A program made the position numbers and the translations under genes. Positions 1-64,000 of a DNA stretch of 64,000 bases are shown here, in pieces. The stretch comes from Synergistaceae bacterium (GTDB lineage Bacteria; Synergistota; Synergistia; Synergistales; Aminobacteriaceae): positions 1 through 64,000 of the forward strand of contig JAFSKV010000021.1 of assembly GCA_017448795.1 (NCBI GenBank), in the 5' to 3' direction. The notes under the pieces are model-generated. The model was not told the origin of the DNA. It saw only the letters and a program-made list of their open reading frames with translations, and did not search any database. The first letter of the stretch is position 1. The number at the start of each line of letters is the position of its first letter.

Positions 1-220
1 GAAACTGACCCCTGTAACGATCGAGGGAGAGTCAGGAGAAGGCGAGGATGAACAGCCTGGTATCACTGGTGTTCATGAGCACATGGCCGTGTGCTACGTG
101 AGGAAGTCAGGCGGGAAATACGAGCTTGCATTGAGGGATATACCCGGCGATGAATGGGACAAACTCACGACGCGCGGGGATCTTGAGTACTTGGCCATGA
201 TGGCCGGGATTGAGCTTTAA
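1..220 (+). CDS. Phage tail-region protein, C-terminal fragment
   Basis: An open frame enters from the left edge and stops with TAA at 218-220, leaving about 72 residues. The visible end is acidic (a Glu/Gly-rich stretch, then a segment ending in AMMAGIEL). I do not recognise the family. It lies 12 bases upstream of an XkdX-like gene and 460 bases before an endolysin, so a phage tail or baseplate-associated protein is the natural inference. The start lies outside the window. Confidence 0.55.
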   Translation, partial: KLTPVTIEGESGEGEDEQPGITGVHEHMAVCYVRKSGGKYELALRDIPGDEWDKLTTRGDLEYLAMMAGIEL

Positions 221-232
221 GGAGGATATGCC

Positions 233-367
233 ATGTTCGAGAAAATCAAACGGTTGTACGAAATGGGAGCATGGAGCGAGCAGAGAGTCAGGGAAGCAGT
301 AGCCAAGGGGATAATCACGGCGAAAGAGTTCACTGAAATCACGGGGAAGGGACTTCTAGGGGAATGA
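233..367 (+). CDS. XkdX-like small phage protein
   Basis: A 44-residue protein with ATG at 233, preceded by GGAGG at 221-225. The sequence begins MFEKIKRLYEMGAWSEQRV and continues with a VAKGIITAKEFTEITG-type segment. This is the pattern of XkdX proteins, short phage proteins that sit between tail genes and the lysis cassette (PBSX-type phages). Their molecular role is unknown. The neighbours, a tail-region fragment upstream and an endolysin downstream, fit the usual order. It ends just before a rho-independent terminator. Confidence 0.8.
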   Translation: MFEKIKRLYEMGAWSEQRVREAVAKGIITAKEFTEITGKGLLGE

Positions 368-377
368 AGGTAAGAAA

Positions 378-413
378 GAGTCTCGTTGAAGAAGGAACGG
401 GACTCGTTTTTTT
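378..413 (+). terminator. Rho-independent terminator after the XkdX-like gene
   Basis: A ten-base stem (GAGTCTCGTT at 378-387 with AACGGGACTC at 396-405, one G-T pair) is followed by seven T at 407-413. It separates the phage tail operon from the endolysin. Confidence 0.85.
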
Positions 414-677
414 CCCGTCAGGATAACCCGGCCATGATGCGGGTGCTTCTCCCTGTCAGCAAAACACACCAACGGCCGGGAGGGCTTTTCCCCAGTCAGC
501 AAGAAAGGGACTCAGCCTCTGAGTATGAGACGTGAAAAATCCGCGGAAAAAATCTCCTGGTCAACAAAAAAAAATTTTTCGTGAGGAACGGCTTCCACTT
601 CCGCACGGAGGGTATAACGTGAGACAGTGAGCGTGATTATGAGTGTGGAAGCGGAAAAATCAGAAGGAGGAATCGAC
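414..677. other. Non-coding stretch before the endolysin
   Basis: No convincing gene is present between 368 and 677. The stretch contains a second hairpin (CCCGGCC 427-433 with GGCCGGG 474-480), an A/T tract near 565-579, and an inverted repeat GCTTCCAC 591-598 / GTGGAAGC 645-652 just upstream of the endolysin ribosome site. No holin-like gene with membrane segments was seen here. The inverted repeat could be an operator or an RNA hairpin; that is speculation. Confidence 0.4.
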
Positions 678-1247
678 ATGACGAATGAAGAGAAATTTGA
701 ACGGAGCATAGCCTTTGTATTGAAGTGGGAAGGCGGACGGAATTTCAGTGTAGTGAACGGTAAGGCGATCGTGAAGGGTTCGGCGCGTGCGGATATGGGG
801 GGAGCGACGGCGTATGGTATAACGTGGAAGACGCTAGAGTCGGCGCATAGAAAGGGGATAGTGAGTCATGGAGATATATGCAGATTGACGATAGAGGAGG
901 CGAAGGGGATATACCGAGTGAATTACTGGGAGCGTTATAACTGGGGAATGTTGGAGTGGCCTGTGTGTTTGTGTGCGCTAGACTGCTGTGTGAATCATGG
1001 GGGATTTGCGTATATATTGCAGAGGGCGGTGAACCGATGCGGTGGGAATGTAGTGGTTGATGGGAAGATGGGGCCGAAGACGTTTGCGGGTATGCAGGGA
1101 TGTGAAGCGGAGGAATTAAGCCGAGGGATATATGAGGAGCGGAAGAAATATTTTGAGGGTATAGTGAGGAGGAAGCCTGGGCAGGGTGTATTTCTGAAGG
1201 GATGGTTAAGGAGATGTGAGGAGATGAGGAGGGAGAGCGGGGTTTAG
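678..1247 (+). CDS. Phage endolysin, GH108-type N-acetylmuramidase
   Basis: A 189-residue peptidoglycan hydrolase. The N-terminal segment FVLKWEGG carries the Glu expected as catalytic residue in the GH108 (ZliS/endolysin) family, followed by a GATAYGIT segment and NYWERY. The C-terminal half, with a DGKMGPKT motif, resembles the family's predicted peptidoglycan-binding domain. I chose ATG 678 because AAGGAGG lies at 664-670; an upstream in-frame start at 627 has no ribosome site. It would cleave the glycan backbone at host lysis. No signal peptide is visible, so a holin would be needed and none is in the window. The coding strand is markedly G-rich compared with neighbouring genes, consistent with phage origin. 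Confidence 0.85.
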   Translation: MTNEEKFERSIAFVLKWEGGRNFSVVNGKAIVKGSARADMGGATAYGITWKTLESAHRKGIVSHGDICRLTIEEAKGIYRVNYWERYNWGMLEWPVCLCALDCCVNHGGFAYILQRAVNRCGGNVVVDGKMGPKTFAGMQGCEAEELSRGIYEERKKYFEGIVRRKPGQGVFLKGWLRRCEEMRRESGV

Positions 1248-1327
1248 GGGTTTTGAGGGGCGGGTGGTCGGGGGGGAAGCGCGAGATGCGCGGGGGATTG
1301 AAAGATAGGCGGCGGGGGGATAAAATA
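1247..1327 (+). other. G-rich tract with G-quadruplex potential
   Basis: Directly after the endolysin stop are four close G runs: 1247-1250, 1257-1260, 1262-1264 and 1270-1276. Further G runs follow up to about 1320. The pattern satisfies the usual G3+ loop rule for an intramolecular quadruplex on the plus strand. It lies between convergent genes, where a terminator would be expected, and no ordinary hairpin-T terminator is visible there. Confidence 0.5.
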
Positions 1328-2095
1328 CTAAAGGAGATGAGGGAAATTAGCCCTGATCCCGAAACGCGTAAGAACAAAATCATACCTCGCAGGATCTTCA
1401 GGACATATCTCACGAAAACCATCCGTAATTTCTACAGCACACTTCAAGTCAGCATTCTTCCGGCTCGTCAGCCCCAGCTTCATCGCTATGCTGTGCATAT
1501 GAGTGTCAACAGGCACAACCAGATCACAAGGCCTCAACACTTCCCAGCCGCCAGGATCTACTTCATCCTTCCGAACAAGCCACTTCAGAAACAGAAACAG
1601 CCTCTTGCAAGCACTCCCATCCTTCGGAGCAGTAACAAGCGGAAAACTCCCAGCCTTCCTCCCCCGCGACAGACTCCCGGAAAATTCATCCAGCGCAGGA
1701 AACATCTCACCGCCGGAAACATTCAGGCACTCACCCAAAAATCCCTCAAGCGTCCCATGCTCTCGCAGAATCTCAGCCGCATTCCTCAGCAGTGTGTTCA
1801 TGTCATGGCCGGTGGTAAAACGATGCTTGAAGCCGGAAGGCACAACATCAAACCTGTCATTGTTCAGCAGAAATTCATACGGACTGTCCGTCAGGCACGA
1901 AAGCACACGGTCAACACTCTTCATGATCTGCGCAACACGCCCGTATGCCAGCGATGATGCCACAAGCCCCACAATCTCCAAGTCCTTCACATCATCATAC
2001 CTGCGCAGGAAATACAGCGGGTCAGGGTCAATCAGCTCCCGCCTCTGGTAAACATAATACAGCCCGTCAAGAAACGCCCTCAGCTTCGTGTTCAT
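1328..2095 (-). CDS. TIGR02757 / DUF2400 family protein
   Basis: A 255-residue protein of the DUF2400 (TIGR02757) family, whose function is not established. Recognition rests on the C-terminal block with VDTHMHSIAMKLGLTSRK and a following FREICPEDPARYDF, which is characteristic of the family. The N-terminal part has the usual DPLYFLRRYDDVKDLEIVGL segment. Length is normal. It converges on the phage end and ends just outside the G-rich tract. The gene starts 50 bases downstream of ferritin on the same strand, so co-transcription is possible but not shown. Confidence 0.85.
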   Translation of the reverse strand: MNTKLRAFLDGLYYVYQRRELIDPDPLYFLRRYDDVKDLEIVGLVASSLAYGRVAQIMKSVDRVLSCLTDSPYEFLLNNDRFDVVPSGFKHRFTTGHDMNTLLRNAAEILREHGTLEGFLGECLNVSGGEMFPALDEFSGSLSRGRKAGSFPLVTAPKDGSACKRLFLFLKWLVRKDEVDPGGWEVLRPCDLVVPVDTHMHSIAMKLGLTSRKNADLKCAVEITDGFREICPEDPARYDFVLTRFGIRANFPHLL

Positions 2096-2145
2096 GTCAG
2101 CAAAAACAGGGAAGCCCCATGAGACTCCCCCGTTTCATTCACATC

Positions 2146-2634
2146 CTATCTTGCCGATAATTCCCGGTCAACAGCATAAACACCGTGCCTGTCTCCGCCG
2201 AGAAACTCAAGTTTCGCAACTATCGCGCCGGTATTGTCTTCCTCTTCAACCTGCTCGTCAACAAACCATTTCAGCATTGACTGGGTCGCGTAGTCCTTCT
2301 CGGAAACAGCAAGGTCAACCAGCTTGTAGATGCGTGAGGTTACGTACTGCTCGTGAGCGTAAGCAGTCCTGAAAACGTCAAGCGCATCATTGTAGGACTC
2401 CTTGGGGCGCGCAATTTCAGGGATTATCACCCTTGCACCGCGCTCGTAAAGATAACCGATGAATTTCTCCGCGTGCTCGACTTCTTCCTTGTACTGCCTG
2501 CGCATCCAGTGAGCCATCCCGGACAGGCCGGCATCCTCGAAATACGCCGACATTGCCAGATATATATACGCCGAGTCAAATTCAGCCTTTATCTGGTCAT
2601 TGACAGCGGCGGCCATTGCGTCAGACAGCTTCAT
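2146..2634 (-). CDS. ftnA: Ferritin
   Basis: A 162-residue bacterial non-haem ferritin that stores iron as a ferric mineral in a 24-subunit cytoplasmic cage. Diiron ligands are visible: E18 in KAEFDSAYIY, E51 and H54 in KEEVEHAEKF, and later acidic residues in EQVEEED. The start overlaps the stop of desulfoferrodoxin by one base (TAATG), so the two are translationally coupled. Pairing iron storage with superoxide reduction limits Fenton chemistry in an anaerobe briefly exposed to oxygen. Confidence 0.93.
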   Translation of the reverse strand: MKLSDAMAAAVNDQIKAEFDSAYIYLAMSAYFEDAGLSGMAHWMRRQYKEEVEHAEKFIGYLYERGARVIIPEIARPKESYNDALDVFRTAYAHEQYVTSRIYKLVDLAVSEKDYATQSMLKWFVDEQVEEEDNTGAIVAKLEFLGGDRHGVYAVDRELSAR

Positions 2635-2999
2635 TACGCTTCAGCCTTCCAGAGACCGTGCTTGTTGCAGAACTCGCGCATTGTTGAGCCGGATTTCGCG
2701 CTCCCGAACTCAGCTTCTGGTGCCTCGCCGGGCTTCAGGAACTGCCTGCAAACTCTCTCGCCGTTGATGACTTCTATCCACTCTATATAGTGGTCTTCCT
2801 GCATGGGATGGGCAACGCTTCCTACTTTGACCTTCCCGCCCTCAAACACAGGAACATGCTTCTCCGTCGCCGCGTCGGTCGTGTTCTCCTTGAGCTGCTT
2901 CATAGGCTCGCCGCAGCAGACGATAGTCCCACCGCCGACATGCATGACCTCTACGATGTTCCCGCACTTCGCGCACTTGTACACGCTCAGTTTCTCCAT
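2634..2999 (-). CDS. dfx: Desulfoferrodoxin (superoxide reductase)
   Basis: A 121-residue two-iron superoxide reductase. The N-terminal rubredoxin-like centre has C9, C12, C28 and C29. The catalytic iron centre has H48 (after E46-K47), H64, H70, and C111 and H114 in the CNKHGLW end. It reduces superoxide to peroxide without making oxygen, as is typical of strict anaerobes. A G-rich ribosome site precedes the ATG. It is the first gene of a dfx-ftnA operon. Complete and of normal length. Confidence 0.95.
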
Positions 3000-3088
3000 G
3001 ATGGTTTTACCCCCTGATAAAATTTTGGTAGAATGCCTGTAATAATATCCCGTATCAAAAATTTAGGCAACAGCAAAAGGTGTGTATC

Positions 3089-4198
3089 ATGAAACGTTCA
3101 AGGGCTTTCATTCTGGCGGAAATTGTGTTGACTATAATGCTTCAGGCAGGATTCATACTCGTACTGTGCACGTCGTTCTACCTTCTGACATCATTTTACG
3201 CTCAGACACAGCAAGTCCTTGTAGCGAGGGACCATGCCGAGAGAGTCATTTCGTTTGTGGACGACAAGATAAGGCACGCGGGGCTGGGGCTGTGGAAGTG
3301 CGGAAGCCCCCAGATGATTGGCGAGACGCTCGCAAAGATACCTTACTTGGACTGGGGGAATACAAGAGGAAGATACAGGCTTCCTGTTTCGATTTCGAGC
3401 AATGACGGAAAAATGGAGGACACTTATATTCCGTCCAAAACAGACAGTCAGAATGTCGGGGATGTGCTGACGTTGCTTTATGCGCAAAGAGATTTGTCTT
3501 CCGGAGATTCTAACGAGATAATAACCACGTTTGCTGAGACTAAAACACTCGACCCTCTAAAATCAAAGGTAACAGGGAATTATTTAAACGAGGTTGAGGG
3601 TAAAGTTCCTTTGCTTGATAAGAACTCAGACAGTCTGAAACGTTTGACCGACAAATCTCTGTTCAGCTTCAGGTCTAATGCAAAAGATAAAACGCAAGAC
3701 ATAAAGAGATACTCAGTGATGAAAGGTGCAGGAGTCCCTATATACTTGAATGATGCTCCAGCGTCTGGAAAAAACGTTCCTAGCAACCTTACTCTCAAAG
3801 CATTCAACGTCCCGGCCTCAATGTCAAAAGACATCACCATCCCGGCAGGCGATGACCTCATGGGGCTGGTCTGCATGCAGATGTTCGTGCACAACAGAGT
3901 CACAGGCGAAGGCGGGCAGTTCGCTTTCCGTGAACTCAAAACAGACGGAGGAGGCTGGTACAAAACCTACAACCAGGAGAAAAACATCCTCGACGTGTAC
4001 ATGAAGCTAGACACAAGCAGCAGCACCTTCACTCTATGGGTTCTCGCAACAGGAGGCTATGACGTAAACCTAAGCAGCCCCCGCCCCTCATCATGGCCGG
4101 ACAGCGCGACATGGACAGAAGAATATTCCCATCACATCGCCTACGTTTCCCGCGCAACATGGAAGCTCCACAACATTCCGCCCAATTTCACGTGGTAA
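3089..4198 (+). CDS. PilW-like minor pilin / pseudopilin
   Basis: A 369-residue protein with an N-terminal type IV prepilin signal: short basic leader MKRSRA, predicted cleavage before FILAE with Glu at +5, then a hydrophobic helix to about residue 40. The large C-terminal domain resembles PilW-type minor pilins in size and layout, but I see no named family motif in it. I chose ATG 3089 (AAAGG at 3076-3080) over an upstream GTG at 3080 that would overlap the ribosome site. No other pilus gene is adjacent, so its assembly partners lie elsewhere. Its last 11 bases overlap the 3' end of radA on the other strand. Confidence 0.7.
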   Translation: MKRSRAFILAEIVLTIMLQAGFILVLCTSFYLLTSFYAQTQQVLVARDHAERVISFVDDKIRHAGLGLWKCGSPQMIGETLAKIPYLDWGNTRGRYRLPVSISSNDGKMEDTYIPSKTDSQNVGDVLTLLYAQRDLSSGDSNEIITTFAETKTLDPLKSKVTGNYLNEVEGKVPLLDKNSDSLKRLTDKSLFSFRSNAKDKTQDIKRYSVMKGAGVPIYLNDAPASGKNVPSNLTLKAFNVPASMSKDITIPAGDDLMGLVCMQMFVHNRVTGEGGQFAFRELKTDGGGWYKTYNQEKNILDVYMKLDTSSSTFTLWVLATGGYDVNLSSPRPSSWPDSATWTEEYSHHIAYVSRATWKLHNIPPNFTW

Positions 4199-5531
4199 CC
4201 ATCCCCCTTAATGCCCCGTCAATATGAGTTACACGCACAATCTTTATGCCGCTGAATTTCACCTTCTCCTTCGAACTCACAACAGCCGTGTGAAATCCTA
4301 ACCTGGCCGCCTCCTTAAGCCGCAAATCAATCCTCGTTACAGGCCTGATTTCTCCGGCAAGCCCGACCTCTCCGAGCCAGCAAGTCCCGGATGCTAACGG
4401 AACATTCCGCAGTGCCGACGCAATCGCAGCACAAGCAGGCAAATCCGCGCTTGGGTCCTGAAGTGTCAGACCGCCCGCTACGTTGATGTAAAGGTCGTGA
4501 TTATTCGTCGAAATTCCGCAGCGTCTCTCGATTACAGCCGTCAATAGCTGAAACCTGTTGAGCTCGATTCCCCGTGAGGTTCGCCGCGGGTACTGGAAGA
4601 TCGTCCGCGCCGCCAATGTCTGAATCTCGGCTGCTAACGGCGTGCTTCCCTCAAGAGCAATTGTCATAGCCACCCCTGCAACAGCCCCGTCATCACGATT
4701 CCAGTACAGCCCGCTCTTGTCCGTAACAGGAGACAGCCCCGCCCCTGTCATCTCGAACACGCCTAATTCATCCGTGCTTCCGTAACGGTTCTTCACCGCC
4801 CGCAGCATCCTGTAAGACGAATAGCCCTCGCCCGTGAAACTCAGCACAGTGTCAACCATATGTTCAAGCATCATAGGCCCGGCAATTTTCCCGTCCTTAG
4901 TGATGTGGCCGATTACGATTGCCGGAATCATGTGCTGGCGCGCCGTGTCTATGACCCTCTGAGCTACAGCGCGTACCTGTGTTACTGTTCCGGGCCAGCC
5001 TGAGTCGCCCCCCGCAGTCATGGCCTGCACGCTGTCGAGGACAATAAGCGCGAAATTTCCCCCGTCAACATTCCTCAAAGCGTCGTCAGTGTCAGCCCCG
5101 GAATACAGGTATAAATTCTCGCCGGCTACGTTAATTCTTGAGGCACGCAACGCAACCTGAGCGTCAGACTCCTCGCCTGAAATGTACAGCACAGGAAGCC
5201 CTGAGATTCTCGCCACGCTCCCGGCCGCCTGAAGTATGAGGGTTGACTTGCCTATTCCTGGCTGGCCTCCGATTAACACGACTCCTCCCGGCACTAATCC
5301 TCCTCCTAATACGCGGTCAAGCTCGCCGATCCCTGTTGCGATTCTTGGGGGGGCTTTCACGTCCAATGCGTTAATGACCTTCACGGCTGGTGTGTTTGCT
5401 GACTGTTGGACGGGGGGCGGTGCTTCCTGCTCGATGAGAGTCCCCCATGAGTTACAGGAGGGACATTTCCCCGTTTTGGTCGTGGTGGTGTAACCGCATT
5501 CCGTGCAGATGTAGCGTGTTATGTGATTCAT
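4188..5531 (-). CDS. radA: DNA repair protein RadA
   Basis: A 447-residue RadA/Sms helicase that drives branch migration of recombination intermediates. It has the N-terminal zinc finger (C9, C12, C23, C26), a RecA-like ATPase with Walker A GGQPGIGKST (K95), the diagnostic KNRYGST motif, and a C-terminal Lon-like domain. Full length. The start codon overlaps the stop of the upstream hypothetical gene (ATGA), showing coupling. The 3' end converges with, and overlaps, the pilin gene. Confidence 0.97.
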   Translation of the reverse strand: MNHITRYICTECGYTTTTKTGKCPSCNSWGTLIEQEAPPPVQQSANTPAVKVINALDVKAPPRIATGIGELDRVLGGGLVPGGVVLIGGQPGIGKSTLILQAAGSVARISGLPVLYISGEESDAQVALRASRINVAGENLYLYSGADTDDALRNVDGGNFALIVLDSVQAMTAGGDSGWPGTVTQVRAVAQRVIDTARQHMIPAIVIGHITKDGKIAGPMMLEHMVDTVLSFTGEGYSSYRMLRAVKNRYGSTDELGVFEMTGAGLSPVTDKSGLYWNRDDGAVAGVAMTIALEGSTPLAAEIQTLAARTIFQYPRRTSRGIELNRFQLLTAVIERRCGISTNNHDLYINVAGGLTLQDPSADLPACAAIASALRNVPLASGTCWLGEVGLAGEIRPVTRIDLRLKEAARLGFHTAVVSSKEKVKFSGIKIVRVTHIDGALRGMVTT

Positions 5532-6175
5532 ACGGATAACTTGCTCCCTAGTCCCTCAATATCTTTGTTATCGCCGAGACAGAATTCAAGTCTGCGCGGG
5601 CCGTGAAGGATTAAATCAGCGTTGTATGTCAGCACTATGAAGTCTATATCCCTCCTGTATCCCAGCCTGTAACTAATCATGTAGGCATATTCATTGTTTG
5701 AAGCAAATTCGTACTTCGTGCCGTCAGGAGTAAGGCGTACCATCATCATAAGGTCTGTGAGCGAAGTGCTTAATGGTATATGAGACGAGTTCGGGAAAAA
5801 GTACAAGTAATCCCTCATGTCGAAGATAACCTTGCGGGCTCGCGTCATATCCTGCGCTTTCACAGCATCACCGAAATGGGCGTATATCTCACGGTCGATG
5901 TATGTCCGGCTGTTAGGCATAATCGTTATGTTAGCGAACGGGCAGAATGTGCCTGTCTCCGATTCTCTGTCAACCGTCCTGAAGTAATCCACAATATTTT
6001 CGTCCGACATATACATAGTCCGCTTTATTACCTCATACGGCCATGAAACATAGTGAGAAGCATAATGTGAAAGCTGATAGTGATTGCTGATTCTGGAGAA
6101 TGGAGTCCAAGAAATATAATGCACATTTTCCGTTATCTTTGGCAAAAAATTCCCAGCCTCGTAAACTTTGAACAT
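5528..6175 (-). CDS. Hypothetical protein upstream of radA
   Basis: A 215-residue protein that I do not recognise. It is rich in Tyr, Asp, Met and Arg, has no signal peptide and no clear membrane segment, and shows no catalytic motif I can name. The N-terminus is MFKVYEAGNFLPKITENV and the C-terminus is acidic then hydrophobic. It overlaps radA by four bases (ATGA), so it is co-translated with a repair gene, but its composition gives no hint of a repair role. An AT-rich segment upstream (about 6195-6215) probably holds promoters for this gene and for the divergent leuC. Confidence 0.65.
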   Translation of the reverse strand: MFKVYEAGNFLPKITENVHYISWTPFSRISNHYQLSHYASHYVSWPYEVIKRTMYMSDENIVDYFRTVDRESETGTFCPFANITIMPNSRTYIDREIYAHFGDAVKAQDMTRARKVIFDMRDYLYFFPNSSHIPLSTSLTDLMMMVRLTPDGTKYEFASNNEYAYMISYRLGYRRDIDFIVLTYNADLILHGPRRLEFCLGDNKDIEGLGSKLSV

Positions 6176-6241
6176 TCCGATAACCTCACGCTTGATTTTT
6201 GATATTATATATCACATCCCAACGTCAAGGAGGCAATTCAT

Positions 6242-7504
6242 TTGCACGCAATCGAGAAGATCCTCATGAAGAACAGCGGCAAGTCATCCGTCCAGACAGG
6301 CGAAATCGTCAGCGCAAAAATAGACTTCGCCGAAATCAACGACCTCTACCTTCAGACCGTCTACTCATTCTACGAGATGGGCGGCAAAAAAGTCTGGGAC
6401 AACACACGTTGCGCGTTCGTGTTCGACCATTACGCCCCATGCCCCGACATCAAGAGCGCGGAAAACCACAAGGCCATGCGCGAGTTCGCCGTCAAAAACA
6501 ACCTCAAGTACCACTTCGACACGAACACGGGAGTCTGCCATCAGGTTCTCGCCGAAGCAGGGCTGATTTACCCCGGAATGATCGTCGTCGAGACCGACAG
6601 CCACACCACAACACAGGGTGCTTTCGGAGCAATGGGCACGGGATGCGGGGCTACTGACATGGCTACTATCCTCATGACCGGCGAGCTGTGGTTCAGAGTC
6701 CCGGAAGTCATCGAGGTAAGGCTTGAGGGAGAAGCACCCAAGGGAGTCTTCCCGAAGGACGTAATACTTGCTGTGCTTGGGAAAATTCGTGCTGACGGGG
6801 CGGTCTACAAGGCAATCGATTTCACCGGGAGCTACGTCGACTCCCTCAATGTCGCAGGAAGAATGACTATCTGCAACATGGCCGTTGAAATGGGCGCGAA
6901 AACTGCCTACATGCAGCCCAACGACTCAGTGATTGAGTTCGTCAGCAAAAGAGCCGTCAGACCCTACGAGGTCATGCACACAGATCCGGGCTACAAGTAC
7001 GCGGAGTCCTACGTGTTCGACGTGTCAACGCTTGAGCCTGAGCTTGCCTGCCCGAACAGTGTCGAGAACGTCCACACACTGGCCAGCGTCGTGGCAGAAG
7101 GAGACGTGAAACTCAACCAGGGCTACATAGGCTCATGCACGGGCGGGAGAGTCGAGGACATAGCCATTGCCGCAAAAATCCTCAAGGGCAAGCACATTCC
7201 CGAATACACACGGCTGGTCGTCATCCCTGCGTCGCGTGAAGTCATGCTTGAGTGCATCACACAGGGCTACATCACTGACCTAATGGAGGCGGGCGCGACA
7301 ATCTCGACTCCGGGCTGCGGGGCGTGCCTCGGAGCGCATGAGGGCATCCTTGCTCCGGGCGAAGTCTGCATCACCAGCACCAACAGGAATTTTCCCGGAC
7401 GAATGGGGTCAACCGAAGCGAGAATGTACCTTGCCAGTCCGGCGACAGTGGCGGCAAGCATGGTGTACGGGAAAATCACTGACCCCCGCGAGTTCTTGGA
7501 CTAA
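6242..7504 (+). CDS. leuC: 3-isopropylmalate dehydratase large subunit (LeuC family)
   Basis: A 420-residue aconitase-superfamily large subunit. The 4Fe-4S ligands C299 (GSCTGGR), C359 and C362 (GCGAC) are present, as is the ETDSHTTTQGAFG substrate and cluster region. It isomerises a 2-hydroxy acid through dehydration and rehydration. The start is TTG 6242, fixed by AAGGAGG at 6227-6233. No leuA or leuB lies nearby, so homologues acting on homocitrate, citramalate or dimethylmalate products cannot be excluded. It forms an operon with the small subunit 12 bases downstream. Confidence 0.88.
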   Translation: MHAIEKILMKNSGKSSVQTGEIVSAKIDFAEINDLYLQTVYSFYEMGGKKVWDNTRCAFVFDHYAPCPDIKSAENHKAMREFAVKNNLKYHFDTNTGVCHQVLAEAGLIYPGMIVVETDSHTTTQGAFGAMGTGCGATDMATILMTGELWFRVPEVIEVRLEGEAPKGVFPKDVILAVLGKIRADGAVYKAIDFTGSYVDSLNVAGRMTICNMAVEMGAKTAYMQPNDSVIEFVSKRAVRPYEVMHTDPGYKYAESYVFDVSTLEPELACPNSVENVHTLASVVAEGDVKLNQGYIGSCTGGRVEDIAIAAKILKGKHIPEYTRLVVIPASREVMLECITQGYITDLMEAGATISTPGCGACLGAHEGILAPGEVCITSTNRNFPGRMGSTEARMYLASPATVAASMVYGKITDPREFLD

Positions 7505-7516
7505 GGAGGAATTGAC

Positions 7517-8017
7517 ATGCAGAAAGTTTTGACGGGAAAATGCATCGTTGTAGGCGACAACATCGACACTGACCAGATTTATCCGGGACGCTTCCTCGCA
7601 ATCACTGACCCGAAGGAAATCGGCTCTCACTGCCTCTGCGGAGTCAGCGAGGACATAGCCGCGAATTTCCCGCAGGGTGGCTTTGTTGTGGCCGGGCGGA
7701 ATTTCGGCTGCGGGTCAAGCCGTGAACATGCTCCGATTTCGCTGCTCAACATGGGGGCGGTAGCGGTATTGGCGGACTCGTTCGCGAGGATATTCTTCCG
7801 CAACTCCGTGAACTTGGGGCTGCTGCCGATAGTGTGCAAGGGCATCAATCAGCGCGTGAAGGCGGGGGAGACTCTGACGCTTGACCTTGAGGCCGGGACG
7901 GTGAAGGTTGAGGAGACGGGGGAAGTCTTCCAGTGCGAGAAGCTCGGAGACCAGGCCATGAAGATACTTGAGGCGGGCGGAATCAAGCCCATGATGCGCG
8001 CTCGTTTCGCGGAATAA
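7517..8017 (+). CDS. leuD: 3-isopropylmalate dehydratase small subunit (LeuD family)
   Basis: A 166-residue swivelling-domain subunit that completes the active site of the LeuCD-type dehydratase. Motifs: GDNIDTDQIYPGRF near the N-terminus and GRNFGCGSSREHAPISL in the middle, the loop that sets substrate specificity in this family. AGGAGG precedes the ATG. Size and motif match the short LeuD/DmdB-type subunits of anaerobes and archaea. It converges on the acyltransferase gene, with only 50 bases between the two stops. Confidence 0.9.
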   Translation: MQKVLTGKCIVVGDNIDTDQIYPGRFLAITDPKEIGSHCLCGVSEDIAANFPQGGFVVAGRNFGCGSSREHAPISLLNMGAVAVLADSFARIFFRNSVNLGLLPIVCKGINQRVKAGETLTLDLEAGTVKVEETGEVFQCEKLGDQAMKILEAGGIKPMMRARFAE

Positions 8018-8067
8018 GTAAAGGTAGCCCGTGAGTCCCGTTGTGAGATTCGCGGGCTGTTCACGTG

Positions 8068-9066
8068 TCAAACGATGTACTTCTTGAGGACGGGAATGTG
8101 ATTCAAGATTGCGGATATGGTGAACGAAATCACGAACACAATCGCCGCAATCACCGGGATTGATATTACCGGGCAGAAAGTCAGCGAGTGAAGCCCCATC
8201 TTCCCCAGCAGGTTAATCACAGCGGCATGAACCAGATATGCCCCAAAGGAGTACTGCGACAGTTGACGGATGAATCTCACCGGGAAATTCAGCTTCTCAC
8301 GGAAGAACACGAACACTGCCACTGCCTCGCACAGAGTCGTAACAGTGAGGTTGCCGTAGAATATCGAGCTGGGCGAGTCCTGAGCGAGTGATACTGCTGA
8401 CGAAAGGATGACGCACACAATAACGCTCACAACCCCGGCGGCATATATCACGCGTTCGGCCCTGCGTGAAATCTTCGCGGTGCTGAGGAAGTAGCCGAGC
8501 AGGAAATATCCCGTGAACCCTCCCACAAACTCAAGCATAGGCATCCCGGCCAGCTTCCCCGCAAACTTCCCGTATTCCTCCGAGAACAGCGAGATGATTT
8601 CAACAGTCTCAGGCAGAACGAACGCGAACACAAACGACATCACCAGAAAGTATTTCGTCAGCGTCCCGGACTCAGCAATCTTCCTCATGAACGGCACAAC
8701 CGCATACAGCCCGGCGATCATCCACAGGAACCACATGTGATAATACCCCGTCAGGAACTGCGCAAACGCCTTCAGCGCGTCCCCGTTCTTCACGTAAGCC
8801 CGGCAGGCGTACACCAGCGACCAGAACACAAACGCCGTGAATATCCTGAATATGTACTTGGTGTAGATTTTCTTGGCGGGAATGTCTTTGCTTGGACTGA
8901 GGAACAATGCACCGCTCATCATAACGAACGCAGGGACTGCCCAGCGCACTAAGCCCCCGTGCCAGAAATTCATTGCCTGCCATTGCGATGTGTACACGTC
9001 CGTTGTGTACCAGTTCTGCGCCGCCACATGAAGCACCATCACCGCAAACGCTCCCGTTACCCGCAA
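8068..9066 (-). CDS. Acyltransferase 3 family membrane O-acyltransferase (candidate phase-variable gene)
   Basis: A multi-pass membrane protein of the acyltransferase 3 family (OatA/WecH type), which transfers acetyl or other acyl groups to surface polysaccharides. Visible are about ten hydrophobic segments, the early LRVTGAFAVMVLHV segment with the conserved Arg and His, and YYHMWFLW. The frame given begins at an internal TTG, but family members normally have a few residues before this Arg. In-frame codons upstream (YCFDF, then seven 7-bp repeats) continue the homology-like N-terminus. The best start, ATG at 9142 with GATGAGG eight bases upstream, is out of frame by one base; loss of one repeat unit would join it. 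In the present sequence the gene is therefore probably off or poorly translated. It lies 43 bases after the AsmA-like gene on the same strand. Confidence 0.8.
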   Translation of the reverse strand: MRVTGAFAVMVLHVAAQNWYTTDVYTSQWQAMNFWHGGLVRWAVPAFVMMSGALFLSPSKDIPAKKIYTKYIFRIFTAFVFWSLVYACRAYVKNGDALKAFAQFLTGYYHMWFLWMIAGLYAVVPFMRKIAESGTLTKYFLVMSFVFAFVLPETVEIISLFSEEYGKFAGKLAGMPMLEFVGGFTGYFLLGYFLSTAKISRRAERVIYAAGVVSVIVCVILSSAVSLAQDSPSSIFYGNLTVTTLCEAVAVFVFFREKLNFPVRFIRQLSQYSFGAYLVHAAVINLLGKMGLHSLTFCPVISIPVIAAIVFVISFTISAILNHIPVLKKYIV

Positions 9067-9082
9067 AAAGTCAAAACAGTAG

Positions 9083-9131
9083 GCTCTCTGCTCTCTGCTC
9101 TCTGTTCTCTGCTCTCTGCTCTCTGCTCTCT
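9083..9131. repeat. Seven tandem 7-bp repeats (GCTCTCT) at the acyltransferase 5' end
   Basis: Seven consecutive heptamers occupy 9083-9131. Six are GCTCTCT and the fourth is GTTCTCT. Seven is not a multiple of three, so each unit gained or lost shifts the reading frame. On the minus strand they lie between the ATG at 9142 and the conserved N-terminus of the acyltransferase. Reading from that ATG now gives a 23-codon peptide ending at TGA; with six units (or nine) the frame runs into the enzyme. Confidence 0.9.
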
Positions 9132-9184
9132 GCTATTATCATTATGTGCGCCTCATCAAAATTTCAAGGGTAATATCCCCTATC

Positions 9185-12100
9185 TTACATGCCGATGTTG
9201 AACAGGTTGTCTATCAGCTGCTGCTTGAACTGGTCGCCGGGACTCTCATCTTCCGCACTAGGCGCGCCCTTGCCTACTGGGACTTTGATGCTCATCTTGA
9301 ACTGGACGGAGTCCTTCTGCTTCTCCTCTTCCCCGTTGAGAATGTCAATCGGCAGGAAATCCTCAATCGGCTTCGTGACCTTCAGGTCTCTTAGCTGCGG
9401 CTCAAACGGTGAGTTGGCAAGCGTGAAGGAAACGTTCTGGAAATCCCGCCGCTTTATCCCCATCACACGGCTGGCAGCATCACGAAGGACATTCCTTGCA
9501 AGGCTTCCTGTCATGTACTGGAAAACTCCCTTCATCGCCCCTAAAAGCTGGTCAAGAATCTTCAGGTCAAACCTTCCGTCGCAAAGAAGCCTCATTCCCT
9601 TTCCTGGCAGACCGCAAGCCCCGTTGATCGTGAAGTACCTGTACAGAGGCTCATCAAAACCTGCCCTTGCTCCTGTGCCTGGGTTGAGGAACAGGTCTTT
9701 TCCATCCCAGAAGAATGACCCGCTTATCTTCTCGAACGTTATCTTTCCTGTAGGCGTTATAGTCTCAAGAGCTTTCACCTTCTGCAGGCAACCCTTGCTT
9801 GTCGAAAATTTCCCGTCAGCAAAGCTCAGGTTCATTCCGACGGCGGAGCTTCCCTTCATGCTAACGGCGGCATCGACAGTCCCCACAAGCTCGCCTTCTG
9901 GCATAAAGGGCTGTGCGAGCTTCCCGAAATCTATGTGCGAGGCCTTCACGTCCCCGTGCCACTCGGTTTTGCCGTCCTTCATGTCCGCCTCGAAGGATGT
10001 CCTGACAGTTCCGCCGCTTATTACCGCTTTGCCGTTTGTCATCTGCACCCTGCCCTTGTCAGCCAGATACTTGACGGGAAGGTTGATGTCCGTGATTCTT
10101 ATCTTGTCCAGTATGGTTATGCCGTCAGATTTCGCGTTCACGACAATAGGAGAACCTAGCTTTGTGTTTCCGTGAACGTGGGCGATGACATGACCCTTGA
10201 CGATTCCGGCCATGTCGGGCAGCTGTGTCTCAATTGCGCTGTCAATGTCGAGGGGCTTCGTGTCAACCGTGTAATATATCCCGTCAGGCTTCATCTGAAT
10301 GTCTATGTCTGACTCAGGCTTGAAGTTGTTGATGCGCGCGCCTGCCTTCATGACAAAGTGATTAGGGCTTGGTGAGCTCACGCTTAGGGCGATGTCATGT
10401 ATCTCGGACTTCTGGTAAAGCACGGGCTTGGTGAGCTTTAGGCTTGCTGTAGGCTGGTACAGCGGCCCGGTTACGCTGGCTTTCGCGTCAATCACGCCTT
10501 CAACGGGGGCTTTCTGCATAAAGTTCTTCAGGAGCTTCTTCAGGTCGAGGTGCTTGACGTTTGCCTGAATATTGACTGCACTGGCCATGATGTCCTTCAT
10601 GTTGGGTAAAATATTTCCGCTGCCGATGATTTCCGCGCCGTTCACAGTCGCGCTGACCTTCCTTATATTTACCTGCTTCATGTTCCCGTCAGCCTCGATT
10701 GAAACGCCCGGCACGTCCACAAACCCGGCGGCCTTTATGTTCTTTGCGGTGAGTTTTGCGGCAAGCTGTGAGAGCGTCATATTGCCCCTTGCTGTGATGC
10801 TGGCTGATCCTATGCTGGCGGCATTTCCGGCTTTAACACTGTCGGCGTTGAGATTGGCGGATATGGCGGCTGTACTGAGGCTGCCTTTGATTGCCGCGCT
10901 TCCTTTCACTCTTCCTGATACCGGCATGGATTTATCTTGCAGTTTCAGGGCTGTCATGAGCTGAGCGAGATTCAGGCCGGGAGTAGATGCCGTTATGTCG
11001 AGTACGGGGTTGTTCATGCTTCGGAGATTAACTGTGCCTTTCGCGTTCAGGTTTCCGCCGGGAAGAGATGCTTTCGCCCCGTTGATGCTGAGTATTCCAC
11101 CCTTGAATGAGACGGGTATATCAGCGTCCCCGAATCTCATGGCCTGAAATCCCGTGTTTCTTGCTGACAGTGAGGCGTTGGCTGTTATGGCGTTGATGTC
11201 TGTGAACCTGCCGGAAGCGTCAGCCTTCAGTGAATATTTCCCGGAAATGTCCTGAAGTCCGGGAATAAATTTCAGCTCCAAGTTGCGCACGTCAGCATCA
11301 GCCCGGAAAGTTGAGTCGCCTAGGTTTGCCGTTGCGTTGAGATTCGCCGAGCCGCTGGGGAATGTTGCCTTTGCGCTGCGGATGGTCAGGATGTTGTCCC
11401 GGAATGTTACGGGGATTTCGGCGTTCCCGATGTTTATCCCGGTGTAGCCTGCGTTTTGCGCCGTCAGGAGAGCGTCGGCTTTGATGGCCTTGGTGTCGTT
11501 GAAGCTGCCGGAAGCCTCAGCCCTGAGAGAGTATGCGCCCTTTATCCCTTTCAGCTGTGGGATGAATCGCAGATCAAGATTCCTAGCGTCAGCATTTGCA
11601 GAAAATCTCCCGGTAACAATATCCGCTTCAGCCTTGAGAGCCGCCGAGCTTCCCGGAAATCTCACGCTTGCGTCCGGGATTTTCACGACTCCCCCGGCCA
11701 GGCTCACCGGGATTTCCGCGTTTCCTCCCTTGATGCCCGCTGATGAGAGCCCTGCGTTCCTTGCCGTCAGCAGTGCTTCAGCAACGATGCTCTTGATGTC
11801 GGTGAAATTGCCTGACGCGGCGGCCTTTAGGCTGTACGAGCCTGACACGTCCCGGAGCATGGGGGCATTGCGGGGTTCTATGTTGTTCGCGTCAGCTTTG
11901 GCCGAAAATGTCCCGCTGTCCAAATCCGCATTCCCGGAGGCCGTGATTCTCCCCCGCCCGAAATTCGCAGTGAACCCGGAAAGTTCCGCCCTGTTCGCGC
12001 TTGGGTCATACTCCGCCTCAGCGTCAAGCCCGGTCAGTGTTACGCCATACGCGCCCAGAAGGTCAGATGTGAGCTTTGCTGTTACTCTGAGAGCCTCAGA

Positions 12101-13558
12101 TACTTTCACGCGGGCCGTGATTTTTCCCTGCGGCTTCTCTACAACGCCTGAGAGCTGGGGAACTGCCCTCACAAGCGACGGAATATCAAGGTTCACTACT
12201 GACACAACGACTCCGTCAGGCTTCACATTCCCTTCCTGGTCTGTCACTGCTCCTCCCCTCGCGAAAAGTTTTCCCCCGAATGCCTTTCCTCCAAGCGAAA
12301 TCTGCGGGACATGGCCGGGTGTGAGGCTAACATTCGCTGTGATGTTCTCGGCCGTGTTTATGCCCATAGCTGAGACTGAAGGAATGTCGGCTTTCAGGCT
12401 GGCTCTTGTGCGCTGAAAGATGTCCTGCATTATGTCGCTTGTGATCTGCGTGTCAGCGTCAAATTTCACGTAACCCCCCTCGCCTTTGAGTCCCGCTTCA
12501 GGCGCGAGCATCGCTCCGATTTCCGTCAATGATATGTTCTTGCCCTCGCCTTTCGCCGTGAATCTCATGGCCTCAATATCCCCCGACGCGCTGAGAGTGA
12601 ATCCCGCCGCCTTAGTCGTGAGCGAAGCATCATCAAGCGTGAAATTCCTCCTGCCGTCCCACGTGAAAGGAAGCCGGAAATTCAGCGGTATATCCATGAC
12701 TTCAGCTCTGGGCATTGAGAGAACGCCGGAAGCCGCTATACTGCCGTCATCATCATTGGCTTTTGCGGAAATCTTCGCGTCAGCGCGGCCTGTTGCTTTC
12801 ACTCCGGCGGGGGCAAATTGCATGAAGTCATCAAGCTGTAACGCGCTCAGGAATAATTTTGCGTCAAGAGGCTGGATTTTCCCGGTGAATTTTCCCGTCC
12901 CCTTCGCGCCTATTCGTATGTCTGACGAGATTATTTCTGCTGACGGGAGATTGATGCTTGCTTTTGCTGACAGGGGAAGCGTTTTGCCGCTTGAGACAAT
13001 TTGCGCGTCAAGAAGGAATTTCCCGGCCTCGTCGAGAGTCAGCGCGGAAAGTTCCAGGTTAGCGAACTGAGTCCCGAAATGAACATCACTCACTGAAATG
13101 TGCGAGGGATTGAGCCTGAGATTCATGGGCGGGGTTATGGGCTGGGGCTTGTCCTCTGGTGACGCGGGGAAAAGTGAAGCTATCTTCATTACGCTGTCAA
13201 GGTCTGTGCTGACTCCGTGAACGTTAAGAGACCTGACGAAGGGGATGCCGTCCATTCCTGAGAGGGCCAGATCCCAGTCGGGGCTGACTGAAGCATGACG
13301 GAGAAGAGCGAGAGTCTCATCGCCGGAAATCACGCGCAGGCCGTCAAGAGTGTAGCCGTTTCTGAGAGAGCCTTCAACGCTTTCAACTTCGATTTTCGCG
13401 GGGTAAAGGAAGAAGCTGCCTGCTCTTTCCGCAAGGGGCCTGACGAGCCACGAACCTGTGTCGAACCAGAAGAGAGCCGCTCCCGCCGCAATTGTTATCA
13501 GTGATGTATAGACGAGAAATTTTATGAGCGATCCTACAAAACGCAAGATGAACTTCAC
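9185..13558 (-). CDS. AsmA/TamB-like outer-membrane biogenesis protein
   Basis: A 1457-residue protein with one N-terminal membrane segment (about residues 12-32, FLVYTSLITIAAGAALFW) and a long beta-rich periplasmic region, the layout of AsmA/TamB-type proteins that bridge the envelope and are implicated in phospholipid transport or outer-membrane assembly. Three copies of a segment of about 100 residues, each carrying a YSL-A-ASG-F-D pattern, repeat with a period near 300 bases between about 11.1 and 12.0 kb. The C-terminus has a FKMSIKVPVGKG segment reminiscent of a TamB/DUF748 end. The start is GTG 13558 by position; its ribosome site is weak. The presence of this gene indicates a diderm cell. 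Confidence 0.8.
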   Translation of the reverse strand: MKFILRFVGSLIKFLVYTSLITIAAGAALFWFDTGSWLVRPLAERAGSFFLYPAKIEVESVEGSLRNGYTLDGLRVISGDETLALLRHASVSPDWDLALSGMDGIPFVRSLNVHGVSTDLDSVMKIASLFPASPEDKPQPITPPMNLRLNPSHISVSDVHFGTQFANLELSALTLDEAGKFLLDAQIVSSGKTLPLSAKASINLPSAEIISSDIRIGAKGTGKFTGKIQPLDAKLFLSALQLDDFMQFAPAGVKATGRADAKISAKANDDDGSIAASGVLSMPRAEVMDIPLNFRLPFTWDGRRNFTLDDASLTTKAAGFTLSASGDIEAMRFTAKGEGKNISLTEIGAMLAPEAGLKGEGGYVKFDADTQITSDIMQDIFQRTRASLKADIPSVSAMGINTAENITANVSLTPGHVPQISLGGKAFGGKLFARGGAVTDQEGNVKPDGVVVSVVNLDIPSLVRAVPQLSGVVEKPQGKITARVKVSEALRVTAKLTSDLLGAYGVTLTGLDAEAEYDPSANRAELSGFTANFGRGRITASGNADLDSGTFSAKADANNIEPRNAPMLRDVSGSYSLKAAASGNFTDIKSIVAEALLTARNAGLSSAGIKGGNAEIPVSLAGGVVKIPDASVRFPGSSAALKAEADIVTGRFSANADARNLDLRFIPQLKGIKGAYSLRAEASGSFNDTKAIKADALLTAQNAGYTGINIGNAEIPVTFRDNILTIRSAKATFPSGSANLNATANLGDSTFRADADVRNLELKFIPGLQDISGKYSLKADASGRFTDINAITANASLSARNTGFQAMRFGDADIPVSFKGGILSINGAKASLPGGNLNAKGTVNLRSMNNPVLDITASTPGLNLAQLMTALKLQDKSMPVSGRVKGSAAIKGSLSTAAISANLNADSVKAGNAASIGSASITARGNMTLSQLAAKLTAKNIKAAGFVDVPGVSIEADGNMKQVNIRKVSATVNGAEIIGSGNILPNMKDIMASAVNIQANVKHLDLKKLLKNFMQKAPVEGVIDAKASVTGPLYQPTASLKLTKPVLYQKSEIHDIALSVSSPSPNHFVMKAGARINNFKPESDIDIQMKPDGIYYTVDTKPLDIDSAIETQLPDMAGIVKGHVIAHVHGNTKLGSPIVVNAKSDGITILDKIRITDINLPVKYLADKGRVQMTNGKAVISGGTVRTSFEADMKDGKTEWHGDVKASHIDFGKLAQPFMPEGELVGTVDAAVSMKGSSAVGMNLSFADGKFSTSKGCLQKVKALETITPTGKITFEKISGSFFWDGKDLFLNPGTGARAGFDEPLYRYFTINGACGLPGKGMRLLCDGRFDLKILDQLLGAMKGVFQYMTGSLARNVLRDAASRVMGIKRRDFQNVSFTLANSPFEPQLRDLKVTKPIEDFLPIDILNGEEEKQKDSVQFKMSIKVPVGKGAPSAEDESPGDQFKQQLIDNLFNIGM

Positions 13559-13637
13559 TTCCCGGAAAAATTTTCATTAATTATATTCTAAATTTTGTGA
13601 TATAAATTACGCTGTTCAAAAATTGTAATTGGGGGTA
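13559..13637. promoter_or_regulatory. Divergent AT-rich promoter region between AsmA-like gene and topA
   Basis: A 79-base, strongly AT-rich gap between divergent genes. TATAAT-like boxes occur on both strands (around 13570-13580 for the AsmA-like gene, TATAAA near 13601 for topA), but no complete consensus pair stands out. Confidence 0.4.
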
Positions 13638-15929
13638 ATGAAGATTTCACCTGTAACAGAAACAGCCTCACCTGTCCAGGAAGAGGCCGGGAAGAAAACA
13701 TCAAGAGCGGTAAAGGCCAAAGCATCATCAGCCAAGAAAGCCCCCGCAAAATCCACGAAGACCGCCAAGCCTGCATCATCTTCAAAGAAAACGCCCGCAC
13801 GCAAATCACCCGCTAAATCACCCGCGGAAGGACGCACTCTAGTAATCGTAGAATCCCCGTCAAAAGCCGCGACACTCTCTAACATGCTCGGAAGGGGCTA
13901 CGTCGTCAGATCCAGCAAGGGACACATGAAGGATCTTCCCAAAAGCCGGATGGCCATCGACATCGAAAACGGTTTCACGCCCGAATACATCTTGGTGAAG
14001 GGAAAGGCAGCCCTCAAGAATGAGCTGCTCAAACTGGCCTCGTCAGCAAAAAGCATCCTTCTTGCCTCTGACCCTGACAGAGAGGGTGAAGCGATCGCTT
14101 GGCATCTGGCCGACATTTTAGGGGTCAGCCTTGCCGAGAAATGCCGCGTGAGATTCTACGAGATAACCGAGAACGCCGTGAAGCTTGCCGTGCAGAACCC
14201 GGACTATATCGACATCAACAAGGTAGACGCGCAGCAGGCCAGAAGGATTCTGGACCGCCTTGTAGGTTACACGCTGAGCCCTCTCCTGTGGAAGAAAATA
14301 CGTTACGGCTTGTCGGCGGGGCGTGTGCAGTCTGTCGCGCTTAACCTTATATGCGGGCGGGAGCGCGAGATCATGGCGTTTGTCCCTGACCCGTATTATG
14401 TGATAACGGCTCTTGCTGACAACGGCGGGAGGCACTACGAGTTACGCGCCTGCAAGCTGGACGGGAAATCGCTTATGAAAGGCAGCCTTCCCCTCCTCAT
14501 AAGCACGTCGGAGAAAGCTCAGGAGATTATTGCGGAAATCAGGAGCAACCCGCTTGTTGCTGACGATTTCAAGTCCAAGAACAGCAGCCATTCAGCTCCC
14601 GCCCCGTTCAGGACGAGCACTCTTCAGCAGGAAGCATCAAGGAAGCTGTCATTTGTCCCGGCTCACACGATGAGAATAGCGCAGGCATTGTATGAGGGGC
14701 TGAACATTCCGGGACGCGGCCATGTAGGACTCATTACATACATGAGGACTGACAGCCTGAGAATCTCGGACGAGGCTTTAGCGTCATGCCGTGAATATAT
14801 TTCAGCCAACTACAGCAAGGATTATCTCCCGGAAAAACCCAACGTTTACGGCTCATCAAGCAAGGCAAAAATCCAAGACGCTCACGAAGCCATAAGACCG
14901 ACAGACATCACATTAACGCCCGAATCCCTCGCAGGCATACTCACTCCCGAACAGCTCAAACTATACTCGCTCATATGGAGACGCTTCACAGCAAGCCAGA
15001 TGACCCCGGCAGTAACAGCAAAGTCAACCCTCAAAGCAAACGCAGGCCGTGTAACCCTCAAGCAGGAAGGCGAGACTCTCGTGTTTGACGGATGGAGCAT
15101 TCTTTGGCCGCTCGACATGAAGGGCAGCGAGCTCGCGAAAATTTCAGCGGGTGAAATCCTGACGCTTTCAGACGTTCAGAGCGAAAAGAAGTACACAAAG
15201 CCCCCCGCAAGATATTCTGAAGCCGGGCTGATTAAGACGCTTGAAGAAAACGGGGTAGGCCGTCCTTCTACATATGCCACGATTGCCGGGACACTTGAAT
15301 CGCGGGGCTACATCGAGAAGAACGAGGAGAGGAGATTTTTTCCGACATCTCTGGGAATGACGGTTGACGATTTCCTTGCGCAGTATTTCAACCGCAAAGA
15401 TTTATCCTCGATTGTTGACGCGGGATTTACTGCCCAGATGGAGAAGGAGCTTGACGAGATAGAGGAGGCGGCGAGGAAGTGGCTTGATGTCGTCGGGGAG
15501 TTCTGGGGGGAGTTTTCCGCTACCCTGAGTGAGGCGGAAGAAGCTCCGAGAGTCCCCCTGCCTGAGCCTGAACCAATCGGTGAAGCCTGCCCGGAATGCG
15601 GCCATGACTTGGTGAAGAAGCGCGGACGTTTCGGCGAGTTCATAGCCTGCTCGAATTACCCGGAATGCAGGTATACCCGCCCTATTCTGGACAAGATAGG
15701 CGTTGTCTGTCCGAAATGCGGCGAGGGTGAAATCGTCAAACGCAAGAGCAAGAAGGGACGGACATTCTACGGTTGTTCGCGCTACCCTGAATGTGATTAT
15801 GTCGCGTGGAACAGGCCTGCCGGAGAGAAGTGCCCGGAATGCGGCGAAGATTTGTACGTCAGAGGCTCAACGGTATTCTGCGCAAAGTGCAAGTACAAAG
15901 CCGAATCTGACTCCGCCGTGAACGAGTGA
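13638..15929 (+). CDS. topA: DNA topoisomerase I
   Basis: A 763-residue type IA topoisomerase that relaxes negative supercoils. The TOPRIM domain begins at TLVIVESPSKA and includes the DPDREGEAIAWHL acidic motif. The active-site Tyr is in GLITYMRTDSLR. Three C-terminal four-Cys zinc ribbons are present (CPECGH...CSNYPEC, CPKCGE...CSRYPEC, CPECGE...CAKC). Unusually, the N-terminus carries about 65 residues rich in Lys, Ala and Pro (AKSTKTAKPASSSKKTPA-type), like a histone H1 tail. The start is uncertain: ATG 13638 has GGGGG very close upstream, and TTG 13629 is also possible. Confidence 0.96.
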   Translation: MKISPVTETASPVQEEAGKKTSRAVKAKASSAKKAPAKSTKTAKPASSSKKTPARKSPAKSPAEGRTLVIVESPSKAATLSNMLGRGYVVRSSKGHMKDLPKSRMAIDIENGFTPEYILVKGKAALKNELLKLASSAKSILLASDPDREGEAIAWHLADILGVSLAEKCRVRFYEITENAVKLAVQNPDYIDINKVDAQQARRILDRLVGYTLSPLLWKKIRYGLSAGRVQSVALNLICGREREIMAFVPDPYYVITALADNGGRHYELRACKLDGKSLMKGSLPLLISTSEKAQEIIAEIRSNPLVADDFKSKNSSHSAPAPFRTSTLQQEASRKLSFVPAHTMRIAQALYEGLNIPGRGHVGLITYMRTDSLRISDEALASCREYISANYSKDYLPEKPNVYGSSSKAKIQDAHEAIRPTDITLTPESLAGILTPEQLKLYSLIWRRFTASQMTPAVTAKSTLKANAGRVTLKQEGETLVFDGWSILWPLDMKGSELAKISAGEILTLSDVQSEKKYTKPPARYSEAGLIKTLEENGVGRPSTYATIAGTLESRGYIEKNEERRFFPTSLGMTVDDFLAQYFNRKDLSSIVDAGFTAQMEKELDEIEEAARKWLDVVGEFWGEFSATLSEAEEAPRVPLPEPEPIGEACPECGHDLVKKRGRFGEFIACSNYPECRYTRPILDKIGVVCPKCGEGEIVKRKSKKGRTFYGCSRYPECDYVAWNRPAGEKCPECGEDLYVRGSTVFCAKCKYKAESDSAVNE

Positions 15930-15934
15930 GACAG

Positions 15935-15969
15935 AAAAATTCCCCTCCTGAGCCCGGTTCAAGAGGGGA
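15935..15969 (-). terminator. Terminator between convergent topA and rsfS
   Basis: Stem TCCCCTC (15941-15947) / GAGGGGA (15963-15969). Read on the minus strand it ends in a T run (A run 15935-15939 on the plus strand), so it terminates the eda-rsfS transcript and may also stop topA. Confidence 0.8.
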
Positions 15970-15975
15970 TAAACT

Positions 15976-16287
15976 TTATTCCTCCCAGAGTCTTTCCAGC
16001 CTGTAGAAGTCGCGCCCCTTGCGGCTGAAAACGTGTACTACAACATCCCCGCCGTCAAGAAGCCTCCAGTTCAGGCTATGCTCGCCTTCAACCCTGCATT
16101 TTCTGCCGGACTTTGCGAGAATCTCTTCGGCTGTCTCAGCAAGAGTCTTCATGTGAGTCTCAGAATTTCCCGTAACAAGAACAAAAGCATCCGCAAGCCC
16201 TCCCCTGTCCTTCAGGTCAAGCGTGATAATGTCCTCGCCGCTCTTTGCGTCAAGCGATGATGTGATTTCGCTGATTATGTCCTGCAT
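15976..16287 (-). CDS. rsfS: Ribosome silencing factor RsfS
   Basis: A 103-residue RsfS/Iojap/YbeB protein that binds ribosomal protein uL14 and blocks 50S-30S joining when nutrients fall. Conserved segments are visible: ITLDLKDRGGLADAFVLVTG near residue 20-40, GEHSLNWRLLDGGDVVVHVF and the FYRLERLW end. Length is normal. It follows the aldolase gene by six bases on the same strand, so the two are probably one operon. Confidence 0.94.
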   Translation of the reverse strand: MQDIISEITSSLDAKSGEDIITLDLKDRGGLADAFVLVTGNSETHMKTLAETAEEILAKSGRKCRVEGEHSLNWRLLDGGDVVVHVFSRKGRDFYRLERLWEE

Positions 16288-16293
16288 TGCCGC

Positions 16294-16926
16294 TCACTTC
16301 CTTATGTTCCTGACGATTGAAGCCGCTTCTTTCACGAGGGATTTAATCCTTTCCCATTCACCTGAGGCTGTCAGCTTTCTTTTTGCTGCCCAAGTTCCCC
16401 CGCAGGCAATCACTTTGTCATAAGCGAGATAATCCTTCAGGTTTTTGGCACTGATTCCGCCTTTGGGCATAAAGCGGATGTCAATGTATTCTGACGCGAG
16501 GGCCTTAATCGTCGCGAGGCCTCCTGCCTGTTCCGCCGGGAAAAATCTCACGACCTTGAGGCCTAATTCGATTGCCTGCTCAATCTCGCTGGCTGTCTGC
16601 ACTCCAGGTATAACGGGAATGAAGCTGTCTATGCAGTACTGTACTACTTTGGGATTAAGGCCGGGTGAAACGATGAATTTTGCTCCGGCGTTCATGGCCT
16701 GGTCAGCCTGCTCAGTGGTGAGGATCGTCCCGGCTCCTACGAGCATGTCAGGAAATTCACGGGTCATTATGCGGATTGTTTCTTCTGCGGCGGGTGTCCT
16801 GAACGCGATTTCTGCGCAGGGGATGCCGTTACCGCACAAAATTTCCGCTAGGGGCGCAGCGTCTTTAGAGTCGTCCAGAATTATCACAGGCACTACTCCG
16901 ATTCTGCTGAACTGTTCGAATATCAT
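16294..16926 (-). CDS. KDPG/KHG aldolase-like protein with Arg at the Schiff-base position
   Basis: A class I aldolase of the Eda family (2-keto-3-deoxy-6-phosphogluconate and 4-hydroxy-2-oxoglutarate aldolase). The fold landmarks are present: EIAFRT with the catalytic Glu, GAGTILT, SPGLNPKVV, IPVIPGVQT and MPKGGIS. The lysine that forms the Schiff base in the family (the Lys in the KFFPAE motif, K133 in E. coli Eda) is Arg here: the protein reads LKVVRFFPAEQ, codon AGA. Either another lysine serves, or this is not a classical class I aldolase. Three ATGs are clustered; 16926 has the best ribosome-site spacing, and 16938 is the longest form. Confidence 0.85.
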   Translation of the reverse strand: MIFEQFSRIGVVPVIILDDSKDAAPLAEILCGNGIPCAEIAFRTPAAEETIRIMTREFPDMLVGAGTILTTEQADQAMNAGAKFIVSPGLNPKVVQYCIDSFIPVIPGVQTASEIEQAIELGLKVVRFFPAEQAGGLATIKALASEYIDIRFMPKGGISAKNLKDYLAYDKVIACGGTWAAKRKLTASGEWERIKSLVKEAASIVRNIRK

Positions 16927-17015
16927 TCCGAGCATCATCTCCTTCTTGGTTTTGGGAATATTATAGTTGAGATTAAACTAATATTCGCGCATTACGTGAG
17001 AGATTATCAGCAGGG

Positions 17016-17044
17016 TTGACAGAATCAAATTTCAGTATTATTAT
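17016..17044 (+). promoter_or_regulatory. Sigma-70-type promoter upstream of the ArdC-like gene
   Basis: TTGACA at 17016-17021, 17-base spacer, TATTAT at 17039-17044. The transcript would have a leader of about 125 bases before the TTG start at 17178. Confidence 0.65.
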
Positions 17045-17177
17045 GCATACCCCAATTCAGCCAATTAATTCCACACATTGACAAACAATACTGTAAGGGG
17101 ATTTTCGCGTCCTCTGGATTTTTTGTGCTCACCAGTATTCAGACTAGGCATCATTTGACACTCACAGGAGGCATATT

Positions 17178-18107
17178 TTGAGCTGGTTCAATTTTCATGC
17201 GTACAGAAGGGAAATCGTGAAGGAACTTAGCGAAGCACTTGAAAGAGGAACAGCACCGTGGCAGAAGCCCTGGCGTGAAGTCAAACGTGAATGGCCGGTT
17301 AATGCCGCAACAGGAGACTCATACGGCTGGCACAACGCAATGAGGCTCTTCACCCGCGCCAAGAGGATGGGCTACACAGACCCAAGATGGATAACGTACA
17401 ATCAGGCGGAAAATCTCGGCTGGCACGTCAAGTTAGGCGAAAAGGGAACACGGATAGTATTCTGCGCAGAAGAAAGGAAGCCCGTCAAGGACGAAAACGG
17501 AAGGTATGTGCGAAATCCCGACGGCACAATAAAGTACGGCGTATTCGGTCTGCGTGTCATGAGGCCTTACTTCGTGTTCAACGGCTCTCAGGTTGCGGGC
17601 ATCTCCCCTTACCGTCAGACAACACAGGAACACGAATCCCCGGAAGAATGCGAGAAGGCGGAACGTATACTGAGTGAGTCGGGGGCGGAAATCACGTTCG
17701 GGGGGGATCAGGCGTATTACGATTTTGTTAATGACTATATCGGGCTGCCCAAGCGATTCCAGTTTTCGACGAAGGCTGACTACTACGCGACTGCGCTTCA
17801 TGAGCTGACGCACTGGACAGGCCATGAGAGCAGGCTGAACCGGGGCTTCAGTGTCCGGGAATCGAGGGAGGATTACGCGTTTGAGGAGCTTGTTGCGGAA
17901 ATCGGATCAATGTTTGTGTCAGCTGAGACAGGGATAGACCAGACTCAGGAGCATTTTGAGAACCACGCGGCTTATGTAGGCTCATGGATAAAGCACATCA
18001 AATCCGACAATCAGGCATACTTCCGGGCTGTGAGGCTTGCGGAAAAAGCGGCTGAATACATTCTCAGGAACGAGCGCGAGCGTGAGAAGCTCAACAAGGC
18101 ATCATAG
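17178..18107 (+). CDS. ArdC-like antirestriction / zincin metallopeptidase protein
   Basis: A 309-residue protein with an ArdC-type N-terminal ssDNA-binding domain (early GTAPWQKPW, NPA-like PVNAATG, then RWITYNQAENLGWHVKLGEKG) and a C-terminal zincin-like domain with the metal motif HELTHWTGH and a downstream EELVAEIGSMF that supplies the third ligand. ArdC proteins, best known from conjugative plasmids, protect incoming DNA against restriction. The start is TTG 17178, set by ACAGGAGG at 17165-17172. No plasmid or phage genes flank it, so it is an orphan, perhaps left by an integrated element. A terminator follows directly. Confidence 0.87.
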   Translation: MSWFNFHAYRREIVKELSEALERGTAPWQKPWREVKREWPVNAATGDSYGWHNAMRLFTRAKRMGYTDPRWITYNQAENLGWHVKLGEKGTRIVFCAEERKPVKDENGRYVRNPDGTIKYGVFGLRVMRPYFVFNGSQVAGISPYRQTTQEHESPEECEKAERILSESGAEITFGGDQAYYDFVNDYIGLPKRFQFSTKADYYATALHELTHWTGHESRLNRGFSVRESREDYAFEELVAEIGSMFVSAETGIDQTQEHFENHAAYVGSWIKHIKSDNQAYFRAVRLAEKAAEYILRNEREREKLNKAS

Positions 18108-18119
18108 AGAGAAGCAACG

Positions 18120-18149
18120 CCCCCGGCCATGACAACCGGGGGTATTTTT
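18120..18149 (+). terminator. Terminator after the ArdC-like gene
   Basis: CCCCCGG (18120-18126) pairs with CCGGGGG (18136-18142), followed by TATTTTT. It separates the ArdC-like gene from the convergent phosphofructokinase gene. Confidence 0.85.
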
Positions 18150-18156
18150 GTGTCCT

Positions 18157-19383
18157 CTAGCTATACTGACGCTCAACAGCTCCGTGTACTTCCTTGAGCT
18201 TTGGAACGTACTCCTGCCTGTAACGCCCGAAGCAAACATCCATCTGCTCATAGAATGAAACGCTCTCAAGCCCCACGAATCTTTGGGCTATTGCCTCGCT
18301 TGTCGGCATGTAGCGTATCTCGCCGTCAAACATTTTCACGACAGTAACGCCGCTCACGCCCTGCTCAAGGAGGATGACTGCTGCCGCGCCTATCTGCTTT
18401 CCGAAGTTGACATCATAGGCTGACGTTGAACCGCTGCGGACAATGTGGCTGGGGATTACTTCGCGGATTTCGGGAATCTCGAACACGCCCGGCACGTACA
18501 TTTCGGAGGTCTTCATGAACTGTTTGATCTCCGGGTCAGCGCGCATCATGTCTTCCAGTGTCTCTTTGACGAAACGCCCCGCCCCTGCAAGTCTGGGATG
18601 GCCGAATGAGTCTGTCTTAGCTCCGCCGCCGTCAGAGAAAAGATTTCCGTCCGCACCCCTCACGCCTTCAGCGACAACAATTGTGTATGTCCCCGCGTGA
18701 ACGTCAGAGTTGAGGATACGCCGTATGTAGTAGTGCTTCAGGTGTGCATATACAGCGTCGAAATCTACCGGGACTTCCGGGATAAGTATGCAGTCAGCAT
18801 CAGCCGCAATCCCGCCCCTGAATGCCGTATGACCCGCGTAACGCCCGAAAACTTCAATCACCATGATGCGGTTGTGGGTTGTTCCTGTCGTCTTGAGGTC
18901 GTCGACTATGTTGGCGATTTTGTTGATGGCTGAGTCTCCGCCGACTGAATATGTCTGAAGGTCAAGATCCATTGTCTTGGGCGCGTGTACGCAGGGTATG
19001 CCGTGTTCCGCGAGGTCAACAACAACGCTTCCTGTGTCATCACCGCCGGAAATCACGAGGCCGTCAATGTTGTGCTTGCGAAGTCCCATCATGATTCTGT
19101 CGTACTTGTCGGGGTCGTTGATCTTGGAGATCTTCACGCGGCTGTGTCCTGCGTCGCTTCCCGCAAACTGTGATGTGATGTGGTCGGTTCTTTCCTCGTC
19201 GAGTTCAACAAGGTGGTCAAAGTTCACGAGGTTGTAGAGTCCCGCGTAGCCGTTGGGGATTGTGTATGTTCTCATTCCGCGCATGAGGGCTGTTCTTGCC
19301 GCGCCGCGAATTACAGCGTTGAGTCCTCCGCAGTCTCCGCCCGACGTTATTATGCCGATGTTCTTTATCTGCTTCTCGCTCAA
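18157..19383 (-). CDS. pfkA: 6-phosphofructokinase, pyrophosphate-type signature
   Basis: A 408-residue phosphofructokinase that phosphorylates fructose 6-phosphate. Residues that discriminate the phosphoryl donor look like the PPi type: GGDDTG has Asp where ATP enzymes have Gly, and PKTMDLDL has Lys at the second discriminating site with the two catalytic Asp retained. This predicts PPi use and a reversible reaction, as in many anaerobes. The start is TTG 19383 with AAGGAG upstream; a TATAAT box lies on the minus strand at 19431-19436. Monocistronic by context. Confidence 0.92.
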   Translation of the reverse strand: MSEKQIKNIGIITSGGDCGGLNAVIRGAARTALMRGMRTYTIPNGYAGLYNLVNFDHLVELDEERTDHITSQFAGSDAGHSRVKISKINDPDKYDRIMMGLRKHNIDGLVISGGDDTGSVVVDLAEHGIPCVHAPKTMDLDLQTYSVGGDSAINKIANIVDDLKTTGTTHNRIMVIEVFGRYAGHTAFRGGIAADADCILIPEVPVDFDAVYAHLKHYYIRRILNSDVHAGTYTIVVAEGVRGADGNLFSDGGGAKTDSFGHPRLAGAGRFVKETLEDMMRADPEIKQFMKTSEMYVPGVFEIPEIREVIPSHIVRSGSTSAYDVNFGKQIGAAAVILLEQGVSGVTVVKMFDGEIRYMPTSEAIAQRFVGLESVSFYEQMDVCFGRYRQEYVPKLKEVHGAVERQYS

Positions 19384-19477
19384 GATTGCACGTCTCCTTT
19401 GTGTGAAAAAAAGTTTTGTGAATGAGGATAATTATACAGTGATTCGTGATTTTGTGGCCTGCGCGGATTTCGTTAGC

Positions 19478-20311
19478 TTATGACTTGCTGCCCCTCACGT
19501 ACACGAACCAGTACACTAATCCCACAAAGCCCGCTCCTCCCACGATATTACCCAGAGTAACAGGCACAAGATTCCCGGTGAACATGGTCGACCAGTTCAG
19601 GCCGTCAATTGATGACTGAGAGACTCCCGCTTCAAGTGCTTTGCTGACGAAAGAGGGATTACACTTCGCAAAGATTCCCGCGGCAATGTAGTACATGTTC
19701 GCCACGCTATGTTCGAATCCTGACGCTATGAACACCCACACGGGGAAGAAAACACAGGCGGCCTTGCTGATTCCGTCCTTTGCTCCGAAAGATGTCCACA
19801 CCGCCAGGCACACAAGCCAGTTGCAGAGAATCCCAAGAACAAACGCATTCAAGAACGGCAACGCTGTTTTTCCTGCCGCGGCTTTTATGGTTACAGCACC
19901 GAGAAGCCCGCCGGTATAACCGAGCTGACCAGACCGCGATATGAGCAATGCAACGAGGACTCCCCCGATGAGATTCCCGGCGTAAACTACAATCCATGAC
20001 CGCAGGAGCTGGACGAGGGTTATTCTTCGTTCACACAGAGCAAGAATCATGAGGCTGTTTCCCGTGAAGAGTTCCGCCCCGGCCATGAGGACGAGCATCA
20101 ACCCGGCCGGGAATATCAGCCCTCCGAGAAATTTTGCGGCTGCTGCGTCCGTGATTGTGTGGGTGGCCATGTTTGCGGCCTGAGCTCCGAAAGCTATATA
20201 TGCCCCGGCAAGTATCCCAAGGATTAGCTGACTCGACGCGGTGAGATTGGCTTTCTTGACTCCGGCATTCACTGTGAAGTCGGCGATTTCTGACGGTGTA
20301 AGGTAGCTCAT
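19478..20311 (-). CDS. FNT-family channel, probable hydrosulfide channel
   Basis: A 277-residue formate/nitrite transporter family protein with six hydrophobic segments, including the pore segments AELFTGNSLM and NLIGG. Its start codon overlaps the stop of asrC (ATGA), so it is the last gene of the sulfite reductase operon. In Clostridioides difficile an FNT3 (HSC) channel encoded with asrABC exports HS-, so sulfide export is the best inference here. A nitrite or formate role is less likely in this operon. Confidence 0.88.
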   Translation of the reverse strand: MSYLTPSEIADFTVNAGVKKANLTASSQLILGILAGAYIAFGAQAANMATHTITDAAAAKFLGGLIFPAGLMLVLMAGAELFTGNSLMILALCERRITLVQLLRSWIVVYAGNLIGGVLVALLISRSGQLGYTGGLLGAVTIKAAAGKTALPFLNAFVLGILCNWLVCLAVWTSFGAKDGISKAACVFFPVWVFIASGFEHSVANMYYIAAGIFAKCNPSFVSKALEAGVSQSSIDGLNWSTMFTGNLVPVTLGNIVGGAGFVGLVYWFVYVRGSKS

Positions 20312-21312
20312 GCCTGAAGCCCTCCCTTTGAGCGTCCGTAACCCCTATCGTAGAATTTCCCGCCCCAGTAAATGCGCCGCGAGATTTCAGCCTCCGGGTT
20401 AAGCTCAACATCCTTCATGGCCCATTTCAGGAACTCATCAAAGCCTGTCCTGTCGAGGATGTAGCCTATATGCTCCTTGCCTTCCAGGGCGTTCTTGTCG
20501 ATGAACTCCTCAACGTAAGCATAGGCATTCTTCACGATCTTCATGATGTTTTCCTCGTTCACCCACTTGATGAAGTCCTCAGCGAGACGGGGATTCTTCT
20601 TGCCTGTCCTTCCCAGAAGAACGAGACGGAAGAAATGTTCCTTGCTTCTTGTCCATGCTCTTGTGGGGCAGTAGGCAACACACACACCGCAGCCCACGCA
20701 GGCCGATGCATCACGTACTATTTTCCCGTTGACGGCCTTCAGCGCGTTCACCGAGCGAATACGGCAATACTTCACACACTGCTCACAGCCCACGCACCTA
20801 TCAGGGTTGTATTGAGGCTCAGTCATGCCGATAATCCCAAAATCGTTCATGCGGACTTTTGCGCAGTCATTGGAGCATCCAGTGAAGGCAATCTTTACAT
20901 GCAGGTTGTTGGGGAAAATGTGCTTGTCCATCTTGCGGGCGAATTTCGTTGTGTCATAACAGCCGAAAGGACAGAGCCGGGAACCCGGACATGATACGAC
21001 GTTCCTTGTGCCTGATGCGGGGTAACCTTGTCCCGGTTCGCCCTGGTTAACGCCGGAGTCCTCGATTATGCTTTGTAGCTCCATGTTGACGCGCGGAATG
21101 TCCTCCATCTTTATGCCGGGTATCTCGAAGCCCTGCCTGTTCGTGATGAAGACTGTACCGTTCCCGTATTTCTCGGCGATTTCTGCGGCTTTGGCCATGC
21201 TCTTAGCGTTGATGACTCCGCCGGGGATTCTTATCCTGCTTGCTGTCTCGCCCCTGACTTTAGAGTAACGGAACGCGTTTTTCTTGAGCTTCTTCATGTT
21301 CATATCTCTCAT
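20308..21312 (-). CDS. asrC: Anaerobic sulfite reductase subunit C
   Basis: A 334-residue catalytic subunit of anaerobic sulfite reductase, which reduces sulfite to sulfide at sirohaem. The sirohaem/4Fe-4S half has CPGSRLCPFGC and, further on, FTGCSNDC, the classic two-pair cysteine pattern. An inserted ferredoxin domain has two clusters: CVGCEQCVKYC and CVGCGVCVAYC. It lies between asrB and the FNT gene in the order asrABC-fnt. Length is normal for AsrC. Confidence 0.96.
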   Translation of the reverse strand: MRDMNMKKLKKNAFRYSKVRGETASRIRIPGGVINAKSMAKAAEIAEKYGNGTVFITNRQGFEIPGIKMEDIPRVNMELQSIIEDSGVNQGEPGQGYPASGTRNVVSCPGSRLCPFGCYDTTKFARKMDKHIFPNNLHVKIAFTGCSNDCAKVRMNDFGIIGMTEPQYNPDRCVGCEQCVKYCRIRSVNALKAVNGKIVRDASACVGCGVCVAYCPTRAWTRSKEHFFRLVLLGRTGKKNPRLAEDFIKWVNEENIMKIVKNAYAYVEEFIDKNALEGKEHIGYILDRTGFDEFLKWAMKDVELNPEAEISRRIYWGGKFYDRGYGRSKGGLQA

Positions 21313-21328
21313 GTGAATACTTCCCCCC

Positions 21329-22120
21329 TCAGTCGATCATGTCTTTGCTCTCGGTGTAGTTGAACACAGGCCCGTCAAGACACACGTAATTCTTCCCGAT
21401 TCGGCAGTGTCCGCATTTGCCCAGACCGCAGCACATCTTGCGTTCCTGCGATACCCATATGTTGCGCTCACGGAAGCCGCGTTTCAGCAGTTCCATGATG
21501 GAGAAGCGCATCATTGCCGGGGGGCCGACAACAACAGCCTGCGCGTGTTCAACGTAACGCAGTTTCACGCCGGGTATGAACTTGGTTACCAGCCCTATAT
21601 TCCCGGTGTAACCTTCAGGCGCGCCGTCAACCGTAAGTATCAGATCCAGCTTCTCCGCCCAGTCCCGCAAATCATCGTGGAACAGCATATCACCCGGACT
21701 CCTGAAGCCTACTATCACGTGCTTGTCCTTAGCGTCAGGCATGGCCGCAAGAGCTGAGATTACCCCCCTCACAGGAGAGACCCCCGTTCCTCCGGCGACA
21801 ACAAGAACCTCGCCGTCCTCATAGAGTGAGACATCGAAGCCGTTTCCGTAAGGCCCGCGAAGAAGCAATGACTGCCCCTCGTAATGCTCGAAGACCTCAT
21901 CAGTTACGCGCCCTACCCTGCGTATAGTCAGCTCGACAAAATCAGAGCCGATCCCGCTGACTGAGATAGGAGCCTCGCCGAATTTCGGGATTGAGACCTC
22001 GAAGAACTGTCCCGGCTTCACATCACCCGTGAACTTCATGCGGAACGTGTATTCTTTCTTTGTGTGGGGAATGACCTTCATTATTTCGGACGGGAAAGGG
22101 ACATAGGGATTACTCATCAT
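21329..22120 (-). CDS. asrB: Anaerobic sulfite reductase subunit B
   Basis: A 263-residue FAD and 2Fe-2S electron-transfer subunit related to dihydroorotate dehydrogenase PyrK. Features are an N-terminal flavin-binding barrel, a GGTGVSPVRGV nucleotide-binding segment, and a C-terminal cluster motif CCGLGKCGHC. It passes electrons from NAD(P)H or AsrA to the AsrC catalytic subunit. Its start overlaps the end of asrA, and GGAGG precedes the ATG. Confidence 0.95.
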   Translation of the reverse strand: MMSNPYVPFPSEIMKVIPHTKKEYTFRMKFTGDVKPGQFFEVSIPKFGEAPISVSGIGSDFVELTIRRVGRVTDEVFEHYEGQSLLLRGPYGNGFDVSLYEDGEVLVVAGGTGVSPVRGVISALAAMPDAKDKHVIVGFRSPGDMLFHDDLRDWAEKLDLILTVDGAPEGYTGNIGLVTKFIPGVKLRYVEHAQAVVVGPPAMMRFSIMELLKRGFRERNIWVSQERKMCCGLGKCGHCRIGKNYVCLDGPVFNYTESKDMID

Positions 22121-23132
22121 TGCCAGCCTCCTTTATGGCCGCATCAAGTTTGTTGACGCAGTTCGCGAACGAGATATATTCCGGGCAAACGTCATCGCAC
22201 CTTCCGCAGCCTACGCACATGTCATAGCCGAAACGCCTACGGAAATCCCACACCTTGTGGAGAACCTTGAAGCGCATTCTCTCGCCGTTGGTCTTGCGGT
22301 ACTGGCCTCCTCCTGCAACGTTCGTGTAGCCGTCAACCATGCAAGACGCTCCGACCCTCCTGCGCTCGCCGACTCTGCCGTTGTCCGTGTAATACACATC
22401 CTGCATCGTGTAGCATGTGCATGTAGGGCAGACGAAGTTACAGCGTCCGCAGTTGATGCATCTCTGTGTGTACTCGTCCCAAATGTCGGACTTGTAGATA
22501 CTGTTGGGGACATTCTCAGGGACATTGACGTCTGTATCATTCTCCGTAACGTAACGCGCTGTTACAGGCTGTGATGATTCTGCGTGGGCGGCAAAAATTT
22601 TCGCGGCCTCATCGTCTTTTACGTCAACGTAAAATTTCCCGCCGTCCTCATCAACAGAGAACATGTAGCCTTCATCCGCCCTGTTGGTTTTCATGCTGAC
22701 ACAAAAGCCGTTTTCACACGACTCACTGCAACCTATTAGCGCGAACCTTACACTGTCCCTGATGCGCCTGTAGAACCAATCCTCAGCCTTGCCGTTCGCT
22801 AGGTATATTTGATCGAGGCGTTTCACGGCGTGGAGATCGCAGCTCCTCACGAAGATGATAACGGGGCTTGTGTCCTTGTCGGCATCCTTCACACTTTGTT
22901 CCGTGAAGAAGAATAGAGTCTCAGAAAGCGGCGTTAGAATTTCCTTGAAGGCGTAATCAGATTTTGTTGACAGCTCGATTTCCCCGGCCTCGTGAACGAA
23001 ATCGTAGCGCACAACGTCAACATCCGTGAATCTGCCTTCGCCTTCTTTCCTGACGGGGGCATAGAGCCTGTAAGACCCGCCGAGTTCATGGAGTGCTTTG
23101 CTGAAGCCTTCACTGCTCAGTACGTAGCCCAA
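22110..23132 (-). CDS. asrA: Anaerobic sulfite reductase subunit A
   Basis: A 340-residue iron-sulfur electron-transfer subunit. Two 4Fe-4S motifs are visible: CINCGRCNFVCPTC in the second half and CVGCGRCDDVCPEY near the end. I chose TTG 23132 because AAAGGAGG lies eight bases upstream; a longer frame from GTG 23162 has no ribosome site. It heads the asrABC-fnt operon, and a TATAAT box on the minus strand at 23214-23219 is a likely -10 element. The system lets the cell use sulfite as an electron sink, releasing sulfide. Confidence 0.94.
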   Translation of the reverse strand: MGYVLSSEGFSKALHELGGSYRLYAPVRKEGEGRFTDVDVVRYDFVHEAGEIELSTKSDYAFKEILTPLSETLFFFTEQSVKDADKDTSPVIIFVRSCDLHAVKRLDQIYLANGKAEDWFYRRIRDSVRFALIGCSESCENGFCVSMKTNRADEGYMFSVDEDGGKFYVDVKDDEAAKIFAAHAESSQPVTARYVTENDTDVNVPENVPNSIYKSDIWDEYTQRCINCGRCNFVCPTCTCYTMQDVYYTDNGRVGERRRVGASCMVDGYTNVAGGGQYRKTNGERMRFKVLHKVWDFRRRFGYDMCVGCGRCDDVCPEYISFANCVNKLDAAIKEAGNDE

Positions 23133-23213
23133 AGTTTTACCCTCCTTTGAGTATGCGCCCACCCTGCCTGCAACAAGGTAAGCTGAAATATTTTGTGTTT
23201 GTGGATAGGGTGA

Positions 23214-23219
23214 TTATAC
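23214..23219 (-). promoter_or_regulatory. -10 box for the asr operon
   Basis: TATAAT on the minus strand, about 80 bases before the asrA start. No good -35 hexamer is present at normal spacing, which suggests an activator-dependent promoter. Confidence 0.45.
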
Positions 23220-23334
23220 CTGAAATAATGTGCCTGTGCTACAACATGCTTCAAGGCAATACCTGTTGTTCCAAGTCAACAGACCCGCGCATACCTGCTG
23301 TATAATCGATGACAAAAGGAGGCGCGACAAGAAC

Positions 23335-23832
23335 ATGAAGGATTCAGAACGTGAAAACAATCTGCCCCCTGCTCCAAAAAACGGCGACATTCTCCGCGTG
23401 AACAGGGGACTATACTCACATTATGGTGTATATGTCTCAGACTCTGACCACGTCATACACTACACGGGAGCAAACGGCCCGGACGATTTCAACGGCATAG
23501 TCCGCGAGACAACACTAGCCGAGTTCCTCAACGGTTCACCTGCATACAGCGTCTGCACATTCCCTGAACACCCGGCGGATCTCCCGGCTGCACATGAGGG
23601 AAACAGGCTGTCAAGAATCCTGCGTTTTATACGTGAAGTCAAGCTCACAGGCTATCACTTGTATTCCGGGGACGAGACAGTGAGACGCGCAAGAAGCAAA
23701 CTCGGTGAAGGAGGCTATAATCTTGCGTTCAACAACTGCGAGCATTTCGCTGTGTGGTGCAAGACGGGCGTGAAAGAATCCTCACAGGTCAACCGCGTGC
23801 TTGACATCATAGCCTCGTTCTTTGACCGCTGA
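23335..23832 (+). CDS. LRAT-domain (NlpC/P60-superfamily) protein
   Basis: A 165-residue protein with the circularly permuted papain-like LRAT fold. GDILRVNRGLYSHYGVYV supplies the His region and NNCEHFAVWCKTG the catalytic Cys. LRAT-like bacterial proteins are thought to act as acyltransferases or amide hydrolases, but substrates are unknown. No signal peptide is visible when translation starts at ATG 23335 (AAAGGAGG at 23315-23322, somewhat distant); a longer upstream frame has no ribosome site. A TATAAT box lies at 23301-23306. It is monocistronic and converges on the PP2C gene. Confidence 0.8.
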   Translation: MKDSERENNLPPAPKNGDILRVNRGLYSHYGVYVSDSDHVIHYTGANGPDDFNGIVRETTLAEFLNGSPAYSVCTFPEHPADLPAAHEGNRLSRILRFIREVKLTGYHLYSGDETVRRARSKLGEGGYNLAFNNCEHFAVWCKTGVKESSQVNRVLDIIASFFDR

Positions 23833-23855
23833 AATCCGAAGCATAAACGCGGCTC

Positions 23856-24833
23856 TTAATGCTTGGGCTTCAGCCTGTACACTCTGCGGCCGACCTGCTC
23901 AATTACTCCCTTTCTCTGCATGTCCCTGATGAGGCCTGAAATCTGCCGGTGATCCAGCCCTAATTTCTCCGCTTCCTCAAGAATCCCTGCTCTTGAAAGG
24001 CATTCGCGCCCGCTGAATATTCCGAGGAACTTCCGGCGGTTGTCCATGCCCCTGCGGGTTCTCGCTGCGGGAAGCGCGCTGTCTGCTGCCGGAGATTCAT
24101 CAGGACGGTACATCACGATGATGCTGCAGTCGTCCTTTGTTCTGGTGTTCCTGACTACTTCGGTGAAAAGCGCGGTCAGCTCTGACTTGTTCGTGTCATC
24201 AGAATTTGCCGCGCACCTGTGCCTTATCTCATCAGCAAGAGGGATAAGCCTTTTCTCCCGGCTGTCATAGAAACTTTCAGATGTTCCGTCAGACATGAGG
24301 ACAAAGCCGGAAATCCCTTCAGCCCTGCCCTTCATCAGCCTCATTCTTGGGAGCGCGTCATGAGAGGAGACAAAGACAGTTTCATTCTTGAACTCGCCGT
24401 TGTCAGGGAATGAGACGACGGACATTTTCCCGTTCTTGAAGCAAGCCCCCACGCCGTCCCCTATATGAAGCAGCATAACATATTCATCATCAGCGGCGGC
24501 TGCAATCAGGGTAGAAAGAAGGTCATCTGTGTAACAGCCCATTTCAGACGCGAGATGCTCAAGACGTGAGACGAGCGCGCCGAGAATCTCCCTCTTTGCG
24601 GTTCCTGCATCACTAAGAGATATGAGGCTTCTGAAATCCCGGCAGAGTTTCGCGCAGACTTCCCTGCAAACAGCCTCAGCCCCGTAATGAGACAGCCTAG
24701 CAGACCCCGCCCCGTCAGCAAGAGCCGCTGAAGTTACGCCGTTATCTTGAAGCCAGAAAATCTTATCTTGGCAGGGTATGCCGTAAGATTCGTGATTCCT
24801 GCCCTGTACCGCTGTCCCTGAAACTTTCCACAT
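23856..24833 (-). CDS. PP2C-type protein phosphatase with C-terminal winged helix (YegK-like)
   Basis: A 325-residue PPM/PP2C Ser/Thr phosphatase. Metal-binding motifs are intact: ALADGAGSARLS (D40), HIGDGVG, LMSDGTSES and the terminal KDDCSIIV. After about residue 245 there is a basic segment and a helix-turn-helix-like domain (EEAEKLGLDHRQISGLIRDM) ending in a beta wing, suggesting nucleic-acid binding. ATG 24833 begins one base after the kinase stop, so the pair is translationally coupled. It should reverse the action of the adjacent kinase. It is the last gene of the vWA/PIN/kinase cassette. Confidence 0.85.
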   Translation of the reverse strand: MWKVSGTAVQGRNHESYGIPCQDKIFWLQDNGVTSAALADGAGSARLSHYGAEAVCREVCAKLCRDFRSLISLSDAGTAKREILGALVSRLEHLASEMGCYTDDLLSTLIAAAADDEYVMLLHIGDGVGACFKNGKMSVVSFPDNGEFKNETVFVSSHDALPRMRLMKGRAEGISGFVLMSDGTSESFYDSREKRLIPLADEIRHRCAANSDDTNKSELTALFTEVVRNTRTKDDCSIIVMYRPDESPAADSALPAARTRRGMDNRRKFLGIFSGRECLSRAGILEEAEKLGLDHRQISGLIRDMQRKGVIEQVGRRVYRLKPKH

Positions 24834-24834
24834 G

Positions 24835-27225
24835 CTACAAATCCCAGCCTCCTCCGCTTGATTTCTTTGCTTCCCTGCATTTGGGGCATCTTTTGGGAAG
24901 CTCAAGGCCTTTTGACGTGTAGAACTCATATTCCCCGCGTGTTATGGTGAACTCCTCGCCGCAGTCCTGGCATGTAAGCGTCGCGTATACCTCGTTGCGG
25001 ACTCTGTTGCGTTCCTCGCGTATCTTGCTGAAGCAGGCCCGGCATGTCGTGTCGTCAGCAAAAAGCTCTTCGGGCTTCTCTTCCCCGCAATGCTCGCAGG
25101 TCCTGTAATTCACCTGGCTGCTTTTCTTGAGACGGCTGGGGAAAACTTCACCGCTCTGTGGGTCTTCCTGAGTCATGCCCGGCAGGCTCTTGTGATACCT
25201 GAGCATGAGGGAGTACCATTCATCGGCCGTGTAGCGTTTGGCAGCGTCCCTGTGTTCTCCCTCAGCGTGGAAGGTGTCCCAGAATGCTTCCTTAAGGGCG
25301 CGCATTAGGTGGCTCCACTGGAAGCGCACTGACCCTTGTGGCTGGACATCCCAGACATTGGGGACTTTCTTTGAGCCCACGCCGAAGGGAAAAAGCCCGT
25401 TCCTGATGTTGCTGGCCGGGTTTGATCCTCCCTGATACGCGTAAGGTGAAGCACCCTGAGTCATGAGCATGAACAGGAACATTGCGACGCTGAAATTCTC
25501 GCTCTCCTGAGTCCTGATTACAGTCCTGAGATCAACCCCCTGAAGCTCCGGCGCGGTGAATCTGTCAGTCCCCACAGGCGCGGGAAACCCCCTGAACTGG
25601 TAGCTGTCAGTGTCAAGGAAGTAGACTTCACTGGGCGAGACAAAAAGGAAGTTGAGCGGGTTAATGTCCCCTATAAGCACATCATGATTGTGGAGATACT
25701 TTATCTTCTGGAGAATTGTTACTGCCAGCTTGACGAGGTCGGCCTTCTTCCAGTCAGGAAATCTTTTGTCGAACACTTCTTTTTCCCGCCATAGATAAGC
25801 GAAATCATGCCCCTTAGCCTCCTGCATGGTGTAGCCTGTGAACTCGCCTGCCTTTGTGTATAGTGCCTCACGCGGGAAGCATATACCGTCGGAGAACAGC
25901 CGGGATTCTGCCATCTGCTTTATCTTCTCCCGCCTTCGTTCGGTGCAGTGCTTTTCATCGTAGATTTTTGCCACAACACCTGAAGCACTGATGCGGTAAA
26001 CCGTCCCTTCTCCGCCGTGTCCTATTGCGCTGCCTAGTATGTAGTCCCTTCCGTCCTGCGTGAAGACAGAGCTGCCTTCTCCCGGAACTGAGGCGCGCGT
26101 GATTGGTGTCTCAGGGATGTCTGTTATCGTGAACACTCTGACCTTGTGGGAGATTTTTGGAGCAGCACCTTCTGATACTATGTTGCTGTTTGCGGCGGTG
26201 AGTGCGTCATTTCCCGTGTTGTCGCCCGTCATGTAGGCTGATATTGTCACTTTCTGCTTGGGCAGGAGCTTTTCGATGCGGGGCTTCATTGTCTTCACGA
26301 ACCTGCATATTACCCTTTCATGAAAAGCCGGGTCATCCGGGGTTATCTCGACAGCAAAATTATTTTCCCCGTCCCTCCTAACCAGCTCAACAGCCCCCGT
26401 GAAGAGCAGCTTAACGCCCGCGTATTTCTTCCTCGCCGCCTCAGAGTCAGCCTTGTAGTCCCTGAGTATCACAGAGGGCGGAATACTCAGAGCTTCCTTC
26501 ACTGTTTTTGACGCGGAGGAAGTATCTTTTGCCGGGGCCGGGACACTGTTAGCTATTACGCTGTTGCCGATTGTGATTGTGTCATTGCCGTACTGGAGAA
26601 TTATTCCGTCAGTGCCGCTTATCCATCCCGTTATCGTTACTTCCTGCCCCAGCCCGAGCTCATCAAGACGGGGCTTCATGCTCTCCACGAATCTGCACAC
26701 TAGCTTTCCGTGAAAAGCCGGGTCGTCAGAAGCTATCTCAACCGCAAAATTGTGTTCTCCGTCCCGCCTGACAAGCTCAACATTCCCGGTGAAAGCTATC
26801 CTCACGCCGCCGTATTTTTCCCTTGCCGCCTCAAAGTCCCTGCTGAAGTCTGCGATGATTTCCGACGGAGGAATCTTCACGGCTTCTTTCCTGACTCTTC
26901 CTTTTGACTCGGGGCGGGTTTCAGTTTTTTCTTTTTCTTGGGGCGGGTCATATTCCTCGACTGAGGCAGAATAGTGAGCCGCGTATACTCTTGCTGTCTG
27001 CTCATGAGTTAGGCGCGCAGCTGAAGGATTTATGCCGCATTTCCTGAGAAGTTCGCCTGCTTCCTGCCGGGTTATTCCGAGATTCTGGCAGAGGCTTTCG
27101 ACTGTTTCAGTGCCTTCTTCCGGCTGAGATGACGGAGGATTTGCCGGGGAGCTTCCGCCGAATATGCTGCTGAGTTTGTCCTTGAGGCTGTCAAACTTTC
27201 CTCTAAGGCCGTCTTTAGTTCCCAT
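24835..27225 (-). CDS. Ser/Thr kinase with two OB-fold repeats and zinc ribbons (YegI-like)
   Basis: A 796-residue multidomain kinase. Residues about 117-222 and 247-350 are two similar copies of an OB-fold-like (tRNA_anti-like) domain, sharing FTG-VELVRRDGE-NFAVEI. The kinase domain has a Gly loop GHGGEGTVY (402-410), K420, catalytic D520 in GDINPLN and a metal-binding Asp in LDTDSYQF (538-540); HRD and DFG are replaced, as in the YegI/TerY-linked family. The C-terminus holds paired cysteines (CEHC...CRAC, CQDC...CPKC) typical of zinc ribbons. ATG 27225 overlaps the end of the PIN gene and has GGAG upstream. It is cytoplasmic and probably binds nucleic acid. Confidence 0.82.
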   Translation of the reverse strand: MGTKDGLRGKFDSLKDKLSSIFGGSSPANPPSSQPEEGTETVESLCQNLGITRQEAGELLRKCGINPSAARLTHEQTARVYAAHYSASVEEYDPPQEKEKTETRPESKGRVRKEAVKIPPSEIIADFSRDFEAAREKYGGVRIAFTGNVELVRRDGEHNFAVEIASDDPAFHGKLVCRFVESMKPRLDELGLGQEVTITGWISGTDGIILQYGNDTITIGNSVIANSVPAPAKDTSSASKTVKEALSIPPSVILRDYKADSEAARKKYAGVKLLFTGAVELVRRDGENNFAVEITPDDPAFHERVICRFVKTMKPRIEKLLPKQKVTISAYMTGDNTGNDALTAANSNIVSEGAAPKISHKVRVFTITDIPETPITRASVPGEGSSVFTQDGRDYILGSAIGHGGEGTVYRISASGVVAKIYDEKHCTERRREKIKQMAESRLFSDGICFPREALYTKAGEFTGYTMQEAKGHDFAYLWREKEVFDKRFPDWKKADLVKLAVTILQKIKYLHNHDVLIGDINPLNFLFVSPSEVYFLDTDSYQFRGFPAPVGTDRFTAPELQGVDLRTVIRTQESENFSVAMFLFMLMTQGASPYAYQGGSNPASNIRNGLFPFGVGSKKVPNVWDVQPQGSVRFQWSHLMRALKEAFWDTFHAEGEHRDAAKRYTADEWYSLMLRYHKSLPGMTQEDPQSGEVFPSRLKKSSQVNYRTCEHCGEEKPEELFADDTTCRACFSKIREERNRVRNEVYATLTCQDCGEEFTITRGEYEFYTSKGLELPKRCPKCREAKKSSGGGWDL

Positions 27226-27700
27226 TTTCTGGACTGTCTCCTTTCCACAAAACCTCAACAAGTTTTCCTTGCGGGGTGATTTTCCTGACCGTGATTTTCT
27301 TCCTGCGAACTGAAGCCATATGACCCATAGCAAGAATATCCTGGGCCAGATCGTTTTCTTGTGTTATCACCGTGATTTGATAGCGCATTCCCAGTATCGT
27401 TATGACTTTCTGAAAAACGTTGTCCGCGAATGTTCCATCGTCTTTGTCACCGTATATCCCGATAAATCCTGCTTCCCTCAAAGTGATTACTGCCATGAGC
27501 ATTTTTCCCGCCCGTTCCGCAAGCTCTGTGCCTTTCTTTCCTGCTATCCTCTCAAGCTCACGGACTACAGCAAGAGGGACTATTACCTTCTCGCCGGAAG
27601 ACAGGAGGCCTTCAAGCTCATTCTTCAGGAAAAGCTCTCCTCCCGGGTCTTCAAGAAGAGTGCATGTGTCAATGAGGGTTATCCTGCCCGTGTTCTTCAC
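27215..27700 (-). CDS. PIN-domain nuclease-like protein
   Basis: A protein of about 161 residues with a PIN fold, found in Mg2+-dependent RNases such as VapC toxins. The acidic residues are in place: Asp in TLIDTCTLL, Glu in VVRELERI, Asp in DGTFADNVF and Asp in VITQENDLAQDI. The start is probably GTG 27700, which shares a base with the stop of the upstream gene (TAGTG); TTG 27712 is an alternative. There is no antitoxin-type partner beside it, only the HTH-PIN gene and the kinase, so regulation by phosphorylation is the inference. Confidence 0.78.
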   Translation of the reverse strand: MKNTGRITLIDTCTLLEDPGGELFLKNELEGLLSSGEKVIVPLAVVRELERIAGKKGTELAERAGKMLMAVITLREAGFIGIYGDKDDGTFADNVFQKVITILGMRYQITVITQENDLAQDILAMGHMASVRRKKITVRKITPQGKLVEVLWKGDSPENGN

Positions 27701-28506
27701 TATGCTTCCCAAAGCTCAAGGTCGCCCGTGTCTGTGATCCTTGCCGCCCTTGCGTTTCCCCGCGGCATCGACGAGGCTTCGTCCGGATCCTGCGTTACGA
27801 GTATTGTCCTGCGGCTGTCCTTATTCATGCCGAGAATCTCCGCCGCAGTTCTGCCCCCCTCGTAGCTCCCGGCCAAGTCAATGAGGCCTTCCTTCTGGAA
27901 TCTCTCTATCCTGCTGAGAGCGTCAGACACAATGATTTCCTCGTCGTCGTCCTCCGTGTCGTCCAGCGTGTCCCTGAGCTCGTCAACAACCCCGGCAGGA
28001 ACGCAGATTCTTCCCCCGCAAGCCTTTAACCAGGGCTGAAGCCTGCTCACCAGCGCGGGAAAATTCTCGTCCTCAACCGCTGAGAGTCCCGCAATAATCC
28101 TGTAACTTTTTGCCGCCGCCTCAAGCTCAGAGTCAGACAGAATACGCGCATGTTCTTCAACGCTGTCATCATCCGCCGGGGTGCTGTAATCCGCTTCAAG
28201 CCATTTCCTGACCAGCGTAAAACCGTCGCCGCTTGCCTCGAAAGCCTCGCCTTCAGGTGTCATCAGCCGTGTAATAGCCGCGTTGATGCTTCCGCTGCAT
28301 TTCGCCCCAGTGCTTCCTATGGCCGCCGAAAGCGCAAGATAGTGTTCAGGCTTGAGGGGGGAAATTCCTTCTTCAACGTCAAGTATTATGCCTTCCGGGA
28401 TTCCTGAGAGGCTGGAAAGCCCGCCTGCTGTCATGCCGAGAATCTTTCTCGCGGGCGAGAGCATGAGGGACATTGTTTCGAGCATTTCTCTGCGAAGGTC
28501 TGACAT
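27700..28506 (-). CDS. HTH and degenerate PIN-like protein
   Basis: A 268-residue protein. The N-terminal 65 residues look like an XRE-type helix-turn-helix (KILGMTAGGLSSLSGIPEG). Residues about 140-268 resemble a PIN domain with CVPAGVVDELRD and TILVTQDPDEASS. The first strand, RIIAGLSAVED, lacks the usual leading Asp, so nuclease activity is doubtful. The start is ATG 28506, overlapping the vWA stop (TAATG). Adjacent to an apparently intact PIN protein, it may be a regulator, or a DNA- or RNA-guiding partner of it. Family assignment is by pattern only. Confidence 0.6.
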   Translation of the reverse strand: MSDLRREMLETMSLMLSPARKILGMTAGGLSSLSGIPEGIILDVEEGISPLKPEHYLALSAAIGSTGAKCSGSINAAITRLMTPEGEAFEASGDGFTLVRKWLEADYSTPADDDSVEEHARILSDSELEAAAKSYRIIAGLSAVEDENFPALVSRLQPWLKACGGRICVPAGVVDELRDTLDDTEDDDEEIIVSDALSRIERFQKEGLIDLAGSYEGGRTAAEILGMNKDSRRTILVTQDPDEASSMPRGNARAARITDTGDLELWEA

Positions 28507-29222
28507 TACAGGGTCCCCCATTCTTCGGCCCATAGCCTTGCGTCAGGAATATCTATCCTCTTGTCGTCGGGCTTTGACACTGAGACGCTGTGCATGCTTG
28601 CGCTGAGCCACTCAAAGAATTTGCGGAAGTTCAGGCCTTTCAGCTTTACGGGTCTGCGCTTGGGCGAGAAATCGTAGAGGGTCGAGAAGTCCGCGTTGTT
28701 GCCGATCCCGATGGGGAACACGGTAAGTTTTCCATCTTCAACCATCTGTGAGGAGCGTTCTTTTGCCCGGACAAGCTCGTCTTTTTCTCCGCCGTAGGGT
28801 TTTCCGTCTGTCATGAGGACTAGCCAAGGCTGGTAGTATTCTATCCCGCTCTTGATGTACTGCTTCTTTCTTGCTTCCAGCATATCGAGCGCGAGATTCA
28901 CCGCTTCGCCCATTGGTGTTTGTCCTCCTGCGGTCATAACAGGGGTGCTTGCGTTGTCGGCCGTGGTGAAGTCCTGTATGCATTTCACGCCCTCATGGCC
29001 GAAGGTTACTATTGCGATTTCTGCTGACGCGCTGGCCATGCTGTCCCGTTCAACCGCGTCATAGAAGAGCCTCACGCCCGCATTCAGTTCGTTGATTGGA
29101 TGCCCGTTCATTGAGCCTGAGGTGTCGAGGCACAAGCAGACCGCCACACGCGCATGATGATTGTCCCTGTTAGGTGTGTTGATGCCTATCAGAGTCCCAA
29201 TCTCACGGTAAACTATTACCAT
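28506..29222 (-). CDS. TerY/YegL-like vWA domain protein
   Basis: A 238-residue von Willebrand A domain protein. The MIDAS metal site is intact: CLDTSGS (D33, S35, S37), a Thr in GGQTPMGEA and Asp in LMTDGKPYGG. This is the TerY/YegL pattern. I chose ATG 29222 (GGAG upstream); the longer frame to 29345 begins inside the preceding gene and has no supporting motif. It heads a run of five genes with overlapping or nearly touching ends: vWA, HTH-PIN, PIN, kinase, PP2C. TerY-type vWA proteins are thought to scaffold kinase-phosphatase pairs. Confidence 0.87.
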   Translation of the reverse strand: MVIVYREIGTLIGINTPNRDNHHARVAVCLCLDTSGSMNGHPINELNAGVRLFYDAVERDSMASASAEIAIVTFGHEGVKCIQDFTTADNASTPVMTAGGQTPMGEAVNLALDMLEARKKQYIKSGIEYYQPWLVLMTDGKPYGGEKDELVRAKERSSQMVEDGKLTVFPIGIGNNADFSTLYDFSPKRRPVKLKGLNFRKFFEWLSASMHSVSVSKPDDKRIDIPDARLWAEEWGTL

Positions 29223-29301
29223 GTGTGAAAATTTCTCCTTTTGTCCGGATTTTTGGCAGAATGGAGGGTATTCTAATGCCGGAATTTGCGGAAAGTAAGG
29301 G

Positions 29302-30369
29302 CTATTTTGCCGAATACAGAACTTGCTGGCTGCCAGGCTCACCACACGACGGGAAATAAAGCCTCAGGTGCGTGACATTCTCCAGACCGTCATCAACCCT
29401 CCCTTCAACTTTCGGAAGATGCTCCCATTCCCCCCCGTCAACCCTGCAAAGAACAAGCGGCCTCCTCCCGTAATGACTCCACAAGCCGGGCAGCTTGTCC
29501 CCCAGTTGCGCCCCAGGAACGAACGCGCTCTTGAACAGCGGCGGAGTCCCCTCAAGGTCAAGCATTCCCGGTAGCGGCGCGACTATCATCCACTGTGTGA
29601 GCTTCCAGGCGTTGAGCATTTCCGGCGACGTGAGGGCGTGCTTCAGCGGCATGATCTGGAGGCCTCCCACTGTATCACGCGGAGAAGTCGCAACACAGAT
29701 TACCCCCGAATGTGAGGCGCGTATCCTCCCCCCGTTCTGGTAGACTGACCCGCCGAAGCGACCGACTCCACGAACCGGGCGCATGACACGGGCAATAACC
29801 CTCGGGCCGTCAGCACTGTAAGCAATCACCCTTCCTCCCGGCCTGTTCTCGATGTCGGCCATGTAGACAGAAGGACTCTCAGGCAGAAGCGAGCGGATGA
29901 TTAGTGTATCACCCTCAGAAGGCGCATCCTCAAGCGGCAGCTCTTCACCCCCATGCTCGACTGTAACACGCGAGCCTGTCAGAGGCGCGAAAGCCCCGAA
30001 TACCCCCGTGCCTGCGTCCATTTCCAGCGCGAAGAATGCTCCCGGCGCGGCGGCTGATGTTACTGTTACCGACGGGACAAGGCTGATTATCCGCCCCCTG
30101 CCTGCCTCGACGTTCACGAGGATATGGATCGCGTTGACGGCTGAAGCGCAGACTGTCGACGGACTGGCCCACTTGCTGGCGGTGTAGGCGGGGTAATTTG
30201 CGCGGACGGGAATCATTCTCACATGGCCTAACGGGACAATTTCACCCCCGGGAAGTTTTGCGGTAACCTCAGCTCCTACGTTGCAGGGTATGCGGAGCTC
30301 GATTAAACCCTCTGCTTTTGCTGACGATGCCATTATGACGAACAAGAGCGCGGCAAGTATCTTCCTCAT
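29302..30369 (-). CDS. Secreted hypothetical protein
   Basis: A 355-residue protein with a clear Sec signal peptide (MRKILAALLFVIMASSAKA, cleavage about residue 19-20) and a mature part rich in Gly, Val and Pro with beta-type periodicity. I do not recognise a family. It is probably periplasmic. It starts three bases from a CPBP-family protease gene upstream and ends 80 bases before the vWA gene, so it may share transcription with the cassette, although the gap could hold a separate promoter. Confidence 0.7.
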   Translation of the reverse strand: MRKILAALLFVIMASSAKAEGLIELRIPCNVGAEVTAKLPGGEIVPLGHVRMIPVRANYPAYTASKWASPSTVCASAVNAIHILVNVEAGRGRIISLVPSVTVTSAAAPGAFFALEMDAGTGVFGAFAPLTGSRVTVEHGGEELPLEDAPSEGDTLIIRSLLPESPSVYMADIENRPGGRVIAYSADGPRVIARVMRPVRGVGRFGGSVYQNGGRIRASHSGVICVATSPRDTVGGLQIMPLKHALTSPEMLNAWKLTQWMIVAPLPGMLDLEGTPPLFKSAFVPGAQLGDKLPGLWSHYGRRPLVLCRVDGGEWEHLPKVEGRVDDGLENVTHLRLYFPSCGEPGSQQVLYSAK

Positions 30370-30372
30370 GGC

Positions 30373-30924
30373 CTAGACCCCCGGAAGCGGCGAGAACCAT
30401 ACAGCCCAGACGTTGCAGACAGCGTGATAGATGATGCCCGGCATGACTGAACTGTTCCTGTGTCTCAAGAGTGCCATGATGAGGCCGGGAAAGAACGTGA
30501 GAAGACGTACTGCCTTCTGCACCGCCACAAGGTGAACTAGGGCAAAAAGCGCAGTGGCCGTGATGATTCCTGTTACAGCTCCGAGCTTCCTCACCATGAG
30601 AGTCTGTAGCCAGCCCCGGAAGAATGTCTCCTCAATGAACGCCGAGGCTATTCCTCCTCCGAGAATGTTAAGCGCGTCCCAGAAGGAAGGAGTCTTCAGC
30701 CCGCCCCCCCATGAGCGGGGCATGAGCATAACAATCAATGTCAAAGGAATCAGCGTAATAAGAAGCGCGATTGCCGCATCAATTTTCGCCTGCCTTGTCA
30801 TGAACCATTTGAGGCCATAAGACTCTTCAGGCTCATTCTTCCATCTGCACCAAGTGTACGGGAAATAGAGCATGAACGCCGCCGCAAGAAATCCGATGAC
30901 GTTCACGAGAATGAAGCGGGACAT
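30373..30924 (-). CDS. CPBP family intramembrane metalloprotease
   Basis: A 183-residue membrane protein of the CPBP (Abi, Rce1-like) family. Motifs: FIEETFFRGW (the EExxxR motif), ALVHLV, and IIYHAVCNV (the HxxxN-type motif), all in predicted membrane helices. Such proteins cleave prenylated or membrane-bound substrates, or take part in bacteriocin immunity. It has a run of seven G on the coding strand near 30704-30710. It is two bases from the upstream small membrane protein gene and three from the downstream secreted protein. Confidence 0.85.
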   Translation of the reverse strand: MSRFILVNVIGFLAAAFMLYFPYTWCRWKNEPEESYGLKWFMTRQAKIDAAIALLITLIPLTLIVMLMPRSWGGGLKTPSFWDALNILGGGIASAFIEETFFRGWLQTLMVRKLGAVTGIITATALFALVHLVAVQKAVRLLTFFPGLIMALLRHRNSSVMPGIIYHAVCNVWAVWFSPLPGV

Positions 30925-30926
30925 GT

Positions 30927-31202
30927 CTATAACACTTTCATTGCGTCCTGTATGAACTGGAAGGCATTGTTGATGTAGGCAGCTATGTTGAAGCGGTTGA
31001 CGTAGAGGACGGCCGAGACTTTCCAGAGGAGGATTATGACGGGGACTCCGACGATGACGACACCTATCTTGTAGAGGATTTTGGCGGGGATCTTGCCGTA
31101 TTTCTCCGAGAGTTCGCCGACAAGCCAGCCCATGACCATGAAGGCGAATCCCAGAATCCAGATGGCCAGTCCGAGTACTACCTGAGTGTTTACGATGCGC
31201 AA
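30927..31202 (-). CDS. Small membrane protein
   Basis: A 91-residue protein with two hydrophobic segments (about residues 8-27 and 45-65) joined by a charged loop (GELSEKYGKIPAKILYK). I do not recognise it. It is the first gene of the run leading through the protease and secreted protein toward the vWA cassette. Confidence 0.6.
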   Translation of the reverse strand: MRIVNTQVVLGLAIWILGFAFMVMGWLVGELSEKYGKIPAKILYKIGVVIVGVPVIILLWKVSAVLYVNRFNIAAYINNAFQFIQDAMKVL

Positions 31203-31316
31203 AATGAATCAGCTCCGTGTGAATTGATGTGAGATTTTGCGGATATTATAACGGGAAATTCACTGTTGTGATAAACTTTGTCGGACTCAAAATTTCATCA
31301 TCAGGAGTGATTCACT

Positions 31317-32135
31317 TTGACACGGAAATTTTTCACGGCATTCATTCTCACGCTCTCATTGTCGGCCATAGCTTGCGGCGCAGAGTCAGGCGACAAAGTC
31401 TTGGCTCGCGTAGGCAGCGACGACATAACAGAGTCCGAAGTCCTGGAGTTCATACAGCCGTTCGGACAGCAGGCCATGATGCTTTACGCCACAGAGCAGG
31501 GGCGCAAGATGATTCTCGACGACGTAATATCGATGAGGCTCTACGCTCTTGACGCTGAGGACTCAAAACTCGGCCAGTCCCCGGAAGTACAAGCCCAGCT
31601 TAACGGCGCGAGGCGTGCTATTCTTGCTCAGGCGGCAATGAGGGACGCAATAAAGGATCTCACAGTGAGCGACGACGAGGCCCGAAAATTCTACGACGAG
31701 AACCCGGCCATGTTCAAGAATCCTGAGAGGGTTCACGCCCGGCACATTCTAGTGAGCGGCGATGAGAATCTCGCAAAGGTTCAGGATGAGCTTAAGGCAG
31801 GCAAATCCTTTGACGTTGTCGCAAAAGAGTACTCGATTGACCCGGGAAGCGCGGCTAACGGCGGGGACTTGGGGGAATTTCCGCGCGGAATGATGGTGCC
31901 TGAGTTCGAGAAGGCGGCGTTTGCGCTGAAGAATCCGGGGGACGTGTCAGAGCCAATCAAGACACAATTCGGCTGGCACATAATCAAGCTGGAGGAGCAT
32001 ATCCCGGAGTCGCCGATACCGTTCGAGCAGGTCAAGGCAAGACTGACACAGGAACTGAAGGATCAGAAAACGCAGAAAGTTCTTCAGGACAAGGCAAAGG
32101 TTCTTGAGGAGAAGTACAAGGTAGAACGTTTCTAG
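31317..32135 (+). CDS. Periplasmic parvulin-type peptidyl-prolyl isomerase
   Basis: A 272-residue exported foldase. It has an N-terminal signal peptide (FFTAFILTLSLSAIACGA; the Cys could be a lipobox-like site), a SurA/PrsA-type N-terminal helical region, and a parvulin domain with VHARHILVSGDE, ANGGDLGEFPRGMMVPEFE and TQFGWHIIKLEE. It assists folding of exported and outer-membrane proteins. The start is TTG 31317, with AGGAG at 31304-31308. Monocistronic. Confidence 0.9.
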   Translation: MTRKFFTAFILTLSLSAIACGAESGDKVLARVGSDDITESEVLEFIQPFGQQAMMLYATEQGRKMILDDVISMRLYALDAEDSKLGQSPEVQAQLNGARRAILAQAAMRDAIKDLTVSDDEARKFYDENPAMFKNPERVHARHILVSGDENLAKVQDELKAGKSFDVVAKEYSIDPGSAANGGDLGEFPRGMMVPEFEKAAFALKNPGDVSEPIKTQFGWHIIKLEEHIPESPIPFEQVKARLTQELKDQKTQKVLQDKAKVLEEKYKVERF

Positions 32136-32138
32136 TGA

Positions 32139-32200
32139 TGAGTGATGAGTGGTTAGTGATTAGGTTTTCGCCTGACCGCTAGCCACTTCTCACTAGCCGC
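32139..32200. terminator. Long imperfect hairpin between convergent genes
   Basis: AGTGATGAGTGGTTAGTG (about 32145-32165) pairs imperfectly with CGCTAGCCACTTCTCACT (about 32178-32195) around a TTTTCG loop. About 18 of 24 positions match, and more with G-U pairs. It probably terminates the parvulin gene and argH. Its low-complexity, GTGA-rich arms look like a degenerate repeat element rather than a simple terminator. Confidence 0.5.
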
Positions 32201-32206
32201 TATCTG

Positions 32207-33565
32207 TTACAGGCTTTCTTTTGCCGACTGGATCTGCCTCCTTACCTGCTCAAATCCTGTCCCGCCGTAAACATCCCTCCTCCTCACGCTCTCACGGACG
32301 CTCAATATATCCATCATGGCTCCATCAGCCTCCGGGATATGTTCTTGCCACTGCCCAAGCGTCAAGTCAGCAAACTTCACGCCATTCTTCACGCACCATC
32401 CCACGAGCCTCCCGGCCTTCATATGAGCCTCACGGAAAGGAACTCCCTTCATCACGAGATACTCCGCAACGTCCGTAGCAAGTGAATACCCCTTCTCCAA
32501 CCCCGCCAGCGCAAGCCCCTCGTCAACCTCAACTTTTGCCAGCAATTCAGCAATAATCTTCGCGACAGACTCGACAGTGTCCAGTGATGCCCACAGCCCG
32601 CGCTTGTCCTCCTGCAAGTCCCTGTTGTACGTCATGGGAAGCCCCTTCAGAGTTATCATCAGGTCGACAAGATTCCCGATTACCTGCCCTGTTTTGCCCC
32701 GCGCCAATTCCAGCACATCGGGATTCTTCTTCTGAGGCATCATGCTTGACCCCGTGCAGAACTCATCAGGCAGCACAATGAACCCGAACTCCTGAGTGTT
32801 CCACGTGATGAGATCTGTACAAAGCCGCGAGATATGAATCATGAACATTGACGCGAAATAGTGATAATCGGTCATGTAGTCCCTGTTCGCCACAGTGTCG
32901 AGGCTGTTTCTTGTCGGACGGCTGAAGCCCAGAGTCTCGCACGTCATTTCACGGTCAACAGGAAGAGTCGACCCGGCCAATGCCCCAGCACCGAGCGGAC
33001 ATTCATCCAGAGAGGCCAGCGCGAAATCCAGCCTGAGAGAATCCCGCCTGAATGCCTCGTGCCATGAGAGCCAGTAATGACCCATCGAGATTGGCTGTGC
33101 CTGCTGCATGTGTGTGTAGCCGGGAATGATGATGTCGGTGTGGCGTTCCGCGTTCGCGACTATGACCCTGAGAAGCTCCCGGAGATTTTCCCGGAGTGCC
33201 TGCAACCTTGTGCGCAGGTAGATGCGTGTTGTTGTTGCGACCTGGTCATTGCGTGAGCGGGCTGTGTGAAGTTTTGCTCCGAGCGGCTCAATCTCCGTGA
33301 GTCTTGCCTCAATGTTCATGTGTACGTCCTCAAGCGACTCTGACGGAGTGAACGTGCCTTCCCTGATTTCGTCTGCTACCTTGAGGAGTCCCGCCTCGAT
33401 TCTGGCTGACTCGTCCGGCGTTAATATCCCTGTTTTTCCGAGCATCCTCGCGTGGGCTATGCTCCCCTGAATATCGGCCTGTGCCATCCTCCAGTCGACA
33501 TCGAGGGACTGCGTGAAATCCTGAACTGTCTTTGCTGTGTCCTTAGTGAACCTTCCGTGCCACAT
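32207..33565 (-). CDS. argH: Argininosuccinate lyase
   Basis: A 452-residue enzyme that splits argininosuccinate to arginine and fumarate, the last step of arginine synthesis. The superfamily signature is visible in GSSMMPQKKNPD, with catalytic Ser in that loop, plus HTARSRNDQVAT and GYTHMQQAQP (His). ATG 33565 is chosen because AAGGAGG precedes it; the longer frame runs into the terminator. No other arg gene is nearby. Confidence 0.96.
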   Translation of the reverse strand: MWHGRFTKDTAKTVQDFTQSLDVDWRMAQADIQGSIAHARMLGKTGILTPDESARIEAGLLKVADEIREGTFTPSESLEDVHMNIEARLTEIEPLGAKLHTARSRNDQVATTTRIYLRTRLQALRENLRELLRVIVANAERHTDIIIPGYTHMQQAQPISMGHYWLSWHEAFRRDSLRLDFALASLDECPLGAGALAGSTLPVDREMTCETLGFSRPTRNSLDTVANRDYMTDYHYFASMFMIHISRLCTDLITWNTQEFGFIVLPDEFCTGSSMMPQKKNPDVLELARGKTGQVIGNLVDLMITLKGLPMTYNRDLQEDKRGLWASLDTVESVAKIIAELLAKVEVDEGLALAGLEKGYSLATDVAEYLVMKGVPFREAHMKAGRLVGWCVKNGVKFADLTLGQWQEHIPEADGAMMDILSVRESVRRRDVYGGTGFEQVRRQIQSAKESL

Positions 33566-33589
33566 TGTTATTCCTCCTTGTGTGCGGGC

Positions 33590-33628
33590 AAAAAAAATCC
33601 TCCCCTGCAATTTTGCCACAAGGGAGGA
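33590..33628 (-). terminator. Terminator after rqcH
   Basis: On the minus strand, TCCTCCC pairs with GGGAGGA (plus-strand 33598-33604 and 33622-33628), followed by a T run (A run 33590-33597). It closes the flagellin/rqcH transcript before argH. Confidence 0.85.
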
Positions 33629-33640
33629 AGAAATCACAGC

Positions 33641-35281
33641 TTAGAGCGGCCTGACTCTCAATGTTCCGGGGTTGGTGTACGTAACCAGCGCGACAGTACC
33701 CGGCACGGACCGCACATATTTCCGCTCCGTGTAGTCGACCTGGACAGACCCCGCCCCCTTGCCTGACGAATGCCCGGCCGCAAGCCCAGCCGCGTACTCC
33801 AGAATGTCCCGGCGAGCCGTCTCCAGCTCCTCACGTTTCAGCCCGCGTATGATGACATGGGCCCCGGGCATCTCGTGAGCGTGAAGCCATATGTCCCCCG
33901 GCCCGGCAGCCTTCAGCGTAACATACCTGTTGCCACGCGCTGACAGTCCCACAAGAATCGTAGCTCCGTCCCGGTTGATGCTGAGATGAGGGGGGATGTT
34001 CCCGCGTTTGCGTTTGGGACTGCGGGATTGCGCCTGAGACTTCGCGGGGGTGATCCACTCCGATAAGTCCTTCACGGCCTCCGTGAAATTTTCCGGGTCA
34101 TCGATGGCTTCAAGCATTGCGCGCTGTTCCTTAAGCTCACGGATTGACGAGTTCACAGCGTCGAGGCTTGCTGAGATTTCGGCGGGGCTGCCTTTTGCCT
34201 TCCTGTAACGCCTGAAGTATCGTTCTGCGTTTCTTGACGGGGACAGTTCCGGGTCAAGCGAGATTTCCAGCTTTGAGCCGTCCCAGTCAGTGAGGGTGAT
34301 ATTTTCGGCTCTCTTGGGAATCTCCCAGATGTGCGACAATATAGCCTCGCCCTTCTGCCTTAACACCTCTGCTTCACGGCACTCCTTGAGCTGCTTGGCG
34401 AGTCCGTCCCTGTGGCGTTCTCTTGCCTTCACCGCCCTCTTGATTTTCGCGTCAACCTCGTGAAGCGTCTTCTCCCTTCCCCGCTGTAACAACGGCAGAA
34501 GCACCCCGGATCTTGCGGCCTCAAGAGCATTCCGTCCAAGCTCCCGCGTCCCTTCAAGCGGCAAATCCAGCCTCGTGAGATAATTCTTCCCGTCCACAAT
34601 CCTGCACGTAACATCCGCCCCGTCATCAACAGCCTTCATCAGCGCGGACTGCCACGACGCAGGGTCTCTTGCCTGCCACTGGGACATTACCAGCCTCGCG
34701 AGCGGACGGCCGATTCCCTTCACGTTCTGGACATCCTCAAGCCTCAACGCCCGGCCATGATTCAGCTCGACTCCCTCAAACGCGGGAGGAGGGGTGTACG
34801 AATGACCCGGAAGAATCGTCCTGTAACGGTTGGTATCCGGCGCGGAATGGCGTGCGGCCTCGTCGATTTTCCCGTCAGCGTCAAGCAGTATCATGTTCGC
34901 GACAGGCTCGGTTATTTCGAGGACGATGGAGTAGTTCACGCTGACTCCCGCCGCGACTCTCCTTCTTGCTGACAGCTCAAGTATCCTGTCATGATTCACT
35001 TGCCTGGCACTGTATATCTCGCCCCCGTGAGTGAGACGGCTCTTCATTGCCTCAGTGATTGACGCTCTCGACGGTGAGGCATCACACAGCGCGTTAATCT
35101 CGGACTGGGACGCAAGACAGACTCCCGCCGCCCCTGAAGCCCACGACAGCAGCAGCCAGTTTTCGGCAAAAAATTTGAGGGCAGCCCATGAAGCTCCGCC
35201 CTCGATTCGGTTGACGCGCAGGGGAAGAATTTTCCTGATTTCCCCGGCGAGCCCCGCGACAAATTCCGGTCCTAATGCCAT
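33641..35281 (-). CDS. rqcH: Ribosome quality control protein RqcH (NFACT family)
   Basis: A 546-residue NFACT-family protein (also annotated as fibronectin-binding protein A). RqcH binds split 50S subunits and recruits tRNA-Ala to add alanine tails to stalled chains. Visible are an N-terminal NFACT domain, a central coiled-coil (about residues 270-330 and 385-400, rich in Lys, Glu and Arg), and the C-terminal NFACT-R-like domain with GPGDIWLHAHEMPGAHVII. It starts four bases after the second flagellin gene, so it can be co-transcribed with it. Confidence 0.92.
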   Translation of the reverse strand: MALGPEFVAGLAGEIRKILPLRVNRIEGGASWAALKFFAENWLLLSWASGAAGVCLASQSEINALCDASPSRASITEAMKSRLTHGGEIYSARQVNHDRILELSARRRVAAGVSVNYSIVLEITEPVANMILLDADGKIDEAARHSAPDTNRYRTILPGHSYTPPPAFEGVELNHGRALRLEDVQNVKGIGRPLARLVMSQWQARDPASWQSALMKAVDDGADVTCRIVDGKNYLTRLDLPLEGTRELGRNALEAARSGVLLPLLQRGREKTLHEVDAKIKRAVKARERHRDGLAKQLKECREAEVLRQKGEAILSHIWEIPKRAENITLTDWDGSKLEISLDPELSPSRNAERYFRRYRKAKGSPAEISASLDAVNSSIRELKEQRAMLEAIDDPENFTEAVKDLSEWITPAKSQAQSRSPKRKRGNIPPHLSINRDGATILVGLSARGNRYVTLKAAGPGDIWLHAHEMPGAHVIIRGLKREELETARRDILEYAAGLAAGHSSGKGAGSVQVDYTERKYVRSVPGTVALVTYTNPGTLRVRPL

Positions 35282-35285
35282 ATCA

Positions 35286-37640
35286 TCACCTGAACAGCAT
35301 CAGCACGTTCTGCCTGACCTGGTTGGCCTGCGCAAGCATTGCCGCGTTTGACTGCATGAGGATGTTCATCTTGGTGAACTCCAGAATTTCCTTCGCGAAG
35401 TCCGTATCACGTATGCGGGAATTTGCCTCAACAAGTGCTTCTGTCTCGTCCGTGAGATGCCCTATGTGATGCTCAAGACGGTTCTGCGCCGCTCCGAGCT
35501 TCGCCTGCTGCATTGACACGCGGTCTATCGCCTTGTCTATGACCATGACAGACTCAGCCGCCGACTCCCTGCTCATAACATTAACGCCCTCAAGCCCAAG
35601 TGCTGATGATCTCATGTCGCCTATGTTGATTAGCACGTCTTCGCCTTCGCCCGCTCCTGTCTGGAAAACTGTCGTGTTGTCCGCAAGATGAAGGATTACG
35701 CTGCTCCCTTCACCGTTCGTGTTGTCGACGAGGCTAAAATTCTTTGCCCCTTCGTCCCACGCCGCTATGATTCCCATCATCGGATCAAACTCAACGTCTA
35801 TGTTCTCATGCACAACGCCCACGAGCCTGTTACCTGTTATCTTCACGTCCCTGGCTAAGATTGTGTCAGTGTGAGCGTCGCTGACCGTAACAGTGTAGCG
35901 CGTCTCTTCCGACTCCTGAATCGTGTTGAGCGATAACGCCTTGAGAACGTCCTCGTTCCCGGAAAGCGTGATTTCCCCTTTGTCTCCCGCTAGGACAGAG
36001 CGCACAACGAATGTCCCCGCCACTGACTCAGCCCCTGAAGTCCCGGCCTCGACGAAAGACACGAACCTTGACGCGTCGTCGACGTATTCGCCCTGTCCGA
36101 GTCCTACAGCTACTGCCCTGTTGAGCTTTGCGGCTATGTCATCGAGCGTGTCGTTGGCGTAAAGCATGATTTTTGCCTGCTTACCGTCGCCCTGAGTCAG
36201 AGTGAGTTCCTTGGGCTGCTCAAGAATGAACGTGCCTTCAGCATCCCAGAACTTGTCGATGTCCCGGAGCCTCGTATCCCCGTCAGCGACCTTGCCGACA
36301 TATGCCGCCTGGAATCCGGCGAGGCTTGTTTCTTCCGACGGGTCAAGTTTCCCGCCGAATGCCGCGCTCCTGAACGCCCCGTTCGTCTCAATCATGATAT
36401 TTCCCTGAGATACAAGCCCTGTCTCTCTGTCTATGTGGAAATTCACGAAGCTCACCGCGCTGTTTGCGTTCGCGCCCCCGTCAAGGACGTAATGCACAGC
36501 CCCGCCCCCGAATGCACCGCCCTCAATCTTCAGCGGGTCAGACGAGTCGGGTATGTGGCTGATGTCGACTCCTATAGCCCCCGCGTTGATCTTGCTGGGA
36601 CTCACGCTGACCACGAACCTCGCGCCCTTGCTCACGCTGTCTATGTCGTCAAGGCTTATGCTCATTGCCCCTTCCCCGAAAAGCCCCGACAGGTCAGCAG
36701 ATTTCCCCGCCTGAATCATTATGTTGTCCATGACGGCGTTGCGTGAGACTCCTTCCTGCGTGAGAATGTCAGCCGTTGCCCGGAGAGTAGCTATGCCCGT
36801 CTCACTGTCCACGCTGGAGACCTCAAAGAGTATGCTAGCGTTCTCCGACATTTCAGGCGACACGTCAAACGAAAACGCTTCCTCGTCGTCAAGCCCGAAA
36901 GACCCCGTGATTTTCGCGCCGCCCCCCGAAGCCTCAGAAAGAACGAGACTGTACGCCCCCGCCGGGACATCACCCCTCACAGAGACATCATTTATCCCCG
37001 CCTGGACATTCACGCTCTTGTCCGTAACAACATCATCATGCTTCACGCGGAAAATGTCTGACTTCTGAACCTGAGCCTTCCCCGCGTCCGCCGTAACCTG
37101 AAGCCTGAAATTCCCGTCAACCGCATACTTCTGCCCGAACCTGTCCACAGAGCGAAGCCCCCCGTTGACGACGGCCTTAACGTTCTTGTCCGTGCTGCTC
37201 CACAAAACCGCGTTGTCCCCGCTGAGTATGCGCTTCCTGTTGAACTGGGTCGTGTCCGCAAGCCTCGTTATTCCCGCGCGTATCTCGTTGATTTCAGTCT
37301 GGATATAACTCCTGTCCTGCTGCGTGAGACTGTCATTAGCCGCCTGAACAGAAAGCTCCCTCATCCTCGCCAGCATCCCCTGAGTCTGCTCAAGCGCGCC
37401 TGATGCCGTCTGTATCATGCTGATTCCGTCCTGCGAGTTTATGAGTGCCTTCTCCATCCCTCCGATACGGCTCCTCATCGTCTCGCTTATAGCAAGCCCG
37501 GCCGTGTTGTCTACGTCGGCTATCTTAGTCCTGAGCCCCGTTGAAAGTTTCTCAAGAGAACGCCTTATAGCCAGCGAGTTCTTCTGCATTATGCGCTGAC
37601 CCATCAATGACACGACATCATGATTCACTATCATTGACAT
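35286..37640 (-). CDS. Giant flagellin 2
   Basis: A 784-residue flagellin. The N-terminal D0/D1 helices are recognisable (MSMIVNHDVVSLMGQRIM, STGLRTKIADVDNTAGLAIS, RMRELSVQAANDSLTQQDR), as is the C-terminal helix (SRIRDTDFAKEILEFTKMNI...QVRQNVLMLF). Between them is a surface-exposed insert of about 500 residues, much larger than in ordinary flagellins of about 270-500 residues. It is a paralogue of the adjacent 934-residue flagellin with matching insert segments (ANDTLDDIAAKLN). The ribosome site GAGG is seven bases from ATG 37640. Confidence 0.93.
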   Translation of the reverse strand: MSMIVNHDVVSLMGQRIMQKNSLAIRRSLEKLSTGLRTKIADVDNTAGLAISETMRSRIGGMEKALINSQDGISMIQTASGALEQTQGMLARMRELSVQAANDSLTQQDRSYIQTEINEIRAGITRLADTTQFNRKRILSGDNAVLWSSTDKNVKAVVNGGLRSVDRFGQKYAVDGNFRLQVTADAGKAQVQKSDIFRVKHDDVVTDKSVNVQAGINDVSVRGDVPAGAYSLVLSEASGGGAKITGSFGLDDEEAFSFDVSPEMSENASILFEVSSVDSETGIATLRATADILTQEGVSRNAVMDNIMIQAGKSADLSGLFGEGAMSISLDDIDSVSKGARFVVSVSPSKINAGAIGVDISHIPDSSDPLKIEGGAFGGGAVHYVLDGGANANSAVSFVNFHIDRETGLVSQGNIMIETNGAFRSAAFGGKLDPSEETSLAGFQAAYVGKVADGDTRLRDIDKFWDAEGTFILEQPKELTLTQGDGKQAKIMLYANDTLDDIAAKLNRAVAVGLGQGEYVDDASRFVSFVEAGTSGAESVAGTFVVRSVLAGDKGEITLSGNEDVLKALSLNTIQESEETRYTVTVSDAHTDTILARDVKITGNRLVGVVHENIDVEFDPMMGIIAAWDEGAKNFSLVDNTNGEGSSVILHLADNTTVFQTGAGEGEDVLINIGDMRSSALGLEGVNVMSRESAAESVMVIDKAIDRVSMQQAKLGAAQNRLEHHIGHLTDETEALVEANSRIRDTDFAKEILEFTKMNILMQSNAAMLAQANQVRQNVLMLFR

Positions 37641-37680
37641 GCTTATTCCTCACCTTCCTTAGCGGCAGTCTTCTTCCCTG

Positions 37681-37727
37681 AAAAAAAACCGCCCCCGCAG
37701 TTACGGGTTGTGCCGCTTGTGCGGGGG
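37681..37727 (-). terminator. Terminator between the two flagellin genes
   Basis: CCCCCGCA pairs with TGCGGGGG (plus-strand 37692-37699 and 37720-37727), followed on the minus strand by eight T. A second hairpin-T element lies at about 37732-37765. The two terminators imply that the 934-residue flagellin is mainly a monocistronic message. Confidence 0.85.
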
Positions 37728-37811
37728 TATGAAAAAAGGGGAGGAGAGAAATTTTCCCCCCTTCCCCCGTTGAATGCTTGATTGTGTGTCCCAGCTTGCA
37801 GGGAATGAATG

Positions 37812-40616
37812 CTACCTGATGAGGCTGAGGACGTTCTGGGGCTGCTGGTTGGCCTGAGCAAGCATTGAGTTTCCGGCCTGGAGCATGATGTTGAGCTTCG
37901 TGAAGTTCATCATTTCCTTCGCCATGTCGGCATCGCGGATTCTGCTCTCTGCGCTGGTCAGGTTCTCGCTGGCCGTCGTCAGGTTGTTGACCGTGTATTC
38001 TAACCTGTTCTGGTATGCGCCGATCTTCGCCCTCTGGGTGCTGACCTTGTCGATTGCGTTGTCGATGATCGTGATTGAGCGTGATGCCCTCTCGCGGCTC
38101 ATTACGTTTACGCTGTCGAGGCCGAGCGCGTGGCTTCTCATGTCGCCGATGTTGATGCCCATGTCCTCGCCCTGGTTCGCGCCGATCTGGAACACCGTCG
38201 TGTTATCGGAAAGGTGGAGCGTCGTGTCCTCAGTCGTCGAAACATAGTCGAACTTCTTGGTGTTGTCGTTCCAAGTTGCCTCAACTCCGCTCAGCGCGCT
38301 GAACTCAACATCAACGTTGGGGTTGATTACGCCGTGAAGAACGTTGCCTGTTACCTGCACGCTCTTGGCGATGACTTCACCGGTGTGCGCGTCGCTCACG
38401 TCAACGCTGTAGCTGGTCTCCTTGGAGGACTGGATCGTGTTCAGCGAGAATGCGTTGATGAGATCCTCGTCGCCGGAAAGCGTGATTTCGCCGCCCTTGC
38501 CGGGTACTGCCGAACGGATGAGGAACGTGCCTTCAACAGCCTCTGATGACTTGGTCGAGCCGTCAACATAATTCACGAACTTTGTCGCGTCGTCAACGTA
38601 CTTCGCCTGTCCGAGCCCTGTGGCAACAGCGTCATTCAGCTTCTTGGCCACGTCGTCGAGGGTGTCGTTCGCGTAGAGCGTCACGCTTGCGGTCTTGCCG
38701 TCGCCCTGGTTGAGAGTGATGGTCTTGGGATCCTCAAGCATGAACACGCCCTGGCCGTCCCAGAACTTGTCGAGGTCGCGGAGCTTGACATCGCCCTTCG
38801 CAACTTTGCCGATATATGCCGCGTCAAAGCTGGCAAGTACCTCGGTGTCATCTGTCAGCTTGCCGCCGCCGATGTTCTTGGAGTTGCCGGTCTTCGTGAA
38901 GTCGGAGTTCGTCTTCAGGATGATGTCGCCCTCTGAAGCAACGCCGGTCTTCTCGTTCAGGTTGAAGTTCTTGAAGTGGATTTCCTTACTACCGGTCTGC
39001 GAGCCGTCAAGGAGGTACTCAAGCGTGTTGCCCTGGTAGGGGCCATTGTCCCACTTGTCTTCCCATGTGCTGTCAAGGCTGCCGTCAATCTGGATTGCTA
39101 TTTCGTCGCTGTTGGTGTCGGCTTTCTTGGCTGTTACTGAGTACACGAACTTCGCGCCCGCGTCAACAGCAGCAACGTCGTTAAGGCCGATCTTGACCGA
39201 AGGAGCATCGGATGTGCCGCCGAAAAGCGTCCCGAGGTTTACTTCCTTGCCTTTCTTCACGACGATGTTGTCCTGCGTCACCGTCGAGTTCTCGCCGCTC
39301 TGTGAAAGTTTGCTGGCCGTTGCCTTGAGCGTTACGGTCTCGTTATTGATGTCGACTGACTGGACTTCAAAGAGCACGCTGGCGTTCTCAAGAGCGTCTG
39401 TAGCATCAAGCGTGAAAACGTCGCCGTCTGCCTTGACCTGCGTGGGGTCGCCACCGCCGTTGACCTCGATCGCTGTCGTCTCAGGTGACGGAGCCTCGCC
39501 TACGCTCTCATACACTATCTTGAGGGTGGGAGCTTCGCCGCTGTTCATCGTTGTTGCGGTGATGTCAATCGTTGCGTTCTGGTTCTCGGGGAAGTCGGTG
39601 ATTGTGATTCCCTTTGACCTTGCCGCCGCTTTGATCTCATCGCTTACGCCGTTGAACACAGCCTTGCCGCCGCTGGTCATCGTGCCGCCGCCGAAGAAGA
39701 CAGCCTGGTCTGCCGCGTCAACTTTCTTGCCGTCTGACTTGAAGAGGTCTGAACCCGTCGTTGACCAGATTTCAGTTCCGTCGCTGGTCTGGACTGAGAT
39801 TTTCGTTACGGGGCTGGTTACATCGTTGAACTTGATTGTTGACTTGGTCTCGTTCTTCGTGCCGCCGACTCCGTATGAGCCTGTGAGCTGGGCTGTGCCG
39901 GGATTCTCTGCCGCTGACTTGTACTTGAGGGTGTAGCTTCCGGCGGGGGTGTTGTTCACTGACACGTCAACAACGCCGTCCTTGATGGAAGTCGACTTGT
40001 TCATGAGGACGTTCTCGTGCTTTACCTTCATGATGTCTGACTTCTGAACTTCGCCCTGCCCGGGGTCTGCCTTGATGGAAATCTTGTAGTTGCCCTCGAT
40101 GGATTTCTTCTGCCCGAACTGGTCAACCTCACGGAGTCCGCCGTTGATGATTGCCTTAGTCTCAAGGTTGTCGCTGCTCCACAGTGCCGCAGAGTCGCCG
40201 TTGAGGAGCTTCTTCTTGTTGAACTGTGTGGTGTTGCCGACGCGGGTAACTTCGTCGCGGAGCTGGTCGATTTCAACCTGGATATAGCTTCTGTCCTGCT
40301 GTGTCAGCGTGTCGTTGGCCGCCTGGACTGAAAGCTCGCGCATTCTCTGGAGCATTGAGTGGGTCTCGCTGAGTGCGCCTTCCGCTGTCTGGATGAGGCT
40401 GATACCGTCTTCAGCGTTGGATACGGCCTTGTCGAGTCCTCTGACCTGTGCGCGCATTTTCTCGGAAATTGCGAGTCCTGCCGCGTCGTCAGCAGCTGAG
40501 TTGATGCGCAGTCCGCTGGATAGCTTCGCAATTGCCTTCTGGAGCTGGTTGCTCGTGTTGTTCACGATATTGTAGCTCTGAAGGGCTGGTATGTTATGGT
40601 TAATTACCATTGACAT
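37812..40616 (-). CDS. fliC: Giant flagellin 1
   Basis: A 934-residue flagellin, about twice the usual size. D0/D1 regions are canonical: MSMVINHNIPALQSYNIV, KLSSGLRINSAADDAAGLAI and RMRELSVQAANDTLTQQDR at the N-terminus; SRIRDADMAKEMMNFTK and ANQQPQNVLSLIR at the C-terminus. The middle of about 700 residues is Thr-, Asp- and Lys-rich and presumably forms extra outer domains. ATG 40616 is set by AAGGAGG ten bases upstream; the longer frame has no homology. A sigma-28-like promoter lies upstream. It is exported by the flagellar type III system. Confidence 0.94.
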   Translation of the reverse strand: MSMVINHNIPALQSYNIVNNTSNQLQKAIAKLSSGLRINSAADDAAGLAISEKMRAQVRGLDKAVSNAEDGISLIQTAEGALSETHSMLQRMRELSVQAANDTLTQQDRSYIQVEIDQLRDEVTRVGNTTQFNKKKLLNGDSAALWSSDNLETKAIINGGLREVDQFGQKKSIEGNYKISIKADPGQGEVQKSDIMKVKHENVLMNKSTSIKDGVVDVSVNNTPAGSYTLKYKSAAENPGTAQLTGSYGVGGTKNETKSTIKFNDVTSPVTKISVQTSDGTEIWSTTGSDLFKSDGKKVDAADQAVFFGGGTMTSGGKAVFNGVSDEIKAAARSKGITITDFPENQNATIDITATTMNSGEAPTLKIVYESVGEAPSPETTAIEVNGGGDPTQVKADGDVFTLDATDALENASVLFEVQSVDINNETVTLKATASKLSQSGENSTVTQDNIVVKKGKEVNLGTLFGGTSDAPSVKIGLNDVAAVDAGAKFVYSVTAKKADTNSDEIAIQIDGSLDSTWEDKWDNGPYQGNTLEYLLDGSQTGSKEIHFKNFNLNEKTGVASEGDIILKTNSDFTKTGNSKNIGGGKLTDDTEVLASFDAAYIGKVAKGDVKLRDLDKFWDGQGVFMLEDPKTITLNQGDGKTASVTLYANDTLDDVAKKLNDAVATGLGQAKYVDDATKFVNYVDGSTKSSEAVEGTFLIRSAVPGKGGEITLSGDEDLINAFSLNTIQSSKETSYSVDVSDAHTGEVIAKSVQVTGNVLHGVINPNVDVEFSALSGVEATWNDNTKKFDYVSTTEDTTLHLSDNTTVFQIGANQGEDMGINIGDMRSHALGLDSVNVMSRERASRSITIIDNAIDKVSTQRAKIGAYQNRLEYTVNNLTTASENLTSAESRIRDADMAKEMMNFTKLNIMLQAGNSMLAQANQQPQNVLSLIR

Positions 40617-40808
40617 AGTACATGAACCTCCTTGTAATGATTGGTCGTTATGTCCCCATGACTTCCGTGTTAAGGGGGCTTGTTCCGTCCCTCGTTCTCT
40701 GAGGGTAAGCCTGCCTTTCTCCGCCGGAATCTTACCGGGTCTTCCTTCACTCTGCCGGACTTCGCGCAATCCGTTATGTGATGCCCGGCCTGCGTGTTTT
40801 CCTGCGGT

Positions 40809-40837
40809 GATACGGCGTTTGCGCTGGTGAAACTTTA
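40809..40837 (-). promoter_or_regulatory. Sigma-28-like flagellar promoter
   Basis: On the minus strand, TAAAGTTT (40837-40830) and GCCGTATC (40816-40809) match both halves of the flagellar sigma consensus (TAAAGTTT and GCCGATAA). The spacer is 13 bases rather than the usual 11, so activity is uncertain. It would give a leader of about 190 bases before flagellin 1. Confidence 0.45.
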
Positions 40838-40986
40838 TCTATTCGCGAATGATCTTCCTGTAACCTTTTGCCTTTGTCATGACTGGCATTCTATGTTCAC
40901 TGACAATTTCGGAGCGGGACATGTGAGACTTTAGCGGTTCGGGAAATTTGCTCATCCCGGGAAACGGGGAGGGAAGCGGCGCGCCG

Positions 40987-41015
40987 TTCACGAAAAAACC
41001 AGCGCGTTATATAAT
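40987..41015 (+). promoter_or_regulatory. Promoter of the GlcNAc PTS gene
   Basis: TTCACG at 40987-40992, 17-base spacer, TATAAT at 41010-41015. The start codon follows 42 bases later. Confidence 0.6.
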
Positions 41016-41056
41016 CCGTTATCATCACAAAAACTTAAGGAGGAAATCTCTTCATC

Positions 41057-42523
41057 ATGATGAAATATCTGCAAAGGATAGGCCGCTCATTGATGCTCCC
41101 GGTAGCCTGCCTTCCCGCCGCGGGGATTCTTTACGGGATAGGCTACTGGATTGACCCGGCAGGATGGGGAAGCAACAGCATCATTGCCGCTTTCTGCATC
41201 AAAGCCGCCAGCGCGATAATCGACAAGATACCGCTTCTCTTCGCTATAGGAACGTCAATAGGTATGGCCGACGAGCAGGACGGAGCGCCCGCGTTGGCAG
41301 GACTCGTTTCGTGGCTCATGATAACGACCCTGCTGTCAACAAACGCTGTGGCTATGTACATGGGGGCCGAGGCCTCACAAGTTCCTTCTGCTTTCGGGAG
41401 GATCGAGAACGCGTTTATAGGGATCCTTGCCGGACTAATCGGGGCGACGTGCTTCAACAGGTTCAAGGACTACATGGCTCCCGAATGGCTGGCGTTCTTC
41501 AGCGGGAAAAGGTGCGTTGCTGTTGTTACGGCGTTCGTGTCGGCAATAATGGCGGCGGCGCTCTATTACGTGTGGCCTGTGGTTTACGGCGCGCTTGAGA
41601 GGTTCGGAATATCAATCGCCAATCTTGGGCCGCTCGGCGCGGGGATATACGGGATGTTCAACAGGGCATTGATACCGCTGGGGCTTCACCACGCGCTCAA
41701 CGCTGTATTTTGGTTCGACACGATAGGCATAAATGACTTGGGAAAATTCTGGTCAGGAACGGGCGAGCTAGGAGTAACAGGAGAGTACATGACGGGATTT
41801 TTCCCTGTGATGATGTTCGGGCTTGTGGCGGGAGCTTATGCTATGTACAGGGAAGCGAAGCCTGAGCGCAAGACGGTAGCCAAGAGTCTCCTTCTTGCCG
41901 GGTCATTCGCGGCGTTCTTCACGGGGATAACTGAGCCCCTGGAGTTCTCGTTCATGTTCCTTGCGCCGGGTCTGTATCTTATTCACGCGCTCTTGACGGG
42001 AATATCTATGACGGTCTGCGCGTATCTTCCTGTGAGATGCGGCTTCAATTTCAGTGCGGGAATGGTCGACTGGATACTGAGCTTCCGTGCGCCGATGGCG
42101 GTCAACCCGTGGATGATTGTCCCGGTCGGGATTGTAGTGGCGGCGATATATTACGCGGTGTTCACGTGGGCGATTCGGAAGTTTGACCTGAGGACGCCGG
42201 GCCGTGAAGATAATGACGACGACACTATGATTCCCCCGGCGCAGGATGAGCCTCACAAGGACGCGAAGAAAGATTATACCCACATGGCCGCGGTGATTCT
42301 TGAGGGACTCGGAGGAGCTGAGAACTTGCAGGATTTCGACTACTGCGCGACGAGAATCAGGGCAACTGTGAAGGACGGCTCGCAGGTTGACGAGAAGAGG
42401 ATAAAGTCGGCGGGCGTTCCCGGAGTAACGAGGCTGACGGCGACGAATGTTCAGGTTGTCATAGGGACAAGGGTGCAGTTCGCTTACGACGAGATGAAGC
42501 GGCTGATTGAGGCCAGCAAGTAA
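41057..42523 (+). CDS. nagE: PTS system N-acetylglucosamine EIICB component
   Basis: A 488-residue membrane permease of the glucose/GlcNAc PTS family, IIC followed by IIB. The IIC part has about ten membrane helices and segments typical of this family (GIGYWIDP, IPLGLHHALNAVFWF, GITEPLEFSFMF). The IIB domain has the phosphorylation site Cys in DFDYCATRIR near residue 430. No IIA domain is fused. It imports and phosphorylates the sugar. GlcNAc is inferred from the nearby nagA; glucose cannot be excluded. AAGGAGG lies at 41037-41043. Confidence 0.88.
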   Translation: MMKYLQRIGRSLMLPVACLPAAGILYGIGYWIDPAGWGSNSIIAAFCIKAASAIIDKIPLLFAIGTSIGMADEQDGAPALAGLVSWLMITTLLSTNAVAMYMGAEASQVPSAFGRIENAFIGILAGLIGATCFNRFKDYMAPEWLAFFSGKRCVAVVTAFVSAIMAAALYYVWPVVYGALERFGISIANLGPLGAGIYGMFNRALIPLGLHHALNAVFWFDTIGINDLGKFWSGTGELGVTGEYMTGFFPVMMFGLVAGAYAMYREAKPERKTVAKSLLLAGSFAAFFTGITEPLEFSFMFLAPGLYLIHALLTGISMTVCAYLPVRCGFNFSAGMVDWILSFRAPMAVNPWMIVPVGIVVAAIYYAVFTWAIRKFDLRTPGREDNDDDTMIPPAQDEPHKDAKKDYTHMAAVILEGLGGAENLQDFDYCATRIRATVKDGSQVDEKRIKSAGVPGVTRLTATNVQVVIGTRVQFAYDEMKRLIEASK

Positions 42524-42534
42524 CAGGAAAATTT

Positions 42535-42568
42535 TTCCGCTCTCTTTGACGGGGAGCGGAATTTTTTT
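42535..42568 (+). terminator. Terminator after nagE
   Basis: TTCCGCTC (42535-42542) pairs with GAGCGGAA (42554-42561), followed by seven T. Confidence 0.9.
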
Positions 42569-42574
42569 GCCGTG

Positions 42575-43342
42575 TCAGTCGTCCAGCGGAGTAAGCTCCT
42601 TGTTCTCATTAAGCCGGAAAGCCTTGTGCCTCTTGTCCAGTCTCACATCCGGCATTATGAATCTTTCACGGGGGACATGAAGCCCGATGCGCCCGCCCTC
42701 ACGTATCAGCCTGACGTAGTCCCCTATGCTGCCCAGCCTGTCCGCCAGCTCAACGCCGAAAATCCGGGAGGCCGGGGAATAATGGTTGTCGCTTCCTGCT
42801 GTCATGACGAGGTTCTTTTTCTCCGCGTAAGAATATGCCCTTGCGTCATCAAGAGAATCGTTGCCTGCGTTTGCGACTTCAAGGCCGTCCGCGAAAATTT
42901 CACCAACACGGATTTTGTCCATGTAGCCCCGTATACGGAAAGGATGAGCCTGGATCACCGTGCCGCCCGCCCTGTGGACTTCCTCCAGCTGTTCGCGCCT
43001 CGTCCAGTGTTCCATCTCAGGATGAGCCTTCATGTATTCCTTAGTCAGGCCGTAAACAAGATACTCGTCAAAGTTGAAGTTCTGCTCTAGGCCGAAGAAC
43101 ACATCAAGCCCGGCTTTCTTCCCCTCCTCTAAAGCGTCCTCATAGCCCCGGAAAAACAGGTCAACCCTTTCTTCCCACGGAAGACCGCGGGGGACTGACG
43201 TGTTCCCGCCGAAGAAGTGATCCGTAACAATGATGCCTGTGTACCCCTGCTCAAGGTAGAAGCGCACATGCTCTTTCCCTGTGCTTGCCCCGCACGCGCT
43301 GGCGAGGCTGGTGTGAAGGTGAGTCTCGTACAAGTAACCCAC
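42575..43342 (-). CDS. PHP-domain phosphoesterase
   Basis: A 255-residue PHP (polymerase and histidinol phosphatase) family metal-dependent hydrolase. Metal-binding motifs: ETHLHTS near the N-terminus, IVTDHFF, the Glu in GLEQNF, IQAHPF and GSDNHYS. The substrate is unknown; related proteins hydrolyse phosphate esters such as histidinol phosphate or nucleoside phosphates. It lies between nagE and nagA on the opposite strand, so a link to amino-sugar metabolism is not implied. Confidence 0.85.
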   Translation of the reverse strand: MGYLYETHLHTSLASACGASTGKEHVRFYLEQGYTGIIVTDHFFGGNTSVPRGLPWEERVDLFFRGYEDALEEGKKAGLDVFFGLEQNFNFDEYLVYGLTKEYMKAHPEMEHWTRREQLEEVHRAGGTVIQAHPFRIRGYMDKIRVGEIFADGLEVANAGNDSLDDARAYSYAEKKNLVMTAGSDNHYSPASRIFGVELADRLGSIGDYVRLIREGGRIGLHVPRERFIMPDVRLDKRHKAFRLNENKELTPLDD

Positions 43343-43435
43343 GCTCTCTAACCCCCTCTGTGCTTTGCTATGGTGATGCAGGTATTGTACACTTTCCAGG
43401 CCGTCAAACCCAAAATCAAGGAGGCTTCACGGACA

Positions 43436-44569
43436 ATGAGGGACATAGTAATAGAAGGCGGAAGAATATTCAGGCCTGACTGTGAATTTCACGCCGGGAC
43501 AATCGCAATTCATGACGGAAGAATCACGGACAACATCCCCGACAAAGCAACGAGGATTCACGCCGATGGAATGTACGTTATACCGGGACTGACGGACATA
43601 CATTTTCACGGGTGCAAGGGACATGACTTCTGCGAGGGGACAAAAGAAGCATTCACAGCCATAACGGACTACGAGGCCATGAACGGAATCACGACCATAT
43701 GCCCGGCAACAATGACGCTCCCTGAGAATGAGCTTGCCCGCATCATGAGAGCCGCAAGAGATTTTGCCCGCGACAATCCACAGCTCGCCGGGATAAACCT
43801 TGAAGGCCCGTTCATCTCCCATGCCAAGAAGGGAGCGCAGAACCCCGCCTACATAGTCCCGCCAGACCCGGCCATGTTCAGGAGGCTTCAGGAGGAATCG
43901 GGGGGGCTGATACGGATTGCCACTGTCGCGCCTGAGACCGAGGGGGCAATGACATTCATACGTGAGGCGGAACAGTCAGCAAGAGTCTCAATCGCCCACA
44001 CAGAATGCGACTATGACACGGCGAGGCTCGCTTTCATGGCCGGAGCATCACACGTTACTCACCTGTTCAACGCAATGAACCCCGTCAACCACAGGCAGCC
44101 CGGCCCGGTGATAGCGGCGCTGGAGGCCGGGGCAATGGTCGAGATTATCGCTGACGGAGTCCACGTTCACCCGGCTGTGGTGAGGATGACGCTTAAACTT
44201 TTCGGGGCTGACAGGGTGGCGTTCATCTCGGACTCTCTTGAGGCTGCCGGGATGCCTGACGGGGAATATACGCTCGGAGGCCTGAAGGTCATCAAGAACG
44301 GGAGGCGGGCGACTCTTGAGGACGGTATGACGCTTGCCGGGAGCGTTACGAACTTGATGGAGTGCGTGAGGCGGGCGGTGAGTGAGATGGACATTCCGCT
44401 TGAAGTGGCTGTGAGGTGCGCGGCAGTGAACCCGGCTAGGGCTGTAGGACTTGGGGATGTTTGCGGACGGATTGAGGCCGGGAGGGTTGCGGATATTGTG
44501 ATGCTTGACGGGGGATTGAACGTCGCGGGCGTAATCAGGGGCGGAGAAATGCTACAGTCTCAGCTATAA
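43436..44569 (+). CDS. nagA: N-acetylglucosamine-6-phosphate deacetylase
   Basis: A 377-residue amidohydrolase that removes acetate from GlcNAc-6-phosphate. Features: DIHFHGCKGHDF metal region, GINLEGPFIS, TVAPETEG, HTECDYDTA, THLFNAMNPVNHRQPG and the catalytic Asp in AFISDSLEAAGMPDG. It acts directly after the PTS permease upstream and may also handle sugars from wall recycling. ATG 43436 is set by AAGGAGG at 43418-43424. No nagB is in the window. Confidence 0.94.
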   Translation: MRDIVIEGGRIFRPDCEFHAGTIAIHDGRITDNIPDKATRIHADGMYVIPGLTDIHFHGCKGHDFCEGTKEAFTAITDYEAMNGITTICPATMTLPENELARIMRAARDFARDNPQLAGINLEGPFISHAKKGAQNPAYIVPPDPAMFRRLQEESGGLIRIATVAPETEGAMTFIREAEQSARVSIAHTECDYDTARLAFMAGASHVTHLFNAMNPVNHRQPGPVIAALEAGAMVEIIADGVHVHPAVVRMTLKLFGADRVAFISDSLEAAGMPDGEYTLGGLKVIKNGRRATLEDGMTLAGSVTNLMECVRRAVSEMDIPLEVAVRCAAVNPARAVGLGDVCGRIEAGRVADIVMLDGGLNVAGVIRGGEMLQSQL

Positions 44570-44605
44570 TTACAGTCATCCACAACAGCACAGGAGAAAA
44601 CACAC

Positions 44606-45595
44606 ATGAAGACAAGGAAGCTCCACAACATCACGGTGTCAGAAATCGGCATGGGCTGCATGGGATTCTCTCACGGCTACGGGGCACTGCCGGATGAGGA
44701 TTACGCGGTCGAGGCCATAAGGAAGGCTCATGAGGCGGGGTGCACGTTCTTCGACACGGCGGAAGCATACGGCCCTAACCTGAACGAACCCGGCCACAAT
44801 GAGCGCATACTAGGCAGGGCGGTCCGTGACTTCCGGGACGAAATCGTCATAGCCACAAAATTTTTCATCACGGCTGACGAAGTGAAGAAGGACGGCTCTG
44901 TTCTCGCGACAATATCACGGCATCTTGAGGCATCACTGAAGCGGCTTGATACTGATTACGCGGACTTGTACTACCTTCACAGGATAAGCCCGGACATTCC
45001 AGTTGAGGCAATAGCTGAGGCAATGAGTACGCTCATCAGTGAGGAGGTAATTCACGGCTGGGGGCTGTCGATGGTGAACGCGGAAATCCTCGACCGTGCC
45101 AGCAAAATCTGCCACGTGAGCGCGGTGCAGAACATCTACTCCATGATGGATAGGGCGTATGAGAAGGCAGTCATCCCCTACTGCATGAAGAATGATATAG
45201 GCTTCGTTGCGTTTTCGCCGACAGCGAGCGGGTACTTGTCCGGGAAAGTCAGCACTGATACGAAATTTGAGGGCGATGACGTGCGCAAGTGGGTGCCTCA
45301 GATGAAGCGCGAGAACATCATAGCCAACCGGCCATTGCTTGAGGTGCTGAAGGATTTTGCTGACAGGAAGGCCGCTACTATGGCGCAGATCTCGCTGGCG
45401 TGGATGCTCAAGAAGTATGAATGTGTCGTGCCTATACCTGGGTCAAAGAATCAGGAGCGGATACTTGAGAACTTGGGGGCGTGTGAAGTTGTGCTGAGTG
45501 ACGGGGAGTTCAGGGAGCTTGAGGAAGCATTAGGGCGGATTGAGATTCACGGGTCAAGGAAGGACCTCAATTCGCCGCGCGAGTTCATAGACTGA
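44606..45595 (+). CDS. Aldo/keto reductase
   Basis: A 329-residue NAD(P)H-dependent oxidoreductase with the TIM-barrel fold. The catalytic tetrad is visible: Asp and Tyr in FFDTAEAYGP, Lys in VIATKFF and His in LYYLHRISP. The cofactor segment VPIPGSKNQERILENL is near the C-terminus. It is similar in length and motif order to the YhdN/AKR11-13-type enzymes; the substrate is unknown. AGGAG precedes the ATG. The next gene begins two bases after the stop. Confidence 0.92.
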   Translation: MKTRKLHNITVSEIGMGCMGFSHGYGALPDEDYAVEAIRKAHEAGCTFFDTAEAYGPNLNEPGHNERILGRAVRDFRDEIVIATKFFITADEVKKDGSVLATISRHLEASLKRLDTDYADLYYLHRISPDIPVEAIAEAMSTLISEEVIHGWGLSMVNAEILDRASKICHVSAVQNIYSMMDRAYEKAVIPYCMKNDIGFVAFSPTASGYLSGKVSTDTKFEGDDVRKWVPQMKRENIIANRPLLEVLKDFADRKAATMAQISLAWMLKKYECVVPIPGSKNQERILENLGACEVVLSDGEFRELEEALGRIEIHGSRKDLNSPREFID

Positions 45596-45597
45596 CC

Positions 45598-48500
45598 ATG
45601 TACCAGCTGGCAGAACTCTTCAGGAACTCAACGCATGATTACTCGGCCTTCACGCCTGAGACAGTCAGCGCAATCGAGTCCCTAATCTACACCAAGACGC
45701 AAAGAGGCCGTGAAGTACCCTATATCAGGTGCATCATCAGGGATAAGGAGATTCGCCTAACGCCGGAAGAAGCAGTGAGACAGCTCTATGTGTACACGCT
45801 GATTCATGAGTACGGCTACGGCCCGGAGCGCATAAAGCTCGAACACGGTATCAATTTCGGGCGTGAGGTCAAACGCGCTGACATCGTGATATTCGAGAAG
45901 GATCATCCCACGTCTGAATACATCATAGTCGAGGTCAAGAAGCCCAAAGTCCGCGAGGGAAAAGCACAGCTCAAATCCTACTGCAACGCGTCAGGGGCAA
46001 TCATAGGAGTGTGGACGAACGGCGAGGATTTCTCCTACTACCACCGCAAAGATCCCAACTACTTCGAGAACATCCCCGGCCTCCCCAAAGCCTCACAGAA
46101 GCTCCGCGACATTCTCCGCGAACGCTGGACAATCTCAGACCTTGAGGCAAAAGACAGGCTCAGGGACGGCAGCAAGTCCTTGACCTCGCTCATTCAGGAA
46201 ATGGAGGATGACGTTCTTGCTGACGCTGGGGTCGATGTCTTCGAGGAAGTCTTCAAGCTCATATACACGAAGCTCTACGATGAGATGCAGAGCGGGCGGG
46301 ACAAATCACGGGTGCTTGAGTTCAGGAATTACGGCGACACTGACGCTGACCTCAAGGCCAACATTCAGGAACTCTTCCGGCAGGCAATGAAGAAATGGCC
46401 GGGAGTCTTCGGCGAGAAGGACGGAATATCTCTGACTCCCTCGCACTTGTCCGTGTGTGTCTCAGCATTGCAGGGTGTCAAGCTCTTCAACTCAAACCTT
46501 GATGTCGTTGATGACGCGTTCGAGTACCTCATGAGCAAGTCCAGCAAGGGCGAAAAAGGACAGTTCTTCACCCCCCGCTACGTTATCGATATGTGCGTGA
46601 GGATGCTCAACCCACAGGAACACGAGGCCATGATTGACACGGCGGCCGGGTCATGCGGCTTCCCGGTTCACACAATCTTCCACGTGTGGCGGCAGATCCT
46701 AGCGGAGAAGGGCATTGAGCAGAGCCACCTTTTCACGGCGGAAGAAAAGCCCCCTGAGTGCCAGGACTACGTGAAGGATAAAGTTTTCGCCATCGACTTT
46801 GACGAGAAGACAGTAAGAGTCGCAAGAACCCTCAACCTCATAGCAGGCGACGGACGCACCAACGTTCTCCACCTTAACACGCTGGATTACGGACGCTGGG
46901 ACGAGACAGTGAAGCCCCGCCAGTGGCAGAAAACCTACAATGAAGGCTGGCTCAGGTTCACGGACTTCTGCGAGCGTGAGGAGGACTACAGCGCGTTCAC
47001 GTTCGATATTGTGATGGCGAATCCTCCGTTCGCGGGCGACATCAAGGAGGGCAAAATCATATCCCGCTACGAGCTGGCCAAAGACGCGAGGGGAAAATAC
47101 GTCAGCAGGATCGGGCGTGATATTCTCTTCATCGAGCGCAACCTTCAGTTCCTCAAGCCCGGCGGAAGAATGGCGATCATCCTCCCCCAGGGCAGGTTCA
47201 ACAATTCCAGCGACAAATACATACGGGACTTCATAGCGGGGCAGTGCAGGATTTTGGCGGTAATCGGCCTCCACGAAAACGTCTTCAAGCCCCACACAGG
47301 GACGAAAACGAGCGTGCTTCTTGTGCAGAAGTGGGATGATGAGCTGTGTCCGAGAAGGGAGGATTACCCGGTGTTCTTCGCGACGATGAGGAAGCCGGGC
47401 AAGGACAATTCGGGCGAAAAGATTCTGCGCAAGGATGAGGCGGGGCGGCTTCTGCTGGACTCGCACAATCATGTGATAGTTGAGCATGACCTGTACAATC
47501 ACGAGGGTTTGACGGAGGACGGGATTGCGGAGGCGTTCATTGAGTTTGCGAGGAGGGAGGGGCTGAGTTTTTTCGGGGATGCCCGCTTTGCTGAGGAACG
47601 TTACAGGGACTTGGTGAGCGGGCTTGAGGTGAGTGAAGTAGCATTTAGTGAGATAGTGGCTAGTGGGAGGATGGATACGGAGTATTATTCGCGGAGATAT
47701 TCTGTGTTGCATGAGGCTACAACAAGCCGTGATTATGTCTTGCTGAGAGATATTGTAGAGATGCATGATGTGTTCTCGAACGGAGCATTTGCTTTTGTCC
47801 TAGATACGTTGAAGGATGACGGGGAAAAAGTGATACCGTATATACGTTCCCAGAATGTCGGTAACATGTTCATTAATTCGGGCGAGCTTGCAAGGATTTC
47901 TGCTAAGGCTCATGAATTACTGCCGTTATCCCAGACAAAGCTACACGATATTATGATGGCTAGGACAGGGAAAATCGGCGGGGCATCGATAATAACTCAG
48001 AGCGAAGTCAACTATAACTGCAACCAGAATGTAATCAAGCTGACAATCAACGAGCCAGAGAAATACAATCCGTACTACATTGCGGCATTCTTCAACAGCA
48101 GATACGGCATCTTGCAGGTAGAACGTGAGTCAACTGGCAACGTCCAGCCTTGGGTCAACATATCAAAGCTCAAAGAATTAAAGTGTTTCATCGCAACCAC
48201 AGATTTCCAGAGCATAATAGCAAGACAGCTAGAGGAAGCTCATAACATGCTGGCCGAATCCGAATCCCTCTACACCGCCGCACAGTCCCTCCTCACCGAC
48301 TCCCTCGGCCATGTCCCCCAAGACCCCCGCAACACCGCCACCGTGCCATTCTCGCGGGCATTCAGCACAGGCAGGCTCGACGCGGAATACTTCATGCCCA
48401 AGTATGACGGGTATATTGCGTTCATTCACAGCTTCAAGGGCGGATGCGCTACTATAGGCTCGCTGTTCAGTCAGGTAACGTCCAGATGTCCACGTGATGA

Positions 48501-49017
48501 GCCGTCATACCGTTATGTTGAAATAGGCGACATAGACACAGGAACAGGGGCGGCATCCTACAACGAAATCGACACTGCCGACCTCCCGGACAACGCAAAA
48601 ATCATGACAAGGGCAGGGGATATTCTCGTCTCGAAGGTAAGACCTAACCGCGGGGCTGTTGCTATTCTGGAAGATGATAACTTGCTGGTCAGCGGTGCGT
48701 TCACAGTTCTGCGCAAGAAATCGGAATATAGCTGTGAGATGTTGCAGGTTATTCTGCGTTCTGATTTGTACAGGGAGCTTTTGTTGCGCTATAACGTAGG
48801 GACATCATACCCGGTCATAAAGGACGAAGACATACTGAATATGCCAGTGCCACTCCTTGACCACGACACCCAAGAGAAAATCTCCGGCCATGTGAGAGAG
48901 TCATTCACCCTCAGACGGGAGTCCGAACGCCTCATTGCCGCCGCTGTGAGAGCTGTTGAGCTGGCCATAGGGTACAATGAGGACACAGCACTACAATTCC
49001 TCGCAAAGGAGACATAA
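45598..49017 (+). CDS. Single-chain restriction-modification protein (nuclease, N6-adenine methylase and specificity domains)
   Basis: A 1139-residue fusion. Residues 1-150 form an HsdR-N-like PD-(D/E)XK nuclease (D95, E112-V-K114, then QLKSYCNA). Residues about 210-600 form a type I-like N6-adenine methylase with GQFFTPRYVI, DTAAGSCGF (motif I) and MANPPF (motif IV). Residues about 665-1139 hold two HsdS-like target recognition regions with predicted helices between them. There is no helicase, so it resembles type IIG/Bcg-like enzymes that cut near a bipartite site while methylating it. DNA of the first recognition region (about 47.64-48.25 kb) is visibly more AT-rich than its flanks, consistent with module exchange. 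No separate S or R gene is near. Confidence 0.87.
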   Translation: MYQLAELFRNSTHDYSAFTPETVSAIESLIYTKTQRGREVPYIRCIIRDKEIRLTPEEAVRQLYVYTLIHEYGYGPERIKLEHGINFGREVKRADIVIFEKDHPTSEYIIVEVKKPKVREGKAQLKSYCNASGAIIGVWTNGEDFSYYHRKDPNYFENIPGLPKASQKLRDILRERWTISDLEAKDRLRDGSKSLTSLIQEMEDDVLADAGVDVFEEVFKLIYTKLYDEMQSGRDKSRVLEFRNYGDTDADLKANIQELFRQAMKKWPGVFGEKDGISLTPSHLSVCVSALQGVKLFNSNLDVVDDAFEYLMSKSSKGEKGQFFTPRYVIDMCVRMLNPQEHEAMIDTAAGSCGFPVHTIFHVWRQILAEKGIEQSHLFTAEEKPPECQDYVKDKVFAIDFDEKTVRVARTLNLIAGDGRTNVLHLNTLDYGRWDETVKPRQWQKTYNEGWLRFTDFCEREEDYSAFTFDIVMANPPFAGDIKEGKIISRYELAKDARGKYVSRIGRDILFIERNLQFLKPGGRMAIILPQGRFNNSSDKYIRDFIAGQCRILAVIGLHENVFKPHTGTKTSVLLVQKWDDELCPRREDYPVFFATMRKPGKDNSGEKILRKDEAGRLLLDSHNHVIVEHDLYNHEGLTEDGIAEAFIEFARREGLSFFGDARFAEERYRDLVSGLEVSEVAFSEIVASGRMDTEYYSRRYSVLHEATTSRDYVLLRDIVEMHDVFSNGAFAFVLDTLKDDGEKVIPYIRSQNVGNMFINSGELARISAKAHELLPLSQTKLHDIMMARTGKIGGASIITQSEVNYNCNQNVIKLTINEPEKYNPYYIAAFFNSRYGILQVERESTGNVQPWVNISKLKELKCFIATTDFQSIIARQLEEAHNMLAESESLYTAAQSLLTDSLGHVPQDPRNTATVPFSRAFSTGRLDAEYFMPKYDGYIAFIHSFKGGCATIGSLFSQVTSRCPRDEPSYRYVEIGDIDTGTGAASYNEIDTADLPDNAKIMTRAGDILVSKVRPNRGAVAILEDDNLLVSGAFTVLRKKSEYSCEMLQVILRSDLYRELLLRYNVGTSYPVIKDEDILNMPVPLLDHDTQEKISGHVRESFTLRRESERLIAAAVRAVELAIGYNEDTALQFLAKET

Positions 49018-49020
49018 CCC

Positions 49021-50379
49021 ATGAACGCAAAACACAACAGCCGCGAAATCTTCGAGTCATGGCCGATACCCAAAGCCTTAACCGAGCTTGCCCTGCCGAT
49101 GATATTCGGACAGCTCATAATTCTGGTCTACAATCTCGCTGATACATTCTTCATCGGTCGCACCAACAATCCCCTAATGGTCGCGGGAGTCTCTCTGCTC
49201 CTTCCCGTCTTCAACATCTCAATCACATTCGCCAACCTCTTCGGCATCGGAGGAGGGACTCTCATTTCCCGTCTCATGGGCGCGAAACGTGATGACGAGG
49301 CCCGGAGTGTCTCGGCGTTCTGCTTCTGGATGACGATATTAGCCGGGGGAATGTTCTCGGCGTTCATGTACGTCTTCATGACCCCTGTGCTTCGTATGCT
49401 TGGGGCTAGCGATGACACGCTGAAATTCGCCGGGCAGTACACGTTCTGCGTTATCGTTCTCGGAGCAGTCCCCACGATTCTGGGAATGACGCTGTCGAAC
49501 TTCCTGCGCTCGACGGGGCGGGCAAAACAGGCTGGCTTCGGTGTCTCGATGGGCGGCATCATCAATATCTTCCTCGATCCCCTGTTCATGTTCGTGATTC
49601 TGCCGGAGGGTGATGAGGTTCTCGGCGCGGGAATCGCTACCATGCTGTCCAACGTCATAATCTGCGTGTACTTCCTGTGTGTGATTCTTGCTGACCGCGG
49701 CGGGATAATCTCATTGTCGCCCGCTAACGTCCTTGCTTCTGCCCGCAACATCTACGAGGTCTTCGCTGTCGGTGTACCTGCGGCAATCTCGGTAACGCTC
49801 TTTGACGTAACATATATAGTCATCGACAAGCTGGCTTCAAGTTACGGTGATATTCCGCTGGCGGCTGTGGGAATTGTGCTGAAGGCCGAGCGTCTGCCCC
49901 TCAACGTGGGAATAGGCCTGTGCATGGGGATGATGCCTCTTGCGGGGTACAACTATTCGGCGGGGAATCTCGCGCGTATGAGGGAGGCTGTGAGCTTCTC
50001 GCGGAAGGTCGGGCTGGTGTTCGGGTTCGTGAGCGTGGCAATGTATGAAATTTTCGCGGCGTACATCATGCGTATCTTCATTGAGGACGCTCAGACTGTG
50101 GAGCTTGGGACTCACTTCCTGCGGGCTAGGGTGCTTGCGACTCCGTTCATGTTCATCTGCTTCCACCTAGTGAACTTCTTCCAAGCTGTTGGAGACGGGG
50201 GGAAGGCTCTGAATTTGGGCGTGGCTCGCTGGGCGGTGTTCAACATTCCGTTATTGTTCGTGATGAACTGGGTGTTCGGGATGTATGGGATTGTTTGGAC
50301 GCAGGTTGTTGCTGACGTGATGATGGCGGGTGTGTCTTTGTGGGTGTACAGGAGATTCGAGGCGCAGCACAAGCTGTAG
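49021..50379 (+). CDS. MATE family multidrug exporter
   Basis: A 452-residue membrane protein with twelve predicted helices. It has the MATE hallmark start (ALTELALPMIFGQLIILVYN), FIGRTNNPLMVAG and the second-half repeat GVPAAISVTLFDVTYIVIDK. It exports cationic drugs or metabolites using Na+ or H+. The ATG follows the restriction-modification stop by three bases, with AAGGAG inside the end of that gene, so the two may be co-transcribed. Confidence 0.93.
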   Translation: MNAKHNSREIFESWPIPKALTELALPMIFGQLIILVYNLADTFFIGRTNNPLMVAGVSLLLPVFNISITFANLFGIGGGTLISRLMGAKRDDEARSVSAFCFWMTILAGGMFSAFMYVFMTPVLRMLGASDDTLKFAGQYTFCVIVLGAVPTILGMTLSNFLRSTGRAKQAGFGVSMGGIINIFLDPLFMFVILPEGDEVLGAGIATMLSNVIICVYFLCVILADRGGIISLSPANVLASARNIYEVFAVGVPAAISVTLFDVTYIVIDKLASSYGDIPLAAVGIVLKAERLPLNVGIGLCMGMMPLAGYNYSAGNLARMREAVSFSRKVGLVFGFVSVAMYEIFAAYIMRIFIEDAQTVELGTHFLRARVLATPFMFICFHLVNFFQAVGDGGKALNLGVARWAVFNIPLLFVMNWVFGMYGIVWTQVVADVMMAGVSLWVYRRFEAQHKL

Positions 50380-50456
50380 GGGATATTGCGGTGAGGTATA
50401 CGGTGAAGACAGTGTATAATGCGGGGAAATTCCACGAAGGGAGATTTGACTTCGCT

Positions 50457-51374
50457 ATGTCTGAAGCTGTACATTCTTCAGCAAGCAAGCAAGCAAGCAA
50501 GCAAGCCTGCCTCATTTTAGCATATAAGCCGGATCTTGTATTCCGTACACTTATCCAGATGCTCGACCACCCGAAAAACGACATCTTCATCCACATGGAC
50601 GCAAAGACGGCCTCATACGACCCCGCCGACACAGAAGCCCTCGTGAAACACAGCAGGGTTGTCCACGTCCCGCGCATAAGGGTGCAATGGGGCGCGTACT
50701 CGCAGGTTGAGGCTGATATGCTGATGCTTGAGGCCGCTACATCACAGGGGCATTACGGGCATTATCACATTCTGTCCAACGCTTGCCTGCCAATCAAGAC
50801 TCAGGACGAAATCGCCGCGTTCTTTGAGGCTCATCACGGAGTCGAGTTCGTCAGCTTCCCAAGTGAGACGTTCACATTCTCGTCCGAAGAGCGCGTAAGG
50901 TACTACTACCCGTTTCAGGAAATCAAGGGCAGGAAAGGCAGCCTTCCTGTTCGAGCCATGGCCAAGCTTGCGCTAATCCTCCAGAAAATCCTTCACGTTC
51001 ACCGCAACAAGGGCATCAAGTTTCAGAAGGGCGGGGACTGGTTCAGCATAACGGATGAGCTTGCTAGGTATGCTCTCTCCAAACGTGAATGGATAAGGGC
51101 TGTCTTCCATGACACATATATACCGACAGAAGAGTTCATGCACACGCTCATAATCAACTCACATTTCAGCAACAGACTGTTCCGCGTGGAAGCATTGACT
51201 CTGGGGCTTCCTCAGCACATGCGCCTCATCGATTGGAAGCGCGGAGAGCCTTACACGTTCCGGCTGTCAGACCTTGAGGAAATCCAGAAATCCCCGGCCA
51301 TGTTCGCCCGGAAATTCGACGAGGCAGTTGACCCGGAAATCATCAGGAGGATACAGGAGCTTTATTCCCGCTGA
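50457..51374 (+). CDS. GT14-like (Core-2/I-branching) glycosyltransferase with N-terminal tetranucleotide repeat
   Basis: A 305-residue enzyme of the Branch (GT14, beta-1,6-GlcNAc transferase-like) family. The domain begins at ACLILAYKPD and continues with MLDHPKNDIFIHMDAK, QWGAYSQVEADMLML, YGHYHILSNACLPIK, GDWFSITDELARYAL and PTEEFMHTLI. Such bacterial enzymes decorate surface polysaccharides. The N-terminal SASKQASKQ is encoded by six GCAA repeats just before the domain, so each gain or loss of a unit would break the frame. At present ATG 50457 is in frame (ON), with AAGGGAG 13 bases upstream. GTG 50391, close to AGGGGA, is an alternative start, also in frame. It lies downstream of the MATE gene. 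Confidence 0.82.
   Translation: MSEAVHSSASKQASKQACLILAYKPDLVFRTLIQMLDHPKNDIFIHMDAKTASYDPADTEALVKHSRVVHVPRIRVQWGAYSQVEADMLMLEAATSQGHYGHYHILSNACLPIKTQDEIAAFFEAHHGVEFVSFPSETFTFSSEERVRYYYPFQEIKGRKGSLPVRAMAKLALILQKILHVHRNKGIKFQKGGDWFSITDELARYALSKREWIRAVFHDTYIPTEEFMHTLIINSHFSNRLFRVEALTLGLPQHMRLIDWKRGEPYTFRLSDLEEIQKSPAMFARKFDEAVDPEIIRRIQELYSR
50481..50506. repeat. Tetranucleotide tract (GCAA)6 in the GT14 gene
   Basis: Six perfect GCAA units and a partial GC occupy 50481-50506, inside codons 9-17 of the glycosyltransferase. Four is not divisible by three, so slippage switches frame. Tracts of this kind (for example CAAT in lic genes of Haemophilus) drive phase variation of surface glycans. Confidence 0.9.
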
Positions 51375-51391
51375 GACCGCCCGTCCCTCCT

Positions 51392-51421
51392 TTTACAAGC
51401 CTGTTGGTGAGTTGCTATAAT
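51392..51421 (+). promoter_or_regulatory. Promoter of the rpiB-upp gene
   Basis: TTTACA at 51392-51397, 18-base spacer, TATAAT at 51416-51421, 35 bases before the start codon. Confidence 0.7.
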
Positions 51422-51456
51422 ATGCGCAAATTTCCCGCAAAGGAGCATACCTCATC

Positions 51457-52548
51457 ATGAAAATTGCACTTGGAACTGACCACGCAGGCTTCGTACTCAA
51501 AGACGCAGTAACCTCATACCTCAAGGCAAGAGACGTGGAAATCCTCGATCTTGGAGCATACGAATACGACAGCGAGGACAGCTACACCGATCCTGCCTTC
51601 CGTGTGGGCGGGGCAATAATGGACGAAGCGGCGGACGCAGGAGTCCTCCTCTGCGGAACAGGCTACGGAATCTCAATCGCCGCCAACAAAATCCCCGGTG
51701 TCCGGGCCGTCTCCTGTGAGACACCAGAACATGCCCGCGTCGCGAAAGCACACAACGACATCAACGTCATAGCTCTCGGCGGTCGCACAGTGAAGCCCGA
51801 AGAAGTCCCGGACATCCTCGCCACATGGCTTGATACTCCGTTTGAAGGCGGAAGGCATCTGCGCAGGCTCAACAAGATTTCCATGGTCGAGAAGTCAACC
51901 CTCAACGTCATACAGGGAGGCGGCCGCATAACAATCTTCAACCATCCGCTCATCCAGCACAAGGTCGGCATAATCCGCGACAAGAACACCAGCGTCAAGC
52001 AGTTCCGGGAATTGTTACAGGAAATCACCGGGCTTATGGTCTACGAGATCACACGCTCACTTCCCCTCACCGACAAAAAGGTTGAGACTCCCATCGAGGA
52101 AACGACCGTGAAGACAATCGAGGGCAGGAAGATGGCAATCGTCCCGGTATTGCGCGCGGGCTTGGGAATGGTTGACGGAATACTTCAGCTTGTCCCCAAC
52201 GCCAAAGTCGGCCACATCGGACTGTACAGAGACCCTCAGACCCTCCAGCCTGTCGAGTACTACTGCAAGCTCCCGTTCGACATTGAGGAACGCGACGTGT
52301 TCGTTCTTGACCCTATGCTTGCTACCGGCGGAAGCTCATCCGACGCAATCGGACTCATCAAGAAGCGCGGAGGCCGGAAGATCTCGCTGGTCTGCCTGAT
52401 TGCCGCCCCCGAAGGAATCGAGCGCGTTCACCGAGAGCATCCTGACGCTGAAATCTACGCGGCGGCTCTGGACTCACACCTCAACTCACACGGATACATA
52501 GTGCCAGGACTCGGCGATGCAGGAGACAGGTTATTCGGCACAAGATAG
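51457..52548 (+). CDS. Ribose-5-phosphate isomerase B / uracil phosphoribosyltransferase fusion
   Basis: A 363-residue bifunctional protein. Residues 1-140 are RpiB: GTDHAG (D8, H9), the catalytic Cys in [15 protein letters not shown] (C66) and [12 protein letters not shown] (H99). Residues about 150-363 are a complete Upp: [28 protein letters not shown], the PRPP loop [16 protein letters not shown] (about 283-297) and the [11 protein letters not shown] end. There is one continuous frame. An internal ATG at the junction has no ribosome site. RpiB makes ribose 5-phosphate, the precursor of PRPP, which Upp uses to turn uracil into UMP, so the fusion joins linked steps. The two genes are neighbours in many bacteria. 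AAGGAG precedes the ATG. Confidence 0.92.
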
Positions 52549-52557
52549 CGGGCAATA

Positions 52558-53442
52558 ATGCTTGACGTTCAACTGTTCATCTTCTTACTGCTTGGATTTT
52601 TCTGGGGCGGACTCACTGCTCCTGTTTCGATAAGGCTTGCGGGTATTTACAGGATAATTGATGTCCCTGATGCCCGCAAGATTCACAAGGACAACACCCC
52701 GCGCGGGGCAGGTATAGGCTTGTGGCTGGGATATATGCTCATGGCCGTATTGCTGTCAGGGAACGTGCCGAACTTGCGCCACATTGCTACAGGGGCAACC
52801 GTGATATTTCTTTGCGGGTATCTTGATGACATGTGTTCACTGAGTCCTTTCTTGAGGCTGGGACTTCACATAGGAGCGTCGGCACTCGTTGTGATTCCGC
52901 TGGACTTGGGGCTTCTGTCAGCAATAATCGCCCTCATATGGCTTGCAGGAGTAACGAGCGCGTACAACCTCATCGACGGCATGAACGGCCTGTGTATCTC
53001 GATATTCATTGCGTCATCTCTGGCGTTGTTCCTGCTTGGGCGGTCATATCCCGGTATCTACATGGGGGCAATGGCACTCGGTGTATTGTGCTGGAATTTC
53101 CCTTCCGCTCAAACTTTTTTGGGGGACGGGGGAAGTACGTTGCTTGGGTATCTTTTCGCGTCCCATTTCCTGACATCATCGGCGGGAGTCCTGCGAAATT
53201 CCGGGATAACGGACTTGCTGATACTGTTTGTGCTTTTCGGGGGAATACCTGTTGTTGACACATTGACAGCGTTCACAAGGAGAATGCTGACGGGCAAATC
53301 TCCCTTTTACCCGGACAAGAAGCACCTTCACCACCTGCTGATCTCACTCACAAACTCGAACGTAATCACAGTAACAATCATACTATCATTACAGGTCATA
53401 ATGCTTGTGTTAGGCCTGAGATATTACATGAGGCTGATATGA
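52558..53442 (+). CDS. wecA: WecA/TagO-type undecaprenyl-phosphate sugar-1-phosphate transferase
   Basis: A 294-residue integral membrane enzyme of the MraY/WecA family that transfers (N-acetyl)hexosamine 1-phosphate from a UDP-sugar to undecaprenyl phosphate, starting a surface polysaccharide. Motifs: DVPDARKIHKDNTPRGAG, YLDDMCSLS, NLIDGMNGL, FLGDGGSTLLG and DKKHLHH, a loop typical of WecA/TagO. It has about nine or ten helices. Its stop overlaps the next start (ATGA), tying it to the UDP-GlcNAc epimerase. Confidence 0.9.
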   Translation: MLDVQLFIFLLLGFFWGGLTAPVSIRLAGIYRIIDVPDARKIHKDNTPRGAGIGLWLGYMLMAVLLSGNVPNLRHIATGATVIFLCGYLDDMCSLSPFLRLGLHIGASALVVIPLDLGLLSAIIALIWLAGVTSAYNLIDGMNGLCISIFIASSLALFLLGRSYPGIYMGAMALGVLCWNFPSAQTFLGDGGSTLLGYLFASHFLTSSAGVLRNSGITDLLILFVLFGGIPVVDTLTAFTRRMLTGKSPFYPDKKHLHHLLISLTNSNVITVTIILSLQVIMLVLGLRYYMRLI

Positions 53443-54560
53443 AGAAAATTGCGTGTGTTGTAGGGACAAGACCCGAAGCGATAAAGATGGCACCCGTGAT
53501 ACTTGAGCTTAGGAAAGACCCGGAATTTTGCGTTACAGTTTTGGCGACAGGACAGCACACCGACATGCTGCGCCAGGCATTGGACGATTTCGGGATAACT
53601 GCTGACTTCAACCTGAACATTATGCGCGACCGCCAGACGTTAGACCATATTACGGCCAGCGTGTTGCAGGGAGTCGGTGAGATTCTTGACGGTAACCCGC
53701 AGGACTTGATACTAGTTCACGGGGACACGTCGACGACATTCGCGGCGGCATTGGCGGGGTTCTACAGGCATGTGAAGATCGGCCATGTTGAGGCTGGACT
53801 GAGGAGTCATGACTTGTGCCTTCCGTTCCCGGAGGAAGCAAACAGGGTACTAACCGACAGCATAGCGGATATGTTCTTTGCGCCGACAAAGGGAGCTGCT
53901 GAGAATCTCAGGCGTGAGGGCAAGCCGGAGTCAGCAATATACATCACTGGCAACACTGTCATTGATGCGCTGTATGACATACTGAGCCGCCGCAAGGGAA
54001 TGGATGAGCCGGAATACCTTCGGGGTGTCGAGACTTGTCCGCTTGTGTTGATGACAGCTCACAGGCGCGAGTCGTGGGGGCAGCCTCTCATAGACATTTG
54101 CGGGGCTGTGAAGGACGTAATCCGCGCGAGGCCTGATGTGATGTTCCTGATACCGATGCACAAGAACCCGACTGTGAGGAACGTAATACGCTCGGAGCTG
54201 AGGGACTTTCCCTGCAACGTGATACTTACTGAGCCATTGAGCTACCCTGAATTTGTGTACGCAATGAGCAGGTCTGCGTTCATTCTGTCAGACAGCGGGG
54301 GAGTCCAAGAGGAAGCAACGGCCATCGATAAGCCCGTGCTGATTATGCGGACTGTCTCGGAACGCCCGGAGGCCATCACTGAGGGGACGTGTATTCTTGT
54401 CGGGACTGAGCGGGGGAATATCACGCGTGAGGCTGTGAGAATCCTGAATGAGCCGGGATACATGGCCGCTGTTGTAGGGAAGAACACCAAGCCTTTTGGG
54501 GACGGGACAGCGGGGGCGAAGATTCGTGAGGCTGTGAGGAAGTATCTTGCTGTTGGTTGA
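53439..54560 (+). CDS. wecB: UDP-N-acetylglucosamine 2-epimerase
   Basis: A 373-residue non-hydrolysing epimerase that interconverts UDP-GlcNAc and UDP-ManNAc. Motifs: VVGTRPEAIKMAPVI, TGQHTDML, VHGDTSTTFAAAL, HVEAGLRS, PEEANRVLTD, and LSDSGGVQEEA near the end. Coupled to wecA by a four-base overlap. The pair makes lipid-linked sugar and ManNAc precursors for a surface glycan that downstream glycosyl- and acyltransferases could modify. Confidence 0.95.
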   Translation: MKKIACVVGTRPEAIKMAPVILELRKDPEFCVTVLATGQHTDMLRQALDDFGITADFNLNIMRDRQTLDHITASVLQGVGEILDGNPQDLILVHGDTSTTFAAALAGFYRHVKIGHVEAGLRSHDLCLPFPEEANRVLTDSIADMFFAPTKGAAENLRREGKPESAIYITGNTVIDALYDILSRRKGMDEPEYLRGVETCPLVLMTAHRRESWGQPLIDICGAVKDVIRARPDVMFLIPMHKNPTVRNVIRSELRDFPCNVILTEPLSYPEFVYAMSRSAFILSDSGGVQEEATAIDKPVLIMRTVSERPEAITEGTCILVGTERGNITREAVRILNEPGYMAAVVGKNTKPFGDGTAGAKIREAVRKYLAVG

Positions 54561-54564
54561 TGTC

Positions 54565-56157
54565 ATGGAAGAGCCTGCGGAAGAGACAGTGTCGGAGATA
54601 ACCCGCCGTTTGTGGTACGCATTGGGGAGCGGGGAGGCAACGCCTGAGCGCGTGAAGGCGTATATTGATGCCGGGGCTGATGTGAATTACGCGGATATAT
54701 TCGGTGATACTGTTCTGATGAGAGCTGTGCGCGGACAAAATACAGAAGTCATAAGAAGCCTTATTGAAGCCGGAGCTGACGTTAATGCCAAATACAAGCG
54801 CAACATTGAGGCTTTAGCGGCAAAATATCCTTTCAGTGATATGCGTGATTTGTGTAAAGCTGAAGGATGGACCGCTCTTATGGAAGCTGTTGACTCTGAC
54901 TGTACTCCCGAAATCGCAAAGGCACTGCTTGATGCCGGGGCAGATGCAAACGCAAAGTATACTGTGTTCACTGACTCGTATTGGTACGAAGTGAGTGTGC
55001 TGATGATTGCGGCCGACAGTAATTATCACCCTGAAGTTGCGGAGTTCCTCATCAGTTATGGTGCTGATGTAAACTTTCAGGACGAATACGGCTATACCCC
55101 CCTGTCGCAGGCGGTGAAGAGCAATGACGCTGACATCGTGAAGATTCTGCTGAAGGCCGGGGCTGATGTTGGAGTCAGATGCTATTATGAATATAACTAC
55201 GGTGAGTGTTACACATCTGATGCCACTCTTCTAATGCTGGCTACAAGGTACGCTACACCGGAAATCATAAAAATCTTGGCTGAAGCAGGCGTTGACATTG
55301 AAGCCGAGGACGATTTTGGCGATAATGCTTTGATGTGGGCTGTGCGTCATGAAATTGATGAGGAAACTTATCCTGACCCTGACAATGTGAAGGCGTTGCT
55401 TGCTTCAGGTGCTGACGTGAACGCTAGAGGAAATTGCGGCGATACTGCCCTGATTTATTCTGCCAGTGAAGGCGATACCGAAATGATGCAGGTTTTGATT
55501 GACGCGGGGGCTGACCTGTACGCTGATAACAGATGGGGAAGAACTGCATTAACGGAAGCCGCCAGCCCTGAAGCCATAGAGATTCTGCTTAACTCAAACT
55601 TTAACATCAATCATAGGAACAGTAACGGCATGACACCATTAATGCAAGCCTGCTATTATGGGAACGGTGAAGCGGCAAAGACTCTCATTAAAGCTGGTGT
55701 TGATTTTTGCTGTGGGGGATTCAGCGTAGACGACAAGAACAGGACAGCTCTTATGTTTGCCTGCTCGCCATACTCAGGTCGTCCCGATATTGAGACTGTG
55801 CAAGCTCTGATCAATGCCAAGTTTTACGTGAACGCTAAAGACGATGAAGGCAGGACAGCTCTGATGTATGCTGTGAGCTGCGGCAGCGACCCTGGAGTAG
55901 TCAAAGCTCTAATCCGTGCAGGCGCGAACGTCAACGCAAAAGACTCCCGTCTCGGCAAAACCATACTCATGGAAGCCGCAATGAGAGCCAGAAACCCGGA
56001 AGTCATAAAGATTCTCATACGTGCAGGAGCTAATATTGACGCAAGAGACAAAATCGGCAGCACTGTAACTGATTACGCCGACCTGAATCCTAATTCCGGG
56101 ATCGCCAGCATTCTTGACGGACTGGACACAAATACTGAGGGGAATTATCATGCCTGA
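54565..56157 (+). CDS. Ankyrin-repeat protein
   Basis: A 530-residue protein made almost entirely of ankyrin repeats (about 12-14), each with an ALM-A pattern and an L-AGADVN turn, for example LIEAGADVNAK and LLKAGADVGVR. There is no signal peptide or membrane segment, so it should be cytoplasmic and bind proteins. ATG 54565 is chosen; TTG 54547 inside the end of wecB is an alternative, and neither has a strong ribosome site. Its end overlaps the Rpn-like gene by eight bases. It is more AT-rich than its neighbours, consistent with acquisition. Confidence 0.88.
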   Translation: MEEPAEETVSEITRRLWYALGSGEATPERVKAYIDAGADVNYADIFGDTVLMRAVRGQNTEVIRSLIEAGADVNAKYKRNIEALAAKYPFSDMRDLCKAEGWTALMEAVDSDCTPEIAKALLDAGADANAKYTVFTDSYWYEVSVLMIAADSNYHPEVAEFLISYGADVNFQDEYGYTPLSQAVKSNDADIVKILLKAGADVGVRCYYEYNYGECYTSDATLLMLATRYATPEIIKILAEAGVDIEAEDDFGDNALMWAVRHEIDEETYPDPDNVKALLASGADVNARGNCGDTALIYSASEGDTEMMQVLIDAGADLYADNRWGRTALTEAASPEAIEILLNSNFNINHRNSNGMTPLMQACYYGNGEAAKTLIKAGVDFCCGGFSVDDKNRTALMFACSPYSGRPDIETVQALINAKFYVNAKDDEGRTALMYAVSCGSDPGVVKALIRAGANVNAKDSRLGKTILMEAAMRARNPEVIKILIRAGANIDARDKIGSTVTDYADLNPNSGIASILDGLDTNTEGNYHA

Positions 56158-57034
56158 CGGAGTACAGACAAAGCGAGGCGCGAAGAACACAATATTTCTC
56201 GACCTCTTCAGCATCCCAAAGTACAGGCTTGAGATGGTCAGGACTCTTCACCCGGAAATGACAGACCTTGAGGAGGACGACATAAAGACTGTTACCCTGA
56301 ACCCTGTAATCCTGAATGGCCAGTATAACGATCTGGCATTGCTGGTTAGGGACAAGCTGATAATCTTTGCTGAAGCTCAATCAACGTGGAGCATAAATAT
56401 TCTGGTTAGAATACTGCTTTACTTGGCCGGAACGTATCAGGAATATATCACCGTGAAGGATTTGAACGTTTACAGTTCCAAGAAGCTGGCAATACCAGAG
56501 CCGGAGTTTTACGTGATATACACTGGGAGTCGCAAAGCTGTGAAGGACATAATATCGTTGCGGGAAGATTTCTGGGACAACGTGAATCTTCCGCTTGATT
56601 TGCGGGTGAAGGTGATACGTTCGGAGGACAAGGGCGACATAATAGGGCAGTACATAATATTTGCTCATGTTCTCGACAGCCAAATAAAGATTCATGGCCG
56701 CACGAAGTTAGCCGCTGAGAATACAATTCGTATATGTCAGGATAGCGGAGTCCTGAAGGAATATCTTGACGGCCGCAGAAAGGAGGTTGTTGACATAATG
56801 GTGATGCTGTTTGACCAAGATTACGCGATGGGAGTCTATGGTCGTGAACGTGAAAGAATAGGCGAGAAACGCGGCGAAAAGCGTGGTGTGAAGCAGGGAA
56901 AAATACAAGGTGTTGTAGAGGCATGCCGCAAACTTGGCGCAACGGTTGATGACGCTTTACGCATGATTATGGAGGATTTCGGCCTCTCTCAGGAAGCAGC
57001 GTTAAGGCAAATCAGGGAGCTTTGGGGAAATTGA
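56150..57034 (+). CDS. Rpn-like PD-(D/E)XK nuclease / transposase-family protein
   Basis: A 294-residue protein resembling Rpn/YhgA-like recombination-promoting nucleases annotated as PD-(D/E)XK nuclease family transposases. The likely nuclease core is NDLALLVRDKLIIFAEAQS, with Asp and a Glu-x-Gln pair in place of E-x-K. The C-terminal third has a charged repeat rich in GEKRGEKRG and a small helical tail. ATG 56150 has GAGGGGA six bases upstream and overlaps the ankyrin stop. There are no transposase ends or target duplications near it, so it is probably a domesticated or defence-type member. Confidence 0.62.
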   Translation: MPDGVQTKRGAKNTIFLDLFSIPKYRLEMVRTLHPEMTDLEEDDIKTVTLNPVILNGQYNDLALLVRDKLIIFAEAQSTWSINILVRILLYLAGTYQEYITVKDLNVYSSKKLAIPEPEFYVIYTGSRKAVKDIISLREDFWDNVNLPLDLRVKVIRSEDKGDIIGQYIIFAHVLDSQIKIHGRTKLAAENTIRICQDSGVLKEYLDGRRKEVVDIMVMLFDQDYAMGVYGRERERIGEKRGEKRGVKQGKIQGVVEACRKLGATVDDALRMIMEDFGLSQEAALRQIRELWGN

Positions 57035-57082
57035 CTCAGGAAAATATTTCCGGCGGGCAGGCGTAAAACTGAGGAGGAAATC

Positions 57083-57513
57083 ATGATTGAATCGTTGTTG
57101 TGCGCAGTAATGGTTGTGCTTTTCGCTTCAGTAGCATTCGAGGGGGCGCAGAGGATTTGAAGAAGAACAAGAAAATGTTACCCCAAGAGATTCGTTATAT
57201 CCTCGACGCGAGGGCGGATGTGGACAATGACGGCAAGACGGCTTTAATGCTGGCGGCTCGGCACTATCACTATTGGAATAGCAACCCCGAAGTCATCGAG
57301 GCTCTCATTGATGCGGGGGCTGACGTGAACGCCAAGGGCAATGACGGCTGGACGGCTTTAATGTCGGCGGCATCGGAAGGCAATGCAGAGGTTGCAGAAG
57401 TTCTCCTTAAGCATGGCGCGGGCGTGAACGCTAAGAACAACTACGGCTGGATCGTCCTTGATTACGCAGAAAACGACAGCATCAAGAAACTTATCCTCAA
57501 CGCCGCGCGGTAA
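57083..57513 (+). pseudogene. Secreted ankyrin protein, frameshifted at a G tract
   Basis: AGGAGG (57072-57077) precedes ATG 57083, which encodes a signal-peptide-like start (MIESLLCAVMVVLFASVAFEG) but meets TGA at 57158. The ankyrin frame (KTALMLAARHY, LIDAGADVNAKGNDGWTALM, LLKHGAGVNAK) is one frame away and runs to 57513. One extra G in the five-G run at 57142-57146 would join the two, giving a periplasmic protein of about 143 residues with two to three repeats. As it stands, translation of the ankyrin part could only begin at GTG 57100, which has no ribosome site. It could be a recent mutation, phase variation, or an error in the sequence. Confidence 0.65.
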
Positions 57514-57562
57514 CCACAACATCCCAAGACAGGAGGAATGACACATAGACAACAAGAACGTA

Positions 57563-58822
57563 ATGAAGATTAACGGAGGCATCCCCCTCAATGGCACGGT
57601 CAAGACACAAGGCGCAAAGAATGCTGCCCTCCCGGTCATGGCCGTATCTCTCCTTCTCAGGGGTGAATCCCTCACCCTCGACAACGTCCCGGACCTATAC
57701 GACATCCACACGATGATTGAGACCCTCGAATCACTTGGCGTTGAGGTCGAAGTCAAACGCGACTCTAAGTCCTCACAGGTCATATTCCGCACTCCCGACG
57801 AACTCAAGTACGAAGTCTCCGAAGCATTGGCCCGGAAAATGCGCGCGTCATCCCTCGTGTTAGGCCCCCTACTCGCCAACTGCGGACGCGTCTCACTCCC
57901 ATTGCCCGGAGGCTGCTCAATAGGAAGCCGTCCCATTGATTTGCACCTCAAGGGACTAAAGCAGATGGGCGCGGACATTGAGATTCAGAACGGAGTCGTT
58001 CACGCCAGCGTCAAAGGAAGACTCAGAGGACGACGGATATACCTAGATTTCCCGTCAGTCGGCGCAACAGAAAACCTAATGATGGCCGCTTCACTCGCTC
58101 AAGGTGAGACAATCATCGAGAACGTAGCCCGTGAACCAGAAATCGACAACCTAGCCGCCGTTTTGCGCTGCGTTGGTGTTACTGTTGAGACTGAGGGCGC
58201 AGGAGGAGTCAGAATCATCGGCATCGACAAGGCACACTCAGGCCGTGAACGCGTCATCCCCGACAGGATAGAGGCCTGCACGTACATTCTCGCGGGGATC
58301 ATGACGAACGGACATATCAAGGTTGAAGACTTAGTGCCGTCCCACATTGACGCAATACTAGCCAAACTTGAGGAGGCGGGCGCGAAATTCTCCGTCAAGA
58401 AAAGCACAGTCGAAATTTTCCCGTCAAAGAAGAAACTCCATCCCGTCAACGTAAAGACAATGCCATATCCCGGCTTCCCTACCGACTCACAGCCTCAGAT
58501 GGCCGCCGCTCTGTCAGTCGCAAAAGGAGTCAGCACAATCGAGGAGAGCGTGTTTCAGGCAAGATTCCTCTACGCGCAGGAGCTTAACCGCATGGGAGCT
58601 GACATAAAGATTTCGCGGGATGTCGCCATAATTCACGGAGTCGACGGCTTGCAGGGTGCGAGCGTGAAGGCTACTGACCTGCGGGCGGGGGCGGCTCTGA
58701 TTATCGCGGGGCTTGCGGCAAAAGGTGAGACGAGAGTCGAGGACATGATTCACGTGTGGCGAGGCTATGAGGCTATCGACCAGAAACTCAGGGGGCTAGG
58801 CGCGAGGGTTGAGCTTGTCTGA
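57563..58822 (+). CDS. murA: UDP-N-acetylglucosamine 1-carboxyvinyltransferase
   Basis: A 419-residue enzyme for the first committed step of peptidoglycan synthesis, transferring enolpyruvate from PEP to UDP-GlcNAc. Motifs: GAKNAALP (Lys19, Asn20) and LPGGCSIGSRPID with the catalytic Cys (C118, the fosfomycin target), plus PYPGFPTDSQPQ. The annotated ATG has no ribosome site; AGGAGG at 57531-57536 is ideally placed for an in-frame ATA at 57545, which would add six residues and give a more usual N-terminal length. It heads an envelope-precursor run. Confidence 0.96.
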   Translation: MKINGGIPLNGTVKTQGAKNAALPVMAVSLLLRGESLTLDNVPDLYDIHTMIETLESLGVEVEVKRDSKSSQVIFRTPDELKYEVSEALARKMRASSLVLGPLLANCGRVSLPLPGGCSIGSRPIDLHLKGLKQMGADIEIQNGVVHASVKGRLRGRRIYLDFPSVGATENLMMAASLAQGETIIENVAREPEIDNLAAVLRCVGVTVETEGAGGVRIIGIDKAHSGRERVIPDRIEACTYILAGIMTNGHIKVEDLVPSHIDAILAKLEEAGAKFSVKKSTVEIFPSKKKLHPVNVKTMPYPGFPTDSQPQMAAALSVAKGVSTIEESVFQARFLYAQELNRMGADIKISRDVAIIHGVDGLQGASVKATDLRAGAALIIAGLAAKGETRVEDMIHVWRGYEAIDQKLRGLGARVELV

Positions 58823-59630
58823 CATCGAGGTTACAGCGTTCATAGGCCCGGCCGGGACAGGCAAGAGCCACAGGGCTACGATGATTGCCCGGCAAAACGG
58901 AATCGACGTTATCATTGATGACGGACTAGTGATTTCACGCGGAAGAATCCTCGCAGGACGGAGCGCAAAATCTGAGGTCAACAGACTACGTGCCATCAAG
59001 CGGGCAATCTTTGAGTTCCCGGAACACAGGGATGAAGTAGCAGGATACCTTGCGAAAAATCCCCCGCCAAAGCTCATGATACTTGCCACATCCGCTGGAA
59101 TGATAGACAAAATCACCGCACGTCTCGGACTCAGCCCTCCCGCCAGAATCATCAGCATCACAGACGTGTCAACCCCGGAGGAAATCGAGGCCGCCCTACG
59201 TGAGCGCAAGGAGAAGAAACAGCATGTCGTCCCAGTGGCAAAAGCTCAGATTCAGCACAACTTCGCCGGAAAACTCGTGAGCCAGATACGGGGCTTCTTC
59301 AAGGGCAGGGGCAAGGACGAGTCCAGCAACACAATCGTAAAGCCTCTCTTCAGCTTCAACGGGCGCGTAACTATAGGTGCTGACGCTCTGCTTCAGATGT
59401 GCCGGAAACTCCTTGAGCTGCGCGACCACGTCAGGAAAATCCGGGACATCGACATTGAGACCGACGAGGACAGAATTTCACTTAGCATTGAGATTGACCT
59501 CAACCTTTCCGGGAGAAGCGCGCTCTCGATTGCACGGACGCTCCAGCGCAAAATCAGAATGGGACTGAGCTACTTCACAGGAATGGAAATCAGGCAGGTA
59601 AACATAAGGGTGAACGAGATATTTCTATGA
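58815..59630 (+). CDS. P-loop protein with C-terminal Asp23/Gls24-like domain
   Basis: A 271-residue protein. The N-terminus has a Walker A motif AFIGPAGTGKSHRA and a second strand VIIDDGLV. The C-terminal 110 residues resemble the Asp23/Gls24 envelope-stress family (FSFNGRVTIGADALLQMC, then ISLSIEIDLNLSGRSAL and VNIRVNEIF). The function is unknown. The start is taken as TTG 58815 (GAGGG at 58804-58808), overlapping the end of murA; TTG 58809 is the alternative. Its stop overlaps the next gene (ATGA), so it sits tightly between murA and the uracil-DNA glycosylase. Confidence 0.7.
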   Translation: MSDIEVTAFIGPAGTGKSHRATMIARQNGIDVIIDDGLVISRGRILAGRSAKSEVNRLRAIKRAIFEFPEHRDEVAGYLAKNPPPKLMILATSAGMIDKITARLGLSPPARIISITDVSTPEEIEAALRERKEKKQHVVPVAKAQIQHNFAGKLVSQIRGFFKGRGKDESSNTIVKPLFSFNGRVTIGADALLQMCRKLLELRDHVRKIRDIDIETDEDRISLSIEIDLNLSGRSALSIARTLQRKIRMGLSYFTGMEIRQVNIRVNEIFL

Positions 59631-60229
59631 GCATAGACATCAATGAAGCATGGGATGAACTGAAGCGCAGGGTCTCCGAGTGCCAGAAGTGCGGACTGTG
59701 CAAGAAGAGGAACAAGACTGTTTTCGGCGAGGGCCCGACTGATTGCCGGGTCGTGATTGTGGGGGAAGGGCCGGGAGCTGATGAGGACGCTACAGGGAAG
59801 CCGTTTGTCGGTAAAGCAGGCCAGCTTCTCACAAGTATTCTTGAGGACGGAGGGAAAATCCCGCGCAACACCCTCTACATAACCAACACGGTGAAGTGCC
59901 GACCCCCTGAAAATAGGAATCCCACAAAGGAAGAAGCACAGGCTTGCAGTGAGTTCTTGGAGGCGCAGCTGCTGCTGCTTCACCCGGATATTGTCGTTAC
60001 TTTGGGCAACATTCCGACACAGTTTCTCCTCAAGACGACTCAGGGCATAACCAGCCTGCGGGGGACTTGGGTTAACTGGCGGGGGATAAAACTCTTCCCG
60101 ATGTTTCACCCAAGCTATCTTCTCAGGAACGAATCCCGCGCACCAGGAAGCCCCAAATATCTCACGTGGCAGGACGTTAAGGCACTCAAGGCAGAAATCG
60201 ACAAACTACAAGGAGCTGACACGCTATGA
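59627..60229 (+). CDS. Uracil-DNA glycosylase, family 4
   Basis: A 200-residue Fe-S uracil-DNA glycosylase that removes uracil from DNA. The N-terminal cysteines CQKCGLC begin the 4Fe-4S site, followed by the motif GEGPGADEDATGKPFVGKAG and the C-terminal MFHPSYLLRN motif. Later cluster cysteines are in VKCRPPENRNP and EAQAC. Coupled to both neighbours by ATGA overlaps. Length is normal for family 4. Confidence 0.94.
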   Translation: MSIDINEAWDELKRRVSECQKCGLCKKRNKTVFGEGPTDCRVVIVGEGPGADEDATGKPFVGKAGQLLTSILEDGGKIPRNTLYITNTVKCRPPENRNPTKEEAQACSEFLEAQLLLLHPDIVVTLGNIPTQFLLKTTQGITSLRGTWVNWRGIKLFPMFHPSYLLRNESRAPGSPKYLTWQDVKALKAEIDKLQGADTL

Positions 60230-60936
60230 CAGACACAAAGAATGAAACACGAGTCCCGCGTCATCTTGCAATAATTCTCGACGGCAACGGACGCTGGGCA
60301 AAACGCAGGAACCTTCCCCGCCTCATGGGACACAGGGCAGGACTAAGAAAGCTCGAAGACATGGTGAGGCTCGTCAAGCGCGAGGGCATACGCTATTTCT
60401 CGGTCTACGCTTTCTCGACGGAAAACTGGAACAGGCCAATCATGGAAGTTACCGGGCTGATGAGGCTTTTCGGGTACTATCTCAGGCGCAAGGTCGACGA
60501 GGTCAAGGCTGAGGGCGCGAGGATACGCTTCTGCGGCCGCAAGGACAGAATCCCGGACGAGCTGCGCGAACAAATGGCGTGGGCGGAAGACTACACGAAG
60601 GACGAGAAGATACTGGACTTCATCCTCTGCATCAATTACGGCGGCAGGGCTGAAATCATCGACGCTGTGAACTCGCTCATTGAGTCCGGCGCGAAACCCC
60701 CGGTAACAGAACAAGACCTGCGCAACCACTTCTACCTTCCTGACGTGCCAGACCCCGACCTCATCATCAGGACGAGCGGCGAGCTGAGACTGAGCAACTT
60801 CTGGCTGTGGGAGAGCGCGTACAGTGAGTACTATTTCACCGATATACACTGGCCGGATTTCGGGTATGACGAACTCCGCAAGGCGCTGGACAGCTACGCG
60901 GGAAGGGAGCGTCGTTATGGCGGGCTTAAGGGCTGA
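60226..60936 (+). CDS. uppS: Undecaprenyl diphosphate synthase
   Basis: A 236-residue cis-prenyltransferase that makes the C55 lipid carrier for wall and glycan synthesis. Motifs: AIILDGNGRWAKRR (catalytic D19), GHRAG, VYAFSTENWNRP, and the DLIIRTSGELRLSNFLLW-like block (here NFWLW) with the C-terminal WPDFGYDELRKAL. It overlaps the downstream cdsA frame. It supplies carrier lipid used by the WecA-like enzyme upstream. Confidence 0.97.
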   Translation: MTDTKNETRVPRHLAIILDGNGRWAKRRNLPRLMGHRAGLRKLEDMVRLVKREGIRYFSVYAFSTENWNRPIMEVTGLMRLFGYYLRRKVDEVKAEGARIRFCGRKDRIPDELREQMAWAEDYTKDEKILDFILCINYGGRAEIIDAVNSLIESGAKPPVTEQDLRNHFYLPDVPDPDLIIRTSGELRLSNFWLWESAYSEYYFTDIHWPDFGYDELRKALDSYAGRERRYGGLKG

Positions 60937-61747
60937 CACAGAGCTTCGACTCCGCACCCTCAGCAGTGTCGCGATAGTCCTCGTGATTCTCTGGGGGATA
61001 AACACGGGCGGGATGGCCTGGACGGTCATAGCCGGGATAATCGCCCTGTCATCGCTCGGCGAATACTACAGGCTCGTAAGCAAGCTCAGGGGCGCGAGGC
61101 TCTCTCCGGGAATGGGCTACATATTCTCGCTGGTATTCCTGATTGCGGCGGTACGGGAAAACCCACAGCCTATTGTGCTTGGGATGATACTTGCGCTTTG
61201 CGTGTTCGCTGTGATGACGGTCGAGATATTCAGGCGGCAGATGACACGGGGGACAAGCCACGCAATCCTGAACTCAGGGGCGGTGATTTCGGGCGTTCTG
61301 TATATCACTGTGCCTTGGACGTGCATGGTGATGCTGAGGAGTTACGCTTTCGGCAGGCAGGTGCTTGATACGCTGTTCTTCTGCACATGGGGCTGTGATG
61401 TGGGGGCGTACATAGGCGGCAAGATGTTCGGGACAACGAAGCTCTGCGAACACGTCAGCCCGGGAAAAACAGTCCAGGGCTTCATCGCCGGGATAATCGG
61501 AAGCCTCGTTGCGAACGCGGGGGCAATATACTTCTTCACGCTCCCGGCATATCCGCTGATTCTTGTCGGGTTCATATGCGGGATATTCGGGCAGGTCGGC
61601 GACTTGGCGGAGTCGCTCATAAAGCGCGAGGCTGGCGAGAAAGACTCAGGCCATGTTATACCGGGGCACGGCGGGATGCTTGACCGCTTCGACAGCATAC
61701 TGTTCAACGGCCTGCTGACCTATCTTGTGCTGAGGGTGATACTGTGA
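60917..61747 (+). CDS. cdsA: Phosphatidate cytidylyltransferase
   Basis: A 276-residue membrane enzyme that makes CDP-diacylglycerol. About eight helices; the family signature appears as DRFDSILFNGLL with the preceding KRxAGEKDSGHVIPGHGGMLD, and the CDVGAYIGGKMFG segment carries the metal-binding Asp. ATG 60917 is set by GGAAGGGAG just upstream; it lies inside the end of uppS. The stop shares bases with the dxr start. Confidence 0.95.
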   Translation: MAGLRADTELRLRTLSSVAIVLVILWGINTGGMAWTVIAGIIALSSLGEYYRLVSKLRGARLSPGMGYIFSLVFLIAAVRENPQPIVLGMILALCVFAVMTVEIFRRQMTRGTSHAILNSGAVISGVLYITVPWTCMVMLRSYAFGRQVLDTLFFCTWGCDVGAYIGGKMFGTTKLCEHVSPGKTVQGFIAGIIGSLVANAGAIYFFTLPAYPLILVGFICGIFGQVGDLAESLIKREAGEKDSGHVIPGHGGMLDRFDSILFNGLLTYLVLRVIL

Positions 61748-62838
61748 TGAACGTGGGAATAATTGGGGCTACCGGGAGCGTAGGCAGCGCGGTGATGTCG
61801 GTGTGCGCGTCATGGCCGGGGAAGATCCGTGTTGTTGCGCTGGCGGCGAACCATGACTCGGAGAAGCTGAGGACTCTTGCGGCGAAATTCAGCGTCAGCA
61901 AAGTCTATCCTTACGAGAAATACGGCGACGAAGGCCTCGAACTCATAGCATCAGATCCGGAAATTGAGCATGTGGTCTTCACGTCATCAGGAACGGCGGC
62001 AATCAAGGCTCTGTGTTCAGCCCTGAAACTCGGCAAGACCGTATCACTGGCCAACAAAGAAAGCATAGTTGTTGCGGGAAAATGGGTGATGCCCCTCGTG
62101 AGTCGACCCGACCAGCTCAGACCGTTAGACAGCGAACACAACGCGATATGGCAATGCTTACACGGCGAGGATAAATCGTTCGTGAGGAAAATATACCTGA
62201 CAGCATCGGGCGGGCCGTTCAGGAATTTCACCCAAGAAGAACTGCTCACTGTTACGCCGGAAATGGCACTCCGTCATCCTGTGTGGGACATGGGCGCGAA
62301 GATCACAATCGACAGTGCTACCCTCATGAACAAGGGGATTGAGCTTATCGAGGCGATGTATCTTTTCGGGCTGGACGAGCCGCAGGTTGACGCGGTGATT
62401 TCGCCGGGCTCGTTCGTTCACGGGCTGGTCGAGTTTGAGGACGGTAGCGTGAAGATTCTTGCCGCGGAGCCTGACATGATGCTTCCTGCCGCGTCGTGCC
62501 TGTTCTGGCCTGAGAGACATTTTCCAGCTGAGACTTTCAGGAGGCCGGAGTTCCTGCGCGAGGTTAGGTTTGAGGCTCCTGACGCTGAGAGGTTCCCGGC
62601 CATGAGGACAGCCCGCGAGTGCATGAGGCTCAAGGGGGGGTATCCGGCTGTGCTTGTGGGGGCGGATGAAGTTGCTGTGAGCTTGTTCCTTGAGGGGAGG
62701 ATAAGCTTTCCCCAGATCGCCGGGCTGGTTGAGACTGTGCTTGAGTCGCGGAGCTGGTCTGACCCTGCGAGTCTGGATGAAGCTGTGAGTCTGGTTGACG
62801 ATGGCAGGAGGGAGGCATTGAGGCTCGCGCCCCGTTGA
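61747..62838 (+). CDS. dxr: 1-deoxy-D-xylulose 5-phosphate reductoisomerase
   Basis: A 363-residue enzyme that makes MEP, the first committed step of the non-mevalonate isoprenoid path, using NADPH. Motifs: GATGSVGSAV at the N-terminus, ANKESIVVAG, DSEHNAIWQCL, TASGGPFR, GAKITIDSATLMNKG, and the HPVWDMG loop. It feeds precursors to UppS in the same operon. Slightly short compared with the roughly 380-400 residues of other Dxr proteins, but all core motifs are present. The usual downstream rseP is absent; a pseudogene converges on its end. Confidence 0.96.
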   Translation: MNVGIIGATGSVGSAVMSVCASWPGKIRVVALAANHDSEKLRTLAAKFSVSKVYPYEKYGDEGLELIASDPEIEHVVFTSSGTAAIKALCSALKLGKTVSLANKESIVVAGKWVMPLVSRPDQLRPLDSEHNAIWQCLHGEDKSFVRKIYLTASGGPFRNFTQEELLTVTPEMALRHPVWDMGAKITIDSATLMNKGIELIEAMYLFGLDEPQVDAVISPGSFVHGLVEFEDGSVKILAAEPDMMLPAASCLFWPERHFPAETFRRPEFLREVRFEAPDAERFPAMRTARECMRLKGGYPAVLVGADEVAVSLFLEGRISFPQIAGLVETVLESRSWSDPASLDEAVSLVDDGRREALRLAPR

Positions 62839-62841
62839 TTC

Positions 62842-63780
62842 TCACCAGCGGGGGGTTGAGTCTTCCTTCGCGCTTTTGCCAATGATGCGCCCCAGATGAT
62901 AACGCAGCGACATTGCCAGCGTTGCCAGAGGAACAGGAAGGTACACTTGGCATATCTCGTACAGTTTCTTCATGATGCCGTACCGCCTGCAAGAAAGCAC
63001 GTCCCGCAAGAATGGCTTGGCTCTTTCCTAGCACGTTCGGAGGGTTTCGTCTACTTTGTCCATGCCAGCATACGTGATGCTCTGGAGTCGGTCTTTTCCC
63101 GTGTAGATTCTGAATGCCCTGTAAATCTCAGGAGGGAGTCCGGGCTTGCTGAGGATAACTGAATGCCAGTCTTCCTTGTCCTTCCGCCGTTCAGAAAGAG
63201 GAACATGCATTGCGCTGTCCGGCCTTGAGAGTATGTCGAACAACGGTGTTTCTATGTAAGCACTCCCTCCCGTCAAGAACAGGTATTCCAGCCCAAAAAG
63301 CTGGTCTTCTCCGTAATGCATTCCCTCACTGAATCTCAGGCCATGCTGCCGAATTATGTCGGCTAAGAAAATCTTTGCATGTGCTGTGCGGGGAAAAGCG
63401 AAGTCGCATTGCGCGTGTACTGTCTCCTCCAGTGTCAGCGTCCGTGACGGGACATTATGGTATCTCGCCCTCAGCATGGTGTCTTCCCTGCCGTCATCTA
63501 CGTATACGTTCCAAGAGTTTGCGGCAACCAGCCTGTCAGGGTATTTTGCCTGAGCATCAAGCATTACTTCCAGTGCCTCAGGCTCCATCCAGTCATCCGA
63601 GTCCAAGAACACGATATACTCACCTCTTGCCTCGCGGATTCCGACATTCCGGGCGACTGAGACCCCGGCGTTCTCCTGAGTGAACACACGAAATGTTGCT
63701 GTGGGGCTGTCTGAGGCAGGACTCGATTGCGCGGTGAATGTAGCGGGCTGTGTTGTAGGCGGGGATTATGACTGATACGA
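62842..63780 (-). pseudogene. Family 2 glycosyltransferase pseudogene
   Basis: Remains of a GT2 glycosyltransferase. At the 5' end (about 63,778 to 63,715) the frame reads VIIPAYNTARYIHRAIESCL, but the rest (FRVFTQENAGVSVARNVGI, YIVFLDSDDW) is in another frame. The expected nucleotide-binding DDGS segment of about 20 residues between them is missing, so a deletion with frameshift is likely. The open part runs from GTG 63687 to an amber stop at 63028-63030. Reading past the amber in frame gives 61 more residues that look coding (ERAKPFLRDVL, KKLYEICQVYLP) to TGA at 62842. Both ends are therefore damaged, while the promoter is near-consensus. Confidence 0.75.
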
Positions 63781-63804
63781 GGACAGAATTATGACTGTGG
63801 CTTG

Positions 63805-63833
63805 ATTGTAGCGGGATTATCCGGCTGTGTCAA
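63805..63833 (-). promoter_or_regulatory. Near-consensus sigma-70 promoter of the GT2 pseudogene
   Basis: On the minus strand, TTGACA (63833-63828), a 17-base spacer, and TACAAT (63810-63805). It lies just before the GT2 remnant; no canonical start codon is in frame with the first coding block. Confidence 0.7.
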
Positions 63834-63946
63834 GATTTCCTGTCATCCTTTCTTTGTGTGATGGCTTATTGTATTATGTCCATGAATTAACGGCGTGACG
63901 ATTTCTCGAAGGGAGACAAGAGAACCATGCCCCCCTGTCTTCCGCG

Positions 63947-64000
63947 TTAATACTTCTGGATGTTCTTGTGCGAGTCCATCACGACAACACAGCCCGGCTT
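63947..64000 (-). CDS. C-terminal fragment of an unidentified protein
   Basis: An open frame enters from the right edge on the minus strand and ends at TAA 63947, giving 17 residues KPGCVVVMDSHKNIQKY. Too short to identify. The gap between it and the GT2 promoter (63841-63946) contains an imperfect inverted repeat (GGAGACA near 63912 and TGTCTTCC near 63936) that may form its terminator. Confidence 0.35.
   Translation of the reverse strand, partial: KPGCVVVMDSHKNIQKY

Follow-up and report, generated by a model that had tools for sequence, protein, structure and literature searches.

A GCAA repeat as a probable frame switch in a GT14-like glycosyltransferase gene of a Synergistaceae bacterium

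That repeat tracts can switch the reading frame of surface-sugar genes is already well known, for example from Haemophilus and Neisseria. In H. influenzae, the O-acetyltransferase gene oafA carries a (GCAA)n tract and is OFF with 9 or 10 units and ON with 11 (PMC6479036). The locus described here resembles oafA in its GCAA unit and in a surface-glycan enzyme probably controlled by frame, but oafA encodes an acetyltransferase, belongs to the Pasteurellaceae, has a longer tract and is not known to carry a promoter of the P2 kind discussed below. Sugar-transfer genes with tetranucleotide tracts and independent ON/OFF switching also make up the Haemophilus LOS loci lic1A, lic2A, lic3A and lgtC (PMC6479036, PMC2651432); unlike these loci, the present genome involves other enzyme families and is dominated by pentamers, heptamers and poly-G. 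Heptamer and pentamer tracts have been described in Haemophilus too, and for short pentamer tracts, (GACGA)4 among them, fast switching is reported (PMC2651432). Campylobacter, Helicobacter and Neisseria likewise carry many homopolymer runs in surface or modification genes of one genome (PMC2823697, PMC3025981); theirs are mostly homopolymers, whereas here poly-G occurs alongside 4-, 5- and 7-mers. A literature search, with most subscription journals outside its reach, found no report of such phase variation in Synergistetes or Synergistaceae.

We analysed a window of 64,000 nt from a Synergistaceae bacterium (GCA_017448795.1, contig JAFSKV010000021.1, positions 1–64,000 of the forward strand). 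Searches covered the whole 2.54 Mb genome to which the window belongs, plus about 0.3 Mb of sampled stretches excluding contig L104, whose letters are all N, and the genus was represented by 43 metagenome-assembled genomes. The closest relatives with names are recorded as Synergistaceae/Synergistales from the gut of goat and reindeer, which fits the gut anaerobe presumed in the original prediction.

The tract at the focus of this study is a period-4 run (AGCAAGC...AAGC) of 27 nt with 100% matches (Table 1). As originally predicted, it contains six full GCAA units that read SASKQASKQ when translated from ATG 50457, ahead of the first strand of the domain, and the gene is currently in frame. Under an independent-base model such a tract is expected about 1e–9 times per 64 kb. 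It is the only run of at least four GCAA units in the 2.54 Mb genome; the same search with the reversed pattern gave no runs, and no copy of the tract region was found in the viral contigs searched. Computed frames agree with the prediction that the gene stays open only if the unit number changes by a multiple of three: removal or addition of three units, like the present number, leaves an ORF of 301–309 aa, and the other changes tried lead to a stop after 15–28 aa. A perfect non-triplet short tandem repeat is thereby present in the 5' coding region, and a change in its unit number shifts the frame and truncates the product, as at a contingency locus. Translation from an alternative ATG at 50419 would match the domain frame after a change of +1 or –2 units. 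This codon overlaps the putative –10 box TATAAT of an upstream promoter (P1) and should therefore be absent from the P1 transcript.

Table 1. Features of the window that bear on the two repeat tracts
Feature	Position	Strand	Basis
Acyl_transf_3 (PF01757) gene	8068..9142	-	Pfam, frame computation
Heptamer tract, AGAGAGC on the minus strand, ~7.4 units with one interruption, at the acyltransferase 5' end	9083..9134	-	
MatE-family transporter, upstream neighbour conserved in G021, G022 and G057	49021..50379	+	Pfam, comparison
Putative –10 box TATAAT of the upstream promoter (P1)	50415..50420	+	inferred
Putative Shine-Dalgarno (SD) sequence AAGGGAG, 13 nt ahead of ATG 50457	50437..50443	+	inferred
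Promoter-like TTGACT-N18-TACATT (P2); overlaps the start codon, with 4 nt between its end and the tract	50446..50475	+	
GT14-like (Core-2/I-branching, PF02485) glycosyltransferase ORF, 305 aa, in frame (ON)	50457..51374	+	Pfam, fold
(AGCA)6.75 tract containing (GCAA)6	50480..50506	+	sequence, structure model
Glycos_transf_4 (WecA-like) transferase, downstream glycan context	52558..53442	+	Pfam
UDP-GlcNAc 2-epimerase (WecB-like), downstream glycan context	53439..54560	+	Pfam

The product matches the PF02485 Branch family (E 9e–22, 78.3 bits versus a cut-off of 23.4). Its structure model (mean pLDDT 87.7) retrieves xylosyltransferase 1 and C2GnT-L as the best PDB folds (E 1e–18 to 1e–14), with a GT-A fold likeness of TM ~0.68–0.73 on the query. 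It shares PF02485 and the fold with these two enzymes (CAZy GT14), but it is bacterial and only ~18% identical to them. In the model, residues 1–11 have pLDDT below 50 and strand 1 comprises residues 16–22, so that the tract encodes ASKQASKQ, part of a poorly ordered N-terminal tail directly ahead of strand 1. Residue E225 in the PTEEF region, where the base of C2GnT-L lies, is invariant in 22 sequences and may be its equivalent.

The WecA-like transferase and the epimerase downstream form what is, by sequence, a polysaccharide context. Between these genes and the GT14 gene, a single ORF (51457–52548) fuses an RpiB-like isomerase to a uracil phosphoribosyltransferase. On the other side, one ORF at 45598–49017 combines HsdR_N, N6 methylase and Methylase_S parts and resembles a fused type I restriction-modification system; it lies near the switch locus and is kept beside it in G021 and G057.

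A GT14 match is present in 8 of the 43 genus genomes, the window's included. Leaving out a distant match in G040 (35% identity) gives eight close copies in seven genomes, two of them in G039. All eight carry a tetranucleotide tract directly ahead of the first strand, at the same codon; in G057 the unit is (GCAG)7.5, replacing GCAA. In the four copies whose common leader is M[STAI]EAVHSSA, the leader-to-domain distances (48, 40, 44 and 44 nt) differ by whole 4-nt units. By computed frames, two copies are in frame (the window's and that of G025) and six are out of frame, including the second copy of G039 (the frame of G022 was judged from its GTG); one third would be expected in frame if the frame were free. 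We looked for internal stops in the GT14 domains of the copies and found none. Differences at the three codon positions (~0.3/0.2/0.55) show a third-position excess even between out-of-frame alleles, which indicates that the domain is under purifying selection. Between species, then, length differences of whole units and ON and OFF alleles occur together with an intact domain. In three genomes GT14 likewise follows MatE (identity 77–84% for MatE and 56–61% for GT14), from which it follows that GT14 evolves faster than its neighbour. In more distant homologues (Lachnospiraceae and others), which lack a tract at this place, the protein begins a few residues ahead of strand 1.

These observations strongly support the phase switch originally read from the window's tract, through eight tracts at one codon, whole-unit differences, ON and OFF alleles and a conserved domain. 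They also bear on two other explanations. That the repeat is a fixed low-complexity linker, a tolerated SASKQ tail with no switching, would agree with a gene that is now in frame and a tail modelled as disordered; we consider it very improbable given that six of the eight copies are out of frame and that many unrelated genes have this layout with non-triplet units. Least credible of all is that assembly or sequencing artefacts or decayed genes produced the pattern: the genomes are indeed metagenome-assembled and homopolymer runs are error-prone, but one tract position recurs in eight copies from seven genomes, the domains are free of stops and the codon positions bear the mark of selection.

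We therefore regard the GT14 locus as very probably a translational contingency locus, with its frame set by the GCAA count. Strand slippage during replication would add or remove units, also within a strain, and since four is not a multiple of three, it would depend on the unit count whether ribosomes that start at ATG 50457 read into the glycosyltransferase domain. Extra triplets of units would be tolerated because the tract encodes a disordered tail before strand 1, leaving the frame alone to matter. The presumed acceptor of the sugar that the enzyme transfers is a surface polysaccharide or glycoprotein, and switching may therefore yield cells with differing surface sugars, possibly to their benefit against host immunity or phage. 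Against such a switch stand the shortness of six units beside Haemophilus tetramer tracts (9–11 in oafA, PMC6479036), with a rate that could be low; the distance between the compared species (protein identity 52–68%), over which frame differences could be old; and the chance that some out-of-frame alleles use unrecognised starts.

The original prediction paired this locus with an acyltransferase tract. Both tracts are real, and the acyltransferase gene is now OFF: its frame from ATG 9142 stops at codon 24, the domain being open in another frame. A picture of two tracts, however, underestimates the scale, with many more found across the genome. Across the genus, acyltransferase homologues mostly have a tract at the corresponding place but with different units, heptamers (GACAGCA, GGAGTCA, GAAGGCA, GGAAGCA, GAGAGCA) as well as pentamers (GACCA, GACAC). 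This turnover of units at a fixed position shows that selection maintains the switch rather than the sequence. Elsewhere in the window's genome there are a (GACCA)5 tract in a second acyltransferase, an (ACACG)n tract in a GT2/pyruvyl-transferase gene whose two parts lie at separate contig ends, (AGTTTGC)5 preceding a GT4 gene, (CAGCAGT)3 in front of a methyltransferase and (GGCTCAC)n in secreted beta-helix proteins. Two paralogous initiating sugar transferases (L192, L194; G000:C55, C72) carry (CGCACAT)n, one in frame and the other out; such a pair could choose the first sugar of a surface polymer. Further tract genes of this kind would switch independently of GT14, and combinatorial antigenic variation, as originally suggested, may be the result. 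A HemW-like radical SAM gene (L101:1931–3070, G000:C16), which is no obvious surface gene, has a (CCACTAC)6 tract at its start.

Poly-G runs of 11–14 number 22 in the window's genome (merged count) against about one expected from base composition alone, and such runs occur in 38 of the 43 genomes of the genus. Genes that contain them include Caps_synth, CotH, EcoRI-type methylase, GDSL lipase and TPP enzyme genes. The EcoRI-type adenine methylase (PF13651, E 3e–125) has its poly-G12 near the 3' end, close to the C-terminus (L112, G000:C6 ~34240), and phase-variable methylation (a phasevarion) is possible there. A gene with poly-G14 (L132, G000:C48 ~26195) weakly matches the Pfam Leukocidin family (24.2 bits versus a cut-off of 22.4), a matter of similarity only. 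Of 59 contig ends sampled, 6 begin right in a tract (0.07 expected), which is indirectly consistent with tracts being variable in length or too long for the assembler to cross.

Many tracts directly follow a promoter-like sequence. Of 15 tract-gene leaders, 13 have TATAAT or a near match (at least 5/6) ahead of the SD, and because this box precedes the SD, an ordinary messenger can start there and carry both the SD and the start codon. In addition, near-perfect sigma-70 promoters in tract-gene leaders overlap the SD-to-start region and end at the tract. Leaders that score at least 10/12 belong to six of eight tract genes but to 1 of 158 ordinary gene starts; counting the complete C11 leader (TTGACA-N16-TAAAAT) raises the former to seven of eight. 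The less biased direction is from promoter to tract: the genome contains 21 perfect TTGACA-N15-18-TATAAT sites, and 8 of these have a tract in the next 12 nt, compared with 0.235% of random positions (P-value 2e–16). By eye, several of the remaining perfect promoters look like stable-RNA or housekeeping promoters. In the genus sample a tract follows 9 of 29 perfect promoters, with an SD-like sequence in front of 8 of those nine; in a family-wide sample, nearly all from outside the genus, a tract follows none of 29. Acyltransferase leaders score 9–12/12 where they bear a tract and mostly 7–9/12 where they do not.

For the GT14 gene itself, P2 is weak, with 9/12, a score attained by 6% of ordinary gene starts. 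A scan of 1.2 kb spanning this gene gave two promoter-like sites versus 0.8 in shuffles, and since this local result is little above the shuffles, the case for P2 rests on the genome-wide tests. The G025 and G029 homologues apparently have no P2 –10 box (by eye). The sequence CTGTACATTCTT is common to the GT14 gene, its G021 and G039 homologues and a GT2 gene in the window's genome. Its interpretation as a mobile leader motif was dropped; the –10 box of P2 is the better fit, an incomplete explanation.

Transcripts from a promoter abutting the tract would, by sequence, have neither SD nor start codon, and that such a promoter drives repeat instability is a guess. The one precedent for it is the title of a cited paper on opa genes. 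It is conceivable, if on balance unlikely, that initiation at P2 melts the repeat and raises slippage even in short tracts, the frame still being the output. The tracts after 8 of 21 perfect promoters, the difference between genus and family samples and the acyltransferase leaders speak for this addition, but the P2 of the GT14 gene scores just 9/12 and the melting step is conjectural. We think it improbable that the switch is instead transcriptional, with unit number altering promoter activity or RNA stability and the frame secondary. P2 does end at the tract in many loci, and GCAA tracts of G029, G037 and G039 lie outside the main ORF, in leaders; however, in the GT14 genes the tract sits between the SD and start codon and the domain, no later start codon precedes strand 1, and tract length leaves the –35/–10 spacing unaffected.

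The tracts in G029 and G037 (L045, L049, L041, L061) consist of GCAA units, which read TGCT on the coding strand, and lie in leaders that diverge from ttcA-like genes. A small ORF, overlapping a larger gene, comes after them, and several contigs end inside the tract. An initial reading of these tracts as upstream of ttcA was rejected, as the other strand places them in the leaders of the divergent genes.

Overall, the frame switch adds gut Synergistaceae to the bacteria with large-scale repeat phase variation, which so far have been mainly host-adapted Proteobacteria and Campylobacterota. The promoter that so often abuts the tract hints at a connection, open to testing, between transcription and the rate of switching, which has long been a question. 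A still more doubtful proposal than initiation at P2 alone is a standard switch module of the genus, made up of SD, TTGACA, start codon, TATAAT, repeat tract and domain, in which a consensus promoter would be kept next to the repeat so that initiation destabilises it. If that reading is true, the contingency genes of these bacteria would carry a built-in and possibly regulated mutation driver.
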